Source: Haemophilus parainfluenzae ATCC 33392 (GTDB lineage Bacteria > Pseudomonadota > Gammaproteobacteria > Enterobacterales > Pasteurellaceae). From it: a stretch of 64,000 bases of DNA. Shown here in pieces: positions 1-64,000 of this stretch. Made by a program: the position numbers and the translations under genes. How positions within the stretch are numbered: the stretch's first letter is position 1; each line of letters starts with the position of its first letter. A model generated the notes under the pieces. The model had not been told where the DNA came from. It saw only the letters and a list, made by a program, of their open reading frames with translations, and did no database searches. The DNA lies in assembly GCF_031191205.1 (NCBI RefSeq), contig NZ_CP133470.1, forward strand, positions 2,077,690 to 2,141,689. The letters are read 5' to 3'.

Positions 1-951
1 ACTTGGGAAATCGGTATAACCAATGATTTTCACTTGGTTTTCAGTGGTGACAACTTTACCTGCTTCAGTGTAAGCACAGTTACCACCTGTTGCTGCCGCT
101 AAGTCCACCACCACAGAACCTGGTTTCATGGAATCAACCATTTCTTTCGTGATCAAACGAGGGGCTGGTTTACCTGGAATCGCCGCGGTAGTAATAATGA
201 TATCCACTTCTTTGGCTTGTTCCGCATAAAGCTCCATCGCTCGACGGTTAAATTCTTCTGACATTACTTTCGCGTAACCATCGCCGCTACCGCCTTCTTC
301 TTTGAAATCAATTTCTAAGAAAGACGCGCCCATACTTTGTACTTGTTCTTTTACTTCTGGACGAGAGTCAAAAGCACGAACAATCGCACCAAGACTATTC
401 GCAGCACCAATCGCGGCTAGACCCGCTACACCAGCACCAATCACTAACACTTTTGCCGGTGGTACTTTACCTGCTGCAGTAATTTGTCCGGTGAAGAAAC
501 TACCAAATTCATGAGCTGCTTCAATCACCGCACGATAACCAGAAATATTCGCCATAGAGCTTAATGCATCAAGCGCTTGCGCACGGGAAATACGTGGCAC
601 AGAATCCATCGCTAATACATTAATTTTTTTCGACGTGAGTTTTTTCATTAAATCCGGATTTTGTGCGCGCCAAATGAAGCTCACAAGTGTTGCACCTTCC
701 TTCATTTGATCAATTTCTGCATCCGTTGGTGGATTCACTTTAAAAATCACATCCGAATGCCACACTTCTGAACTTGAGCCAATTTTTGCGCCGGCGTCGA
801 TAAATGCTTGGTCTTCAAAACTTGCTTTGAATCCCGCATCATGTTCTACGATGACGTCAAAGCCCAGTTTTAAGATCTGCTGAACCGTTTTTGGCGTTGC
901 CGCCACACGATTTTCGCTCTCAAGCAGTTCTCTAGGTACACCAATTAACAT
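1..951 (-). CDS. pntA: NAD(P) transhydrogenase subunit alpha, N-terminal part (cut by window edge)
   Basis: The gene starts at an ATG at 949-951 and runs off the left edge, so only the first 317 codons of about 510 are present. The protein begins MLIGVPRELLESENRVAATP, typical of the alanine dehydrogenase/PntA N-terminal domain. A Rossmann dinucleotide-binding motif (VIGAGVAGLAAIG) follows near residue 170. PntA and PntB form the inner-membrane proton-translocating transhydrogenase that makes NADPH from NADH using the proton gradient. The visible part is the cytoplasmic NAD-binding domain; the membrane segments and pntB would lie beyond the edge. A CRP-like palindrome at 1093-1108 sits about 140 bp upstream. 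The identification is firm. Confidence 0.95.
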   Translation of the reverse strand, partial: MLIGVPRELLESENRVAATPKTVQQILKLGFDVIVEHDAGFKASFEDQAFIDAGAKIGSSSEVWHSDVIFKVNPPTDAEIDQMKEGATLVSFIWRAQNPDLMKKLTSKKINVLAMDSVPRISRAQALDALSSMANISGYRAVIEAAHEFGSFFTGQITAAGKVPPAKVLVIGAGVAGLAAIGAANSLGAIVRAFDSRPEVKEQVQSMGASFLEIDFKEEGGSGDGYAKVMSEEFNRRAMELYAEQAKEVDIIITTAAIPGKPAPRLITKEMVDSMKPGSVVVDLAAATGGNCAYTEAGKVVTTENQVKIIGYTDFPS

Positions 952-1092
952 AAATGTTTCCCTCTGGTTGATGAAATTTCAGACAAACTCACGCCTGTCC
1001 CTGTCTCTTAAATGACAAAAAGTCATGCGACAGTAAATGTATCACTTATTACGGTTATTTGGGGAATTTTTTTAACTGGTTTTACAAGATAT

Positions 1093-1108
1093 TGTGATAG
1101 GGATCACA
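1093..1108. promoter_or_regulatory. Candidate CRP site upstream of pntA
   Basis: The sequence TGTGATAGGGATCACA matches both half-sites of the CRP consensus TGTGA-N6-TCACA exactly. It lies about 140 bp upstream of the pntA start, so the distance to a promoter is unknown. It is of the ordinary CRP type, not the Sxy-dependent TGCGA type. Confidence 0.6.
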
Positions 1109-1229
1109 AAAGTGTTGATATGAAAATGTCGTATGCAGAATTGCTCACTTAACCCAATGATTATTCCTGAGAAAGCGATTAATAAAAATAATGGAAAAAT
1201 TGACCGCACTTAAATTAAAAGGATAAAAA

Positions 1230-1252
1230 AGCCCGATATGATTTATCGGGCT
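1230..1252 (-). terminator. Rho-independent terminator of tldD
   Basis: The 9-bp stem AGCCCGATA / TATCGGGCT is followed on the minus strand by a run of six T. It lies directly after the tldD stop codon. Confidence 0.8.
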
Positions 1253-1258
1253 CTATGT

Positions 1259-2707
1259 TTAATTTGTACCACCAACGGTGATTTCATCAATTTTCAAGGC
1301 TGGCTGACCAACGCCGACCGGTACGCTTTGGCCATCTTTGCCGCATACACCAATACCAAGATCTAAATCGGTTTTATCTGCGACCATGGAAACTTTTTGC
1401 ATCACATCGATACCGCTACCAATCAACGTTGCACCTTTAACGGGTTTCGTGATTTTACCTTTTTCAATGAGATAAGCTTCAGAAGTTGAGAACACAAATT
1501 TACCTGAGGTAATATCCACTTGCCCACCACCAAAGTGCGGTGCATAAATACCGCGATCCACAGAAGCAATTAAATCGTCAAATTTGCTTTGCCCCGCTAA
1601 CATATAGGTATTCGTCATTCGAGGCATTGGTAAATGCGCATAAGATTCACGACGGCCATTCCCCGTTGGTTTCACGCCCATTAATCGTGCATTGAGTTTA
1701 TCTTGCATGTAGCCTTGCAAAATTCCATCTTTGATTAAAACGTTACACTGACTTGGTACACCTTCATCATCAATGGTTAAAGAACCACGGCGGTTTTGTA
1801 ATGTACCGTCATCCACAATCGTACATAATGGCGACGTCACTAACTCACCAATTTTACCCGTAAATAAGGAACTTTCTTTACGGTTGAAATCCCCTTCTAA
1901 ACCGTGTCCTACTGCTTCATGAAGCAACACACCGGGCCAGCCGGCTCCCAATACCACCGGCATTAATCCTGCTGGTGCCGCGACTGCACTTAGATTCACA
2001 AGAGCTTGACGAACGGCTTCTTTTGCAAAATTAACGGCACGAATATCCCCATTTACTACTTCAAAGAACCAATCTAAGCCAAAGCGTCCACCTGAACCAC
2101 AACTACCCCGCTCACGTTTACCATCTTCTTCCACGAGAACCGAAATGGATAAACGCACAAGCGGGCGAATATCTGCGGCAAGTGTACCATCTGTTGCGAC
2201 CACTAATACTTCTTCATAAATTGAACTTAATGCAGCTGAGACACGAGTGACACGAGGATCTTCAGCTCGAGCCGTGCGATCCACGAGGTGCAATAACTCG
2301 ATCTTTTTCTCTTTGCTTAAACTTTCTAACGGATTAATCGCCGCATAACGCTGAACTGCATTCACCGCATTAAATGCTTGAGGCGAAATTAAATTGCCTT
2401 CTTTAATTTGTGCGATACCTTTTACGGCCTCGGCACATTGTTGTAATGACGCTAAATTGATTTGGTCAGAATACGCAAAGCCTGTTTTCTCGCCAGAAAC
2501 TGCGCGTACACCAACACCGCGATCAATATGAAAGCCACCTTCTTTAATAATACTATCTTCTAATACCCAGCTTTCATCTTGGCTTAATTGAAAATAAAGA
2601 TCTGCATAATCAATATGACGATGTGACATCACATCAAAAATATTAAGCAATGATTGATGAGATAAATTGCTTGGTACAAGTAAGGTATCTGAAACCTGTT
2701 TTAACAT
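1259..2707 (-). CDS. tldD: Metalloprotease TldD
   Basis: TldD and TldE (PmbA) form a cytoplasmic heterodimeric zinc protease that degrades unfolded peptides and processes some modified peptides. The protein carries the HExxxH zinc motif in [13 protein letters not shown], followed by the conserved glycine-rich C-terminal half (GSGIDVM near the end). The start is placed at the ATG encoding MLKQVSDTL, because GGAGAA lies just upstream on the minus strand. A TTG seven codons further upstream keeps the frame open but has no better ribosome site. This gives 482 residues, the usual TldD length. rsmI lies upstream on the same strand, separated by 66 bp. Confidence 0.95.
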
Positions 2708-2773
2708 TTGTTCTCCGAAATTAATCAAATTCTGTTTTCATCCCTCTTACTAAAGAGGGCTATTTCTTAAAAA

Positions 2774-3622
2774 TTAGTTTAAATTATCCAATCCAAATTG
2801 GTATAAGGCATTTTTCTTATAACCATAAAGTTCTGCCACAATCGCCGCGGCTTTTTTTAAAGGCAATTCTTTGGCAATCAAGGTGAGCGCTTTAATTGCT
2901 TGTGGTGCAAATTCGTCACTATCTTCTGATTTTGGTTTACCTTCCACGATTAACACCATCTCACCTTTCGTGCGATTCGGATCTTCACTCAACCATTGAC
3001 GAAGATCACTTAATTTATCTCCTGCAATCGTTTCCCATGTTTTTGTAATTTCACGTGCAAGTACGACATAACGATCACCCCCTAATACATCTTGCATATC
3101 AGCAAGGGTATCTAAAATGCGGTGAGTTGATTCATAGAAGATTAAAGTGCGGTCTTCTTCCGCAACGTTTTCTAACTTATCCTTACGAGCCTTGGTTTTC
3201 GCAGGTAAAAACCCTTCAAAGCAAAAACGATCAGAGGCGATGCCCGATGCACATAATGCCGTAATTGCCGCACAAGCACCGGGTAATGGCACTACTTTAA
3301 TACCTGCCTCACGACATTGACGCACTAAATGAAAACCTGGATCGCTAATTAAAGGGGTTCCCGCATCTGAAATTAAAGCAATATTGGTGCCTTGTTTTAG
3401 CTTTTCTACCAATAAATGGGCTTTTTCTTGTTCATTGTGATCATGTAAGGCGAAAAAAGGCTTTTTAATGCCATAATGACTGAGCAATAAACCACTGTGG
3501 CGCGTGTCTTCCGCAGCAATTAAATCTACATGCGAAAAGGTCTCTAAAGCACGTTGTGTAATATCTTGTAAATTCCCGATTGGCGTAGCGACAATATATA
3601 AAATTCCGGTTAAATCATTCAT
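2774..3622 (-). CDS. rsmI: 16S rRNA (cytidine(1402)-2'-O)-methyltransferase
   Basis: RsmI transfers a methyl group from SAM to the ribose of C1402 in the decoding centre of 16S rRNA. The 282-residue protein begins with the tetrapyrrole-methylase-fold signature [18 protein letters not shown]. It also has [28 protein letters not shown] and FEGFLPAK, all conserved in the family. The C-terminal tail is lysine-rich, as usual. The gene is divergent from lpoA, with 69 bp between the two starts, an arrangement common in gammaproteobacteria. Confidence 0.96.
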
Positions 3623-3691
3623 TTTTGTTTGCTTTTACATTGTGAGATAAGTAAGATCGCCCATTATTGATTTATTCATTATGGAGCGAAT

Positions 3692-5413
3692 ATGTCTATT
3701 CTATTACAAGGTGGTCGTTTTAAAAAACGTTTAATGCCGATTTTATTGTCTGTTGCGTTAGCAGGTTGTTCTAACTTATTTGGCAGCAGCTTTACCCAAA
3801 CATTACAGCGTGATGCCAATGCGAGCTCTGAATTTTATATGAACAAATTAGGGCAAACACAGGATAAAGAAGATCAACAAACTTACAAACTCTTAGCGGC
3901 GCGTGTATTAATTTCTGAAAATAAAGTACCCCAAGCGGAAGAGCTATTAACGGAGTTAGTTGACTTAAACGAAGCACAACAATTAGATCGTACGTTAATT
4001 GAAGCCCACATCGCCGCAGCAAAAGGCAATAATGATGTTGCTGAAGGTAAATTGCGTGCACTCGATCTGACTAAATTAAGTCCATCACAAAAATCTCGTT
4101 ATTACGAAACCTTTGCTCAAACAGCAGAAAATCGTAAAGATGTGATTGAAGCGGTGAAAGCGCGTATTAAAATGGATGAGAGCTTAACAGACATGCAACG
4201 TCGTAAAGATAATGTTGATAAAACGTGGTCGTTACTCCGTTCTGCGAATACTGCTGTCATCAATAATGCCTCTGATGAAGGTAGCGTGGCATTAGGCGGT
4301 TGGCTCACCCTAATTAAAGCTTATAATGACAACATCCGTCAGCCGGTACAATTAAGCCAAGCATTACAAAGCTGGAAATCAGCTTATCCAAATCACGTTG
4401 CGGCAACCTTTTTCCCTAAAGAGCTAGAAAGCTTGTTGAATTTCCAACAAACGAATTTAGCTCAAATTGGTTTAGTTTTACCTTTAAGCGGCGATGGCCA
4501 AATCTTAGGTACAACGATTCAATCAGGTTTCAATGATGCAAAAGGTGACTCAACCATTCCAGTACAAGTGTTTGACTCATCGACCACCCCGATTAATGAC
4601 ATTATTGCACAGGCAAAAGCATCGGGTATTAAAGCGTTAGTAGGTCCATTACTTAAACAAAACGTCGATGCCATCATTGCGAATCCAAGTGCAGTACAAG
4701 GCATGGACGTGCTCACATTAAACGCAACAGCAAATACTCAAGCAATTAAACAAGTCTGTTATTACGGTTTATCTCCAGAAGATGAAGCAGAGTCTGCGGC
4801 GAACAAAATGTGGAAAGATGGTATTCGCAATCCAATCGTTGCAATGCCGCAAAATGATTTAGGACAACGTGTTGGTAATGCGTTCAACGTACGTTGGCAA
4901 CGTTTAGCGGGTACAGATGCGAATATTCGCTACTATAACTTACCGGCTGATATTACCTACTTCTTCCAAGGTGCACCACAAGATACAAGTGCGCTTTATG
5001 TCATCTCTTCACCAGATGAATTGGCTGAAATCAAAGGTTATTTAGATACCAGCAATCCGAATGTCCGTATTTATGCAAGCTCTCGTTCTAACGCAGCAAG
5101 CAATACACCAGAATACTATGCGAAAATGAATGGCGTCCAATTTAGTGATATTCCATTCTTTAAACAAAACGATTCTTCACAATATCAAAAAGTGGCAGGC
5201 TCAACCGGTGGTGAATTCCAATTAATGCGTTTATATGCAATGGGTGCTGATGCTTGGTTGCTCATCAACCACTTTAATGAATTACGCCAAGTACCAGGTT
5301 ACACCTTAAGCGGTTTAACCGGTCAGCTTAGCGCGGATTCAAACTGTGATGTGGATCGCGATATGACATGGTATCAAGTACAAGATGGTAACGTGGTAGC
5401 GGTTGCGAACTAA
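3692..5413 (+). CDS. lpoA: Penicillin-binding protein activator LpoA (outer-membrane lipoprotein)
   Basis: LpoA is anchored in the outer membrane and reaches through the periplasm to activate the peptidoglycan synthase PBP1a. The first 26 residues form a lipoprotein signal with the lipobox LAGC (Cys26). The N-terminal half is a helical TPR-like domain. The C-terminal half, from about residue 250 (IGLVLPLSGDGQILG), is the periplasmic-binding-protein-like domain. Length is 573 residues, as expected for Haemophilus. The stop is followed after 3 bp by yraN, so lpoA-yraN-diaA-dolP are probably one transcript. Confidence 0.95.
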   Translation: MSILLQGGRFKKRLMPILLSVALAGCSNLFGSSFTQTLQRDANASSEFYMNKLGQTQDKEDQQTYKLLAARVLISENKVPQAEELLTELVDLNEAQQLDRTLIEAHIAAAKGNNDVAEGKLRALDLTKLSPSQKSRYYETFAQTAENRKDVIEAVKARIKMDESLTDMQRRKDNVDKTWSLLRSANTAVINNASDEGSVALGGWLTLIKAYNDNIRQPVQLSQALQSWKSAYPNHVAATFFPKELESLLNFQQTNLAQIGLVLPLSGDGQILGTTIQSGFNDAKGDSTIPVQVFDSSTTPINDIIAQAKASGIKALVGPLLKQNVDAIIANPSAVQGMDVLTLNATANTQAIKQVCYYGLSPEDEAESAANKMWKDGIRNPIVAMPQNDLGQRVGNAFNVRWQRLAGTDANIRYYNLPADITYFFQGAPQDTSALYVISSPDELAEIKGYLDTSNPNVRIYASSRSNAASNTPEYYAKMNGVQFSDIPFFKQNDSSQYQKVAGSTGGEFQLMRLYAMGADAWLLINHFNELRQVPGYTLSGLTGQLSADSNCDVDRDMTWYQVQDGNVVAVAN

Positions 5414-5416
5414 TCC

Positions 5417-5776
5417 ATGTTTTCATTAAAACGTCAACAAGGGGCGGGCTTTGAACATCAAGCCCGCCTTTTCTTAGAGTCTAAAGGTCTCAAATTCATC
5501 GCGGCGAATCAACATTTCAAATGCGGTGAATTAGATCTCGTTATGCAAGACGGACAAACTATTGTGTTTGTTGAAGTTCGTCAACGCTCCAGCTCAGCAT
5601 TTGGATCCGCCGTTGAAAGTGTGGATTGGCAAAAGCAACAAAAATGGCTGAATGCCGCAAATTTATGGCTTGCTAAACGCAACCTAAGCCTCGAAGATGC
5701 AGATTGTCGTTTTGATCTTATCGCCTTTGGAAAAACCGCCAGTGATATCCAATGGATTCCTAATTTTCTCGATTAA
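5417..5776 (+). CDS. yraN: YraN family protein (UPF0102), nuclease-fold
   Basis: This small 119-residue cytoplasmic protein has the restriction-endonuclease-like fold of the YraN family. It shows the conserved pattern G..FE..A..FL, then GELDLVMQD and FVEVRQRSS, which correspond to the acidic and lysine/glutamine positions of the nuclease core. The cellular role is not established. It sits 3 bp after lpoA and 12 bp before diaA, the usual conserved order. Initiation probably depends on coupling with lpoA, since there is no room for a separate promoter. Confidence 0.9.
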
Positions 5777-5788
5777 CCTTTTCCGATT

Positions 5789-6373
5789 ATGTTACAAAAA
5801 GTTAAAGATATTTATAGCGAAAGTATTCAGATTCAAATCTCTGCTTCAAGTTTATTATCAGAAAATATTGCCACTGCCACACAAATGGTGATGCAATGTT
5901 TGTTAAGTGGTCATAAAGTGATTGCCTGTGGCGTCGCTCGCTCTTACGCGAATGCCCAATTTTTAGTATCAAACTTGCTTAATCGTTACGATTTTGAGCG
6001 CCCTAGTCTACCATCCGTAAATCTTAACCTTGAAAGTGCGGTCGGTTCTTCACTGGTTTTTGATCAACCTATCGATCAACTGTATCAACATCAATTTAAC
6101 GCTATCGCAAAACCTGGCGATTTATTGATAGCCTTTGCGCCTCTTGGAACAGAAAAAGCAGTGCTAAATACGATTGCTAATGCCGTCAACAAAGAAATTC
6201 AGGTCATTGCCTTAACCGGTGCAAACAATGATGCGATTCAAGGTGTGTTAGCTGAAGCGGATCTAGAAATCTCTATTCCTGCCACCAAAGAAACGCGTAT
6301 CTTAGAAAATCATTTATTCGTCATTAATGCACTTTGTGAGCTTGTTGATAGCACACTTTTCCCAAGAGCTTGA
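5789..6373 (+). CDS. diaA: DnaA initiator-associating protein DiaA (SIS domain)
   Basis: DiaA is a tetrameric SIS-domain protein that binds DnaA and promotes its ordered assembly at oriC. The 194-residue sequence has the single SIS fold, including GHKVIACGVARSYANAQ, the LIAFAPLG loop and IQVIALTG. It resembles GmhA (phosphoheptose isomerase), but the position between yraN and dolP and the FERPSLPSVNLN stretch favour DiaA. The gene carries one exact uptake signal in its coding sequence (6034-6042). Confidence 0.85.
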   Translation: MLQKVKDIYSESIQIQISASSLLSENIATATQMVMQCLLSGHKVIACGVARSYANAQFLVSNLLNRYDFERPSLPSVNLNLESAVGSSLVFDQPIDQLYQHQFNAIAKPGDLLIAFAPLGTEKAVLNTIANAVNKEIQVIALTGANNDAIQGVLAEADLEISIPATKETRILENHLFVINALCELVDSTLFPRA

Positions 6374-6456
6374 CATTAAAGGATTTTCCAACCAAACTAT
6401 TTCTAAAATTAATTGACTAATAGTTGACTCACTCATTTATGAAAAGGAGATTAATA

Positions 6457-7038
6457 ATGAAATTAACCCCATTAAAAAAATTAGCTTTCGTGCTCGGGGC
6501 ATCCATTATGTTACAAGGCTGTGTGGCTGCTGTACTAGGTGGCGCCGCTGCGGGAGCAAAAATTGCAACAGATCCTCGCACAATGGGGACGCAAGTCGAT
6601 GATGAAACATTAGAAGTAAAAGTCGAAAATGCATTAGATAAAGATGCACAGATTAAATCTGAAGGTCGTGTACATGCCGTTTCCTATAGTGGTCGCGTAT
6701 TATTAATTGGTCAACTTCCGAATGAAAGTGTAAAAGAAACTGCAACCAGCCTTGCAAAAGGCGTAGAAGGTGTAAGTGATGTTTATAACGAATTACGCGT
6801 AGGCAATAAAATTAACTTTGGTCAAATTACCAAAGACAGCTGGATTACCACACAAATTAAATCGAAGCTTTTTGTTGGTGACAATGTAAAAGCAACGGAT
6901 GTAAAAGTGATCACTGAAAATGGTGAAGTATTCTTACTTGGAAACGTTACTCAATCACAAGGTAACTCAGCCGCAGAAATTGCAAGTAAAGTTTCTGGTG
7001 TTCAAAAAGTCGTCAAAGTATTTAAATACTTGAATTAA
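6457..7038 (+). CDS. dolP: Outer-membrane lipoprotein with two BON domains (DolP/YraP)
   Basis: DolP is an outer-membrane lipoprotein that binds anionic phospholipids and supports envelope integrity and BAM function. The chosen ATG gives MKLTPLKKLAFVLGASIMLQ followed by GC, a lipobox with Cys22. It is preceded by AAAAGGAG at 6442-6449. A TTG at 6424 keeps the frame open but would spoil the signal peptide. Two BON domains follow, at about residues 45-110 and 120-190, with the typical VKVENALDKD and TTQIKSKLFVGD starts. It is the last gene of the lpoA cluster and is followed by a strong terminator. Confidence 0.92.
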   Translation: MKLTPLKKLAFVLGASIMLQGCVAAVLGGAAAGAKIATDPRTMGTQVDDETLEVKVENALDKDAQIKSEGRVHAVSYSGRVLLIGQLPNESVKETATSLAKGVEGVSDVYNELRVGNKINFGQITKDSWITTQIKSKLFVGDNVKATDVKVITENGEVFLLGNVTQSQGNSAAEIASKVSGVQKVVKVFKYLN

Positions 7039-7056
7039 TTAAATTTTCGAACGTTG

Positions 7057-7094
7057 AAGTGCGGTCAAAAATCATCTCGTTTTTGACCGCACTT
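7057..7094 (+). terminator. Terminator built from an inverted pair of uptake signals (after dolP)
   Basis: AAGTGCGGTCAAAAA at 7057-7071 pairs perfectly with TTTTTGACCGCACTT at 7080-7094, an 8-base loop between them, followed by a T run. Both arms are uptake signal cores, a well-known double use in Haemophilus. Confidence 0.92.
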
Positions 7095-7228
7095 TTTTCT
7101 TTACAAAAATTTACAAAAAAGATCCCGCCTAAAAAAACATCACTTCAAAGATAAGTTATTTATTTTAAATGACTTATCTTTTGTCAATAATCTAAGTAAA
7201 AAATTTACTGCTTGAATTCAATTTTAAA

Positions 7229-7244
7229 ACACTCTATCTTGTGC
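7229..7244. promoter_or_regulatory. NrdR box 1 (distal)
   Basis: ACACTCTATCTTGTGC is a close match to the NrdR operator (ACACWATATNTWGTGT type). It is 32 bp upstream of the second box, start to start, which puts the two on the same helix face. NrdR is the ATP/dATP-sensing repressor of ribonucleotide reductase genes. Confidence 0.85.
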
Positions 7245-7260
7245 AGCGTCATTTTCCATA

Positions 7261-7276
7261 ACACTATATCTTGTGT
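7261..7276. promoter_or_regulatory. NrdR box 2 (proximal)
   Basis: ACACTATATCTTGTGT is an essentially perfect NrdR box. It lies 37 bp before the nrdA start codon and pairs with the box at 7229-7244. Confidence 0.9.
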
Positions 7277-7312
7277 TTTATTCAATTCATTTCTCTAGTA
7301 GGTTTATCTTCC

Positions 7313-9583
7313 ATGAACAAAGGATTAATGGTTACGAAGCGCGATGGTACGCTTGAACAAATCAATTTAGACAAAATTCACCGTGTGATTACTTGGGCGG
7401 CTGAAGGCTTGGAAAACGTCTCTGTTTCTCAAGTTGAATTGCGTTCTCATATTCAATTTTATGAAGGCATTCGTACGTCTGATATTCACGAAACGATTAT
7501 TAAAGCTGCAGCAGACCTAATCAGCAAAGATACCCCTGATTATCAATACCTTGCTGCACGTCTTGCGGTTTTCCATTTACGCAAAAAAGCGTATGGCCAT
7601 TTTGATCCGCCTCGTTTATACGATCATGTGAAAAAATTAGTGCGCATGGGCAAATATGATCCTGCCCTTTTAGCCGACTATACTCGTGAAGAATGGGATG
7701 AAATGGACGGGTTTATTGATCACTGGCGTGATATGACCTTTTCTTATGCTGCTGTGAAACAATTAGAAGGAAAATACTTAGTTCAAAACCGTGTAACTGG
7801 TGAGATTTATGAATCTGCACAATTTCTTTATTTATTAGTTGCAGCGAGCTTATTCTCAAAATATCCACAAGAAACCCGTTTGGATTACATTCGTCGTTTC
7901 TACGATGCAACCTCAACCTTTAAGATTTCTTTACCAACGCCTATTATGGCGGGGGTTCGTACGCCTACGCGTCAATTCAGCTCTTGCGTATTGATTGAAT
8001 GTGGTGACAGCTTAGACTCTATCAATGCTACCTCTGCAGCAATCGTAAAATACGTTTCACAACGTGCAGGTATCGGGGTGAATGCAGGTGCAATTCGTGC
8101 GTTAGGTAGCCCTATTCGTGGTGGTGAAGCATTCCATACAGGCTGTATTCCATTCTATAAACACTTCCAAAGTGCTGTAAAATCTTGTTCACAAGGTGGC
8201 GTACGTGGTGGTGCGGCGACAGTTTACTACCCGATTTGGCACTTAGAAGTTGAAAGCTTATTAGTATTGAAAAATAACCGTGGTGTGGAAGATAACCGTG
8301 TTCGTCACATGGACTACGGCGTACAGTTAAATAAATTAATGTATCAACGCTTAATTAAAGGCGCAGATATTACTTTATTTAGCCCTTCAGACGTGCCTGG
8401 ACTTTATGAAGCCTTCTTTGCTGATCAAGATAAATTTGAAGAACTTTACGTGAAATACGAACAGGATCCAAATATCCGCAAACGTTCTGTAAAAGCCGTT
8501 GAGTTATTCTCTTTATTGATGCAAGAACGTGCATCAACTGGTCGTATTTATATCCAAAACGTGGATCACTGTAATACTCACTCACCGTTTGATCCGCTTG
8601 TTGCACCAGTGCGCCAATCTAACTTATGTTTAGAAATTGCATTGCCAACTAAACCATTACAACATTTCCATGATGAAAATGGTGAAATTGCGCTTTGTAC
8701 ACTTTCTGCGTTCAACTTGGGTAAATTAGATGATTTAGATGAGTTAGAAAATCTTGCCGATCTCGCAGTACGTGCATTAGATGCATTACTTGATTACCAA
8801 GACTACCCTGTTCCTGCGGCGAAACGTTCTTCATTAGGTCGTCGTTCACTTGGTATCGGTGTGATTAACTATGCGTATTACTTAGCGAAAAATGGCGTAC
8901 GTTATTCTGATGGTTCAGCGAACGATTTAACTCACCGTACGTTTGAAGCGATTCAATACTATCTATTGAAAGCTTCTATGAACTTAGCAAAAGAATTAGG
9001 TGCATGTGAATACTTCAATGAAACCAATTACGCAAAAGGTATTTTACCAATCGATACATATAAGAACGATATCGATAGCTTAACGCAAGAACCATTGCAT
9101 TATGATTGGGAAACGTTACGTCAAGAAATCAAAGAGTTTGGTTTACGTAACTCGACCTTAACCGCATTAATGCCGTCAGAAACCTCTTCACAGATTTCTA
9201 ACGCAACAAATGGTATCGAACCACCACGTGGTCATGTAAGTATTAAAGCGTCAAAAGATGGTATCTTAAAACAAGTCGTACCGGATTATGAGAACTTAAG
9301 CGACAACTACGAATTACTTTGGGATATTCCAAGCAATGATGGCTACTTACACTTAGTAGGCATTATGCAAAAATTCGTGGATCAAGCAATCTCTGCAAAT
9401 ACCAACTACGATCCAAAACGTTTTGAAGATGGTAAAGTGCCAATGAAAGTGTTGTTAAAAGATCTTTTAACCGCTTACAAATACGGCTTAAAAACCCTCT
9501 ACTATCAAAACACTCGTGATGGTGCTGAAGACAGCCAAGAAGATTTAGATGATGGCTGTGCTGGTGGGGCGTGTAAGATTTAG
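7313..9583 (+). CDS. nrdA: Class Ia ribonucleoside-diphosphate reductase, alpha subunit (NrdA)
   Basis: NrdA is the large catalytic subunit that reduces ribonucleoside diphosphates to deoxyribonucleoside diphosphates with the radical supplied by NrdB. The ATP-cone domain covers about the first 90 residues (VTKRDGTLEQINLDKIHRV). The active-site region carries FSSCVLIECGDS and the C-terminal redox pair is in DDGCAGGACKI. The start is the ATG encoding MNKGLMVTKRDG, which aligns with E. coli NrdA and leaves both NrdR boxes outside the coding region; an open frame reaches 14 codons further up. Length is then 756 residues. nrdB follows, but only after a small ORF and a REPIN-like repeat. Confidence 0.97.
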   Translation: MNKGLMVTKRDGTLEQINLDKIHRVITWAAEGLENVSVSQVELRSHIQFYEGIRTSDIHETIIKAAADLISKDTPDYQYLAARLAVFHLRKKAYGHFDPPRLYDHVKKLVRMGKYDPALLADYTREEWDEMDGFIDHWRDMTFSYAAVKQLEGKYLVQNRVTGEIYESAQFLYLLVAASLFSKYPQETRLDYIRRFYDATSTFKISLPTPIMAGVRTPTRQFSSCVLIECGDSLDSINATSAAIVKYVSQRAGIGVNAGAIRALGSPIRGGEAFHTGCIPFYKHFQSAVKSCSQGGVRGGAATVYYPIWHLEVESLLVLKNNRGVEDNRVRHMDYGVQLNKLMYQRLIKGADITLFSPSDVPGLYEAFFADQDKFEELYVKYEQDPNIRKRSVKAVELFSLLMQERASTGRIYIQNVDHCNTHSPFDPLVAPVRQSNLCLEIALPTKPLQHFHDENGEIALCTLSAFNLGKLDDLDELENLADLAVRALDALLDYQDYPVPAAKRSSLGRRSLGIGVINYAYYLAKNGVRYSDGSANDLTHRTFEAIQYYLLKASMNLAKELGACEYFNETNYAKGILPIDTYKNDIDSLTQEPLHYDWETLRQEIKEFGLRNSTLTALMPSETSSQISNATNGIEPPRGHVSIKASKDGILKQVVPDYENLSDNYELLWDIPSNDGYLHLVGIMQKFVDQAISANTNYDPKRFEDGKVPMKVLLKDLLTAYKYGLKTLYYQNTRDGAEDSQEDLDDGCAGGACKI

Positions 9584-9600
9584 TTTTAAGGATATATAAC

Positions 9601-9915
9601 ATGATAATTTCATTATCTTTTAGCTCTAAATTTTTAACTGGTTATTCTAAAAGCTATTTAGAAGAGTTTATTCGTTTTTCTCAAAATAAAGTGGCTGAAA
9701 TTTATCCTGATTGCCAATTAAAAATTAGATCTTTAGGACAAATTTATGTGTCATCCGTAAATCTGTCAGAATTAACTTACATTGCCTACCCAGCAATGGA
9801 AGAACCGATTCGTACAATTTGTATCACTATAGGGCGATTGTTGCCCCAATTATGGGAGCAATTTGTAAAAGAAAACCCATCCGATAGCGCAAGCGTCCAC
9901 GCTTGTGCTAAGTAA
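9601..9915 (+). CDS. Unidentified 104-residue ORF between nrdA and nrdB
   Basis: No family is recognised with confidence. The ORF starts 17 bp after nrdA with AAGGATATATAAC just before its ATG, so it is probably cotranscribed and translated. The protein has an N-terminal strand, an amphipathic helix (SYLEEFIRFSQNKVAEIYP), a strand (QLKIRSLGQIYVSSV) and a C-terminal helix (LLPQLWEQFVKEN). That order loosely recalls DinI-like proteins, but no diagnostic motif is seen. The last ten residues (SDSASVHACAK, roughly) are encoded by the first palindrome of the REPIN-like element at 9885-9950, so the natural C-terminus may have been replaced. It could also be a decaying gene. Confidence 0.6.
   Translation: MIISLSFSSKFLTGYSKSYLEEFIRFSQNKVAEIYPDCQLKIRSLGQIYVSSVNLSELTYIAYPAMEEPIRTICITIGRLLPQLWEQFVKENPSDSASVHACAK
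9885..9910 (+). repeat. REP-like palindrome, left arm of a REPIN-like pair
   Basis: The palindromic GCGCAAGCGTCCACGCTTGT core forms the 3' end of the 104-residue ORF. It is nearly identical to the reverse complement of the second palindrome 15 bp downstream. Confidence 0.75.
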
Positions 9916-9925
9916 ATAAACTAAA

Positions 9926-9950
9926 GGCACAAGCGAAGACGCTTGCGCCA
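9926..9950 (-). repeat. REP-like palindrome, right arm of a REPIN-like pair
   Basis: Read on the minus strand this is GCGCAAGCGTCTTCGCTTGT, differing from the left arm only in the two central bases. The two arms in inverted orientation fit the REP doublet (REPIN) layout that RAYT transposases mobilise. No RAYT gene is present in the window. Confidence 0.75.
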
Positions 9951-10012
9951 GTATGAAAAAACATTTTAAAAACTGACCGCACTTTACTCATAAGATTAAA
10001 GGACAAACAAAA

Positions 10013-11143
10013 ATGGCATACACTACTTTCTCACAAAACAAAAACGACCAATTAAAAGAACCGATGTTCTTTGGTCAAAACGTTAACGTTGCCCGTTACG
10101 ATCAACAAAAATATGAGACGTTTGAAAAGCTCATTGAAAAACAACTTTCTTTCTTCTGGCGTCCAGAAGAAGTGGATGTGTCGCAAGACCGTATCGACTA
10201 TGCCGCGTTACCTGAACATGAAAAACACATTTTCATCAGTAACTTAAAATATCAAACTTTATTAGATTCTATTCAAGGTCGTAGCCCGAACGTGGCGTTG
10301 TTGCCGTTAGTGTCGATTCCGGAATTAGAAACCTGGATCGAGACATGGACGTTCTCCGAAACCATCCACTCTCGTTCTTACACCCACATTATTCGTAACA
10401 TTGTGAACGATCCGTCTATTGTGTTTGACGACATCGTGACGAACGAAGAAATCATCAAACGCGCACGCGATATTTCTTCTTACTATGACGATTTAATCCG
10501 CGACAGCCAACTTTACAGCCTGTACGGCGAAGGCACTTACGCCGTGGATGGCAAAGAATGCGTCGTCACATTGCGTAATTTGAAAAAACAACTTTACCTT
10601 TGCTTAATGAGCGTCAATGCGCTTGAAGCCATTCGTTTCTATGTGTCTTTCGCGTGCTCCTTTGCCTTTGCGGAACGTCAATTAATGGAAGGCAATGCGA
10701 AAATTATTAAATTTATCGCACGTGATGAAGCCTTACACTTAACCGGTACACAGCACATTTTAAATATTATGGCTGCAGGTCAAGATGATCCTGAAATGGC
10801 TGAAATTGCAGAAGAATGTAAACAAGAGGCCTATGATTTATTCTTAGCAGCAGCGGAACAAGAAAAAGAATGGGCGGATTACTTGTTCAAAGACGGTTCA
10901 ATGATTGGTTTGAACAAAGACATTTTGGTGCAATACGTGGAATACATCACCAATATCCGTATGCAAGCAGTAGGTCTTCCATTACCATTTGGTGCGCGTT
11001 CTAACCCAATTCCATGGATTAACGCATGGCTTGTTTCTGACAACGTACAAGTAGCGCCACAAGAAGTCGAAGTGAGTTCTTACCTTGTTGGTCAAATTGA
11101 CTCTAAAGTCGATACCAATGATTTCGGTGATTTCGATCTTTAA
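10013..11143 (+). CDS. nrdB: Class Ia ribonucleoside-diphosphate reductase, beta subunit (NrdB)
   Basis: NrdB houses the di-iron centre and tyrosyl radical that starts catalysis in NrdA. The radical tyrosine is Tyr123 in [11 protein letters not shown]. Iron ligands are provided by the [12 protein letters not shown] region, the [11 protein letters not shown] helix and [11 protein letters not shown]. The C-terminal tail ([10 protein letters not shown]) is the flexible peptide that docks on NrdA. At 376 residues it is standard length and very close to E. coli NrdB. An AAAGGACAAACAAAA ribosome site precedes the ATG. No yfaE ferredoxin gene follows, unlike in enteric bacteria. Confidence 0.98.
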
Positions 11144-11158
11144 TTAATCACTCTACGT

Positions 11159-11214
11159 AAAGAGCGGTCAGTATTTTCAGAGTTTAAAACCTTTGGAAAA
11201 TTGGCCGCTTTTTT
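11159..11214 (+). terminator. Probable terminator after nrdB
   Basis: AAAGAGCGGTCA at 11159-11170 can pair with TTGGCCGCTTTTTT at 11201-11214, using one G-T pair and a long inner loop. The element looks like a degenerate uptake-signal pair and ends in a T run. Confidence 0.55.
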
Positions 11215-11406
11215 GTTTACATACACGGTGAACCGGATTCAAGAGCCAAAGATAAAATTATCTTATGTGAAAAAGTAGCACTATTCCATCTCTACCACTC
11301 CAATTCCGACAACTTTCTGGATAAAAAGGATAACTTAATTAAAAAAGGCTTAACAAAAAACAATGCTATAGGTAGAATAGGAAAATTCTGTTTATTATTA
11401 AATAAA
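11188..11406 (+). pseudogene. Gene-like open segment without a start codon (possible remnant)
   Basis: The frame is open for 72 codons and ends at a TAA at 11404-11406. From 11221 it reads IHGEPDSRAKDKIILCEKVA, then continues with a mixed-charge, protein-like composition (for example FHLYHSNSDNFLDKKDN) to the stop. It has no ATG and no credible ribosome site. Its first part overlaps the nrdB terminator. It may be the 3' end of a lost gene; chance openness in AT-rich DNA is also possible. No family is recognised. Confidence 0.35.
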
Positions 11407-11441
11407 TTACATTCTAAGTAAAAATTAACGAGGTAAAGGAT

Positions 11442-12950
11442 ATGTCAGAGCAAGAAGTAAAAGAATTAGATCTCCATGGTGAAATGCTCGTTCGCCGTGA
11501 AAAATTAGCCGCATTACGTGCAAAAGGTAATGCGTTCCCAAACCAATTCCGTCGTGACGCCCTTGCTCAAGATTTACATGATAAGTATGAAGCCGAAGAT
11601 GGCGAAGTATTAAAGGACAAAGCGATTGAAGTGGCCGTTGCTGGTCGTATTATGACTCGTCGTGCAATGGGTAAAGCCACCTTTATTACCTTGCAAGATA
11701 TGAGTGGCAAAATTCAATTATACGTTGCTCGTGATAACCTTCCTGAAGGCGTTTATGCGGAAGATGTGGGTAGCTGGGATTTAGGCGATATTATTGGGGT
11801 GAAAGGTACGCTTTTCAAAACCAAAACCAATGAATTAACCATCAAAACAACTGAAGTTCAACTTTTAACCAAAGCACTTCGTCCGCTACCAAACAAATTC
11901 CATGGTTTAACCGACATGGAAGCGCGTTATCGTCAACGTTACTTAGATTTAATTTCTAATGAAGAATCTCGTCGCACATTTATTATCCGTTCAAAAGTGG
12001 TTGCAGGTATTCGTGAATTCTTTATTTCTAAAGGTTTCATGGAAGTTGAAACCCCAATGCTACAAGTGATTCCAGGCGGTGCATCTGCTCGTCCATTTAT
12101 CACTCACCACAACGCATTAGATGTTGATATGTATCTTCGTATTGCGCCAGAACTTTACTTAAAACGTTTAGTGGTTGGTGGTTTTGAGCGTGTCTTCGAA
12201 TTAAACCGCAACTTCCGTAATGAAGGGGTTTCTGTCCGTCATAATCCAGAATTCACCATGCTTGAATACTACCAAGCTTATGCGGATTATCATGATTTAA
12301 TGGATAACACCGAAGAATTATTACGTAAATTAGCGATTGATATTCTTGGTACAACCATTGTGAAATACGGTGATTTAGAATTTGACTTCGGCAAACCGTT
12401 TGAGCGTATCACATTACATGATGCGACCATTAAATACGGTGCAGATAAAGGTATCGTAAAAGAAGATCTTTATGACTTCGATCGTGCAAAAGCAACCGCT
12501 GAACGCTTAGGTATCGAAGTACAAAAATCTTGGGGCTTAGGCTCTATCGTAAATGCAATCTTTGAAGAAGTGGCTGAACATCACTTAATTCAACCAACTT
12601 TCTTAATGGCACATCCAGCAGAGATTTCTCCACTTGCACGTCGTAACGATGAAAACCCAGAAGTAACAGACCGTTTTGAATTGTTCATCGGTGGACGTGA
12701 AATTGGTAACGGCTTCTCAGAATTAAACGATGCCGAAGACCAAAACGAACGTTTTGATGCACAAGTTGCAGCGAAAGAAGCAGGTGATGATGAAGCGATG
12801 TTTAAAGATGATGACTTCGTTGTGGCACTTGAACACGGTTTACCACCAACAGCAGGTGAAGGTTTAGGTATCGACCGCTTAGCAATGCTTTATGCTAATG
12901 CACCATCTATCCGTGATGTGATCCTATTCCCTGCAATGCGTCAAAAATAA
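11442..12950 (+). CDS. lysS: Lysyl-tRNA synthetase (class II)
   Basis: LysS charges tRNA-Lys with lysine. The 502-residue protein has the N-terminal OB-fold anticodon-binding domain ([21 protein letters not shown]). The class II core follows, with motif 2 ([20 protein letters not shown]) and motif 3 ([12 protein letters not shown]). The ATG is preceded by GAGGTAAAGGAT. It stands alone here: the upstream neighbour is the remnant-like segment and the downstream neighbour is convergent. In many bacteria prfB precedes lysS, but not in this window. Confidence 0.97.
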
Positions 12951-12967
12951 TTAAATTGCAATAACAT

Positions 12968-12993
12968 AAAAGGAAGTCTATCGACTTCCTTTT
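12968..12993 (+). terminator. Rho-independent terminator of lysS
   Basis: AAAAGGAAGTC (12968-12978) pairs with GACTTCCTTTT (12983-12993) around a 4-base loop, followed by more T. Confidence 0.9.
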
Positions 12994-13037
12994 TTATTGT
13001 TTAAAAGTGCGGTCATTTTTTAGCGCATTTCATAAAA

Positions 13038-13069
13038 AAAGAGATAACCGCCTTTACGATTATCTCTTT
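13038..13069 (-). terminator. Terminator of the MetE-like gene
   Basis: AAAGAGATAA (13038-13047) pairs with TTATCTCTTT (13060-13069). On the minus strand it is followed by a T run. Confidence 0.75.
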
Positions 13070-13085
13070 TACATTCTAAGCTAGA

Positions 13086-14231
13086 TTATCTACCCCAAAC
13101 TTCTTCCACTATGTCACGGATAAATTCGAGTTTCTTCCATTGTTGCTCTTCAGTCAGGATATTCCCCTCTTCCGTTGAAGCAAAACCACATTGTGGGCTT
13201 AAACAAAGTTGATTGATATCCACATATTGTGCCGCTTCTTTAATACGAGCAATAATTTCATCACGGTTTTCTAACTCACCCGATTTTGAGGTTACTAATC
13301 CTAACACTACTTGTTGATTCTTAATAAAGCGTAAAGGTTTGAAATCGCCTGCACGATCACTGTCATACTCCAAGAAGAAACCATCTACATTACAATGACC
13401 AAATAAAGTTTCTGCGATAGGCTCATAACCACCTGCCGAGAACCAAGTTGAACGGAAGTTACCACGGCAAATATGCATTGTAATCGCTAAATCAGCTGGT
13501 TTCGCAGCCACGATTTTGTTTAACATATACACATAATCTTTAGCAATTTGATCTAAATCTAAACCGCGTTCAGTATAGGTTTTACGTTTATCTTCCGCAC
13601 AGAACTCGCCCCAACTGGTATCATCCAACTGTAAGTTACGGCAGCCTAATTTATAGAAGATATTCATCGCATCAATATAAGCCTCAGCAATATCATCTAA
13701 TAATAACTGATTGTTATCTTTATACCGTTCAATCGGCTGATAATCTGTGGCACGTACTGTACAAATTAAATGCAGCATTGACGGAGAAGGAATCGTTAAT
13801 TTGACTTCAGTCTCCCCTGCCATTTTTTGCAATGAGCGATAATGTTCAACAAATGGATGGCTCTCTGAAAAACCGATCTTATCCACAATTTTTAACGTTT
13901 TTGGGCGTACATTATCGTGTTTAAATTGCACTGAGAATTTCTCCGCATCCACTTCTTTCACGCCATCTAATGCAGCTAAGAAATCTAAATGCCAAAAAGT
14001 ACGACGAAATTCACCGTCGGTCACTGCATGCAATCCGACATTTTTTTGATGCTCTACCAATTTTGCAATTTCTGCATCTTCAACTTGCGTTAAATCAGCA
14101 CAAGAAATATCACCACAACTGCATTGATGACGAGCCTGTTTTAAAGTCTCTGGACGTAAAAAACTGCCAACAATATCAAAACGATATGGCGCAGAAGTAC
14201 GAATAGTGGCATTTGGAAAAAGTTTACTCAT
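13086..14231 (-). CDS. MetE-like (YxjG/YxjH-type) methionine synthase family protein
   Basis: This 381-residue protein corresponds to the catalytic C-terminal half of cobalamin-independent methionine synthase and is closest to the stand-alone YxjG-type proteins. Candidate zinc ligands are His and Cys in MHICRGNF, the acidic residue in FFLEYDSDRAG and the late Cys in LSPQCGFAST. DIVGSFLRPE at the N-terminus is typical of the group. The likely role is methyl transfer to homocysteine; the methyl donor of this subgroup is not certain. A tandem MetJ-like box 73 bp upstream (14304-14319) supports a methionine-pathway role. An extra cysteine cluster (CSCGDISC, near residue 40) is worth noting. Confidence 0.85.
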   Translation of the reverse strand: MSKLFPNATIRTSAPYRFDIVGSFLRPETLKQARHQCSCGDISCADLTQVEDAEIAKLVEHQKNVGLHAVTDGEFRRTFWHLDFLAALDGVKEVDAEKFSVQFKHDNVRPKTLKIVDKIGFSESHPFVEHYRSLQKMAGETEVKLTIPSPSMLHLICTVRATDYQPIERYKDNNQLLLDDIAEAYIDAMNIFYKLGCRNLQLDDTSWGEFCAEDKRKTYTERGLDLDQIAKDYVYMLNKIVAAKPADLAITMHICRGNFRSTWFSAGGYEPIAETLFGHCNVDGFFLEYDSDRAGDFKPLRFIKNQQVVLGLVTSKSGELENRDEIIARIKEAAQYVDINQLCLSPQCGFASTEEGNILTEEQQWKKLEFIRDIVEEVWGR

Positions 14232-14303
14232 TTTGCTTTCCTATATTTAATTCATCTTAATGATAGACTGAGTGTAACAAAACTAACGTCTTCATTAAAG
14301 ATT

Positions 14304-14319
14304 AGACGTCTAGATGGAT
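14304..14319. promoter_or_regulatory. Candidate MetJ operator (tandem met boxes)
   Basis: A perfect met box AGACGTCT (14304-14311) is followed directly by AGATGGAT (14312-14319), which matches the consensus at five of eight positions. MetJ binds tandem 8-bp boxes. The location upstream of the MetE-like gene fits repression by MetJ-SAM. Confidence 0.7.
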
Positions 14320-14366
14320 GTGAATTTTATTTCAATTTAATATGAATGAAATTGATATAAAAAGAA

Positions 14367-14407
14367 AAAGTGCGGTTCAAATTTCTCTTAAATTTTGACC
14401 GCACTTT
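14367..14407 (-). terminator. Uptake-signal-pair terminator of codBA
   Basis: AAAGTGCGGT (14367-14376) pairs with ACCGCACTTT (14398-14407), and the pairing extends inward with A/T bases and one mismatch. It follows the codA stop. Confidence 0.8.
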
Positions 14408-14413
14408 CAATGA

Positions 14414-15676
14414 TTAACGATAGTTTACTTGTTCGCTATCAGATAAATGAATGGTAGTTTTCGCCAACTGCGTTTCTGAAATCACCTTACCATGGCGAAT
14501 CGAATAACGTGTAGGAACTTGACGGCGTACAGCATCAAAGCCATTTTCTGCAGGCAATACAATAAAGTTTGCACTGTTACCTTCTTGGATTCCGTAATCC
14601 GTTAAACCTAATGCTTTCGCACTATTTTCTGTGACCAGTTTCAAACCATCATTAATTTGACCATATCCCATTAACTGGCAAACATGTAATCCCATGTGTA
14701 ATACTTGTAGCATATTCGCTGTACCGAGGGGATACCAAGGATCAAACACATCATCATGGCCAAAACAAACATTGATGTTATTTTTGAGCATCTCTTTTAC
14801 TCGTGTTACACCACGACGTTTTGGATAGGTATCAAAGCGCCCTTGAAGATGAATATTCACTAATGGATTGGCCACAAAATGAATTTTTGACATTTTTAGT
14901 AATCGGAAAAGGCGTGATGCATAAGCATTATTATATGAGTGCATGGCTGTTGTATGGCTTGCTGTCACCTTTTCCCCCATGTCATATTTCAAGGCTAATG
15001 CCGCGACCGTTTCAACAAAACGAGATTGTTCATCATCAATTTCATCACAATGAATATCAATCTGCTTGTTGTACTTACGAGCAATATCAAAAGCAATATG
15101 CATCGACTCTACACCATATTCACGGGTAAATTCAAAATGAGGTATGCCGCCAACAACATCAGCCCCCATCTCCATAGCCTGATCTAATAGTTTCTCACCA
15201 TTTGGATAAGACAAAATACCTTCTTGTGGAAATGCTACAATCTGTAAATCGACCCAAGGTGCAATTTCTTTTTTGACTTCAAGCATGGCTTTTAGCGCAG
15301 TTAATGTTGGATCAGAGACATCAACATGAGTACGGACATACTGAATCCCATTTGCAATCTGCCATTTTAATGTCTTCCATGCGCGAGATTTTACATCTTC
15401 ATGGCTTAACAATGATTTACGCTCAGCCCAACGTTCAATCCCTTCAAATAAGGTACCAGATTGATTCCAATTAGGCTGCCCTGCTGTTTGTGTCGCATCT
15501 AAATGAATATGAGGCTCTATAAATGGAGGATAAACAATCCCTTCTTCACCATCGAGTATCTCACCTGAATAATTAAAAACCTCATCTTGAGAAAAAATTC
15601 GACTAATTTTTCCTTCTTCAATTAAAATCTGCCATAACCCTTCGCGATTATGAATATGTACATTTTTAACTAACAT
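14414..15676 (-). CDS. codA: Cytosine deaminase
   Basis: CodA deaminates cytosine to uracil and ammonia in pyrimidine salvage. The 420-residue amidohydrolase shows all metal and catalytic motifs: EPHIHLD near residue 65, the [12 protein letters not shown] segment, [21 protein letters not shown] and [13 protein letters not shown]. It aligns along its whole length with E. coli CodA. It lies 9 bp after codB, so both genes are one transcription unit reading from codB, with a PurR box upstream. Confidence 0.96.
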
Positions 15677-15685
15677 TCTTTTTCC

Positions 15686-16912
15686 TTATTTCATCGCTAA
15701 TTTTTTACCGAGTAATGGTGTTAAAACCAAATAGGTAACTGCCCCACCAATCACCGCGTTCACAGGAATAATGCCTGGTAGTAATTTACCACAAGCCACA
15801 CCAACAATAACTGAAACGATAGCAGTCCAATTTATATTTAAGAATTTAGCTTGTTCAAAATTCTCATAGGCTTTACGACGTAAAATATAATCAGCAATAA
15901 TGACACCACCAACAGGAGGAATTGCCGAAGATAAGAAAGTCAGCCAGCCGACGAAATTATTATATAACCACAAGGCACATAAGGTTCCGATAATACCATT
16001 GACGACGGATAAAGTGCGGCTACTTAATCCCGTAATATTCGCAAAACCTAAACCAGAAGCATAAAGCGCATTGTCATTTGTCGTCCAAATATTTAAACCG
16101 AGCACAATAATGGCTGGAATAATAAGACCTTGAGCAACCATCACATCAGAAACATCTGACATTCCCGTTACTGCTGCACCAGCTGCACCAAAAATAAACA
16201 TTAATGAGTTACCTAAAAAGAAAGCAATCATACTAATAATGATTGCTTGCTTTGCTTTTCGACCAAATCGAACAAAATCGGCAGTTAATGAGCCTGCACT
16301 AATGAAGGAGCCCACAACTAATGTGATCGCCATTGAGAGTGAAATGCTTTCTTTTGGCACAATATGTTCCAACACCTCTAAGCCACCGGCATTAGTCACA
16401 GCAAGATAAACGGAGTAAGAACCTAATACGGCAATAGCAGGCACCGCAATAGTGGAAAGAATCGTCAGTGCTGAAATACCAAAGAAGACCGTAATCGTCA
16501 TCAATAAACCCGAGCCAAGAATTAAATAATTCACATCAATACCCGTTACTTTATTAACTGGGATTGCAAACATCGCCACGCCAACACCAAACCAACCAAC
16601 TTGAGTGCCACCAAGCAATAAGGAGGGTAACCAAGAGCCTCGGATACCAAAGGAATAGCGCGCTAAAATATGCGTGGTTAATCCTGTTTTAGCCCCGATA
16701 TACCCAAGAAAAGAGGTATAAATACCTAACATTAGGTTGCCTAAAATAACGGCAAGCCAGAAATCATTATAGGTTAACGATGTCCCTAATGTTCCCCCTG
16801 TCCACATACTCGCTGAAAAGAATGTTAAACCTAACATAACAAATGTTAACGCTACCGCACCTTTTCGCTCATTTAAAGGAACAGGTTTTAAACTAAAATT
16901 TTCCGAACTCAT
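15686..16912 (-). CDS. codB: Cytosine permease
   Basis: CodB is the inner-membrane cytosine/proton symporter of the NCS1 family. The 408-residue protein is hydrophobic throughout, with about twelve membrane helices, and matches E. coli CodB closely (for example MWTGGTLGTSLTYNDF, TQVGWFGVGVAMFAIPV and NDNALYASGLGFANITG). It starts at the ATG at 16910-16912 behind a strong ribosome site (GGGAGGAG on the minus strand). It is the first gene of codBA. A perfect PurR palindrome lies 57 bp upstream. Confidence 0.96.
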   Translation of the reverse strand: MSSENFSLKPVPLNERKGAVALTFVMLGLTFFSASMWTGGTLGTSLTYNDFWLAVILGNLMLGIYTSFLGYIGAKTGLTTHILARYSFGIRGSWLPSLLLGGTQVGWFGVGVAMFAIPVNKVTGIDVNYLILGSGLLMTITVFFGISALTILSTIAVPAIAVLGSYSVYLAVTNAGGLEVLEHIVPKESISLSMAITLVVGSFISAGSLTADFVRFGRKAKQAIIISMIAFFLGNSLMFIFGAAGAAVTGMSDVSDVMVAQGLIIPAIIVLGLNIWTTNDNALYASGLGFANITGLSSRTLSVVNGIIGTLCALWLYNNFVGWLTFLSSAIPPVGGVIIADYILRRKAYENFEQAKFLNINWTAIVSVIVGVACGKLLPGIIPVNAVIGGAVTYLVLTPLLGKKLAMK

Positions 16913-16968
16913 GAAATAATCTCCTCCCGAATAAAAAATCGAGGCATTCTAATACGACAAAAACACAA

Positions 16969-16984
16969 AAGCAAACGTTTGCGC
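16969..16984. promoter_or_regulatory. PurR operator upstream of codBA
   Basis: AAGCAAACGTTTGCGC contains the perfect palindrome GCAAACGTTTGC (16971-16982), the core of the PurR operator. PurR also controls codBA in E. coli, so site and target agree. Confidence 0.88.
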
Positions 16985-17014
16985 ATATTGTTTTAGCAAA
17001 AAATAGATATAAAA

Positions 17015-17036
17015 ATACCCGCACTTTTGCGGGCAT
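17015..17036 (-). terminator. Terminator of the 5-oxoprolinase operon
   Basis: CCCGC (17018-17022) pairs with GCGGG (17029-17033). On the minus strand the hairpin is followed by a T run. It follows the NRAMP-like gene. Confidence 0.75.
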
Positions 17037-17043
17037 TTTATCG

Positions 17044-18237
17044 TTAACTAAGAAAACTGGACACATAAGAAATTATGGTTTTTCCACTTAATATCGCCAT
17101 GATAATCACTACAAACCAGCCCGCAAAAGCTAAGCAAATTGGATGTTTATAGCTTCCAACAATGTCACTTCGGTAAGCGGCTAGCAGAATTAATGCGAGT
17201 GCAATTGGGAGAATTAAACCATTCAATGTACCCACAAAGACTAATACCGCTGCAGGTTTTCCGACAGTCACCAAAACAACCGTAGAAATCACGATAAAGG
17301 CGATAATCCAACGATTACGGTTACGTTCAATAGTTGGACAAAGGCTGGTTAGGAAGGAAACTGAAGTATAAGCCGCCCCAATCACTGATGTAATCGAAGC
17401 CGCCCAAATCACGACGCCAAATAACACTTGACCGAAATTGCCTGCCACATATTCAAAAGGTGTTTCAGCAGGGTTTTTAGGATTAAGGGGAACGCCTTTT
17501 ACCACGATGCCCAGTACCGCGAGGAATAGCACAATTCGCATAGTTGAGGCGATCAAAATAGCCGATACAGAACTGCGACTCACTTCTGCCATGGCTTTTT
17601 CACCTTGAACACCTGCATCTAATAAACGATGCGCTCCTGCAAAGGTAATATAGCCCCCTACGGTCCCTCCAACTAATGTCACAATAGCAATAGGATCAAT
17701 TTGTTCTGGAATAAAGGTGCGATATGCCGCCTCAACAACAGGTGGTTCCGTTTTAAACATGACATAAAATGTCAGTGCAATCATGATAAAACCCATTAAT
17801 TGGGCAAAACGATCCATTAATAATCCCGCTTCTTTACGCAAGAAAATCAAAATGGCAATAATACCGCTAATGATTGCCCCTGTTTCTGGTGCAATACCGA
17901 ATATCGAGTTTAAACCAAGACCTGCGCCCCCCACATTACCAATGTTAAAAGCGAGACCGCCCATCACAATAAGTGCAGCAAGGAAATATCCTGCGCCAGG
18001 GAAAACCGCATTAGAAATATCTTGCGCGCGTTTTCCTGATACCACCACAATTCGCCAAATATTAAGCTGAGCTCCAATATCTAACAAAATCGATAGCAAA
18101 ATCACAAAGCCAAAACTGGCTAATAAGCTGTTTGTAAAGGTTGCTGTTTGAGTTAAAAAGCCCGGACCTATTGCTGAAGTCGCCATTAAAAATGCCGCCC
18201 CCAGCACCGCATTTCGGCGGTGAGTGATTGATGCCAT
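17044..18237 (-). CDS. NRAMP-fold transporter of the 5-oxoprolinase locus (YcsG-like)
   Basis: This 397-residue membrane protein has about eleven helices and the NRAMP family start SAIGPGFLTQTATF. The two signature motifs that bind metal in true NRAMP proteins are absent. The DPGN of helix 1 is replaced by a TATFTN stretch, and the MPH of helix 6 is replaced within GGYITFAGAHRL. It is therefore unlikely to carry manganese or iron. It lies 48 bp after pxpA on the same strand, as ycsG lies beside ycsF in Bacillus. Uptake of 5-oxoproline or a related compound is an inference from that context. Confidence 0.85.
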   Translation of the reverse strand: MASITHRRNAVLGAAFLMATSAIGPGFLTQTATFTNSLLASFGFVILLSILLDIGAQLNIWRIVVVSGKRAQDISNAVFPGAGYFLAALIVMGGLAFNIGNVGGAGLGLNSIFGIAPETGAIISGIIAILIFLRKEAGLLMDRFAQLMGFIMIALTFYVMFKTEPPVVEAAYRTFIPEQIDPIAIVTLVGGTVGGYITFAGAHRLLDAGVQGEKAMAEVSRSSVSAILIASTMRIVLFLAVLGIVVKGVPLNPKNPAETPFEYVAGNFGQVLFGVVIWAASITSVIGAAYTSVSFLTSLCPTIERNRNRWIIAFIVISTVVLVTVGKPAAVLVFVGTLNGLILPIALALILLAAYRSDIVGSYKHPICLAFAGWFVVIIMAILSGKTIISYVSSFLS

Positions 18238-18285
18238 AAAGCACCTCCCTTGTTAAGTTGATGTTGTGTATTATGTTTATTCGGC

Positions 18286-19023
18286 TTATGCCGTTATTGT
18301 TATATGATTTTTTTCTAATTCTTCCACAATGCGTTCCGCAAACTGTAGAGAATGTTGATTATCGCCATGTAAACAGATACTTTCTGCTTTTACTGGCACA
18401 AGGCTTCCATCAATGGCTTTGACTTGACCTTCTGTTACCATTTGTAACACTTGTTGAATGGCTTCCTCATCAGACTCCACCATTGCATTCGGTTGCGAAC
18501 GAGGCACTAAACTTCCATCAGGCATATAATGACGATCTGCAAATACTTCTGAAATGCTTTGCAAACCTTCTTCCTCGGCTATACGTAGCATTAAGCTGCC
18601 CGCTAATCCCATTAATTTTAAATATGGATCAAACTGATAAACGGTTTGAGCAATTAGGCGAGAAAGCTTTTCATCTTTTGCCGCTTGGTTATATAAAGCA
18701 CCGTGCGGCTTAACATAACTAATTTCCGCCCCTTCCCCATCACAAATCGCTTTTAATGCGCCAAGCTGATAACGCAAATGCGCAATTAATTCCTGCTCAG
18801 GTAAATCCATCTTAGTACGCCCAAAGTTTTCTCGATCTGGAAAGCCAGGATGAGCCCCAATGCGTACCTGATTTTCTTTCGCAAATCTGACCGCACTTTG
18901 CATTTCTTTTGCTCCACCAGCATGTAAACCGCAAGCTATATTGGCAGAAGAAAGTAATTTCAATAAGGCCTCATCAAAAGGAAACCCTTCGGCAATATCG
19001 GCATTTAAATCAATTTTTTTCAT
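18286..19023 (-). CDS. pxpA: 5-oxoprolinase subunit A (LamB/YcsF family)
   Basis: PxpA works with PxpB and PxpC to cleave 5-oxoproline (pyroglutamate) to glutamate using ATP. The 245-residue protein begins [20 protein letters not shown] and carries the family motifs [24 protein letters not shown] and VKPHGALYN, plus the late CLHGDN. The start at 19021-19023 is chosen because it matches the family N-terminus and has AGGAGAA just upstream. It overlaps the end of pxpC by 14 bp, which indicates translational coupling. An in-frame ATG twelve codons earlier is less likely. Confidence 0.94.
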
Positions 19024-19939
19024 CGACAATTCTCCTAATTTGATCGAGGTATATCTCATTTTTACGACGTAATTTTGCGGCCTGTTCTAAACTAACAGCC
19101 TCGAATTGAATGGTTGATCCTAAACGTACCTGTGCCAACGCACCAAGATCCGCATCGATCACATTGGCAATTTTGGGATAACCGCCCGTAGTTTGCGCAT
19201 CAGCCATCAAAATAATTGGTTGACCACTTGGTGGCACTTGTACGCTACCAAATTGAATCGCGTGAGACAGCATTTCCAGAGGTTGCTTTAATTCTAATTT
19301 TTGCCCTTGAAAACGATAGCCCATGCGATCACTGCTACTTTGCAACGTCCATTTACTTCGCCACCAATAATATTGAGATTTTCGTTTAAAGGCTTGATAT
19401 TCAGAGGACGGTAACGCATGGATCGTATGCTTAAGTGGAATGGGTGCAATCCCAATTTCACTACGTAAAATAGGATCATTTACCGTTTGCAATTGATCGC
19501 CAACTTGTAAACAACGCCCTTCTATGCCACCTATTTGAGCTCGAAGATCCGTACTACAAGAGTTCAATTCTTGGGGTAAGATAAAACCACCTTGAACACA
19601 TAAATAGCCATACATACCAATTTTGGCACGTACCATTTTCAGCACTTGTCCCGCTCTAGCTTGATAACGCCAATAGGCAAAAACCGGTTTATCATCTAAA
19701 GTCATTTCATAAAATGCCCCCGTGATACAAAAATTCATATCTTGATGAAATTGTAATGTAATGCCACCTAAAGGCACTTCGATTGCTGGGGCTCCTTCAG
19801 CATTCCCGAGTAAAATATTACCTGCACGTAATGCTAATTTATCCATCGCCCCACAATGACTAATGCCAAATCGACGTAAACCAAAACGGCCTAAATCCTG
19901 AATTGTGGCACGAGATTGCACATCAATAACATGAATCAT
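19010..19939 (-). CDS. pxpC: 5-oxoprolinase subunit C (KipA-like, biotin-dependent carboxyltransferase fold)
   Basis: PxpC forms the catalytic complex with PxpB. The 309-residue protein has the carboxyltransferase-fold signatures [27 protein letters not shown] and the late [19 protein letters not shown]. Its ATG overlaps the pxpB stop as ATGA, and its own end overlaps pxpA. The three oxoprolinase genes thus form one tightly coupled operon. In Bacillus the homologue KipA was first described as an antagonist of a sporulation kinase inhibitor, but the complete pxpABC set here argues for the oxoprolinase role. Confidence 0.93.
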
Positions 19940-20577
19940 AGTTCAATGCCCTCCACGACAAATTTCACCGTATCACCTGCTTGCAATAAAGTGGGTTGAG
20001 CTTGGTTTTTATCAAAGAGTGCTAGCTTGGTATGACCGATTAATTGCCATCCTCCTGGAGAAGCAAAGGGATAAATGCCGGTTTGAGCTCCACCAATGCC
20101 GACTGAACCTGCAGGAACAACAGTTCTTGGTGTGGCTCGACGAGGCGTGTGTAAGCATTTGGGCAAACCACCTAAATAGGGAAAGCCAGGTTGGAAACCA
20201 ATCATATACACGGTATAGATGGACTCACTGTGCATTTGAACGATCTTTTTGGGCGTCGTGTTATGTAATTTGGCGACCTCACATAAATCTTGACCTAATT
20301 CACCGCCATAAATTACCGGGATTTCGATATGACGACCTTGAAAAGTGGATACTTTCAATTCTGTCCAATGTTGTTCCAAGCGTTGAATAAACGGACCAAA
20401 ATCCACATAAAAATCAGTGAAGACCGTAAGATTATTCATTCCCACGACAACTTCTACAATATCTTGCTCAGACTGTAGTTGATTGGCAAACGCCCAGAGT
20501 TGGCGTTGTTGTTGGAGTGAAGCTGGGGGCGGTAAAGAGCAAACCACCGCTGACTCGCTTATCGGGGTTATATTCAT
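19936..20577 (-). CDS. pxpB: 5-oxoprolinase subunit B (KipI-like)
   Basis: PxpB is the partner of PxpC in the 5-oxoprolinase complex. The 213-residue protein shows the family landmarks VVVGMNNLTVFTD, IPVIYGGELGQDL, MIGFQPGFPYLGGLP and SVGIGGAQTGIYPFASPGGW. It is the first gene of the operon. It is read away from fbp, with 210 bp between the two starts. That shared region contains a CRP-like site and a perfect FNR box, either of which could act on this operon. Confidence 0.93.
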   Translation of the reverse strand: MNITPISESAVVCSLPPPASLQQQRQLWAFANQLQSEQDIVEVVVGMNNLTVFTDFYVDFGPFIQRLEQHWTELKVSTFQGRHIEIPVIYGGELGQDLCEVAKLHNTTPKKIVQMHSESIYTVYMIGFQPGFPYLGGLPKCLHTPRRATPRTVVPAGSVGIGGAQTGIYPFASPGGWQLIGHTKLALFDKNQAQPTLLQAGDTVKFVVEGIEL

Positions 20578-20684
20578 AGAATACCCTTTGTATTGTGATG
20601 TTGTGTTGTTTGTTATTTTTTTGTTACGCTTCTCTTTTAAAGGATATTTATAGCTTTTGTCAAGGCTTTGTATTGAAAATAAAG

Positions 20685-20700
20685 TGTGATGCAGATCTCA
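20685..20700. promoter_or_regulatory. Possible CRP site between pxpB and fbp
   Basis: TGTGATGCAGATCTCA matches TGTGA-N6-TCACA with one mismatch. It could serve the oxoprolinase operon or fbp. Confidence 0.4.
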
Positions 20701-20711
20701 TTATTCATATT

Positions 20712-20725
20712 TTGATCTCAATCAA
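20712..20725. promoter_or_regulatory. FNR box between pxpB and fbp
   Basis: TTGATCTCAATCAA is a perfect match to TTGAT-N4-ATCAA. A TATAAT (20741-20746) downstream on the plus strand could be the fbp -10 element. The distance from box centre to that element is about 7 bp shorter than a standard class II activator site, so repression or another start point is possible. Confidence 0.65.
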
Positions 20726-20787
20726 AATTATGAAATAGCGTATAATTAAAATATCTGTTACTTAACAATGATAAAAAAGGAATAAAA

Positions 20788-21792
20788 ATGAAAACATTGA
20801 GTGAATTTATTGTTGAACGCCAAGCAGAGTACCCAAACGCCAAAGGGGAACTTAGTGGTATTTTGTCTTCTATTCGTTTATTAGCAAAAATCATTCATCG
20901 TGATATTAACAAAGCTGGTTTAACCAATATCCTTGGTCAGTCTGGTATCGAAAACGTACAAGGTGAAAGCCAAATGAAATTGGACTTATTCGCCCATAAC
21001 ACCATGAATGCAGCCCTCATGTCACGCGAAGAAGTGGCTGGTTTTGCTTCAGAGGAAGAAGAAAGCTTTATCGCTTTTGATACTGAACGTGCTCGTAATG
21101 CGAAATATATTATTTTGACCGATCCTCTTGATGGTTCATCCAATATTGATGTAAACGTTTCAGTTGGGACAATCTTCTCTATTTATCGTCGTGTATCCCC
21201 AATTGGCTCACCAGTTACCTTAGAAGACTTTATGCAACCGGGTAATAAACAAGTGGCTGCGGGTTACATCGTGTATGGTTCGTCCACTATGTTGGTTTAC
21301 ACCACAGGCCACGGCGTGAATGGTTTTACTTATGACCCATCTATCGGTACCTTCTGTCTTTCTCATGAAAATATGCAAATGCCAAAAGACGGTAAAATTT
21401 ACTCCATCAACGAAGGACAATATCTTAAATTCCCACAAGGGGTAAAAAAATACATTAAATATTGCCAAGAGGAAGATAAAGCAACTAACCGACCTTATGC
21501 GTCACGTTATATTGGTTCATTAGTGGCAGACTTCCACCGTAACTTATTAAAAGGCGGTATCTACATTTATCCAAGTGCAACTAACTATCCAAATGGTAAG
21601 CTTCGTTTGCTTTATGAAGGCAATCCAATGGCATTCTTAGCAGAACAAGCGGGGGGTATTGCATCTGATGGTTACAATCGAATTTTAGATATTCAACCAA
21701 GTGAACTTCACCAACGTGTACCACTTTTCATCGGTTCCGCAGAAATGGTGAAAAAAGCCGAAGAAATGATGAGAGAATTTAAAGAAGATTAA
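20788..21792 (+). CDS. fbp: Fructose-1,6-bisphosphatase, class 1
   Basis: FBPase hydrolyses fructose 1,6-bisphosphate to fructose 6-phosphate, the controlled step of gluconeogenesis. The 334-residue protein has the metal-binding motif [14 protein letters not shown], the earlier acidic EEEESF region and the [20 protein letters not shown] stretch typical of class 1 enzymes. An AAAAAGGAATAAAA ribosome site precedes the ATG. The upstream region carries a perfect FNR box and a weaker CRP-like site. Confidence 0.97.
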
Positions 21793-21798
21793 ATTCCT

Positions 21799-21826
21799 AA
21801 AGTGCGGTCAATTTTAACCGCACTTT
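21799..21826 (+). terminator. Uptake-signal-pair terminator of fbp
   Basis: AAAGTGCGGT (21799-21808) pairs with ACCGCACTTT (21817-21826) and is followed by T. Confidence 0.9.
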
Positions 21827-21842
21827 TTTAGCGAACAAAAAA

Positions 21843-21861
21843 GCGAACTTTATATGTTCGC
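21843..21861 (-). terminator. Terminator of lptFG
   Basis: GCGAAC (21843-21848) pairs with GTTCGC (21856-21861). A T run follows on the minus strand. It follows lptG. Confidence 0.7.
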
Positions 21862-21878
21862 CTTTTTCATTTTTTGTA

Positions 21879-22958
21879 TTAATCTCGTTTTCTTGCAAGT
21901 AGCCACCAAATAATCGCCATAAACAAGAGGCTTGGCATTAGTGCACCTAAAAAAGCTGGCGCATTAAATACCACACTCATTTGTCCAAAAATTTCATTGA
22001 CGACATAGAACAAGAAACCAAAACAAATCCCCGTTACGATTCTCGCTCCTGCAGTGACACTACGTAATGAACCAAAGATGAAAGATAACGCAAGCATCAT
22101 CATTACACCTACAGAAAGGGGCTGAAAAATCTTACGCCAATAGGTTAATTCAAAACGGCGAGAATCCTGTCCTGTTTGTTTTAAGAAAGCAATATATTCA
22201 TACAAACCGGAAATAGATAATGACGTTGGACGTAATGAAACTGCGCCTAATTTATCTGGCGTTAAGCTTGTTGCCCAATCTTCTGTTAAACGGTTTGTTG
22301 TGGTAATTTGTTCTTTTGATACCGCTGAATTATTCACTTGACGCAACTGCCATTGATTATTTTCAGCAGAATATTGTGCTTGATTTGCATGCTTCAAATG
22401 AGTGAGATTACGCTGTTCATCAAAGGTATAAATATAAATATCTTCTAATTGTGCATCATCGGTAATACGACGAACATACACGAAATTATTACCGTCTTTT
22501 GCCCATACACCATTTTTTACCGAAAGCATTGAACCACCGGAAAGTGCACGAGTACGCATATCACGGGCAAACTGTTCAGTTTGTGGAATCCCCCACTCAC
22601 CAATAATCATGGTAAAAAGCACCAGTGGAAGTGCCGTTTTCATGACGGCTAATCCAATTTTAAAGCGAGAAAAACCCGCAGATTGCATGACCACTAATTC
22701 ACTACGGCTGGCTAAATTACCTAAAGCAATTAAGGCTCCTAACAAGGCCGCCATTGGGAAAAAGGTTTCTACATCTTTAGGAATGGTTAATCCTGTATAA
22801 GCCACCGCTTGCCAAATATCGTAAGAACCTTTCCCTACGCTACGGAATTGCTCTACAAATTTGATAATTGCCGAAAGGCCAACCAATGTAAATAGCGTGG
22901 CAAAAATTGCCCCTAAAATGCTTTTACCGATATAACGATCAAGAGTATTCATCAACAT
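21879..22958 (-). CDS. lptG: LPS export ABC transporter permease LptG
   Basis: LptG and LptF form the inner-membrane channel of the LptB2FG transporter that extracts lipopolysaccharide and passes it to LptC and LptA. The 359-residue protein has the six-helix layout with a large periplasmic jellyroll domain in the middle (about residues 130-265). Family stretches include NTLDRYIGKSILGAIFATLF, RSELVVMQSAGFSRF and ALSFIFGSLRSV. Two ATGs two codons apart are possible starts; the first is kept. It lies 5 bp after lptF. Confidence 0.95.
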   Translation of the reverse strand: MLMNTLDRYIGKSILGAIFATLFTLVGLSAIIKFVEQFRSVGKGSYDIWQAVAYTGLTIPKDVETFFPMAALLGALIALGNLASRSELVVMQSAGFSRFKIGLAVMKTALPLVLFTMIIGEWGIPQTEQFARDMRTRALSGGSMLSVKNGVWAKDGNNFVYVRRITDDAQLEDIYIYTFDEQRNLTHLKHANQAQYSAENNQWQLRQVNNSAVSKEQITTTNRLTEDWATSLTPDKLGAVSLRPTSLSISGLYEYIAFLKQTGQDSRRFELTYWRKIFQPLSVGVMMMLALSFIFGSLRSVTAGARIVTGICFGFLFYVVNEIFGQMSVVFNAPAFLGALMPSLLFMAIIWWLLARKRD

Positions 22959-22963
22959 TGTTA

Positions 22964-24055
22964 TTACCCTTTTCTGAATACACGACGGAATTTATGCATA
23001 GCAGTGCTATCCCAACTATTCAGCACAATTCCTAAAATTAAAAAGGCGATATTTACCAACGGCATTAATAAACCCGCATCAAGCTTACCTGCACCACCCG
23101 CAGATTTAAATGAGCTTTGTAATAAGAAGTAAATTAAATAAAGCAATAATGCTGGTAAGATTTTCGCAAAACGGCCTTGGCGAGGATTCACTTTACTCAT
23201 TGGTACAGCAATAAGCGCCATTAAAGGCACGGCTAAAATCAAGGTTATTCGCCAATGTAATTCTGCCTTGGCTGCGGAGCTTTTATCTTTTAATAATTGT
23301 TCAAAAGATAATTCAGCCGCTTCATCACTTTCTGTATTTGTCTCTTGATGGCCTAAATACGCTTGATAATCATCAAAATGCGTAATACGGAAATCAGGCA
23401 GTACCGAAGTCCCTTCTACACGTAAGGTATTTTGTAAATTCAGTACTTGGTCGCCATTCGGTAACGCTTTTAACTCTCCTTTTTCAGCGGTAACCACTGA
23501 TGGTTTCGTTTGACCTTTGGCTTTCATTTGGAAAAGATAAACATCACTGATTTGATTACCGTTAATCTTATCAATGAATAAGACGAAATTATTGTTACTC
23601 GTGGACATAAATTGACCTGAAGTCAAGGCACCCATGGTAGGATTTGCTTTGGCATCTTCGACAATTGCCGCTTGTTTTTGAATGGCCCATGGAGAAAGCC
23701 ATAAAGCATTGTAAGCCGCCAAGCCTGCTGTAAATAACGAGAGAATTAACGCCACGCGCACAAGAATACGTTGTCCCACACCACAAGCACGCATCACCGT
23801 AATTTCACTTTCTGCGTAGAGACGACCGAAAGTTAGCAAAATAGCGATAAATAAACATAATGGCAGCATTAATTGCGCCATTGTCGGCATCCCTAATCCG
23901 AGTAAAGAGAACACAAGGTCCGCAGGCACTTTACCATTTGCCGCTGAACCAAGCACGCGAACAAGTTGTTGACTGAAGAAAATTAAAAGCAAAATAAACA
24001 AAATCGCAATCTGGCTTTTAAAGACTTCTTTTGTTAAGTATCGGGTTAATATCAT
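22964..24055 (-). CDS. lptF: LPS export ABC transporter permease LptF
   Basis: LptF is the second membrane subunit of the LptB2FG lipopolysaccharide exporter. The 363-residue sequence has three N-terminal helices, a periplasmic beta-jellyroll domain and three C-terminal helices. [33 protein letters not shown] and [16 protein letters not shown] are typical. It is divergent from pepA with about 100 bp between the starts, the same arrangement as in other Haemophilus and in enteric bacteria. Confidence 0.95.
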
Positions 24056-24159
24056 TCTTTTTTCTAACTAAAACACATGGGAAACTGGCTAATTTAGATG
24101 GCGTATGATACCTTATTTCGACTGATTTAAATAGCAAATTAGCAACATAAGGAAATAAC

Positions 24160-25635
24160 ATGAAATATCAAGCAAACTCAACCGCACTTTCTCAATCAAC
24201 CGATTGCATTATCATCGGCATTTATGAGAACAATGAATTGACAAAAAGTTTCAATGAAATTGATCAAATCACAAAAGGTTACCTCAGTCAGTTAGCCCAA
24301 AGCCAAGATCTTTCAGGCAAAATTGGCCAAGCGACTCTGCTTCATTCGTTACCAAATCTTGCCGCTAAACGCGTGTTAGTCGCAGGTTGTGGCAAAAAAG
24401 GTGAAACGACTGAACGCCAATTTAAACAAATCATCCAACGTGTTACCCAAACATTAAAAGAATTAAATATTCAACAAGTGGTAAATAATTTAACGGATGT
24501 GAAAATCAAAGACCGCGATCTATTTTGGAATGTGCGTTTTACTGTTGAAACCATCGAACATAGCCTTTATCAATTTGATGAATTTAAAAGTAAAAAAGCG
24601 GATGCTATCTCACTTCAAGAAATCATTTTTAATATCGATGACGCACAAGCTAAGCAAGCCATCGCAGAAGCTCAAGCCATTGCAAATGGTGTAAAAGCTG
24701 CTCGTAATATCGCGAATATGCCACCTAATATTTGTACACCGGCTTATTTAGCAGAACAAGCTAAAAAATTAGCTGAAACATCAACTGCACTTTCCCTCGA
24801 TGTGGTTGATGAAGAAGACATGACAAAACTTGGCATGAATGCGTATTTAGCCGTATCTCGCGGTTCACAAAACCCAGCTTATATGTCTATTTTACATTTC
24901 AACAATACGCCTGATAAAAACGCAAAACCAATCGTGTTAGTGGGTAAAGGTTTAACCTTTGATGCGGGCGGAATTTCTTTAAAACCTGCCGCAGATATGG
25001 ATGAAATGAAATACGATATGTGTGGTGCTGCTTCTGTCTTCGGTACAATGAAAGCCATTGCAGAATTAAATCTTCCACTCAATGTTATCGGCGTATTAGC
25101 GGGTTGTGAAAACTTGCCTGATGGCAATGCTTATCGCCCAGGTGATATTCTCACCACGATGAACGGTTTAACCGTAGAAGTATTAAATACAGATGCGGAA
25201 GGACGTTTAGTACTTTGTGATGCGCTCACCTATGTAGAACGTTTTGAACCGCAATATGTGATTGATGTCGCAACCCTAACAGGTGCTTGCGTAGTGGCGT
25301 TAGGTCAACATAACAGCTGCTTAGTTTCAACTGATGATGTCTTAGCCGAACAGTTATTACAAGCAGCACAGCAAACCACCGATAAAGCATGGCGTTTACC
25401 ATTAAGTGAAGAATATCAAGAGCAATTAAAATCACCATTTGCCGATTTAGCTAATATTGGCGGTCGTTGGGGCGGTGCAATTACTGCGGGCGCATTCCTC
25501 TCTAATTTTACGAAAAAATACACTTGGGCGCATTTAGATATTGCGGGGACAGCTTGGCTTCAAGGTGCAAATAAAGGTGCAACGGGTCGTCCGGTGTCTT
25601 TATTAACGCAATTCTTAATTAACCAAACTAAATAA
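24160..25635 (+). CDS. pepA: Cytosol aminopeptidase A
   Basis: PepA is a hexameric M17 leucyl aminopeptidase with two metal ions. In enteric bacteria it also binds DNA at cer-type recombination sites and at carAB. The 491-residue protein shows the metal-binding core [17 protein letters not shown] and the family signature [10 protein letters not shown], followed by [14 protein letters not shown]. The ATG follows AAGGAAATAAC. One uptake signal lies at codons 7-10, in the poorly conserved N-terminal region. Confidence 0.96.
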
Positions 25636-25643
25636 TTAAGACC

Positions 25644-25668
25644 TAGGGCTAACATAACGTTAGCCCTA
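25644..25668 (+). terminator. Probable terminator of pepA
   Basis: TAGGGCTAAC (25644-25653) pairs with GTTAGCCCTA (25659-25668). The following T run is weak. Confidence 0.6.
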
Positions 25669-25694
25669 AAATTTCCCCAAAACCTGACCGCACT

Positions 25695-26546
25695 TTATTC
25701 CAATTCAAACGTCATCAATAATGGATTATGATCTGATGAAGTAACCACTTCTGATGTCGCACTGACCACTTTTACGCCTCGCGTAAAAATATAATCCAGT
25801 GGATAGCCTAAAAATCGCACTCGCTCATCTTGAGAGAGCGCCACAGAATCTAGTCCGTATTTTCGCATCAGATTATTCACTAAATTAAGACGATCTTCAT
25901 TCCATGCATTAAAATCCCCCGCCATAACGATGGAGCCTTGATAATTTTCAATAAGTGAGAAAAGCTGTTCTAACTGGGTTTGATAAGCTGAAATCTCCCA
26001 TTCAAAATTAATTAAATGCACATTGATAAGCAGCAAGCTATTGCCTTTTTCTAATGGCAAATTCATTACACTTGCCACTTTAGGAATTTGAATTATTGGT
26101 TCTGCTACACCACCACCGCAATACCATTCGGGTTGTGTTTGGGTGAATGTCTTGACACCTGATAAGAGCTCATTAAAAGAAAAAGAGGACACAAAAAGTG
26201 CGGTCGAAAATGTACTTAAATTTTGATATTGTGTCGCCTCTTGCAATAACACAAAATCAGCCTGTTTAGAGAGTCGTTCTAAATCCTCTTGCCAACCTTT
26301 ATCTTGCCCTTTATGTACATTCCAAGTTATCAAATTAAAACGAGAACTGGCTAATTTAGGCACCGAATAATCAGCCTTGTCACATTTCATATTTAATTTG
26401 TTTTTAAAAGGAATATAACTCACTTTTTGTGACGTTTTTAGTTGAATAAATGTACGGTCAAAAATCGTTAAATTCGTAAAAAAATATCCAGCCCCTAAAA
26501 CTACTAGCATCAAGCCAGCAGATAAAAATCGATAGATTCGCTTCAT
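25695..26546 (-). CDS. Endonuclease/exonuclease/phosphatase-fold protein (YafD-like)
   Basis: The 283-residue protein has one N-terminal membrane helix (FLSAGLMLVVLGAGYFFTN) and a periplasm-facing or anchored metal-dependent phosphodiesterase fold. Core motifs are LITWNVHKGQ, VLLQEATQY, IVMAGDFNAWNEDR and the terminal SSDHNPLL, which contain the usual Asn, Glu, Asp and His catalytic residues. It resembles YafD/UPF0294 proteins, whose substrate is unknown. The ATG at 26544-26546 is chosen because it gives a positively charged start before the helix and follows GAGAGAGGAT. The frame extends 17 codons upstream without such a site. An uptake signal lies in the coding region near 26199. Confidence 0.82.
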   Translation of the reverse strand: MKRIYRFLSAGLMLVVLGAGYFFTNLTIFDRTFIQLKTSQKVSYIPFKNKLNMKCDKADYSVPKLASSRFNLITWNVHKGQDKGWQEDLERLSKQADFVLLQEATQYQNLSTFSTALFVSSFSFNELLSGVKTFTQTQPEWYCGGGVAEPIIQIPKVASVMNLPLEKGNSLLLINVHLINFEWEISAYQTQLEQLFSLIENYQGSIVMAGDFNAWNEDRLNLVNNLMRKYGLDSVALSQDERVRFLGYPLDYIFTRGVKVVSATSEVVTSSDHNPLLMTFELE

Positions 26547-26652
26547 GATTATCCTCTCTCTATGCTCGAATAATAACACCTCATCAAAGCAATGCAACTT
26601 TCACTTTTAATACTCCTCGATACCTACAACACGGTAACTTTAACTTTTAGCT

Positions 26653-26666
26653 TTGATTTAAATCAT
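26653..26666. promoter_or_regulatory. FNR box upstream of ytfE
   Basis: TTGATTTAAATCAT matches TTGAT-N4-ATCAA with one mismatch at the last base. It lies 91 bp before the ytfE start. FNR-dependent expression of ytfE in H. influenzae has been reported, which agrees with this site. Confidence 0.7.
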
Positions 26667-26756
26667 ACTTTGCTAAAAAAACCGTTGCATTTTCCTTTTA
26701 TTATCTTAGTATTTTACTCAACTTCTAACTCTACCTCATCAATAAGGAGATTCATT

Positions 26757-27431
26757 ATGTCTTTTGGAGATAAAAAATTAAGTGAAATCGCTGTCAGCGT
26801 ACCCGGCTCAACTTCCCTACTTCGTGAATACGATTTGGATTTCTGCTGTGGTGGTTCCGATACACTTGCAAATGCAGCGGCAGAAAAAGGATTAAATTTA
26901 GCAGAAATTGAAACCCGTTTAACCGAGCTTCAAAATAGCAAAGCAGAAAACCCTGAAGAATATTGGGTTAATGCAACTTATCCTGAAATTATCGATCATA
27001 TTTTAGTTCGCTACCATCAACGCCATCGTGAACAACTTCAAGAATTAATCGTCTTAGCGGATCGTGTAGAAAGTGTTCATGGCGATCGTGAAGATTGTCC
27101 AATGGGTGTTGCGGCTGAATTACGCAATGTCTATGAGGATTTGAGCAACCATATGATGAAAGAAGAGCATGTGCTTTTCCCAATGATCAAAGCGGGTAAT
27201 TATATGATGGCACAAATGCCAATTCGTATGATGGAAATGGAACATGCTGAACATGGCGAACATTTGGAAGTTTTGAAATCATTAACAAACAATATGACGC
27301 CTCCGGCAGATGCTTGTAATACATGGCTTGCACTTTACAGCGGTATCCAAGAATTTATTGACGATTTAATGATGCATATTCATCGTGAAAATAATATTTT
27401 ATTCCCACGTGTGATTGCTGAAAATCACTAA
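26757..27431 (+). CDS. ytfE: Iron-sulfur cluster repair di-iron protein (YtfE/RIC)
   Basis: YtfE is a cytoplasmic hemerythrin-like di-iron protein that repairs iron-sulfur centres damaged by nitric oxide and oxidants. The chosen ATG gives 224 residues starting MSFGDKKLSEIAVSVPGS and follows AAGGAG at 26743-26748; the longer frame upstream is promoter DNA. The N-terminal ScdA domain has the DFCCGG pair (Cys30, Cys31). Di-iron ligands align by spacing with E. coli YtfE as His87, His132, Glu136, His163, His207 and Glu211. A nitric-oxide-producing nitrite reductase gene (nirK) occurs in the same window. Confidence 0.95.
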   Translation: MSFGDKKLSEIAVSVPGSTSLLREYDLDFCCGGSDTLANAAAEKGLNLAEIETRLTELQNSKAENPEEYWVNATYPEIIDHILVRYHQRHREQLQELIVLADRVESVHGDREDCPMGVAAELRNVYEDLSNHMMKEEHVLFPMIKAGNYMMAQMPIRMMEMEHAEHGEHLEVLKSLTNNMTPPADACNTWLALYSGIQEFIDDLMMHIHRENNILFPRVIAENH

Positions 27432-27450
27432 GCGAAAATCATATAAAGAA

Positions 27451-27474
27451 AAAGGGCGAAATCATTCGCCCTTT
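27451..27474. terminator. Bidirectional terminator between ytfE and the sulfatase-fold gene
   Basis: AAAGGGCGAA (27451-27460) pairs with TTCGCCCTTT (27465-27474). It lies between convergent genes. Confidence 0.8.
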
Positions 27475-27500
27475 AAAATTAGCCTAAAACTGACCGCACT

Positions 27501-29438
27501 TTATTTCTCTTCACTGCCTTTATATAAACGGTTTTTATACAAATAGCTGCCAAGTAAAGCATGTGCCAAGGCTTCTTTTTTCATTTCTTCCGGCACCTCT
27601 TTTTCAGTCAATGTATCTTTTTCTTTATCATACACATAGCCTTTTGCTTTACTATTTGGTGTTTGGATAACGACATCATGATTACCTTTCATTAACGCTT
27701 GCGTTTGATCGAATTGCATAAAGGCACGATCAGGATTCACATCTTGCGTTAAATCAAAGCCAATCATTGGATAATTACCGCTTACGCCCGCAATAGAAAG
27801 CAAAGTCGTCGGCATATCAATTTGACTCACTAAACGACTGTCTCGGCGAGGCTCAACATGATCCCCTAAAATTAACGCTGGAATATGGAAATGCTTAATT
27901 GGTACTAAGCTTGCACCCGCTGCACGGGAATCATGGTCTGCAATCACCAAGAACACGGTATCTTTCCAATAATTAGATTGTTTCGCTAATTTGAAGAAAT
28001 AACCAATGGCATAATCCGCATATTTTGCGCTGTTATTACGGGTTGCTTTTGGTTGTTCGTAAAGCTCAATTTTACCATCCGGAAATTCAAAAGGATCGTG
28101 ATTGCTTGAACTGAATACTAAGCTAAAGAATGGTTTTCCTTCATTCTGTAATTGGGTAAAGGTTTCGTTCGCTTTATCAAATAAATCCTCATCACTCACG
28201 CCCCAAGTCGCAGTAAATTTCGGATTTTGATAATCCTTTTGATCGATAATATTTTGGAAGCCGTTGCCATAGAAGAAGCTTGCCATGTTATCAAAGTGCT
28301 TTTCACCACCATAAATGAAAGAAGTGTTATAACCTTGTTTAGCAAGTAAATCTGCAATGGTAAAGAAACCACTTTGACTGTTATTCAATTTCACTACCGC
28401 ACGTGCTGGAGTTGGTGTGAAACCTGCTGTAGTAGCTTCAATACCACGTACAGAACGCGTACCAGTCGCATAGAGATTTTCAAATAACCAGCCTTCTTTG
28501 GCTAATTTATCAAATTCAGGTGAAAGTGGTTTTCCGCCTAATGTACCAACAAATTGCGCGCCAAAACTTTCTTCCAAAATAATGACAATATTTTTCGGTT
28601 TACCTTGGTAAGTGGCTTGGTTTTTCGTTAAGGTTGGAATCTTATCTGAAATATAATCACTTTCAGGACGGCCACGGCTTGCTTTAACAATACGCAACAT
28701 TTCATCGGTATCCATTTTGCCGTACACCTCGGAAGATGAACCTTCATCTTTAAATTGCTGTGCCGCATAAAGAACTGAATAGCCTGAATTCAACACAAGA
28801 GAATTCACTAAACCATCGGAAGAAAAAGCCACCATTGCAGGGTTGACACCACGGTGTTGGAAACTAGAACGTGCACCTAAAAAAGCAACTGCAACCACAA
28901 GCAAGGCTACAACAGGACGTAATTTCCAGCTCATTGGGCGTAAATTTTTCACCGCATAACCAGACAGTTTCCAATAGCAAACGAATGCAACAACGGTAAA
29001 AATAAGGCTAAAAATGACCGCAGTTAAATGGCCTTCCATCAACATTGAAAAGACTTCTTTCGGATAAATTAAATATTCGATAAACAGACGGTTTGGACGG
29101 AAATCATAGGTTTCGATAAATGCCGGTGTCGCGAGTTCCATAAACAGAATAAACACACTACCAAGGGTAAGCCAGATACGTAAAATCATTTTCCAAATAC
29201 GGCTATTATGAAATAACACCGTAAATAATGCTGGCACACCAAATAGATAACACAAAGCCACGATATCCATACGCAAGCCTTGTAAGAATAATTGCCCCCA
29301 GCCCGCTACCGCAGAGACGCGGTCTGCCTGCCAAATCGCAAGCCCAAGACGAGACAAGGTGAAAATAATCAGATTAATGATGACGAAGAGAAAAATCGGA
29401 TATAAAGGAGAACGTGTTTGTTTCATTTTGACACTCAT
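27501..29438 (-). CDS. LTA-synthase-like membrane sulfatase-fold transferase
   Basis: The 645-residue protein has about five N-terminal membrane helices and then, from about residue 250, a periplasmic alkaline-phosphatase/sulfatase-fold domain. Metal and catalytic motifs are visible: IVIILEESFGAQF, the candidate catalytic threonine in ATGTRSVRGIEA, the VIADHDSR pair and KHFHIPALI. Members of this group transfer phosphoglycerol or phosphoethanolamine to glycans or lipids, and the substrate cannot be read from the sequence. The start at the ATG for MSVKMKQ is favoured by AGGA upstream; a GTG six codons earlier and an ATG four codons later are alternatives. Confidence 0.8.
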   Translation of the reverse strand: MSVKMKQTRSPLYPIFLFVIINLIIFTLSRLGLAIWQADRVSAVAGWGQLFLQGLRMDIVALCYLFGVPALFTVLFHNSRIWKMILRIWLTLGSVFILFMELATPAFIETYDFRPNRLFIEYLIYPKEVFSMLMEGHLTAVIFSLIFTVVAFVCYWKLSGYAVKNLRPMSWKLRPVVALLVVAVAFLGARSSFQHRGVNPAMVAFSSDGLVNSLVLNSGYSVLYAAQQFKDEGSSSEVYGKMDTDEMLRIVKASRGRPESDYISDKIPTLTKNQATYQGKPKNIVIILEESFGAQFVGTLGGKPLSPEFDKLAKEGWLFENLYATGTRSVRGIEATTAGFTPTPARAVVKLNNSQSGFFTIADLLAKQGYNTSFIYGGEKHFDNMASFFYGNGFQNIIDQKDYQNPKFTATWGVSDEDLFDKANETFTQLQNEGKPFFSLVFSSSNHDPFEFPDGKIELYEQPKATRNNSAKYADYAIGYFFKLAKQSNYWKDTVFLVIADHDSRAAGASLVPIKHFHIPALILGDHVEPRRDSRLVSQIDMPTTLLSIAGVSGNYPMIGFDLTQDVNPDRAFMQFDQTQALMKGNHDVVIQTPNSKAKGYVYDKEKDTLTEKEVPEEMKKEALAHALLGSYLYKNRLYKGSEEK

Positions 29439-29520
29439 AAGTCCTAAGGGAATCACTACCCGTTGATTAATTTAAAGCACATTAATGTGCCATTCTTTCC
29501 ATAGACAGATAAAAAAACAC

Positions 29521-29560
29521 AAAGTGCGGTTAAAAACATCATCATTTTTGACCGCACTTT
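29521..29560 (-). terminator. Uptake-signal-pair terminator of the malic enzyme gene
   Basis: AAAGTGCGGTTAAAAA (29521-29536) pairs with the TTTTTGACCGCACTTT arm ending at 29560. On the minus strand a run of T follows. Confidence 0.88.
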
Positions 29561-29572
29561 GAAAGAGAAGGA

Positions 29573-30847
29573 TTAAGCTGCAACTAATGCTTTTAATTGT
29601 TTTTCATAAGCTGCCCAATCGGTAATTGGACGGGTTGCCACACCTGTTTCCATTGCTTTTTTCGCTACAGCAGAAGACACTGTAAATAATAAACGAGGAT
29701 CGAACGGAGTCGGAATTACATAATCCGGCCCAAATGATAACGCACCATAATTAGCAATAATTTCTAATGGAACCGGTTCTTTCGCAAGACTCGCAATGGC
29801 ATGAGAAGCCGCTAATTTCATTTCTTCATTAATCGCTGTTGCACCTACATCTAGTGCACCACGGAATAAGAATGGGAAACAAAGCACGTTATTAACTTGG
29901 TTTGGAAAGTCTGAACGACCAGTACAAACAATCGCATCTGGACGTACTGCTTTCGCTTCATCAGGCGTAATTTCAGGTACTGGGTTAGCCAATGCAAGAA
30001 TTAATGGATTCTCCGCCATGGTTTTCACCATTTCAGGTTTTAACGCACCCGCTTTAGAACAACCTAAGAACACATCGGCTCCCTTAACGGCATCAGCTAA
30101 TGTGCGCCAACCATTATCTTCAATGGCATAAAATTGTTTAGTTTCATCCATGTTATCGCCACGGCCTTTGAAAATCACACCTTTAGAGTCACACATGGTG
30201 ATATTTTCTTTTTTGAAACCTAATGCACGAAGCAAGTTAGTACAAGCAATAGCTGAAGCACCTGCGCCATTTACTACTAAGCGAACATCTGCAATATTTT
30301 TACCAATAATTTCTAAACCGTTTAATGCTGCTGCACCGACGATAATGGCAGTACCATGTTGGTCATCATGGAATACCGGAATTCCCATTCGTTCACGCAA
30401 TGCTTTTTCAATGTGGAAACATTCCGGTGCTTTGATATCTTCAAGGTTAATCCCACCAAAAGTAGGTTCTAATGAAGCGATAATATCGATTAATTTATCT
30501 GGATCATGTTCATTGATTTCAATGTCGAATACATTGATACCGGCAAATTTTTTGAACAATACCCCTTTCCCTTCCATAACAGGTTTGGAGGCAAGTGCCC
30601 CAATATTTCCTAAACCTAATACAGCAGTACCATTTGAAATCACAGCCACTAAATTAGCACGTGCAGTATAACGGCTTGCAGCTGAAGGATCTTTTTCAAT
30701 TTCGAGACAAGGCTCTGCAACACCTGGAGAATAAGCAAGGGCTAAATCATGTTGGGTTTCTAACGATTTGGTTGGGGTGACAGCAATTTTTCCTGGAATT
30801 GGGAATTCATGAAAATCTAATGCAGCTTGGCGCAATTGTTCGCTCAT
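29573..30847 (-). CDS. Malic enzyme without the phosphotransacetylase-like domain
   Basis: The enzyme decarboxylates malate to pyruvate, probably with NADP. The 424-residue protein covers the complete catalytic unit: [15 protein letters not shown], the malate-binding [34 protein letters not shown] and the Rossmann motif [16 protein letters not shown]. It stops just after [17 protein letters not shown]. The MaeB-type enzymes of E. coli and relatives continue for about 330 residues with a phosphotransacetylase-like regulatory domain, which is missing here with no downstream remnant. The start follows GGAG on the minus strand; an ATG seven codons upstream is less likely. Confidence 0.92.
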
Positions 30848-31048
30848 ATAAATATACTCCATTTTCACTTAGGTTAAATAAAATTTGCGCCATTATACTC
30901 TCTTTTTAAGAGAATTTTGTGACATACCGCAAAAATTTTACAAATTTATTACAAAAATATGAGTGAAATCGACCGCACTTTTTGTCTTTTCTTCACATTT
31001 CGAACCAAAAACGTTACTATGTCGCAAAAAACATGCAGGATGTAAATA

Positions 31049-31678
31049 ATGAGTTTGTTTTCTAAATTTAGAAGTGCCATCAATAAATTACAACGGAAAG
31101 CGATTAACAAAACCTTCCAACAACGGTTAACCAACCAAGGCATGTCAGTAATTTCTGCAAACTGTGTCGGTGCATTTATTTTGCACGACCTCAATCAGCC
31201 TTTTAATTCTCCGTTTGTTAACCTTTATTTAGACCCAAGCGATTTTGTTCGATATCTACAAAATATCACATTCTATCAAGCACAACCGCTTCAATTTATA
31301 CAAACAGAAAAACCGTATCCAGTTGGCCTATTAGGTGATCTTAAAGTGCACTTTATGCACTACCACTCCGAACAAGAAGCTCAGGAAAAATGGGATGCGC
31401 GCTCACAGCGTTTAGATTTCGATAACTTATTTATAATGATGACAGATAAAGATGGTGGAAAAGGTGCAAAATATGAGGATTTGCAAGCCTTCGATAACTT
31501 GCCTTATCCAAACAAAGTCGTCTTTACCCATAAGCCATATCCCGAATTAAAATCCGCTTTCTACATTAAAGGCTTTGAAAACGAAGGCGAAGTGGGCGAT
31601 TTATTTACTTTTTCCGGTTGGAATGGTGAAAAATATTACGATCAGTTTGATTACGTCAGCTGGTTCAATCAAAAATAA
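31049..31678 (+). CDS. DUF1919 family protein
   Basis: This 209-residue protein belongs to DUF1919, often found with polysaccharide genes. It shows the family opening VISANCVGAFILHDLNQPFN and SPFVNLYLDPSDFVRYL, then MMTDKDGGKGAKYEDL and a C-terminal FSGWNGEKYYDQFDYVSW. No signal peptide or membrane helix is seen. The function is unknown; a role in surface glycan assembly is only a family-level guess. It lies 9 bp before rsuA, and rsuA and bcr follow in tight succession. Confidence 0.82.
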   Translation: MSLFSKFRSAINKLQRKAINKTFQQRLTNQGMSVISANCVGAFILHDLNQPFNSPFVNLYLDPSDFVRYLQNITFYQAQPLQFIQTEKPYPVGLLGDLKVHFMHYHSEQEAQEKWDARSQRLDFDNLFIMMTDKDGGKGAKYEDLQAFDNLPYPNKVVFTHKPYPELKSAFYIKGFENEGEVGDLFTFSGWNGEKYYDQFDYVSWFNQK

Positions 31679-31687
31679 GAGTTTACG

Positions 31688-32386
31688 ATGCGACTAGATA
31701 AATTTATTGCCGAGAATACAGGCTTAACCCGTTCACAAGCCACCAAGGCCATTCGCCAAAGTGCGGTCAAAATTAATGATGAAATTGTGAAAAATGGGGC
31801 GACCAAAGTTAGCCAAGAAGATGAGATTTATTTTGAAGATGAATTGTTGTCTTGGGTAGAAGAAGGCCAATATTTTATGTTGCATAAGCCTCAGGGCTAT
31901 GTTTGCTCTCATGATGATGACGACTATCCTACTATTTATCAATTCTTTGAACCGCCTCTTTCTGGCAAGTTACACAGCGCTGGACGATTAGATGTGGATA
32001 CCACTGGGCTCGTGCTATTAACAGATGATGGTCAATGGTCACATCGTATTACTTCACCCAAACATCAATGCGAAAAAACCTATTTAGTCACTTTAGCCGA
32101 TCCGGTTGAAAACCATTATGCTTCAGCCTGTGAAGAAGGCATTCTGCTACGTGGTGAAAAAGAACCCACTAAGCCGGCGAAATTAGAAGTATTAGATGAT
32201 TACAACGTGAATCTGACTATCTCTGAAGGGCGCTATCACCAAGTGAAACGAATGTTTGCGGCGCTTGGTAATAAAGTGGTTGCGCTACATCGTTGGAGAA
32301 TTGGTAATGTTGAATTAGATGAAAGCTTAGAAGAAGGCGAATTTCGTCCACTCACACAGGAAGAAATTGACAATTTAGTGAAATAA
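31688..32386 (+). CDS. rsuA: 16S rRNA pseudouridine(516) synthase
   Basis: RsuA converts U516 of 16S rRNA to pseudouridine. An S4 RNA-binding domain covers about the first 55 residues (MRLDKFIAENTGLTRSQA). The catalytic domain carries Asp102 in GRLDVDTTGLVLLT, the same number as in E. coli. ISEGRYHQVKRMFAALGN near the C-terminus is the usual signature. Length is 232 residues. An uptake signal lies inside the S4 domain region. The next gene starts two bases after its stop. Confidence 0.96.
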   Translation: MRLDKFIAENTGLTRSQATKAIRQSAVKINDEIVKNGATKVSQEDEIYFEDELLSWVEEGQYFMLHKPQGYVCSHDDDDYPTIYQFFEPPLSGKLHSAGRLDVDTTGLVLLTDDGQWSHRITSPKHQCEKTYLVTLADPVENHYASACEEGILLRGEKEPTKPAKLEVLDDYNVNLTISEGRYHQVKRMFAALGNKVVALHRWRIGNVELDESLEEGEFRPLTQEEIDNLVK

Positions 32387-32387
32387 T

Positions 32388-33587
32388 ATGAGCCAAAATA
32401 TTAAACCTACCTTTATTTTTATCGCCACACTCGGCATCCTCTCGATGCTACCGCCTTTGGGTGTGGATATGTATATTCCGTCCTTTTTAAATATTGCTGA
32501 AGACTTAAATATCAACTCCGAGCAAGTTCAGTACACGCTGACATTCTTTGCTTACGGCATGGCGGCAGGACAATTATTCTGGGGGCCCTTTGGCGATAGT
32601 TTTGGTCGCAAACCGATTATTTTATTAGGTGTCATTATTGGTGCTATCACCGCTATTATTTTAACCGGCATTCATTCTATTGGTAGCTTCACTGCACTAC
32701 GTTTCATTCAAGGTTTCTTTGGTGCTGCACCCGTTGTGCTTTCAGGGGCATTATTACGGGATTTATTTAGCAAGGATCAGCTTTCTCGAGTCATGTCCAC
32801 CATTACACTTGTCTTTATGATTGCACCGCTTGTTGCACCAGTAATTGGCGGATATATTGTGAAATTTTTCCATTGGCACATGATCTTTTATGTGATCGGT
32901 GCGATGGGATTTCTTGCAGCATTGCTCGTCTTTTTCATTATTCCTGAAACCCATAAACAAGAAAATCGTATTCCACTTCGCCTAAATATCATTGCCCGTA
33001 ACTTCATGATGCTTTCAAAACAAAAAGAAGTATTAGGTTATATGGCGGCCGCCTCTTTTGGTTTTGGTGGTTTATTTGCTTTCGTCACTGCGGGATCGAT
33101 TGTCTATATCGGTATTTATGGTATTCCAGTCGATCAATTCGGCTATTTCTTTATGATTAATATCGCTATTATGACAGCCACGTCTTATTTAAATGGGAAG
33201 TTTGTGCTGAAGTTAGGTGCGGAAACCATGTTACAAATTGGTATTGCGGTACAATTTATTTCTGGAATTTGGTTATTTTTAACCGCACTTTTGGATTTCG
33301 GTTTTTGGTCAATGGCTATTGGCGTAGCCTTTTTTGTCGGACAAAACCCGCTCATATCGTCCAATGCCACAGCCTCCATTTTAGAGAAATTCCCAACTAT
33401 GGCGGGGACTGCCAATTCATTAATGGGAAGTGTCCGTTTTGGTGTCGGTGCGGTGATGGGTTCTCTAGTAGCAAGCTTTAAAATGGAAACAGCTGCACCA
33501 ATGCTCTATACAATGACAGCTTGCGTGGTTATTTCAGCCCTCTCTTACTATTTTCTGACTTATCGACATTCTAATTCAAGCAGCTAA
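32388..33587 (+). CDS. bcr: Bcr/CflA family multidrug efflux MFS transporter
   Basis: The 399-residue inner-membrane protein has twelve predicted helices and belongs to the DHA1 group of the major facilitator superfamily. The family features LPPLGVDMYIPSF in helix 1, the motif A loop WGPFGDSFGRKP after helix 2, and RFIQGFFGAAPVVLSGALLRD in helix 4 are all present. It would export drugs or metabolites by proton antiport; related proteins confer bicyclomycin or sulfonamide tolerance. Its ATG is two bases after the rsuA stop, so translation is probably coupled. Confidence 0.88.
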   Translation: MSQNIKPTFIFIATLGILSMLPPLGVDMYIPSFLNIAEDLNINSEQVQYTLTFFAYGMAAGQLFWGPFGDSFGRKPIILLGVIIGAITAIILTGIHSIGSFTALRFIQGFFGAAPVVLSGALLRDLFSKDQLSRVMSTITLVFMIAPLVAPVIGGYIVKFFHWHMIFYVIGAMGFLAALLVFFIIPETHKQENRIPLRLNIIARNFMMLSKQKEVLGYMAAASFGFGGLFAFVTAGSIVYIGIYGIPVDQFGYFFMINIAIMTATSYLNGKFVLKLGAETMLQIGIAVQFISGIWLFLTALLDFGFWSMAIGVAFFVGQNPLISSNATASILEKFPTMAGTANSLMGSVRFGVGAVMGSLVASFKMETAAPMLYTMTACVVISALSYYFLTYRHSNSSS

Positions 33588-33738
33588 ATACTAAAAATTT
33601 TGTTCATAGCTAATAAAATAATTATTAGGTATGCATGGGAGCAATTGTTTCATTTAGAATAGTATTTTTATGTAATTTAAAGTGAATACAACAGTCTTTC
33701 ATTAAATTTTACACAAAACTCAAATCAACCCCACAACA

Positions 33739-33775
33739 ATAGATTACCTTGATTAATTTAATAGATTTTAATCGC
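33739..33775. promoter_or_regulatory. Possible OxyR site upstream of the catalase gene
   Basis: Two ATAG elements (33739-33742 and 33761-33764) are exactly 22 bp apart, as in the OxyR pattern ATAG-N7-CTAT-N7-ATAG-N7-CTAT. The second and fourth elements are poor matches (TGAT and TCGC). The site is 65-100 bp before the start codon. Confidence 0.4.
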
Positions 33776-33839
33776 CAAAACCTTTTTGTATGATATTTAC
33801 GAAATTTATCCCTCTATTTATTCATACAAGGAGTTAACT

Positions 33840-35366
33840 ATGAGTTCAAAATGCCCTTTTTCGCATTTATCTACTACAAACTTGACTATGGGCAATGGCG
33901 CACCGGTAGCTGATAACCAAAACAGTTTGACTGCCGGTCCTCGCGGTCCATTACTTTCTCAAGATTTATGGCTTAATGAAAAATTAGCTGATTTCGTACG
34001 TGAGGTTATTCCTGAGCGTCGTATGCACGCTAAAGGCTCCGGTGCATTTGGTACCTTTACTGTCACACACGACATTACTAAATATACTCGCGCAAAAATT
34101 TTCAGCGAAGTAGGTAAAAAAACAGAAATGTTCGCACGCTTTACCACTGTTGCAGGTGAACGTGGTGCAGCAGATGCTGAACGTGATATTCGTGGTTTTG
34201 CCTTAAAATTCTATACTGAAGAAGGTAACTGGGACTTAGTGGGTAACAACACACCGGTATTCTTCTTACGTGATCCTCGTAAATTCCCAGATTTAAACAA
34301 AGCAGTAAAACGCGATCCACGTACCAATATGCGTTCAGCCACTAACAACTGGGATTTTTGGACATTATTACCTGAAGCATTGCACCAAGTAACCATTGTT
34401 ATGAGTGATCGTGGTATTCCTGCAAGCTATCGCCATATGCATGGATTTGGTTCACACACTTACAGTTTTTGGAATGAAGCAAGTGAGCGTTTCTGGGTGA
34501 AATTCCACTTCCGCACCCAACAAGGTATTAAAAACTTAACAGATGCAAAAGCTGCTACAATCATCGCAAATGATCGTGAAAGTCATCAACGTGATTTGTA
34601 TGAAGCAATCGAACGCGGTGATTTCCCTAAATGGACATTATATGTACAAATTATGCCTGAAGCGGATGCAGAAAAAGTACCTTATCATCCATTCGATTTA
34701 ACTAAAGTGTGGCCGAAAAAAGATTATCCGTTAATTGAGGTAGGAGAGTTTGAGCTTAACCGTAATCCTGAAAACTTCTTTGCTGACGTAGAGCAATCTG
34801 CATTTGCACCAAGCAATTTAGTTCCAGGTATCGGTGCAAGCCCAGATAAAATGTTACAAGCTCGTTTATTCAACTATGCAGATGCGCAACGTTATCGTTT
34901 AGGTGTGAACTATCGTCAAATTCCAGTAAACCGTCCACGTTGCCCTGTTCATAGCAACCAACGTGATGGACAAGGTCGTGTAGATGGTAACTATGGCAGC
35001 CTACCGCACTACGAGCCAAACAGCTTCAGCCAATGGCAACAACAACCAGACTTTGCTGAACCACCACTTCGCATTAATGGTGATGCAGCACACTGGGATT
35101 ATCGGAACGATGATAACGACTACTTCAGCCAACCGCGTGCATTATTTAACTTAATGAATCCAGAGCAAAAACAAGCATTGTTCAACAATACTGCGGCTGC
35201 AATGGGTGATGCACCTGAGTTCATCAAATACCGTCATATCCGTAACTGCTACTGGTGTGAGCCAGCATATGGCGATGGTGTTGCAAAAGCATTGGGCTTA
35301 ACCGTTGAAGATGCATTAAAAGCACGTGAAACTGACCCAGCATTAGGTCAAGGTGGATTGTTATAA
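33840..35366 (+). CDS. hktE: Catalase (HktE type, heme monofunctional)
   Basis: The enzyme breaks down hydrogen peroxide. The 508-residue protein, the same length as H. influenzae HktE, has the distal His63 in [12 protein letters not shown], Asn136 in [13 protein letters not shown] and the proximal heme tyrosine in [14 protein letters not shown]. The start is the ATG encoding [11 protein letters not shown], directly after AAGGAGTTAACT; the frame extends 18 codons upstream into non-coding sequence. It is a single-gene unit with 252 bp of upstream DNA that includes an OxyR-like pattern. Confidence 0.96.
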
Positions 35367-35405
35367 GTGCGGTCAATTTTATAGGCAGATTTTAAATCTA
35401 AAAAT

Positions 35406-35428
35406 AAAGGCGGGAATTCCCCGCCTTT
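35406..35428. terminator. Terminator between hktE and the AgcS-family gene
   Basis: AAAGGCGGG (35406-35414) pairs with CCCGCCTTT (35420-35428). T-rich sequence follows on both strands, so it can serve both convergent genes. Confidence 0.8.
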
Positions 35429-35445
35429 CATATTTCATTGAACAC

Positions 35446-36885
35446 TTATTTCCAAATTCGATGCTCTAATACTCGCTTCTTAATTTCTGGATAAAGGTCA
35501 ATTTTAAATTCAGGCTCTTTCCCCTCTTTTAATTGACGTTGATAATCTTTCATTAGCTTCCACACAATCGGGGAAAGTAAAACGATCGCGACTAGGTTAA
35601 TAATTGCCATCACAGCCATCACAGTGTCCGCAAAATTCCAGACCACATTACCTGATTTTACCGAACCGAAATAAACGAAGAATAATACCGATAAACGGAA
35701 TGCCCATACAAACCAAGGTTTATTTTTAATAAAGCGAATGTTACTTTCTGCGTAAGCATAGTTACCGATAATAGAGGAATAAGCGAAAAGCAATAAAATG
35801 AAAGCTAAGAAGTGTACACCGAACTCCCCGACATGATAACGCAATGCATTTTGTGTTAAGGAAATACTTTTCAGTGTTTCACTACCATAGTTATCAGAAA
35901 GCAGGATAATCACTGCCGTACAAGTACAGACGATCATCGTATCTACAAACACACCGAGCATTTGTACTAAGCCTTGGCTAACCGGATGTTTTACGTGAGC
36001 AGCTGCTGCGGCATTTGGTGCAGACCCCATCCCCGCTTCATTAGAGAATAATCCACGTTTAATCCCCATCATCATGGCTTTGGAGACTAAAGCACCAAAC
36101 ATACCACCAGCGGCTGATTGGAAAGTAAAAGCACTTTTGTAAATATTAGCTATCACCGTCGGGATCATATCAATATGCATGCCTAAGATAATTACCGCCA
36201 TAATTAAATAAAAGAGTGCCATCATCGGTACGACGCTACTAGAAATGGTTGCAATACGTTTTACGCCACCGAAAATAATGGTGGCGGTCAATATCACTAA
36301 AACAAGACCAACATATTCACCTTGCCAATTCCAAGCATTTTTGGTCGCTTCCACAATTGAGTTTGCTTGTACTGAATTAAATGCAAAACCAAAGGTGAAA
36401 ATCAATGATAGGGCAAACGCTACTGCTAACCAACGAGATTTTAAACCTTGTGTAATATAGTAGGCAGGGCCACCACGGAAAGAGCCATCTTTATCTTGAA
36501 TTTTAAATACCTGTGCTAAAGTCGATTCGGCAAAAGCACTCGACATTCCAATAAATGCCGTTACCCACATCCAGAATACTGCCCCTTCGCCACCAAGTGC
36601 GATGGCTGTTGCTACACCACTGATATTACCTACGCCAACTCGACTCGCGAGTCCCGTTGCAAACGCTTGGAATGGCGTTAAAGAATTACCTTCTGCTGCA
36701 CGTCCAAACCACATTTCACGAATACTTGTAGGGAAAAGACGTAACTGCACTAACCCTGTAGTAATGGTAAAAAATAGACCTACACCTAATAAAATAACAA
36801 TGGTGATATTCCATAATGGCTCATCAAAATGTTCGATAACCCATGTTAATCCCTGTTCAATCCAGTTTCCCAATTCTGTCAGCAT
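35446..36885 (-). CDS. Alanine/glycine:cation symporter (AGCS family)
   Basis: The 479-residue inner-membrane protein imports alanine or glycine with sodium or protons. It has the AGCS signature RVGVGNISGVATAIALGGEG near residue 90, followed by MWVTAFIGMSSAFAESTLAQ and FSNEAGMGSAPNAAAAA. About ten to eleven membrane helices are visible, with a charged cytoplasmic tail. No glycine riboswitch is seen upstream. The gene stands alone between terminators. Confidence 0.92.
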   Translation of the reverse strand: MLTELGNWIEQGLTWVIEHFDEPLWNITIVILLGVGLFFTITTGLVQLRLFPTSIREMWFGRAAEGNSLTPFQAFATGLASRVGVGNISGVATAIALGGEGAVFWMWVTAFIGMSSAFAESTLAQVFKIQDKDGSFRGGPAYYITQGLKSRWLAVAFALSLIFTFGFAFNSVQANSIVEATKNAWNWQGEYVGLVLVILTATIIFGGVKRIATISSSVVPMMALFYLIMAVIILGMHIDMIPTVIANIYKSAFTFQSAAGGMFGALVSKAMMMGIKRGLFSNEAGMGSAPNAAAAAHVKHPVSQGLVQMLGVFVDTMIVCTCTAVIILLSDNYGSETLKSISLTQNALRYHVGEFGVHFLAFILLLFAYSSIIGNYAYAESNIRFIKNKPWFVWAFRLSVLFFVYFGSVKSGNVVWNFADTVMAVMAIINLVAIVLLSPIVWKLMKDYQRQLKEGKEPEFKIDLYPEIKKRVLEHRIWK

Positions 36886-36936
36886 AAAAACCTCACTAAA
36901 AAATCCATGTTCTGATTGTAGAGAGACAAAAGAAAA

Positions 36937-36966
36937 AATCCAGTTTTCTTAAAGAAAAACTGGATT
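36937..36966 (-). terminator. Terminator of nagK
   Basis: AATCCAGTTTTC (36937-36948) pairs with GAAAAACTGGATT (36954-36966) with one bulged A. A T run follows on the minus strand. Confidence 0.8.
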
Positions 36967-37020
36967 CTTATCCTATAATATAAAATTTATTCAAATTTTC
37001 ACTGTATTTTTAGATTAAAT

Positions 37021-37938
37021 CTATTCACAGTTTAAAAATAATGCTGCAGCTCCACGAACACCACCGGAATCACCATGTTTTGCTTTTTTAATTGGTGGCA
37101 CTTTCGCACTACGCATTAAATGAGCGGGTAATGCTTTTGGTAGGGCTTCATAAAGATAATCAAAATTCGATAACCCTCCACCGAGCACAATCATATGCGG
37201 ATCAAATGCCGTGATAATATTGCCAATAGAAATCGCCGCTAATTCAACAAAAATACGAACAAAATCAACCGCACTTTCCTCTTTCGCATAAAAGCTATCG
37301 ATAATCTCTTTGGCTGATAACTCTTCCCCTTTTAAATCACGGTACAACATTTCAAAGCCGCGACCAGAAATATACGTATCTAAACAAGCCTGATTGCCAC
37401 AACCACATTGGTAAATTGGCGCGTTATCCCAGCCTAATAATTTTAAGGCATGATAATTTAATTGAAGGTGGCCTAACTCCCCTGCCATCCCGACTTGTCC
37501 TGAGTGAATTTTGCCATTAATTACAAAACCACCACCAAAGCCTGTCCCCAAAATAAGCCCTAATACAGAAGGATATTGAGTATTTTCCTCATCACAAGCT
37601 TCCGAGAGCGCAAAACAATTGGCATCATTTTCTGCTCGCACCTCACGATCTAAAACGCGTTCAAGATCGGCTAAAATCGGCTTATTATCTGCAACACGAA
37701 TATTCGTCACTTCAGCAAGCCCAGTTGTTAAATTAACAAATCCAGGCAAACCTAAACCTACTGTGCCTTTTTCACCAAAGTGGGTATCAGCACGTTCTAC
37801 TAGCGTTTTGATCGCCTGTAACCAATCTTGATAATCTGTTTGTGGCGTTGGCACGCGCTCGGTATAAAGCTTTTCTAATTTTGCATTAAAAGCAGCTAAT
37901 TCAATCTTTGTGCCACCGATATCAATACCGTAATACAT
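37021..37938 (-). CDS. nagK: N-acetylglucosamine kinase (ROK family)
   Basis: NagK phosphorylates N-acetylglucosamine recovered from cell-wall turnover. The 305-residue protein opens with the ATP-binding [17 protein letters not shown]. It has [22 protein letters not shown] with the catalytic aspartate, [12 protein letters not shown] and the ROK zinc motif [19 protein letters not shown]. It matches the length and order of E. coli NagK. It is separated by terminators from both neighbours, so it is a single-gene unit. Confidence 0.94.
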
Positions 37939-38046
37939 ATTGTCTCCTCAAAGAGCGGTCAAAATTGTTGGAACATATAGGCTGTATTCTCCTTGAAATC
38001 AAAATAAAAATCCATGACAAAAATCATATTTTCTACAAGCAATAAA

Positions 38047-38078
38047 AAAGACCGGCTTTATCACTAAAACCGGTCTTT
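38047..38078 (-). terminator. Terminator of the trimeric autotransporter gene
   Basis: AAAGACCGG (38047-38055) pairs with CCGGTCTTT (38070-38078). The minus strand continues with T. Confidence 0.88.
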
Positions 38079-38116
38079 GATTTATGATTTAAATGGTTTC
38101 GATACCAATGAGAAGA

Positions 38117-41100
38117 TTACCAGAAGTAACCCGCACTTGCAGTTCCGCCTACTTCACCTTGAGTATTGGTTGTAAAGGATACTTTCACACCGTACTTACC
38201 ATTATCAGATAAGCGAGAGTAACCTACAGCTACTGCACTTTGATTTTGGTATTGTCCTACACCAGCAGTCACTGAAGATTGACCTTCACGGTATGCCTGC
38301 ATTAAGCCAGCTGTAGCTAATGCAGAAGCAGTACCAGCTTTACGGCGTTTATCCATTTTGTTTAGGCTATTGTGAATTTCATTTGTTGCTTTCTTGAGCT
38401 GATTCACATTCACTGCATCAGTACCATCTCTACCTGGCGCTACATTGGTAATACGAGAACCACCAGCATTGATGCCATCTTTAGTCACACTTGGGCCATT
38501 GTTAATGGTTAAGCCATTATCATTGATCGTTGTGTCACCCGCTTTGATGGTTTTCGCTATAACAGTGTTTACAGAAATATCATCTTTCAGTTTCACTTTC
38601 ACACCATTTGCATCAGCAACTGTTTCGATGTTTTTATTATCACCGTTTACAGCCACTTGAGAGCCCAGTTTCTTAACGCCAGTTGTACCTTTATCTGCAT
38701 TGAAGGTTAAACCTTTGTTATTTACTGTGTCGTGTGCATCTACACCTTTATTAATATCATCTTTCGTTTTATTTGAAAGATCTACTTTGTAATCTGTCAC
38801 AGTCGTTGTGCCATTTTTACGTGTAGTTGGTGCTTTGGTTACGGTTATTGCATCAGAACCATCAACGTGAGCCGAATTATCAGTAGCATTTACTTTGTAG
38901 ATAGTTTGACCATTTGAACCTTTAGTACTTGTTACAACAACATTGTCACCTGCTTCAACTTCTGTTTTCGCAGCTTTCAATTGTTTAACATTTACAGCAT
39001 CAGTATCATTTTTACCTTCTGCAACATTCACTACTTTATTACCGCCGTTATCTAAACCTTTATTGGTTAAGGTAACGTTAGTTTTACCACCTTCGGTAGC
39101 TTTGATAGTGATTCCACCATCATTCATTGTGGTTTTACCTGTGGTTACAGAAGTAAAGTCAACATCATCTTTAGTTGCAACTGTGTAAGTTGTGCTACCA
39201 TCTGGATTCTTATCAGATGTCACATTAACATTTTTGCCAGCTGCTACTTTCGTTGTAGCTTGAGCAATACCGTCTTTCAACTGTTTAACATTCACAGCAT
39301 CAGTGTCATCTTCACCAGCTTTGACATCGGTAATTTTGTTACCATCAACGCTTACATTACCACCAGAGATTGTTGTTCCACCATCTTTAAACTCGATTTT
39401 TTGACCATCTTTATTTGAGATAGAATCAATATTCTTCAAGTCTTTAGCAAGTTGAACTTCTAGGGTACCCTCACCATCAGCTTTAACATTGACATTACCT
39501 GCTGCTGATTTAAATGCTTCAGATGCAGCTTTGTCAACGCCTTCACCTTTAATAGTGACTAAAGAATTTAATTTATGGCTATTAACGACTTCATTATTGC
39601 CTGTAAACTTCAAGCCATCGTTAAGTGTTGCCACTTCTTCCTTATCACCATTTGGTTTTTCGTAAACGATACGGGTCTTAGTTTTACCGTCTTTACCATC
39701 GTTACCATCAAGACCTGCTTGGCCTTGTGCAACAGTGATTTTACCGTTAGAACCATCTTTACCGTTGATGCCGATAGTACCGTCTTTACCATTTAAGGCA
39801 ATGCCGTCTTTACCATCCTCACCTTTCAGGCCGATAGAGCCATCTTTACCATTGATAGAGATACCATCTTTACCATTTTCACCTTTAACAGTGATAGTAC
39901 CTGGTTCATTTTCATTACCAATGGTTACATCTTTGTTTAACCCAACTTGTAATTTCGCTTTACCGTCTTTGTCTGTGATAACTTTAGTGGTTACACTACC
40001 GTCGCCTTTAACCGTTACAGTTTCACCAAGTTTAGCTTTAACATCATTACCATTTTCGTCAGTTAAACCAAAGCCATTATTAGTAATATTACCAATAGTA
40101 TCTTTCAAATCACCAACATTAACTGCATTATTTAAAGTGTTTCCAGTAGCATCTTCCAAGGCAACTTTATTTCCTGTTGCGTCTTTCAAGCCACTATCAA
40201 CATTAACGATTTGGTTTCCACCGTTATTTAAGCCCTTATCAGTGACACTAACCGTTTTAGTGTTATCTGCATCTTTTGGTTTAACAGTTAAGCCATTACC
40301 ATCGATAACAGATTTATTACCTGTTGTTTCATCAATGAACGTTGCACTGGTTAAGTCTTGTAGCTGTTTAGCCATTTTCAGAACTAACTTGCCTGCATCA
40401 TTGTCAACACGTAAGTTTTTATCTGTCACGTCTGCATTTGGATCTAACTTACCTAAAATTTCTAGCTCTTCATTAAGTTTCTTCGCAATAGAGTCACCTT
40501 TATCGCCTTTAAATTTCAAGCCATCATTAAGTGTTGCAACATCTTCTTTGATAGTTTTATTTGGATCGTTTGGATCTTTATATTCGTAAACGATACGGTT
40601 TTTGGTTTCACCAGCTTTACCATCAACACCTGCAGGGCCTTGATCGCCTTTGATAGAAACGCCGTTTTTACCGTTTTCACCATTTAAGCCAATAGAACCA
40701 TCTTTACCGTTGAGTACAACTGCAGAACCGTCTTTACCGTTCACACCAATTTGTCCATCAACACCATCTTTACCAGGTTCGCCTTTTTGACCGACTGTCA
40801 CTTTATCTGCAGTAAGATCTTTAGCTAAACCAATAACAACTTTGCCATCTTTAGTCATGGTTTTGATGTTAGTTGCATCATAACGATCATCTGCTTTAGT
40901 GCCTTCACCCACAATATCAAGTTTCTCACCTAAATCTTTGTGAATAACATCACCCGATTGTGCACCAAAATTTAAACCTTTTGCGGTTAAATTATTGGTA
41001 ATTTGGGTGCCTTTAGCCTCTAATTGCTCTTCTGTTGCAGCACGGCCAGCTTTCGCATAAGTTGGACCATTCAGATCTTTATTAGTTAAGCCTGTAATAT

Positions 41101-44100
41101 CACCTGTTTTCGCATCCAATTTGATTGGATTATCACCTGCGACATTAACAACTTGATCAGCTGCAAATTCAACTTTACCGTTACCATCTTTGTTCGTGAT
41201 TGAAGTGATATCTTTCAATGCGCCTTCAACATTCACTTTATATGGATCTGCTTTTGTACCTGTACCAGTTACAGAAGTATTTTTACCATTTACAAGTGCT
41301 GTTTTTGAATCTTTTAACTGTTTAACAGTCACAGCATCATTATCTTCTGTGCCTTCAGCAACATTTTTAATTTGCTTATTGCCACCATCGATACCAGTTT
41401 TAGTCACACTTGGACCACCAGTAATAGTTAAACCATCTTTGTTGATGTTTAGGTTGTTATCACCAAACTTAATTGAACCATCATTAGTTAAATTGATATC
41501 TTTAGACAATTGAACATTTAACTTACCATCTTTGTTATTCACACCAATGTTGTTTTCTGTCAATTTAGTTTTGTCTGCACCACCTACAATATCAATTTTT
41601 TGGTTAAGTTTTTTCGCTATTACTTTAGAGTCATCAGTTTGACCATCATCTCCAGCGAATTTCAAACCATCATCCATTGTTGCAACTTCACGAACAATAT
41701 CTTTGCCGTCTTTGCCTTTAATTGGATTACCGTCTTTATCTTTCGGTGTGTAAACAATACGTTGTGATTTATCTGTACCTGGCTCTTGGTTCACTAAAGT
41801 TTGTGTACCATCATTTGTTGAGATATCAACAGATTTACCGTCGCTACCATCTGCGCCTTTAGGACCAGTTAAACCGATGTGACCAACGCCATCTTTACCT
41901 GCGATAGATACAGCGTCTTTACCATCTTTGCCGGTGATTCCGACTTTACCATCTTCACCTTTAGTACCATTTGGACCCGTGATGGTTACACCATCTTTAC
42001 CGTTAGCACCATCTTTACCATTAACCACAATTTTGTCTAAGTTGGTTAAATTGCTATCTAAAGAATAAGTATAAGTATGATCATCACCATTAATGATTTG
42101 TTTAACTTTTAAGTTTTTACCTGCATCGAAGTTTACCACTGCGCCTGGTTTCACTTTCGTTGCAGTTGATGTGCCATCAAGCTCACCCGTTGATTTCGTT
42201 GCATTCGCTAACCAACCACTGTTATTGATTGCTTCAACGACAGTTTTCACGGTTGCTAAGCCATTATCACCTTTAACGCCAGGTTTGCCATCTTTACCGT
42301 TTGCACCGTGTTCGATCTCACCGATGTTTACATCATATTTAACCACACCATTTGCACCTACAGATGCTGTCGTGAAGTTACCATTTGTGAAGTCTAAACC
42401 ATCAGATACTTTCACTGTGTTCTTAGTTGCAGTATCACCGTTAGATTTATATGCTAATTCTGCATCGCCTAAATTTTGTGCAATAGCATTAACGGTATAT
42501 GTTTTTTGACCCGTTGTTGCATCAGTATCTGTATCAACAGTTACGTTTTGTCCTGCTTTAACAACCGAACCTAAACCAGTAATGACCTTTTTACCGGCAT
42601 CTGTAATATTGCTTAAGTCATTTTTCGCAACACCTGTGATAACTGCTTTTTCATTAGCAACATCTTGACCATTGCCATCTAAATAAGTCATGGTTACGTT
42701 ACCGCTGTTATCCACAGCATACTCGCCTGGTTTAATATGACGTTCAGCTGCTTTCACTGCATTTAATTGGCTAACATTCACAGCATCGGTATTATTTGTA
42801 CCCGCTTTCACATTTGTGATTGCTTTATTACCTGCATTAATACCCTCTTTAGTCACACTTGGACCATTGGTGATTGTTAAACCATCTTTGTTAATGCTTA
42901 AGTTATTATCGCCAAACTTAATTGAACCAGCATCAGTTAAATTGATATCTTTAGATAATTGAACATTTAACTTACCATCTTTGTTATTCACGCCAATGTT
43001 GTTTTCTGTCAATTTAGTTTTATCTGCACCACCTACAATATCAACTTTTTGGTTAAGTTTTTTCGCAATTACTTTAGAGTCATCTGTTTGACCATCATCT
43101 CCTGCGAATTTCAAACCATCATCCATTGTTGCAACTTCACGAACAATATCTTTGCCGTCTTTGCCTTTAATTGGATTACCGTCTTTATCTTTCGGTGTGT
43201 AAACAATACGTTGTGATTTATCTGTACCTGGCTCTTGGTTCACTAAAGTTTGTGTACCATCATTTGTTGAGATATCAACAGATTTACCGTCGCTACCATC
43301 TGCGCCTTTAGGACCAGTTAAACCGATGTGACCAACGCCATCTTTACCTGCGATAGATACAGCGTCTTTACCATCTTTGCCAGTGATTCCGACTTTACCA
43401 TCTTCACCTTTAGCACCATTTGGACCAGTGATAGTTACACCATCTTTACCATCAACACCATCTTTACCATTAACCACAACTTTATCTAAGTTAGTTAAGT
43501 TGCTATCTAAGGAATAGGTATAAGTATGATCATCACCATTAAGCGTTTGTTTAACTTTTAAGTTTTTACCTGCGTCGAAGTTTACCACTGCGCCTGGTTT
43601 CACTTTAGTTGCGGTTGATGTGCCATCAAGTTCACCTGTTGATTTAGTTGCATTTGCTAACCAACCACTGTTATTGATTGCTTCAACGACAGTTTTGACG
43701 GTTGCTAAACCATCAGTACCTTTAACACCAGGTTTACCATCTTTACCGTTTGCACCGTTTTCGATCTCACCTGTCTTCACATCGTATTTAACCACACCAT
43801 TTGCAGCTACTGATGCTGTCGTGAAGTTACCATCAGTGAAATCTAAACCTTCAGTTAATGCAACAGTTTGGTCATTTGCACCATTTGCTTTGTATTTAAT
43901 ATTAAATGCATCAGATCCTGGTACATTTGCTTTTACTTTGTATGTCGTACGACCTACAGCATCTGTTGAATTCGTTACAGTCACTGAACTGTCTGCCGCT
44001 TCAACAATCGTACCTAAACCAGTAATCACTTTTTTGCCATCATTATTGATGTTAGAAAGATCATTTTTAGCCACACCAGTAATCGTTGCTGTCATACCAT

Positions 44101-46987
44101 TAACAACATTACCTTTACCATCTGTGTAAGTTAAACTTACATTACCATCGTTACCTACTGCATAAGTAGTATTAGTAATATGTTTTTCATCATCTAAATT
44201 AGCAACAGTTTTATCGCCATATTTAATACGATCACCCTCGTATTTAATTGTGGTATTACTACTGTTATCGCCAAGTTTAATCTGTTTGGTTTCAACACTG
44301 TTTAAACCTTTAAGATCTTTTGCTAATTTAATTGCTAAACCACCTGTAGCAACACTTGGATTGCTCTCACCAATAACACCAATGTTATTATCAGTTAATT
44401 GCTCTTTATCTGCACCACCTGTGACATTCAATGTTTCGCCTAATTGACGATTTACTGTTACATCTGCATTATCACCTTTAAAGTTTAAACCTTTAGCAAT
44501 ATTCTCTGCATTCTTGGTGATATTTTGCGCATTTTTAGTAATGTTTTGTGCATTATTTGCGATATTATTCGCATTGTTAGTCACATTTTGGTTAGTTGCA
44601 TGAAGCTGTGAACCATTTACGGCATCTTTACTGTCTGCAGAAATTGTACCATTTGATACATTAGTAATTTTCTTATCGCCAGCATTAATGCCATCTTTAG
44701 TTACGCTTGGACCATTTTTAATAGTTAAGCCTTTATCATCTAAAGAAGTATTGCCAGTAGTGACATTCGTGAAAGTGACATTTTCTTTTGTTGCAACGGT
44801 TAAGTTTTTCTCATTTTGAGTAATCTTAATGTTATTTCCAGCTGTAAATGTAACGGTATCACCCATTGCAACTTTTTTCTCAGCATTACCGCTTACTTCA
44901 CCGGTACCTGTTTGCGCTGCTGTAATTTTCCAGCCTTGCTCAACACGTGATGCAACCGCATATAATTGAGAACCATTAATCGCATCTGTTGAATCATCTT
45001 CTACATGACCTGCAGCTACATTTTTAATTTGACGCTCGTTGCCTTTTTCACCAACGCTTACAAAACGACCTGCGTCTTTTGCTTTACCAGCAAAATTATA
45101 GGTGTGACCATCAATTTCTTTACTTGCTACAGTTTCAGTTGCATGAGAACCATCTGCTTTTGAGCTATCACCCAAGATCACTGAACCATTTGTCGCAGCA
45201 GTAATATTGGCACCAATTGCAACAGTGTTTTGACCATTTACTTTTGTATTATGACCAATTGCAACAGAATCAGTCGCAGTTGCACTTGTTCCTGTAAATT
45301 CCCCTAATGCAATAGAGCCCGCCGCTTTTGCACCAAGGTTGTCGTAATTGCTATCTGCATCTGTCTGTTTAGTTTTATCTGCATTAACACTTACATAGTT
45401 GGTTTGTGCTAATTCAACCGCTTCTTTCACGTTATGAAGGGTTTGATTTTTGATATTAAAATCAGGTGCTTTATAGGTGTATCGACCATTACCATCAACG
45501 GTATAACCATTGTAATTTGGTCCAGCGATAGATTTCGCAAGATTATCATTTACTTCAGATAATTGTTTAACATTTACCGCATCAGTATCTTCACGACCAG
45601 CAGCAAGATTCACTAAACGACGCTCTTTACCTTTATTTGCAATCGCAACTACACCGTTCTCAATCTCAAAACCATCATTCGTATATTTTGCATTTTTATT
45701 TTTGATGTCTTCTTGATTGATAATGGTGCCATTACCTAAAGCCAATGAGTTATTTGCATTAGATTGTGCGCTTTCACCGATAGTCATTGCACCTTTTTTA
45801 GTTGCTTTAGAATCCTTACCAATAGTGATTACATTTTCATGTAAAGCTTGTGAATTAGCACCAAATGCAATTGAGTTTGCTTCGCTTGCATTAGCACTAT
45901 TACCAAATGCAATCGCATCTTTTTTATGAGCTTTAGCGTCTACACCAAATGCAATAGAATTCTCGCTACCACCTAATGCATTATAACCAAATGCAATAGA
46001 TTTATTGCCCGATGCTGATGAACTTGTACCGAATGCAATCGCTTTCGCAGCAGGTGTGTTTGGACGAGTTACATTTCCTTCAATATAAGCATCTTTACCA
46101 AGAGAAAATTCACCAGTTTTTGCAAGAGAACCAAAAGCAAAAGAGTCATCACCATTGGTTTTAGCCCCTGTACCAATTGCAACGGAACGAGCACCATTTG
46201 TTTGGGTATTATTCTCACCATCATATCTAGTTCTTCTTGCCTCACCTTCACCAGGTAAACCATTTAATGTTTGAGGCGCTGTATTACCAATTGCAATTGA
46301 TTGATCTCCATTTGCAGTAGCGGATGCACCAAATGCAAAACTAGCCGCACCTTTTGCATATGCTACGGAACCAATAGCTGCAGAGTAATCACCAATTGCT
46401 GCAGATTGACGCATCATTGCTAAAGAGTTAAATCCTGCGGCACGTGAAGCTGTACCAATAGCGGTAGAACCTGTTGTTTCAGCATGAGAAAACGCACCAA
46501 TTGATGTAGCCAAACCACCTGTAGCTTTTGCAAAATCACCAATAGCAATACCATCTGAGGCACCTCTTGAACTTTGTACTGCAGTATTTTTACCAATTGC
46601 AATCCCTTCTGCATATGCCCCATTATTTGCATAAGAATCTTGTCTATTACTTGAGCCATTTGCATTATCGTAAGATCTATTACCTGGGTTTTTATAATCG
46701 TATGCCCAGGTTTGATCTGCACCGTAACTTGGTGCAGCACTCGCACCATCAGAAGTAATAGCATAGCCAGCACTATTTGTTGAACCAATTGCTACATATG
46801 CATGCGCAGCAAGTGGCGATAACGCAAATGGTATAGCAAGTGCGGTTGTTTTTAATAACGTTGAAACTGCTGAAGAGGTTTTCTTCACGCTAGAAACTGA
46901 AGATACCGGTTTTACTTTTGATAATTCAGATACAGCGACCCATACTTGGCTTGAACTACACCAAATTACCTTAAAAATCCTGTTCAT
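38117..46987 (-). CDS. Giant trimeric autotransporter adhesin (Hia/Hsf/YadA type)
   Basis: The 2956-residue protein is a type Vc surface adhesin. Residues 1-25 form the extended signal peptide region (MNRIFKVIWCSSSQVWVAVS), with cleavage expected after AHA at 63. YadA-like head repeats (SVAIGTGAKTNGDDSFAFG type) fill about residues 100-430. Several necks (DAVNVKQL, DAVNGSQL) follow, alternating with stalk. Four Gly-X-Y collagen-like tracts rich in GKDG occur in the stalk, and a 483-residue unit is duplicated in tandem (about residues 1043-1862). The last 80 residues are the YadA beta-barrel anchor ending GGTASAGYFW. The ribosome site is AAGGA; TATAAT on the minus strand at 47075-47080 may be the -10 element. 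No simple-sequence phase-variation tract was seen. The ligand is unknown. Confidence 0.96.
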   Translation of the reverse strand: MNRIFKVIWCSSSQVWVAVSELSKVKPVSSVSSVKKTSSAVSTLLKTTALAIPFALSPLAAHAYVAIGSTNSAGYAITSDGASAAPSYGADQTWAYDYKNPGNRSYDNANGSSNRQDSYANNGAYAEGIAIGKNTAVQSSRGASDGIAIGDFAKATGGLATSIGAFSHAETTGSTAIGTASRAAGFNSLAMMRQSAAIGDYSAAIGSVAYAKGAASFAFGASATANGDQSIAIGNTAPQTLNGLPGEGEARRTRYDGENNTQTNGARSVAIGTGAKTNGDDSFAFGSLAKTGEFSLGKDAYIEGNVTRPNTPAAKAIAFGTSSSASGNKSIAFGYNALGGSENSIAFGVDAKAHKKDAIAFGNSANASEANSIAFGANSQALHENVITIGKDSKATKKGAMTIGESAQSNANNSLALGNGTIINQEDIKNKNAKYTNDGFEIENGVVAIANKGKERRLVNLAAGREDTDAVNVKQLSEVNDNLAKSIAGPNYNGYTVDGNGRYTYKAPDFNIKNQTLHNVKEAVELAQTNYVSVNADKTKQTDADSNYDNLGAKAAGSIALGEFTGTSATATDSVAIGHNTKVNGQNTVAIGANITAATNGSVILGDSSKADGSHATETVASKEIDGHTYNFAGKAKDAGRFVSVGEKGNERQIKNVAAGHVEDDSTDAINGSQLYAVASRVEQGWKITAAQTGTGEVSGNAEKKVAMGDTVTFTAGNNIKITQNEKNLTVATKENVTFTNVTTGNTSLDDKGLTIKNGPSVTKDGINAGDKKITNVSNGTISADSKDAVNGSQLHATNQNVTNNANNIANNAQNITKNAQNITKNAENIAKGLNFKGDNADVTVNRQLGETLNVTGGADKEQLTDNNIGVIGESNPSVATGGLAIKLAKDLKGLNSVETKQIKLGDNSSNTTIKYEGDRIKYGDKTVANLDDEKHITNTTYAVGNDGNVSLTYTDGKGNVVNGMTATITGVAKNDLSNINNDGKKVITGLGTIVEAADSSVTVTNSTDAVGRTTYKVKANVPGSDAFNIKYKANGANDQTVALTEGLDFTDGNFTTASVAANGVVKYDVKTGEIENGANGKDGKPGVKGTDGLATVKTVVEAINNSGWLANATKSTGELDGTSTATKVKPGAVVNFDAGKNLKVKQTLNGDDHTYTYSLDSNLTNLDKVVVNGKDGVDGKDGVTITGPNGAKGEDGKVGITGKDGKDAVSIAGKDGVGHIGLTGPKGADGSDGKSVDISTNDGTQTLVNQEPGTDKSQRIVYTPKDKDGNPIKGKDGKDIVREVATMDDGLKFAGDDGQTDDSKVIAKKLNQKVDIVGGADKTKLTENNIGVNNKDGKLNVQLSKDINLTDAGSIKFGDNNLSINKDGLTITNGPSVTKEGINAGNKAITNVKAGTNNTDAVNVSQLNAVKAAERHIKPGEYAVDNSGNVTMTYLDGNGQDVANEKAVITGVAKNDLSNITDAGKKVITGLGSVVKAGQNVTVDTDTDATTGQKTYTVNAIAQNLGDAELAYKSNGDTATKNTVKVSDGLDFTNGNFTTASVGANGVVKYDVNIGEIEHGANGKDGKPGVKGDNGLATVKTVVEAINNSGWLANATKSTGELDGTSTATKVKPGAVVNFDAGKNLKVKQIINGDDHTYTYSLDSNLTNLDKIVVNGKDGANGKDGVTITGPNGTKGEDGKVGITGKDGKDAVSIAGKDGVGHIGLTGPKGADGSDGKSVDISTNDGTQTLVNQEPGTDKSQRIVYTPKDKDGNPIKGKDGKDIVREVATMDDGLKFAGDDGQTDDSKVIAKKLNQKIDIVGGADKTKLTENNIGVNNKDGKLNVQLSKDINLTNDGSIKFGDNNLNINKDGLTITGGPSVTKTGIDGGNKQIKNVAEGTEDNDAVTVKQLKDSKTALVNGKNTSVTGTGTKADPYKVNVEGALKDITSITNKDGNGKVEFAADQVVNVAGDNPIKLDAKTGDITGLTNKDLNGPTYAKAGRAATEEQLEAKGTQITNNLTAKGLNFGAQSGDVIHKDLGEKLDIVGEGTKADDRYDATNIKTMTKDGKVVIGLAKDLTADKVTVGQKGEPGKDGVDGQIGVNGKDGSAVVLNGKDGSIGLNGENGKNGVSIKGDQGPAGVDGKAGETKNRIVYEYKDPNDPNKTIKEDVATLNDGLKFKGDKGDSIAKKLNEELEILGKLDPNADVTDKNLRVDNDAGKLVLKMAKQLQDLTSATFIDETTGNKSVIDGNGLTVKPKDADNTKTVSVTDKGLNNGGNQIVNVDSGLKDATGNKVALEDATGNTLNNAVNVGDLKDTIGNITNNGFGLTDENGNDVKAKLGETVTVKGDGSVTTKVITDKDGKAKLQVGLNKDVTIGNENEPGTITVKGENGKDGISINGKDGSIGLKGEDGKDGIALNGKDGTIGINGKDGSNGKITVAQGQAGLDGNDGKDGKTKTRIVYEKPNGDKEEVATLNDGLKFTGNNEVVNSHKLNSLVTIKGEGVDKAASEAFKSAAGNVNVKADGEGTLEVQLAKDLKNIDSISNKDGQKIEFKDGGTTISGGNVSVDGNKITDVKAGEDDTDAVNVKQLKDGIAQATTKVAAGKNVNVTSDKNPDGSTTYTVATKDDVDFTSVTTGKTTMNDGGITIKATEGGKTNVTLTNKGLDNGGNKVVNVAEGKNDTDAVNVKQLKAAKTEVEAGDNVVVTSTKGSNGQTIYKVNATDNSAHVDGSDAITVTKAPTTRKNGTTTVTDYKVDLSNKTKDDINKGVDAHDTVNNKGLTFNADKGTTGVKKLGSQVAVNGDNKNIETVADANGVKVKLKDDISVNTVIAKTIKAGDTTINDNGLTINNGPSVTKDGINAGGSRITNVAPGRDGTDAVNVNQLKKATNEIHNSLNKMDKRRKAGTASALATAGLMQAYREGQSSVTAGVGQYQNQSAVAVGYSRLSDNGKYGVKVSFTTNTQGEVGGTASAGYFW
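41401..42411 (-). repeat. Adhesin internal duplication, C-terminal copy
   Basis: This roughly 1-kb segment is homologous to 42850-43860 at a constant offset of 1449 bp (483 codons). Bases 41655-41932 are identical, by eye, to 43104-43381. Confidence 0.9.
42850..43860 (-). repeat. Adhesin internal duplication, N-terminal copy
   Basis: This is the partner of 41401-42411. It encodes a neck, a collagen-like tract and a stalk block of about residues 1043-1380. The outer ends of the two copies diverge, while the centre is identical. Confidence 0.9.
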
Positions 46988-47236
46988 TTAATTCATCCTT
47001 ATAAAATTAAAATCATAAAAATATTGCTAAAATTTGTTAAACTACAAATAACTCATCATTATTCGCGGAGGCACATTATAGATCAATTAGCCACCAATAA
47101 AATCTAATTTACCAACATTTACATTTCTTGACATTAAATTCAAAAATTAAAGGTTAAATATACATTTTCTAATTAAATATTTAATTACCAATCATTATCA
47201 ACTAGTTAATCAACAATGCGGAAATAGTTTGCTGAT

Positions 47237-47977
47237 TTAACTAGTCAACTCCTCTTTTGTAGAAAAGATATTTTTCCGTTGTAAAAAATTGAAAATAACA
47301 ACATGTACAACCCATGCTGAAATTATTGCAATCAACAGATCAATTGGGTAATGCATACCTAAACGCACTCGACTAATCAACATTAATACGCCCCAAATTG
47401 TCATCGCTCCAATAAGCAATTCTGCTTTAAAAGAACGATTCCCCAATAATTGGCTAAACCCTACGGCTAACATAAGCCAAGTCGCTGCGAAAATAGAATG
47501 CCCTGATGGAAAAGAATAACCCGTTTCATCTTCATAATGCGCTTTTAACCAGGCAGGTGTATCGGCTTGTGTGGAATAGAATTTATCCACTAATTTTGCA
47601 CGTTCTGAGCGATCTTGATGATAAAAGGCATCCGTAGTACTTTCTGTTTTTTCCGCTAAATAAACAGTGAAGGGACGTGGCTCGGCAAAAACCGTTTTTA
47701 ACCCTGTTTTAATCACTTGTGTGGATAAGACTGACAAGCCCATTACTATCACGCCCATAATCCACTGTTTACGATTTTCAAAAAGAAAACGGAAAAGTAA
47801 AGCAAACACACCACAGGTAATTAAAGCATAAGGCACACTACCGGTTTCGGTTAAAAGATAAAGCCAATAATCCCATTCCATTAATTGGTTGTTTCCATGC
47901 CAATGATAAGCAAAACCCCAAACAAAAAATGGTACAAGACAAAGGAATAACGTATATAATGACAGCCTTTTAAACAT
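47237..47977 (-). CDS. pgpB: Phosphatidylglycerophosphatase B (PAP2 family)
   Basis: PgpB removes the phosphate from phosphatidylglycerophosphate and can also act on undecaprenyl pyrophosphate and related lipids. The 246-residue membrane protein has six helices and the three PAP2 motifs: KTVFAEPRPF, YSFPSGHSIFA and SRVRLGMHYPID. The catalytic histidines are in PSGH and in the last motif. It lies upstream of the adhesin on the same strand with 249 bp between, and is divergent from ribA. Confidence 0.92.
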   Translation of the reverse strand: MFKRLSLYTLFLCLVPFFVWGFAYHWHGNNQLMEWDYWLYLLTETGSVPYALITCGVFALLFRFLFENRKQWIMGVIVMGLSVLSTQVIKTGLKTVFAEPRPFTVYLAEKTESTTDAFYHQDRSERAKLVDKFYSTQADTPAWLKAHYEDETGYSFPSGHSIFAATWLMLAVGFSQLLGNRSFKAELLIGAMTIWGVLMLISRVRLGMHYPIDLLIAIISAWVVHVVIFNFLQRKNIFSTKEELTS

Positions 47978-48043
47978 TGTTGCCTCTTGATAATAAAAAT
48001 AAAGTGCACATTTTAGCAGAATAAAGTTGAAAAAGGATAAGTT

Positions 48044-48691
48044 ATGTCAAAAATCCAACTGGTTGCTCAAGCCAATTTGCCTACCGAATATGGCATATTT
48101 AAAATGGTCGGATTTGAATTTCCCGATACAAAAAAAGAACATGTCGCGTTAGTGATGGGTGATATTTCAAACCAAGATGAGCCTGTGCTCGCCCGCATTC
48201 ATTCTGAATGTCTAACAGGCGATGCATTACACAGTTTAAAATGCGATTGTGGTTTCCAACTAGCAGCCGCATTACGTCAAATTAGCGAAGCGGGTCGTGG
48301 TGTTTTAATCTATCATCGTGAAGAAGGCCGTGGCATTGGTTTAATTAATAAAATTCGAGCTTATTCATTACAAGATCAAGGGATGGATACTATTGAAGCC
48401 AACCTTGCATTAGGTTTTAAAGCTGATGAACGTAACTTTAATGTGTGTGCCGATATGTTTGAATTATTAGGTGTGAAGCAAGTTCGCTTGATGACAAACA
48501 ACCCGCAAAAAGTAGAAACGATGAAAAAAGCGGGCATTAATATCGTAGAACGTGTACCGTTGAATGTAGGTGAAAACCGTTACAATACGAAATATCTTGA
48601 TACTAAAGCGAAAAAAATGGGCCATTATATTGTGCATAATAATGAAGAACATTTAATGACTTGCCCACATTGCCAAGAAGAAGTGATTTAA
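48044..48691 (+). CDS. ribA: GTP cyclohydrolase II
   Basis: RibA opens GTP to a diaminopyrimidinone phosphate, the first step of riboflavin synthesis. The 215-residue protein binds zinc through cysteines in [19 protein letters not shown]. It has [15 protein letters not shown], with the catalytic region, and [15 protein letters not shown]-terminal CPHCQEE extends beyond the usual core. No FMN riboswitch is seen upstream. AAAAAGGATAAGTT precedes the ATG. Confidence 0.96.
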
Positions 48692-48694
48692 CAA

Positions 48695-48720
48695 AAAAGC
48701 CATACAACTGTATGGCTTTT
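48695..48720 (+). terminator. Rho-independent terminator of ribA
   Basis: AAAAGCCAT (48695-48703) pairs with ATGGCTTTT (48712-48720) and can extend inward. T follows. Confidence 0.88.
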
Positions 48721-48735
48721 CTTTTATCAAAACAA

Positions 48736-48879
48736 TTATTGATTAACGCCCCAATGACGCGTGTCTTTATCAAATTTCATGCCTGAATGAGATCCTTCTG
48801 AACCATTAAAATAAACGTCTTTATTTGCACAAGCTGAAATCACTAATGCACCAATAACAATAAGAAGTAATTTTTTCAT
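48736..48879 (-). CDS. Small 47-residue lipoprotein
   Basis: The protein begins MKKLLLIVIGALVISAC, a complete lipoprotein signal with Cys17, and then has only 30 mature residues ending DTRHWGVNQ. AAGG lies upstream of the ATG on the minus strand. No family is recognised. It resembles other tiny Haemophilus lipoproteins in design. The residue after the cysteine is alanine, which does not block outer-membrane sorting. It stands between the ribA terminator and the queC leader and is read in the opposite direction to both. Confidence 0.75.
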   Translation of the reverse strand: MKKLLLIVIGALVISACANKDVYFNGSEGSHSGMKFDKDTRHWGVNQ

Positions 48880-49006
48880 TATATTTACCTTTTTAAGCTG
48901 ACTTGCCAAAATTGTATCATAACTTTTATTAACTTTTCCTGCTTAAATTAGCTGATTTCTTGCAAAATTCATGCCTAGCTTCTACAATAACACCACATTT
49001 TTAACT

Positions 49007-49042
49007 TGTAGTTCGCAAACCTCCTACATAAAAAAACTAGGT
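49007..49042 (+). promoter_or_regulatory. preQ1-I riboswitch upstream of queC
   Basis: TGTAG (49007-49011) and CTACA (49024-49028) form P1 around the loop TTCGCAAACCTC. An A-rich strand follows and AGGT (49039-49042) can pair with ACCT in the loop, giving the H-type pseudoknot of preQ1-I aptamers. The AGGT is also the likely ribosome site, six bases before the ATG, so ligand binding would block translation. Confidence 0.85.
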
Positions 49043-49047
49043 ATCCT

Positions 49048-49725
49048 ATGAATATTTCAAATCCTAATCACAATCGTAAAGCCCTTGTGATCTTCTCTGG
49101 TGGACAAGATTCCACAACCTGTTTAATTCAAGCTATTGCCGAATATGGCGTGGAAAATGTCGAAACCGTCACCTTTCAATATGGCCAACGTCATTCTATT
49201 GAATTAGAAAAAGCCCGTTGGATCGCCAAAGATCTCGGTGTAAAACAAACGTTGATTGATACGTCCGTCATCAAATCCATTACCCATAATGCCTTAATGG
49301 ATGCCAATGCAGATATTGAACAAAAAGACGGGGAATTACCGAATACCTTTGTGGATGGCCGAAACGCACTCTTCTTATTATATGCCGCGATCTATGCAAA
49401 AGGACAAGGTATTAATGACATTATTACGGGCGTATGTGAAACAGATTTCAGTGGCTATCCCGATTGCCGTGATGTGTTTATCAAATCCATGAATGTCACC
49501 CTTAATTTAGCCATGGATTATCCATTCAATTTAAAAACACCACTAATGTATCTCACTAAAGCCCAAACCTGGGCTCTTGCCGATGAATTAGGTACGTTAG
49601 ATTATATTCGTCAGCACACTCACACTTGCTACGAAGGTGTTGAAGGCGGTTGCAGGGAATGCCCAAGCTGCAAATTGAGAGATAAAGGCTTGCTGGAATA
49701 TTTAGCCACAAAAGTAAAAGCTTAG
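49048..49725 (+). CDS. queC: 7-cyano-7-deazaguanine synthase
   Basis: QueC makes preQ0 from 7-carboxy-7-deazaguanine with ATP and ammonia, in the queuosine pathway. The 225-residue protein has the PP-loop [13 protein letters not shown] near the N-terminus, [14 protein letters not shown] and [14 protein letters not shown]. Its C-terminal zinc site is [18 protein letters not shown]. The leader carries a preQ1-I riboswitch that overlaps the ribosome site, so expression should fall when preQ1 is plentiful. A strong uptake-signal-pair terminator follows. Confidence 0.97.
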
Positions 49726-49774
49726 TATCGAGATAATTTAACCCATAACAGATTTAATAGGTTCAAATGAATCC

Positions 49775-49815
49775 AAAGTGCGGTCAAAATTCACGTCAAA
49801 TTTTGACCGCACTTT
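49775..49815 (+). terminator. Uptake-signal-pair terminator of queC
   Basis: The 17-base arm 49775-49791 (AAAGTGCGGTCAAAATT) is perfectly complementary to 49799-49815. Confidence 0.92.
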
Positions 49816-49920
49816 TACTTGATATAGTATCCGTCTCTTTTCTCATCTTTAATTTTATAAATGCGTCATTTTTTGATAAAATCACGCTAATTTTTTTATA
49901 AATAAGTAACTAATTTTAAA

Positions 49921-51819
49921 ATGACTACAAATTATTCTGCTCAAGAAATTACGGTCCTGAAAGATCTCGAACCGGTGCAAATTCGCCCCGGTATGTACAC
50001 GGACACCACCCGTCCAAATCACCTTGCTCAAGAAGTTATTGATAACAGTGTGGATGAAGCTCTTGCGGGTTTTGCCACCAAAGTTGAAGTAATTTTACAT
50101 GCTGATCAATCACTTGAAGTCATTGATAATGGACGCGGGATGCCAGTGGACATTCATCCAACGGAAGGCGTTTCTGGTGTGGAAGTGATCTTAACTAAAC
50201 TTCACGCTGGCGGTAAGTTCTCGAATAAAAACTATGAATTTGCCGGTGGTTTACACGGGGTGGGGATTTCTGTTGTCAATGCCCTTTCTGAACGCGTTGA
50301 TATTCAAGTCAAACGTAACGGCGAAGTGTATAAAATTGCCTTTGAAAATGGCGTAAAAGTAGAAGAATTAGAAGTCATCGGGACTTGTGGCAGACGTACA
50401 ACCGGTACCACCGTTCACTTCAAACCAAATCCAAAATATTTTGATAGCAAGAATTTTTCTGTTAGTCGTTTACGCCACTTATTGCGTGCTAAAGCCGTGC
50501 TTTGTTCAGGCTTAGAGATTAAATTTGTTGATAAAGTGAATAACACCGAAGATGTGTGGTGTTATCAAGATGGTTTATCCGATTACTTAACCGAAGCGGT
50601 GAATGGTTTTGAAACCTTACCTGAAAAACCTTTTGTCGGCGAGTTTAAAGGATCTACAGAAGCGGTAAGCTGGGCATTATTATGGTTGCCAGAAGGTGGT
50701 GAGCTTATTGCAGAAAGCTATGTAAACTTGATTCCAACAGTACAAGGCGGAACACATGTGAATGGTCTTCGCCAAGGCTTGCTCAATGCCATGACTGAAT
50801 ATTGCGAATTCCGCAATAAATTACCACGTGGCGTGAAATTAACGGCTGACGACATTTGGGATCGCTGTGCTTACATTCTTTCGCTCAAAATGCAGGATGC
50901 CCAATTTGCAGGGCAAACGAAAGAACGTTTATCTTCTCGTCAAAGTGCGGTCTTTGTTGCGGGTGTTTTAAAAGATGCCTTCAGTTTATGGCTAAACCAA
51001 AACGTACAAGATGCGGATCGCTTAGCTGAAATGGCGATCAGTTCTGCACAACGTCGTTTAAATGCTGCGAAAAAAGTCGTGCGTAAAAAATTAGTCAGCG
51101 GTCCTGCTCTACCGGGTAAATTGGCAGATTGCGCATCACAAAATTTAGAAAAAACCGAATTATTCTTAGTCGAAGGTGACTCTGCGGGCGGCTCAGCCAA
51201 ACAGGCTCGAGACCGTGAATATCAAGCGATCCTGCCGTTACGCGGAAAAATCTTAAACACTTGGGAAGTCGCTAGCGATCAAGTACTTGGCTCAACGGAA
51301 ATTCATGATATTGCTGTGGCACTAGGTATCGATCCTGATAATGAAGACTTATCTCAACTTCGTTACGGGAAAGTCTGTATTTTAGCCGATGCGGACTCCG
51401 ATGGTTTACATATTGCTACCCTACTCTGCGCCCTCTTTTTACGTCATTTTCCGAAATTAGTGCAAGATGGGCATGTCTATGTGGCCATGCCACCACTCTA
51501 TCGTATCGACTTAGGCAAAGAAGTGTTTTATGCCCTTGATGAAAATGAGAAAGAAGCCATTTTAGAACGTTTAAAAGGTAAAAAAGGCACTTTAAACGTA
51601 CAACGATTCAAAGGTTTGGGTGAAATGGATCCGTCACAATTACGTGAAACCACCATGGATCCGAATACTCGCCGATTAGTTCAATTAACTTACGATCTTG
51701 AGGAAGATCAAGGCGCAGCGACATTAGAATTAATGGATATGTTACTCGCTAAAAAACGGGCAGAAGATCGCAAAAATTGGTTGCAAACTAATGGCGATCA
51801 AGTGGATTTAATAGTTTAA
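49921..51819 (+). CDS. parE: DNA topoisomerase IV subunit B
   Basis: ParE is the ATPase subunit of topoisomerase IV, which separates replicated chromosomes. The 632-residue protein has the GHKL ATPase domain (VIDNSVDEALAGF, DNGRGMPVD, FAGGLHGVGISVVNALS) and the TOPRIM domain with LVEGDSAGGSAKQARDRE and ADADSDGLHIATL. Length matches E. coli ParE (630). An uptake signal lies inside the gene near 50944. The stop is followed after 16 bp by nirK rather than by parC. Confidence 0.97.
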   Translation: MTTNYSAQEITVLKDLEPVQIRPGMYTDTTRPNHLAQEVIDNSVDEALAGFATKVEVILHADQSLEVIDNGRGMPVDIHPTEGVSGVEVILTKLHAGGKFSNKNYEFAGGLHGVGISVVNALSERVDIQVKRNGEVYKIAFENGVKVEELEVIGTCGRRTTGTTVHFKPNPKYFDSKNFSVSRLRHLLRAKAVLCSGLEIKFVDKVNNTEDVWCYQDGLSDYLTEAVNGFETLPEKPFVGEFKGSTEAVSWALLWLPEGGELIAESYVNLIPTVQGGTHVNGLRQGLLNAMTEYCEFRNKLPRGVKLTADDIWDRCAYILSLKMQDAQFAGQTKERLSSRQSAVFVAGVLKDAFSLWLNQNVQDADRLAEMAISSAQRRLNAAKKVVRKKLVSGPALPGKLADCASQNLEKTELFLVEGDSAGGSAKQARDREYQAILPLRGKILNTWEVASDQVLGSTEIHDIAVALGIDPDNEDLSQLRYGKVCILADADSDGLHIATLLCALFLRHFPKLVQDGHVYVAMPPLYRIDLGKEVFYALDENEKEAILERLKGKKGTLNVQRFKGLGEMDPSQLRETTMDPNTRRLVQLTYDLEEDQGAATLELMDMLLAKKRAEDRKNWLQTNGDQVDLIV

Positions 51820-51835
51820 GTATTCGAGGTCAATC

Positions 51836-53029
51836 ATGAACGAACAACGTCGAGATTTTTTTAGAAACAGCGCATTAGGCTTAGCAACGATTACATTAGG
51901 TGCAGGTTTTAGTCTCATTCCTTCTGCTCAAGCGGAAGAAAAAGCCTCAAATGTGACGGCTACTGCAGTTGAAAATTTACCTGAGATTGAAGCAGAATTG
52001 ACGCTCGCGCCCAATGTACCAAAACCGATTGAACGTAACTATCCGGCAAAAGTCGTGGTGAAACTAACCGCACTTGAACAAATTATGGATTTAATGGATG
52101 GCGTGCAATTTAAATTTTGGACATTAAACGGTAGCGTGCCTGCACCATTTATTCGTGTACGCGAAGGTGATATGGTAGAAGTGCAACTTTCCAACTCAGC
52201 AAGTTCCATGATGCCACATAGTCTTGATTTCCATGCAGCACCTGTACCAATGGGAGGGGCAATGGCAAGTGAAACCCCACCAACTCGGACATCTACCTTC
52301 CAATTTAGAGCGTTACGTTCAGGCATTTATCTATACCACTGTGGCAGCCAACCTGTGGATATTCATCTCGCGAAAGGAATGTATGGTTTAGTTTTAGTTG
52401 AGCCAAAAGAAGGCTTACCAAAAGTGGATCGTGAGTTTTACATTATGCAAAGTGAATTCTATACCAAAGGTGAATTTGGCGATCCTGGCTTGCAACCGTT
52501 CAGTATGAAAAAAGCCATTGATGAGCGCCCTGAATATGTCCTCTTCAACGGCAAAGTTGGTTCAACCATGGATGAAAATGCCTTAAAAGCAAAAACCGGT
52601 GAAACCATTCGTCTATTCGTAGGAAATGCAGGACCGAATTTATGCTCTTCTTTCCACTTAATCGGTGCAGTATTTGACAATGTGTATGTGGAAGGTGGTA
52701 CGCTTATTAATCACAATGTTCAAACTACATTGATTCCATCCGGTAGCGCCACCATGGTGGAAACTCGAATTGATGTACCTGGCACTTATGTCTTTATGGA
52801 TCACTCCATTTTCCGCGCAGTAAATAAAGGCACAATGGGACATATTGTGGTTGAAGGTGAAAAAAATCCGAATATTTATTCTGGAAAACTAAAAGACGAA
52901 GCCTTTAAAGAAGCTAACCCACAAAAACCACAACCCGTTCCTTACGAAATTGACAGTCACAAAGGAATGGATATGGGACATTCTCATCACGAACATTCTG
53001 ATGCGAATTCCGGTGCAACAAGAAAATAA
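51836..53029 (+). CDS. nirK: Copper-containing nitrite reductase (AniA/NirK type)
   Basis: The enzyme reduces nitrite to nitric oxide in the periplasm. The 397-residue protein starts with a Tat-type signal (QRRDFFRNSALG, cleavage expected after AQA at 33) and has two cupredoxin domains. All copper ligands are present. Type 1 ligands are His128, Cys169, His177 and Met182; type 2 ligands are His133, His168 and His323. The catalytic pair is Asp131 and His274. Stretches such as KGMYGLVLVEPKEGLPKVD and DHSIFRAVNKG closely match Neisseria AniA. The C-terminus is His-rich (GMDMGHSHHEHSD). It lies between parE (16 bp) and parC (11 bp). FtsP/SufI was considered and rejected because that protein lacks these copper ligands. 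Confidence 0.93.
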   Translation: MNEQRRDFFRNSALGLATITLGAGFSLIPSAQAEEKASNVTATAVENLPEIEAELTLAPNVPKPIERNYPAKVVVKLTALEQIMDLMDGVQFKFWTLNGSVPAPFIRVREGDMVEVQLSNSASSMMPHSLDFHAAPVPMGGAMASETPPTRTSTFQFRALRSGIYLYHCGSQPVDIHLAKGMYGLVLVEPKEGLPKVDREFYIMQSEFYTKGEFGDPGLQPFSMKKAIDERPEYVLFNGKVGSTMDENALKAKTGETIRLFVGNAGPNLCSSFHLIGAVFDNVYVEGGTLINHNVQTTLIPSGSATMVETRIDVPGTYVFMDHSIFRAVNKGTMGHIVVEGEKNPNIYSGKLKDEAFKEANPQKPQPVPYEIDSHKGMDMGHSHHEHSDANSGATRK

Positions 53030-53040
53030 ATTAGAAGAAT

Positions 53041-55296
53041 ATGAGCAATATTAACTACGAAGGCATCGAGCAGATGCCACTTCGCACCTTTACAGAAAAG
53101 GCTTATCTTAATTATTCAATGTACGTCATCATGGATCGTGCATTGCCTTTTATTGGTGATGGCTTAAAACCTGTCCAACGTCGTATTGTTTATGCGATGT
53201 CTGAACTGGGTTTAAATGCCGCGGCAAAATTTAAAAAATCTGCGCGTACCGTCGGTGATGTATTAGGTAAATTCCATCCACACGGTGACTCCGCCTGTTA
53301 TGAAGCCATGGTATTAATGGCTCAGCCCTTTTCTTACCGTTATCCTTTAGTGGATGGCCAAGGAAACTGGGGGGCGCCAGATGATCCTAAATCATTCGCG
53401 GCGATGCGTTATACAGAATCTCGCTTGTCCAAAATCTCTGAAATTCTATTATCTGAATTAGGTCAAGGTACTGTTGATTTCCAACCGAACTTTGATGGTA
53501 CTTTAGAAGAACCACAATATTTGCCTGCGCGTTTGCCTCATATTCTGTTAAACGGCACCACCGGGATTGCTGTCGGGATGGCAACAGATATTCCACCACA
53601 CAATATTAATGAAGTAGCAGATGCAGCTGTGATGCTATTAGATAATCCAAAAGTAGGATTAGATGATGTGCTCAATATCATTCAAGGCCCTGATTTCCCA
53701 ACTGAAGCGGAAATTATTTCCCCTAAAGATGATATTCGCAAAATGTATGAAACTGGTCGTGGCTCTATTAAGATGCGCGCAACATGGCATAAAGAAGACG
53801 GGGAAATCATCATTAGTGCACTTCCTCATCAATCTTCCCCCTCTAAAATCATTGCACAAATCGCTGAGCAAATGACAGCGAAAAAATTGCCAATGGTGGA
53901 AGATATTCGTGATGAAGCAGATTATGAAAATCCTGTGCGTATCGTGCTTGTACCACGTTCAAATCGCGTAGACACGGATGCCTTGATGGCGCATTTATTT
54001 GCGACGACGGATCTCGAAAAAAGCTATCGTGTGAATATGAATATGATCGGACTTGATCATAAACCAGCCGTGAAAGGCTTACTTCAAGTTCTCACAGAAT
54101 GGCTGACATTCCGTCGTACTACCGTGACACGCCGTTTACAACATCGTTTAGATAAAGTACTCGCTCGTTTACACATTTTAGATGGTTTGATGATTGCCTT
54201 CCTCAATATTGATGAAGTCATTGAGATTATTCGCACAGAAGACGAACCTAAACAAGTTTTAATGGCTCGTTTTAACTTAAGTGATGAACAGGCAGAAGCC
54301 ATTTTAAACTTACGTTTGCGCCATTTAGCCAAATTAGAAGAACATCAATTACAAGCTGAAAAAGATAAACTTGAAGAAGAGCGGTCAAATTTAGAGTTAA
54401 TTTTGGGATCTGAACGTCGCTTAAATACCTTGATCAAAAAAGAAATTCAAGAAGATGCGAAAAAATACGCCAGTCCTAGAATGTCTCAATTAGTTGAACG
54501 TGAAGAAGCGAAAGCTATTTCTGAAAGTGAAATGACTCCAGCAGAACCTGTCACTGTTATCTTATCTGAAATGGGCTGGGTTCGTTGTGCGAAAGGTCAT
54601 GACATTGATCCGGCAGGATTAAGCTATAAAGCCGGTGATAAATATCTCGCCCACGCTTGTGGTAAAAGTAATCAACCGGTGATCTTTATTGATAGTACAG
54701 GTCGTAGTTATGCTTTAGATCCATTAAGCTTGCCTTCTGCGCGTTCACAAGGTGAACCTCTCACTGGTAAACTCACATTACCGGCCGGTGCGACGATTGA
54801 ACAGGTTATTATGGAACCTGAAAAACAAGAATTATTGATGGCATCAGATGCAGGATACGGTTTTATTTGCAAATTTGAAGATTTAATTGCACGCAATAAA
54901 GCAGGAAAAGCCTTGATTTCTTTGCCAGAAAATGCGAAAGTCTTGAAACCTGAGAAACTTTCCGAGTCGGCCTCACTTCTTGTGTCCCTCACTTCAGCGG
55001 GTCGAATGCTGATTTTTCCGGTACGAGATTTACCGGCATTATCAAAAGGGAAAGGCAACAAAATCATCAGTATTCCAGCAGCGAATGCAAAAGCGCGGTC
55101 AGAATTATTGGTGAAATTGTTCTTAATTTCAGAGCAAGCCAGCCTTGAGTTCCATTCCGGTAAACGAAAAATCACATTAAAACCGGAAGATCTGCAAAAA
55201 TTCCGAGCGGAACGCGGCAGAAAAGGCTCCCAATTACCACGTGGATTACATAGTAATGTTGATATTGTGGTAATTGAACCCGAACACAACTCATAA
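53041..55296 (+). CDS. parC: DNA topoisomerase IV subunit A
   Basis: ParC cuts and rejoins DNA in topoisomerase IV. The catalytic tyrosine is Tyr124 in [11 protein letters not shown]. The quinolone-resistance region reads [16 protein letters not shown] with wild-type Ser84 and Glu88, so no classical resistance change is seen there. The C-terminal beta-pinwheel domain starts near residue 490. At 751 residues it is a normal ParC. It begins 11 bp after nirK and has no obvious promoter of its own, so it is probably read through from parE-nirK. Confidence 0.97.
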
Positions 55297-55332
55297 GAAT
55301 TCTCGGAACCAAACTAAATAGGAGGATATTTC

Positions 55333-56547
55333 GTGAATATTGTTTTTGACACTTATCAAACACTTGCTTTAGCAAGCTTTGTATTATTACTCGGTTATTT
55401 TCTAGTAAAACGCATTCGAGTTTTACAAACATTCAATATCCCAGAGCCTGTTGTTGGCGGCTTTATTGTGGCTATTGCATTAACGATTTTATATAAAGTA
55501 AATGGCACTTCATTCACTTTTGAGAAAAGCTTACAAACATCCATGATGTTGGTATTTTTCTCCTCTATCGGTTTAAGTGCAAACTTTTCTCGCTTAATTA
55601 AAGGTGGAAAACCATTAGTTATCTTCCTCTTTGCAGCGGCAATACTCATTGTTTGCCAAAATGTCATCGGTATTGTAGGCACTAAATTATTAGGTATTGA
55701 TCCTGCTTACGGTTTACTTGCTGGTTCAGTCACCCTAACAGGTGGTCATGGTACTGGTGCGGCATGGGCAGAAACATTTACTAAAGAATTTAATCTACCG
55801 GCTGCAACAGAAATTGCGATGGCATGTGCCACGTTTGGTTTAGTCTTTGGTGGTGTTTTAGGTGGTCCAGTATCTCGTTATTTATTAAATCATCAAAAAC
55901 AAGGTGAAAACCCAGAGAATGATGACGTAGATGACGTACAAGAAGCATTTGAGCACCCGACTTACAAACGTAAAATAAATGCGCGCTCAATCATTGAGAC
56001 CATTGCAATGCTTTCTTTATGTTTACTCATCGGTCAATATTTAGATGGCTTAACAAAAGGTACAGAAATGCAATTACCAACATTCATATGGTGTTTATTT
56101 ACAGGGGTAATTATTCGTAACAGCTTAACCAATTTATTCAAATTCCAAGTCGCTGATTCAGCGATTGACGTATTAGGTAGTGTAGGTTTATCTATCTTCT
56201 TAGCCATTGCCTTAATGTCTCTCAAGCTTTGGGAATTGGTAGGTCTTGCAGGAGATGTACTCATTATTTTAGCGGTTCAAGTTGTCTTCATGGCTTTCTT
56301 CGCCATCTACGTCACATACCGAATGATGGGTAAAGATTATGATGCGATTGTATTAAGTGCGGGTCACTGTGGTTTCGGTCTCGGTGCAACACCAACAGCA
56401 GTTGCTAACATGCAAGCGATTACTAGTCGTTTCGGACCTTCTCACAAAGCCTTCTTAATCGTACCAATGGTAGGGGCGTTCTTTATTGACTTATTAAATA
56501 ATGGTATTTTAAAAATGTTCTTAAACCTTGTTAAATACCTTCACTAA
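55333..56547 (+). CDS. gltS: Sodium/glutamate symporter
   Basis: GltS imports glutamate with sodium across the inner membrane. The 404-residue protein has about ten helices in two inverted repeats. Its two family motifs are GGHGTGAAWAETF and GHCGFGLGATPTAVANMQ. The start codon is GTG at 55333, placed by the strong ribosome site GGAGGA at 55321-55326. It follows parC by 36 bp and may be partly cotranscribed. A bidirectional terminator separates it from the convergent mfd. Confidence 0.95.
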   Translation: MNIVFDTYQTLALASFVLLLGYFLVKRIRVLQTFNIPEPVVGGFIVAIALTILYKVNGTSFTFEKSLQTSMMLVFFSSIGLSANFSRLIKGGKPLVIFLFAAAILIVCQNVIGIVGTKLLGIDPAYGLLAGSVTLTGGHGTGAAWAETFTKEFNLPAATEIAMACATFGLVFGGVLGGPVSRYLLNHQKQGENPENDDVDDVQEAFEHPTYKRKINARSIIETIAMLSLCLLIGQYLDGLTKGTEMQLPTFIWCLFTGVIIRNSLTNLFKFQVADSAIDVLGSVGLSIFLAIALMSLKLWELVGLAGDVLIILAVQVVFMAFFAIYVTYRMMGKDYDAIVLSAGHCGFGLGATPTAVANMQAITSRFGPSHKAFLIVPMVGAFFIDLLNNGILKMFLNLVKYLH

Positions 56548-56561
56548 TAAAATATAAAAAG

Positions 56562-56586
56562 AAAGGCTGACATTTTGTCAGCCTTT
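56562..56586. terminator. Bidirectional terminator between gltS and mfd
   Basis: AAAGGCTGACA (56562-56572) pairs perfectly with TGTCAGCCTTT (56576-56586), with A and T runs on both sides. Confidence 0.92.
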
Positions 56587-56597
56587 TTATTTACTTG

Positions 56598-59500
56598 CTA
56601 CTCAGTAAGCGTCTTGACTAAATCCATCACAAATTCTAACCGCGCTTTGTTTTCTGGAAGGGCTTTTACAAACTTAAATTTTAATGGGCCATCAAAACGA
56701 TAAACAATTGGATTTTGTTGAATTAATTTGATGAATTTTTCTGGATCAACTTTTGCGGAAGGTGAAAATTCAATAAAGCCTCCTTGAGCTCCCGCATCAA
56801 TCTTCAGTACTTTTAATGGTTTCACCATTAAACGCATTTCAGCAATTTGTAAAAGATTTTTCGTTGCTTCAGGTAATAAACCAAAACGGTCGATTAATTC
56901 AACTTTTAATTCGTCTAACTCTTGTTTGCTTTCTGCTGCTGCAATGCGTTTATAGAACGACAAACGCATATTCACATCTCCCAGATAATCCTCAGGCAAT
57001 AGGGCTGGAACACGTAGCTCAATTTCAGCTTGTTGATGTGTAATCTCTTCTAACGAAGGTTCCCTGCCCTCTTTTAAGGCTTTCACTGCCGCATCAAGTA
57101 ATTCCATATAAAGTGAAAAACCGATGCTTTCAATTTGCCCGCTTTGTTCATTCCCTAATAATTCACCCGCACCACGGATTTCTAAGTCATGTGTTGCAAG
57201 AATGAACCCTGCACCTAAATTATCTAAACTTTCTAATGCCTCTAAACGACGTTTCGCATCTTTCGTCATTAATTTAGGCGGTGGTGTAAGCAAATAGGCA
57301 TAAGCTTGATGGTGAGAACGCCCTACTCGACCACGCAACTGGTGAAGCTGAGCCAAACCAAAATTATCTGCGCGTTCAATAATGATCGTATTTGCCGTTG
57401 GTACATCAATCCCTGTTTCAATAATGGTAGAACAGACTAATACGTTATAACGTTGATGATAAAAATCACTCATCACGCGTTCAAGTTCTCGTTCTCGCAT
57501 TTGACCATGTCCAATCACAACTCGTGCCTCTGGCACAAGTGCGGTCAGTTTTTCAGCCGTATTTTCAATACTCGCCACATCATTATGTAAATAATAAACT
57601 TGCCCGCCACGCAAAATCTCACGCAGAATCGCTTCACGAATAATTAAATCATCTTTCTGGCGAACAAACGTTTTGATACTCACTCGACGAGCCGGTGGTG
57701 TCGCAATAATAGAAAGATCACGAATGCCATTCATCGCCATATTCAAAGTACGAGGAATTGGTGTTGCAGTAAGTGTTAAAATATCAATATTCGCTCGAAG
57801 TTGTTTAATTTTCTCTTTTTGACCCACACCAAAGCGATGTTCTTCATCAATGATGAGTAAGCCAAGATCAGAAAACTTCACATCGGATTGAATTAATTTA
57901 TGGGTTCCAATCAGAATATCGACTTTTCCTTCGGCTAAATTTTCTAAGATTTGTTTTTGCTCTTTGGCTGTTTTAAAGCGAGAAAGCACTTCCACATTAA
58001 CTGGAAGATTAGCAAAACGATCTTTAAAATTCTCGTAATGCTGTTGAGCTAACAAGGTTGTTGGAACCAATACGGCGACTTGTTTATGATTCATTACTGC
58101 CAAAAATGCTGCACGCATTGCCACTTCAGTCTTTCCAAAACCTACATCACCACAAACCAAACGATCCATCGCTTTAGGTTGGCACATATCCGAAATGACT
58201 GCGTTAATCGCCATGGCTTGATCGTGCGTTTCTTCAAAAGGGAAGGTTGCAGCGAATTGCTGGAATTCCTCACGATCATATTTAAATTCAAAGCCTTTTT
58301 TCACTTCTCGTTGGGCATACACATCAAGTAATTCAGCTGCCACATCACGAATTTTTTCAGCGGCCTTTTGACGCGTTTTCGCCCACGATTCATTACCTAA
58401 TTTATGTAATGGTGCGGTTTCATCTGAGCCGCCTACATAGCGACTAATTAAATGAAGAGAACCAACAGGCACATAAAGTTTGGACTCATTCGCATAATTG
58501 ATCAGCAAATATTCTGCTTTTAAGCCTCCAGTATCAAGCGTAACCAAACCACCATAACGCCCCACACCATGATCTAAATGTACCACAGGCTGACCAATTT
58601 TTAATTCAGCCAGATTACGTACTAAGGTATCAGGATTCACCGCTTTACGTTTATCACGCTGACGTTGCTGTACTCGCTCGCCTAAAATTTCATGTTCAGT
58701 AATGACAGCTAATTTGGCCTCATCAAGAATAAAACCTTGCTCAAGACGACTGACCCACAAATTAAACTTGTCTTGATTGGCTTCAGATAAGGTTTTAATC
58801 TGTTTAGGTTTAATTTTTAATGGTGAAAGCAAATCTACTAAAGTTTCACGTCGTCCTTCAGTTTCAACTGAAAATAAAACATTGCCTTTGAAATGTTCAA
58901 TAAACTGTCGAAGTTGCGATAACGGTTCTTTTTGCTGTGATTGAATGGTCACTGCTGGTAATGCGGACACCGCTAAATTTTTCTGACGAACAGATGACCG
59001 CACTTTTTCTGCTTTAAAATTAATTTTAGGATAATTTTTTAATGCATGGTTTACTGCATCAATGCTGAGCCACAAACGTTCTGGCGGTAAAAGAGGACGC
59101 ATTGGATCAACTTTTCGATGCTCATATCGCTGTTTGGCATCAAGATAAAAACGTTCACCTTGTGCTTGATTTGTTTCCATATCCACAAACAACGTTTTTT
59201 CGGGTAAGTAATCGAACAATGTTGCCATTTCATCAAAGAATAACGGCTGCCAATATTCAATCCCTGAAATTAGTGTGCCTTTACTGATTTGCTGATAAAT
59301 ATGTTCTGGATCACGACGAATTTCACCAAAGGTTTCTCTAAATTGTGTGCGGAAAAATTCAATGCTTTTCTCATCGGTTGGAAATTCGTGTGCAGGTAAT
59401 AAATTAATAGATTGAATTTCATCTAACGTTCGCTGCGTATCGACATCAAAAGTACGAATCGAATCAATTTCATCATCAAAAAAATCTAAGCGAAATGGAA

Positions 59501-60035
59501 CCGCACTTCCCATCGGGAAAAGATCTAAAAGTGATCCGCGCACAGCATATTCGCCATGTTCTAGCACTTGTTCTACAGAGCGATATCCTGCTGACTCTAA
59601 TTGTAATCGTAATTTTTCAATGACCAGACGGTCGTCTTTTTTAATCAAAAGGACATTATGCTGTAGATATTTCGGTGGACACACGCGCTGCATTAATGTG
59701 CTAATCGGCAAAACAAAGATGCCTTTTTTAGTATTTTGCAAATGAAATAGCGCACTTAAACGAGAAGAAATAATTTCTTGATGAGGAGAAAAAGAATCGT
59801 AAGGTAACGTTTCCCAATCAGGAAAAAACTGAACGGGCTGAGAAGTTAAATCCGGTAAAACTTGTGATAAACGAACTGCACTTTTGGTATCCTGTGTCAC
59901 AACCACCGTCAATCCATCATATTGCTCTGCAATTTCACTAACCGCAAGTGCATCTGCACTCGCCAATACATTGCCAAGAATTTTATGGTCATTGGGCTGA
60001 GTAGGAATATCAAAATTAAAATAGGTTGTTTTCAT
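56598..60035 (-). CDS. mfd: Transcription-repair coupling factor
   Basis: Mfd displaces RNA polymerase stalled at DNA lesions and recruits UvrA. The 1145-residue protein has the UvrB-like N-terminal module (DWETLPYDSFSPHQEIISSR), the CarD-like polymerase-interaction domain (IGQPVVHLDHGVGRYGGL) and the RecG-like motor. The motor shows Walker A GDVGFGKTEVA, the DEEH box in LLIIDEEHRFGVGQ and RADNFGLAQLHQLRGRVGRS. The chosen ATG lies immediately downstream of an uptake signal (minus-strand ACCGCACTT-ATG), with no strong ribosome site. A TTG four codons earlier would use part of that signal as coding sequence. Three further uptake signals lie within the gene. Confidence 0.96.
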   Translation of the reverse strand: MKTTYFNFDIPTQPNDHKILGNVLASADALAVSEIAEQYDGLTVVVTQDTKSAVRLSQVLPDLTSQPVQFFPDWETLPYDSFSPHQEIISSRLSALFHLQNTKKGIFVLPISTLMQRVCPPKYLQHNVLLIKKDDRLVIEKLRLQLESAGYRSVEQVLEHGEYAVRGSLLDLFPMGSAVPFRLDFFDDEIDSIRTFDVDTQRTLDEIQSINLLPAHEFPTDEKSIEFFRTQFRETFGEIRRDPEHIYQQISKGTLISGIEYWQPLFFDEMATLFDYLPEKTLFVDMETNQAQGERFYLDAKQRYEHRKVDPMRPLLPPERLWLSIDAVNHALKNYPKINFKAEKVRSSVRQKNLAVSALPAVTIQSQQKEPLSQLRQFIEHFKGNVLFSVETEGRRETLVDLLSPLKIKPKQIKTLSEANQDKFNLWVSRLEQGFILDEAKLAVITEHEILGERVQQRQRDKRKAVNPDTLVRNLAELKIGQPVVHLDHGVGRYGGLVTLDTGGLKAEYLLINYANESKLYVPVGSLHLISRYVGGSDETAPLHKLGNESWAKTRQKAAEKIRDVAAELLDVYAQREVKKGFEFKYDREEFQQFAATFPFEETHDQAMAINAVISDMCQPKAMDRLVCGDVGFGKTEVAMRAAFLAVMNHKQVAVLVPTTLLAQQHYENFKDRFANLPVNVEVLSRFKTAKEQKQILENLAEGKVDILIGTHKLIQSDVKFSDLGLLIIDEEHRFGVGQKEKIKQLRANIDILTLTATPIPRTLNMAMNGIRDLSIIATPPARRVSIKTFVRQKDDLIIREAILREILRGGQVYYLHNDVASIENTAEKLTALVPEARVVIGHGQMRERELERVMSDFYHQRYNVLVCSTIIETGIDVPTANTIIIERADNFGLAQLHQLRGRVGRSHHQAYAYLLTPPPKLMTKDAKRRLEALESLDNLGAGFILATHDLEIRGAGELLGNEQSGQIESIGFSLYMELLDAAVKALKEGREPSLEEITHQQAEIELRVPALLPEDYLGDVNMRLSFYKRIAAAESKQELDELKVELIDRFGLLPEATKNLLQIAEMRLMVKPLKVLKIDAGAQGGFIEFSPSAKVDPEKFIKLIQQNPIVYRFDGPLKFKFVKALPENKARLEFVMDLVKTLTE

Positions 60036-60125
60036 AAGTGCGGTCAATTTTTATCTCATTTTTTGCGTGAACAGCTGATTAGTTTAGCAAATTCACTCTA
60101 CTTTTCAATAATTATCTGTATAAAA

Positions 60126-60150
60126 AAACAGGGCTGATTTAACCCTGTTT
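60126..60150 (-). terminator. Terminator of the arcB-tmcA-DUF5363 operon
   Basis: AAACAGGG (60126-60133) pairs with CCCTGTTT (60143-60150), followed by T on the minus strand. Confidence 0.8.
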
Positions 60151-60154
60151 TCTC

Positions 60155-60328
60155 TTATTTTTTGAGTGGTTCAAGTGGCTTCTCTTTTTTTACATGACCA
60201 TCATCATCGAATTCGATACGTGGCATACAACCTCTACAAGCTCCTTTATCTAAACCGAGTTCTTTGCAAAACTTATTATATTCATCTACGGCTTTGCGAA
60301 ACCAACCTTTTTTTTCTTGTTCGCTCAT
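60155..60328 (-). CDS. Small 57-residue cysteine-containing protein (DUF5363-like)
   Basis: The protein begins MSEQEKKGWFRKAVDEYNKF and contains three cysteines arranged C-x9-C-x2-C (Cys21, Cys31, Cys34), which could bind a metal or form disulfides. It then has an acidic patch and a lysine-rich tail. It appears to belong to the small DUF5363 family, from memory of that family; the function is unknown. A strong AGGAGG ribosome site precedes the ATG, which overlaps the tmcA stop as ATGA, so it is translated in coupling with tmcA. Confidence 0.82.
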   Translation of the reverse strand: MSEQEKKGWFRKAVDEYNKFCKELGLDKGACRGCMPRIEFDDDGHVKKEKPLEPLKK

Positions 60329-62169
60329 CTTGCCTCCTTTTTTAATTTTTGTGCAATTTCCGAACGTAATGATTTTAACCCATTTTTCTTACTATAGGGT
60401 ATCTGTTTTGTGATGAAATAATCTCGCATTAAAGGACAATCTTTTTCATCTAAATTCATTAAAAATCGACGAATTGCCGGCAAAGCGGAAGCTAAAGTGC
60501 GGTGAAAATAAGCGAAGTTTTTTAGGCTTAACCAATCTTCATCAAGCAATTTCCAATCTACTGATGCGGTATTAAATTCCTGAGCAAGTGGATGAAAGGA
60601 CAAAGGCATATTTCGTTGAAAATATTGCTTCGCTTCTCTTTCCAATTCAATCCCCTGTGCAGAAAGGCCTTTTAGAGCAATAGCAGAATAACAACCACTA
60701 CTCGCCTCTAAATGCTCACCTAAATGAACAAGAGAAAAACCACATTTCTGCCAAAACTGAGCCAGTTCTTTGGTATAACCAAAACTCACTGATAAATAAT
60801 CCATATCGGCATTTTGTGTGATATATTCAATGAGTTGTGTACCTATACCATGCTGCTGCCACATAGGCTGAACCACAATTCTCGAAATGCGTAAAGCATG
60901 TAATTCACAAGCCTTTTGTTGTTGAGCATGAAAACAAAGTGCTTGAGGCACGAGATTGCCTTTTGGGCGTCTAGTCCCTTGTTGAATCGCTTCAATAAGG
61001 GCTGCATCTTCAATCCCGCCTTCTTTTAATGCCCAAACTGCCCCTAGTAAATCTTGTTCATTTTCAGCGGTAAAAAAACACTGTGAATTGGCATCAAACA
61101 ATCGCCGTAGATCTAAGGGTGATGTACGATAATGAGCTAATGTCATCAATCCATAGAATTGAGGCAATGAAGAAAGTACTTCCTCTTGTGAGCGTTCAGT
61201 AATTTGGCATGCTTTGCTTTTATCGTATGGTGTTTGCTTAACCTCATCCTCTACATCCAATAATAAAAGCTCATCGATAAATGCCTCTAAAGCATCATCT
61301 TTCGACCAACGTAGCGGTTCAATAAGTTCAAAGTCAGAAAAAGTACGGTTAATTTTTTGCTTAAATTTGAGCTCAAAGCCTCGTCCCGTTCCCTCATAAC
61401 TATGGATGGTAGTCGTAAATAGAATATGCTTAAAATGATGAGAAAAAGCGGTAAGTTGAGCAATCGGCAACATTGCCGCCTCATCAACAAAAAGCCAAGC
61501 ATTTTCAGAAAAAGAAGGATCATTTTGCAAAGCAAGGAAAAGCGCATCTGGTGCAATAAAGATAATCTCTTTTTGTGAAAATTCAGCCAAAATTTGGGCC
61601 GCACTTTTATTCGGTGCTGTGAGGTAAATTTTAGTATCCAGTTGATTCGCTAATAAGCCTGCAAGAGCTGATTTCCCTCTTCCTCGTTTAGCGGTAAGAA
61701 AGTAGAGTTCAGATTCTTTTTGTAAGATTTGCTCAATGATTTTCTGCTGATCTAAGGTTGCGTTGTGATTGACAAATAATTGCTGAAAAGTGCGGCCAAA
61801 TTTTAAATCATTTTGATGATAAAGAACGGGGAAACCATATTTATGAATACAATGCTTAAAATATGTCATAAATCTTGGTGTAGCAATTGTCTCAATCGAA
61901 CCTGACCAACGAAGACTATCTTCATCTAATTGAGAATGAAGTTTCTCCCAATTTGATAGCAAGACAATTAAGGCACCATTCATTTTCAATGTGCCTGCCG
62001 CAATGGCGAGCGCCTCTAAATGGATACCTTTCCGCGCATCAAACAAGATCGTCTCAAACTCTTGCCCAAGAAGATTTTGAATTTTAGAAAACGCATTAAT
62101 GATCAAGGTATTTGCCGGCAAATTAGACGGCATATTCTCACTGACTAAAATTTGAAAATGACGTGTCAT
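60325..62169 (-). CDS. tmcA: tRNA(Met) cytidine acetyltransferase
   Basis: TmcA makes N4-acetylcytidine at the wobble position of elongator tRNA-Met, using acetyl-CoA and ATP or GTP. The 614-residue protein has an N-terminal DUF1726-like domain, an RNA-helicase-like module with Walker A (TAKRGRGKSALAGLL, near residue 165) and Walker B (WLFVDEAAMLP), and a GNAT domain with RISRIVVQPMWQQHGIGTQL. It is somewhat shorter than E. coli TmcA (671). It starts 3 bp after the arcB stop and overlaps the small gene downstream by 4 bp. Confidence 0.94.
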   Translation of the reverse strand: MTRHFQILVSENMPSNLPANTLIINAFSKIQNLLGQEFETILFDARKGIHLEALAIAAGTLKMNGALIVLLSNWEKLHSQLDEDSLRWSGSIETIATPRFMTYFKHCIHKYGFPVLYHQNDLKFGRTFQQLFVNHNATLDQQKIIEQILQKESELYFLTAKRGRGKSALAGLLANQLDTKIYLTAPNKSAAQILAEFSQKEIIFIAPDALFLALQNDPSFSENAWLFVDEAAMLPIAQLTAFSHHFKHILFTTTIHSYEGTGRGFELKFKQKINRTFSDFELIEPLRWSKDDALEAFIDELLLLDVEDEVKQTPYDKSKACQITERSQEEVLSSLPQFYGLMTLAHYRTSPLDLRRLFDANSQCFFTAENEQDLLGAVWALKEGGIEDAALIEAIQQGTRRPKGNLVPQALCFHAQQQKACELHALRISRIVVQPMWQQHGIGTQLIEYITQNADMDYLSVSFGYTKELAQFWQKCGFSLVHLGEHLEASSGCYSAIALKGLSAQGIELEREAKQYFQRNMPLSFHPLAQEFNTASVDWKLLDEDWLSLKNFAYFHRTLASALPAIRRFLMNLDEKDCPLMRDYFITKQIPYSKKNGLKSLRSEIAQKLKKEAR

Positions 62170-62172
62170 GAA

Positions 62173-63939
62173 TTACTTTTCTAAATATGCTTCTAATTCA
62201 GCTAAATTTTTAGGCCATTCATTACTGAGTTGCGTTATCCATGAAGCAATATCAGATGTCCAATTTGGTAATGAGGTATCTTGAGCCTGTTTTGCGATAT
62301 TTTGAACATTAACAAGTCCTACCGAGGCGGCTGCACCTTTAATTTTATGTGCGACATCTGACACTGTTTGTTGCATATCTGAGTTTGCAAGATAATCCTC
62401 ATAAGCTGTCTCTAATTCATCTAAATAAATTGGCATCCATTGTTTAAATAAATCAACATTAGCTTTAGCTTGAGATTTTCCAATTAACTCAATAAGTGAA
62501 ATATTGATGCCTTCTTGAACGTGAGGAGTTTCTTCTTCATCAGAGATACATTCAATATCATCGCCTAAAAAAGTTTTAAAGCATTGACGTAATTCAACCA
62601 AAGAAAGTGGCTTGCGTAACACGCCATCCATTCCCTGCTCTTGATATTCTTCTTCGCTATGCATCACGTTCGCTGTAAAGGCAATTAAAGGCGGTAGAAA
62701 ATCGTAAATCCCTTCTTCGTAGTTTTTTCGCAAATATTGTGCGATATCAAAACCTGACATATCAGGCAACTTAATATCAAGAAAAACAATATCATAGGTA
62801 TTTTTCTCAAATAATCGGATCGCCTGTTCACCATTCATGGCAACATCAACATAATGCCCCTGCTTTTCAAGAATGCTTTTAGCCACAACCACATTCAATT
62901 CAACATCTTCAACTAATAAAATAGAAAGATGCTGCATGGCTGTTTCAGTATTCATCTCATTAGCTTGGGCTTTATCCGCAATAATCGTTAAATAAAAAGT
63001 AGAACCTTTATCCAGCTCACTTTCAACGGTTAAATCCCCTTGCATTAACTGCGCAAGATTTTTAGAAATCGCGAGGCCGATGCCACTTCCTGCAGAGCGA
63101 TGAATATTATCTTTAACCTGATAATACATGGTAAAAATCTTATCTAATTCACAAGGTGCAATTCCTGCCCCCGTATCAGTAACACTAAATTGATACTGAT
63201 TATCTTGCATTTTCTGCACCCTTAGGGTGACTTCACCTTTGTCAGTGAATTTGACGGCATTACTAATTAAATTCCAAAGAATTTGGCTAAGGCGAGCACG
63301 ATCGAGATAAAGCCAATTAGGTAAATTATCATCCAGTTTTAAAGAAAATTTTAGCTCCTTTTGTTCTGCCATCAAGGTGCCAAAATTATAGAAATCATTA
63401 AGTAGTGAATGGAAATCGCAAGGCTGAATATTTAATTCAATGCGTTTGGAGTCGATCTTATCTAAATCAATAATATCACTAAAAATATGTCCTAAACTGA
63501 CCGCACTTAGATTAATTGTATTGAGGTAATTTTGTTGTTGTTCTGTTAATTTATCATCTAATAGAATTCGGCTAAGACCAATAATCCCATTTAAAGGCGT
63601 ACGTAATTCATGACTAATCGTTGCAAGTAAGGTGCTTTTATCACGGCTATTTTTTTCCAATCGAGCTAGCGTTTTAGAGAGTTCTAAACGGGAACGTTCT
63701 AATCGCTCAACAAGCAGCGTAAAAAAATAAATAACAAAAGGAGCGGTAAATAAACCAAAAGTAATTGAGCGAGCAATGTCACTCCAGTGAATACCGTCAC
63801 TAAGAAGCGTGCTTAATAGGATTTGTATACAGATAGCTAAAATCGCAAGAATAGCAATACCAAGTAAAGAAAAGCGAACTCGACCTAATCGAATAACCCA
63901 ATCAACATAACGTTGCGCAAAATATCTAAAGTTTTTCAT
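62173..63939 (-). CDS. arcB: Aerobic respiration control sensor kinase ArcB (no PAS domain)
   Basis: ArcB senses the redox state of the respiratory chain and phosphorylates ArcA under low oxygen. The 588-residue protein has two membrane helices (about 23-43 and 59-78), a histidine kinase domain with His110 in ISHELRTPLNG and the N and G boxes (NLISNAVKF, DTGAGI). A receiver domain with Asp388 (IVFLDIKLPD) and a C-terminal Hpt domain with His531 (DVAHKIKGAAASVG) complete it. The PAS linker of E. coli ArcB (778 residues), which holds its redox-active cysteines, is absent: only about 30 residues separate the second helix from the H box. It leads the operon with tmcA. Confidence 0.95.
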   Translation of the reverse strand: MKNFRYFAQRYVDWVIRLGRVRFSLLGIAILAILAICIQILLSTLLSDGIHWSDIARSITFGLFTAPFVIYFFTLLVERLERSRLELSKTLARLEKNSRDKSTLLATISHELRTPLNGIIGLSRILLDDKLTEQQQNYLNTINLSAVSLGHIFSDIIDLDKIDSKRIELNIQPCDFHSLLNDFYNFGTLMAEQKELKFSLKLDDNLPNWLYLDRARLSQILWNLISNAVKFTDKGEVTLRVQKMQDNQYQFSVTDTGAGIAPCELDKIFTMYYQVKDNIHRSAGSGIGLAISKNLAQLMQGDLTVESELDKGSTFYLTIIADKAQANEMNTETAMQHLSILLVEDVELNVVVAKSILEKQGHYVDVAMNGEQAIRLFEKNTYDIVFLDIKLPDMSGFDIAQYLRKNYEEGIYDFLPPLIAFTANVMHSEEEYQEQGMDGVLRKPLSLVELRQCFKTFLGDDIECISDEEETPHVQEGINISLIELIGKSQAKANVDLFKQWMPIYLDELETAYEDYLANSDMQQTVSDVAHKIKGAAASVGLVNVQNIAKQAQDTSLPNWTSDIASWITQLSNEWPKNLAELEAYLEK

Positions 63940-64000
63940 TATTTATATTGAGAAATAAAAATTGAGATCATTCTATATAATTTTTGACAAAAATCCATAA

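Follow-up and report, generated by a model that had tools for sequence, protein, structure and literature searches.

A copper nitrite reductase gene between the topoisomerase IV genes parE and parC in Haemophilus parainfluenzae and its relatives

AniA, the copper nitrite reductase (NirK) of Neisseria gonorrhoeae, is a lipoprotein of the outer membrane, and its gene neighbours norB. The three-domain haem-copper NirKs of Ralstonia pickettii and several Neisseria have the same core as the H. parainfluenzae NirK described here, but they end in a cytochrome c domain (PF00034/PF13442; row lengths about 490–530 aa), which the latter lacks. As compared to AniA (PDB 5tb7, 5ue6 and 1kbv), the H. parainfluenzae protein has a twin-arginine-type leader and a His/Met-rich tail, and its gene lies in the topoisomerase IV row. 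In addition, the loop CGSQPVDIH replaces the CAVAPVGMH of AniA, with equal length, while HAAPVPMGGA replaces HAATGQGGGA. The other Pasteurellaceae NirKs (type B), such as those of Pasteurella bettyae, P. langaaensis and Actinobacillus porcinus, are 54–65% identical to the H. parainfluenzae protein and retain all of the ligands, and 18 of the 32 are seen between parE and parC. Where they are named, NCBI calls the proteins of Rodentibacter, Aggregatibacter, Actinobacillus and other relatives 'copper-containing nitrite reductase' or similar.

Two papers place H. parainfluenzae with the oral nitrate reducers (PMC3966736, PMC12267184); the former includes nirK among the genes looked for in a parainfluenzae strain, and the latter cites Morou-Bermudez 2022 on H. 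parainfluenzae denitrification genes. Within the open-licence full-text literature that we searched, we found no description of nirK between parE and parC, or of a switch in its leader and tail.

The window is a stretch of 64,000 nucleotides from H. parainfluenzae ATCC 33392. The original prediction for it was an intact AniA-type nitrite reductase gene that had been gained by transfer. Our analysis upholds the identity and intactness of the enzyme (TIGR02376, ligands), but not a recent transfer, since the parE–nirK–parC order is common to eight genus codes and the proteins form one Pasteurellaceae clade. Elsewhere in the window, a 2956-aa ORF (38117–46987, − strand) with many repeated head and stalk motifs is probably a trimeric autotransporter adhesin, to judge by its resemblance to such proteins.

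The nirK gene and the two types of NirK

The nirK ORF starts with ATG, lies on the same strand as parE and parC, and is present in a single copy in the home genome (Table 1). Its product matches TIGR02376, the equivalog family of NO-forming copper nitrite reductases, with 330.8 bits (cut-off 296.3), and its best solved relative is gonococcal AniA (435 bits), the sequence alignment extending over residues 42–358. PF07732 and PF07731 mark two cupredoxin domains; the fold match spans residues 43–295, covering the second domain in part, and the fold matches as a set cover mainly residues 41–295. Confidence in the predicted model is middling (mean pLDDT 75.4), with values below 50 at residues 373–397. 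All of the 57 NirKs from 140 Pasteurellaceae genomes retain the seven copper ligands as well as Asp131 and His274, where we assume the ligand and catalytic roles known from copper nitrite reductase structures and take the positions from alignments. The ORF, the TIGR02376 match and the alignments bear out the predicted 397-residue AniA-type protein with all of its ligands, both catalytic residues and flanking gaps of 16 and 11 bp. Judged by its sequence, NirK is an intact AniA-type copper nitrite reductase, predicted to form NO.

Table 1. Features of the parE–nirK–parC row (window coordinates)
Feature	Coordinates	Strand	Evidence
parE, topoisomerase IV subunit B	49921..51819	+	TIGR01055, 1196.4 bits, cut-off 723.35
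parE–nirK gap, 16 bp, with GAGG ribosome-binding-like stretch	51820..51835	+	read from sequence
nirK, 397 aa	51836..53029	+	TIGR02376, AniA match, all ligands
Export signal of twin-arginine type, MNEQRRDFF..., ending near residue 33 (AQA)	51836..51934	+	RRx[FL], 25/25 branch relatives
HSLDFH: type 1 ligand H128, catalytic D131, type 2 ligand H133	52217..52234	+	57/57 family NirKs
HCGSQPVDIHLAKGM: type 2 ligand H168, type 1 ligands C169, H177, M182	52337..52381	+	alignments
Catalytic H274	52655..52657	+	57/57 family NirKs
Type 2 ligand H323	52802..52804	+	57/57 family NirKs
C-terminal extension NPQKPQPVPYEI and His/Met-rich tail, residues 361–397	52916..53026	+	PVPYEI in 25/25 of branch
nirK–parC gap, 11 bp, without terminator-like site	53030..53040	+	sequence, terminator scan
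parC, topoisomerase IV subunit A	53041..55296	+	TIGR01062, 1362 bits, cut-off 628.9

In the NirK tree, the 25 genomes of genus codes g1, g5 and g38 (H. parainfluenzae, Rodentibacter and Aggregatibacter) form one branch (SH-aLRT 99). The leader of the window's NirK, MNEQRRDFFRNSALGLATITLGAGF, has RRx[FL] near its start and then a hydrophobic stretch, and is of the twin-arginine type by motif; we judged the motif and the cleavage site by eye, from general rules. It contains no lipobox cysteine, the first cysteine of the protein being C169. RRx[FL] occurs within the first 25 residues of all of the branch members, as compared to one of the 32 other NirKs (G038), although the leader test is unsure for G026 and G027 because their nirK start codon is unsure. 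The PVPYEI linker is likewise found throughout the branch and in none of the 32 others. The last 25 residues contain 3 to 7 His and Met in the branch (median 6, where the composition of the remaining protein predicts 1.5), while the median is 1 (0 to 3) in the other NirKs. The type 1 loop reads CGSQPV[DAS][IV]HLAKGM in all 25, whereas type B has another loop, which is one residue longer in 20 of 32. Given that the leader, tail and loop all differ in the branch, the gene seems to have kept its place while those parts changed.

Spread and age of the locus

The 140 Pasteurellaceae genomes were searched with NirK, ParE and ParC. NirK matches were obtained in 76 genomes, and the 57 above 400 bits were counted; the excluded 19 had weak matches only (<50 bits), which fell on longer multicopper oxidases. 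In 97 genomes, less than 5 kb separates parE from parC, with both on one strand, and 43 of these, from eight genus codes (g1, the home code, g5, g6, g7, g11, g14, g32 and g38), have NirK between them, which contradicts a recent insertion. In a 44th genome, G024, nirK adjoins parC at the end of a contig. Named records of H. parainfluenzae, Rodentibacter, Aggregatibacter and Pasteurella bettyae show the same order. The record CABDVE010000001.1, titled Pseudomonas stutzeri NCTC11607, also has it, with ParE 90% and ParC 88% identical to those of the window, and is probably a mislabelled Pasteurellaceae genome. The remaining 13 NirK genomes carry the gene elsewhere: nine of them have parE and parC at distant positions, on opposite strands or on separate contigs, G005 lacks a parC match, and in G040, G051 and G054 parE and parC are close together. 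Since these 13 and the contig-end NirK were not seen between parE and parC, nirK can live elsewhere.

The nirK start lies 1–84 bp past the parE stop in 41 of the 43 genomes, the exceptions being G026 and G027 (192 and 210 bp), where the start codon is unsure. The nirK–parC gap measures 10–11 bp in 10 of the 11 home-genus genomes and ranges from 39 to 1029 bp across the remaining 33. Five genomes bear an extra ORF in this interval (188, 188, 191, 207 and 105 aa at L157, L163, L167, L094 and L097, respectively), and because these belong to Rodentibacter and Aggregatibacter, the interval seems to have gained genes more than once. The steady gap on one side and the variable gap on the other therefore indicate that the lasting tie is to parE, and that the tight fit to parC is peculiar to H. 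parainfluenzae-like genomes.

In a tree of 74 NirK rows, all of the family NirKs fall into one clade (SH-aLRT 99), which stands next to five rows from Neisseria (SH-aLRT 91, not starred) relative to 10 outgroup rows, in agreement with the anticipated grouping with AniA. This tree was made by a quick method with no bootstrap and with Ralstonia absent, and its long rows, which include G038, G040 and G030, are unsure. On a ParE+ParC tree of 98 genomes, in which the G062 row is only 20% filled, the presence of NirK in the parE–parC locus (44 rows, including G024, with G040, G051 and G054 scored as none) requires at least 12 changes, as compared to about 32 with shuffled labels; these 12 could also include gains. 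Ten g19 genomes, which we take from their tree place to be the H. influenzae/haemolyticus group, have no NirK, show a parE–parC gap of about 70 bp, and nest between the NirK carriers g1 and g38. Given this nesting among carriers, loss in g19 is a simpler account than independent gains at one position. A translated search of 52 parE–parC intervals (51 NirK-free genomes and G040, with G051 and G054 left out) revealed no nirK remnant (best E 0.87 among the best 60 matches), and the losses thus rest on the trees. The g17 NirK is placed beside g6 in the NirK tree and far from g6 in the ParE+ParC tree; not all of the descent is therefore vertical, and some transfer of nirK within the Pasteurellaceae is likely. 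These results suggest that nirK was already between parE and parC in the ancestor of many Pasteurellaceae genera, and we infer that some lineages lost the gene.

Among 10 close home-genus genomes, dN/dS was 0.038 for nirK, 0.016 for parE and 0.025 for parC; the corresponding values in g38 were 0.075, 0.023 and 0.044 (pairs lacking usable dS were dropped, with 64/66, 54/55 and 50/55 kept). The low nirK values indicate that the gene is kept by selection, less tightly than topoisomerase IV.

Transcription and alternative readings

A scan of 49600–55600 detected no terminator-like site at the parE–nirK or nirK–parC junction, as originally predicted. The five such sites in this region compare with 5.5 expected, and the two on the + strand within the three genes are both in coding sequence; promoter-like sites numbered 14, versus 14.3 in shuffles. 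Facing uptake-signal pairs that could act as a terminator between nirK and parC were found in none of 43 intervals. The short gaps, the lack of terminator-like sites and the ribosome-binding-like GAGG stretch, which is kept in 10 of the 11 genomes of the home genus code, fit a single parE–nirK–parC transcript. At 49775–49815, between the upstream gene and parE, two uptake signals that face each other make up a hairpin of 19 pairs, which is terminator-like on the − strand only. Downstream, a sodium/glutamate symporter gene (PF03616; 55333–56547, + strand) starts 36 bp after parC, behind AGGAGG, and may be in the same transcript as parC.

The 'constitutive' expression that had been proposed for nirK is a guess, since a promoter could be hidden inside parE. 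Such an oxygen- or nitrite-regulated promoter in the 3′ part of parE, belonging to nirK itself, would make the neighbourhood a passive leftover, a reading that we consider rather unlikely while giving it real weight. A one-mismatch FNR-like site lies about 335 bp upstream of nirK, inside parE, in 7 of the 12 NirK-bearing g38 genomes, and the window has a one-mismatch site at 51698. In PMC1274295, FNR, NarP and NsrR are the predicted regulators of neisserial nirK, and NarP that of norB in two Pasteurellaceae. The existence of NirKs away from parE and parC also points in this direction. However, no FNR-like site with at most one mismatch is common to the 11 genomes of the home genus code: the 51698 site is confined to the genome of the window, G077 having a counterpart with two mismatches, while the two-mismatch site at −12 in 9 of the 11 overlaps the start codon, and another at −48 is present in two of the 11. 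The constant proximity to parE, the narrow gaps and the uninterrupted junctions likewise argue for a shared transcript. A further, speculative scenario, to which we assign a small chance, is that NirK of the g1/g5/g38 branch was rebuilt in place, with its twin-arginine leader, conserved PVPYEI linker and a tail rich in His and Met that catches copper, and that in H. parainfluenzae the gene came to lie 11 bp from parC without loosening its close fit to parE. NO formation would then be paced with topoisomerase IV and growth, and not with oxygen or nitrite; the role of the tail would be to assist copper loading in copper-poor host sites. The copper capture by the tail is itself a guess.

A more drastic alternative is that the altered loops, which adjoin both coppers, together with the branch-specific tail and linker, reflect a changed function, in which a copper protein of the NirK fold is no longer a nitrite reductase and serves, for example, in copper handling. 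We regard this as very improbable: the ligands and the Asp-His pair are invariant, purifying selection on nirK is strong, the score exceeds the nitrite reductase equivalog cut-off, and the home genome has a quinol NO reductase to use NO. Hardly credible, in our view, is the idea that this lineage recently acquired the gene horizontally, from Neisseria or some other bacterium of the mouth, into its parE–parC gap. Neisseria is the nearest outside group among the rows in the tree, and named Neisseria proteins are 56–61% identical to NirK, but the single, well-supported Pasteurellaceae clade and the identical locus in eight genus codes speak otherwise, as do the GC (0.420) and GC3 (0.317) of nirK, which match those of parE and parC, and its synonymous divergence among strains, which is as large as that of parE (dS 0.40 versus 0.30). 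Recent transfer was thus rejected on the basis of the shared locus, both trees, GC and dS. The uptake signal expected near 52070 is present in nirK (52067–52075), but it does not mark a newcomer in the course of adapting, as had been proposed, because the window has 35 such signals, about one per 1.8 kb.

Nitrogen-oxide pathway and meaning

The home genome encodes NapA, NrfA, YtfE and a Neisseria-type quinol NO reductase (qNOR). The qNOR has 747 aa, matches PF00115 and scores up to 1134.6 bits against solved qNORs; an NCBIfam search returned no family for it. NosZ, searched for in the home genome with the single model TIGR04246, was not detected. The gene ytfE lies in the window at about 26778–27413, which fits the proposed NO producer that also encodes YtfE; the qNOR of the same genome had been missed. 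The notion, put forward for H. influenzae, that NrfA is used 'instead' of NirK needs qualification, as the home genome has both and NrfA occurs in 129 of the 140 family genomes. The nrfA match in G024 (C31:21280–22570) is split into two overlapping pieces, by a frameshift or a sequencing error. A small cytochrome c (L193:1417–1740), found by one model (PF13442), is a possible electron donor. Its gene adjoins a thioredoxin-like gene, recognized by eye (L193:932–1740 in all), a candidate donor chain for periplasmic reductases.

Across the 140 genomes, 27 have both NirK and qNOR, 30 NirK only, 15 qNOR only and 68 neither (p 0.0003, uncorrected for kinship), and no link was observed in 11 phylogenetically independent pairs (median p 1). 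The qNOR count comprises 42 of the 46 PF00115 genomes, chosen by score and length, with only the home-genome qNOR confirmed against solved qNORs; G054, G132, G133 and G134, which have only the other PF00115 kind (about 480–500 bits), were left out.

Taken together, the reading that we hold to be highly probable is that an intact AniA-type NirK is made from the parE–nirK–parC gene row at an ancestral locus. NirK would be exported to the periplasm, most likely folded, by the twin-arginine route; electrons would enter via the type 1 copper, and nitrite would be reduced to nitric oxide at the type 2 copper. The qNOR would then convert NO to nitrous oxide, alongside Nap, which reduces nitrate to nitrite, and NrfA, which forms ammonia from nitrite. 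The predicted route from nitrite through NO to N2O is thus likely in the home genome, as is a chain from nitrate through nitrite and NO to N2O with ammonia as the other branch. In the same reading, nirK would have been between parE and parC in the ancestor of many genera and repeatedly lost later, including in the presumed H. influenzae group.

The gene nirK is itself of a known kind; its lasting place and rebuilt ends are what make it of interest. With an intact NirK and a qNOR, H. parainfluenzae is predicted to be a source of NO and N2O, beyond nitrite or ammonia. The parE–nirK–parC order offers a simple marker of old gene content and repeated loss in the Pasteurellaceae, and, being shared, it makes testable why a respiratory gene stays within a row of replication genes.
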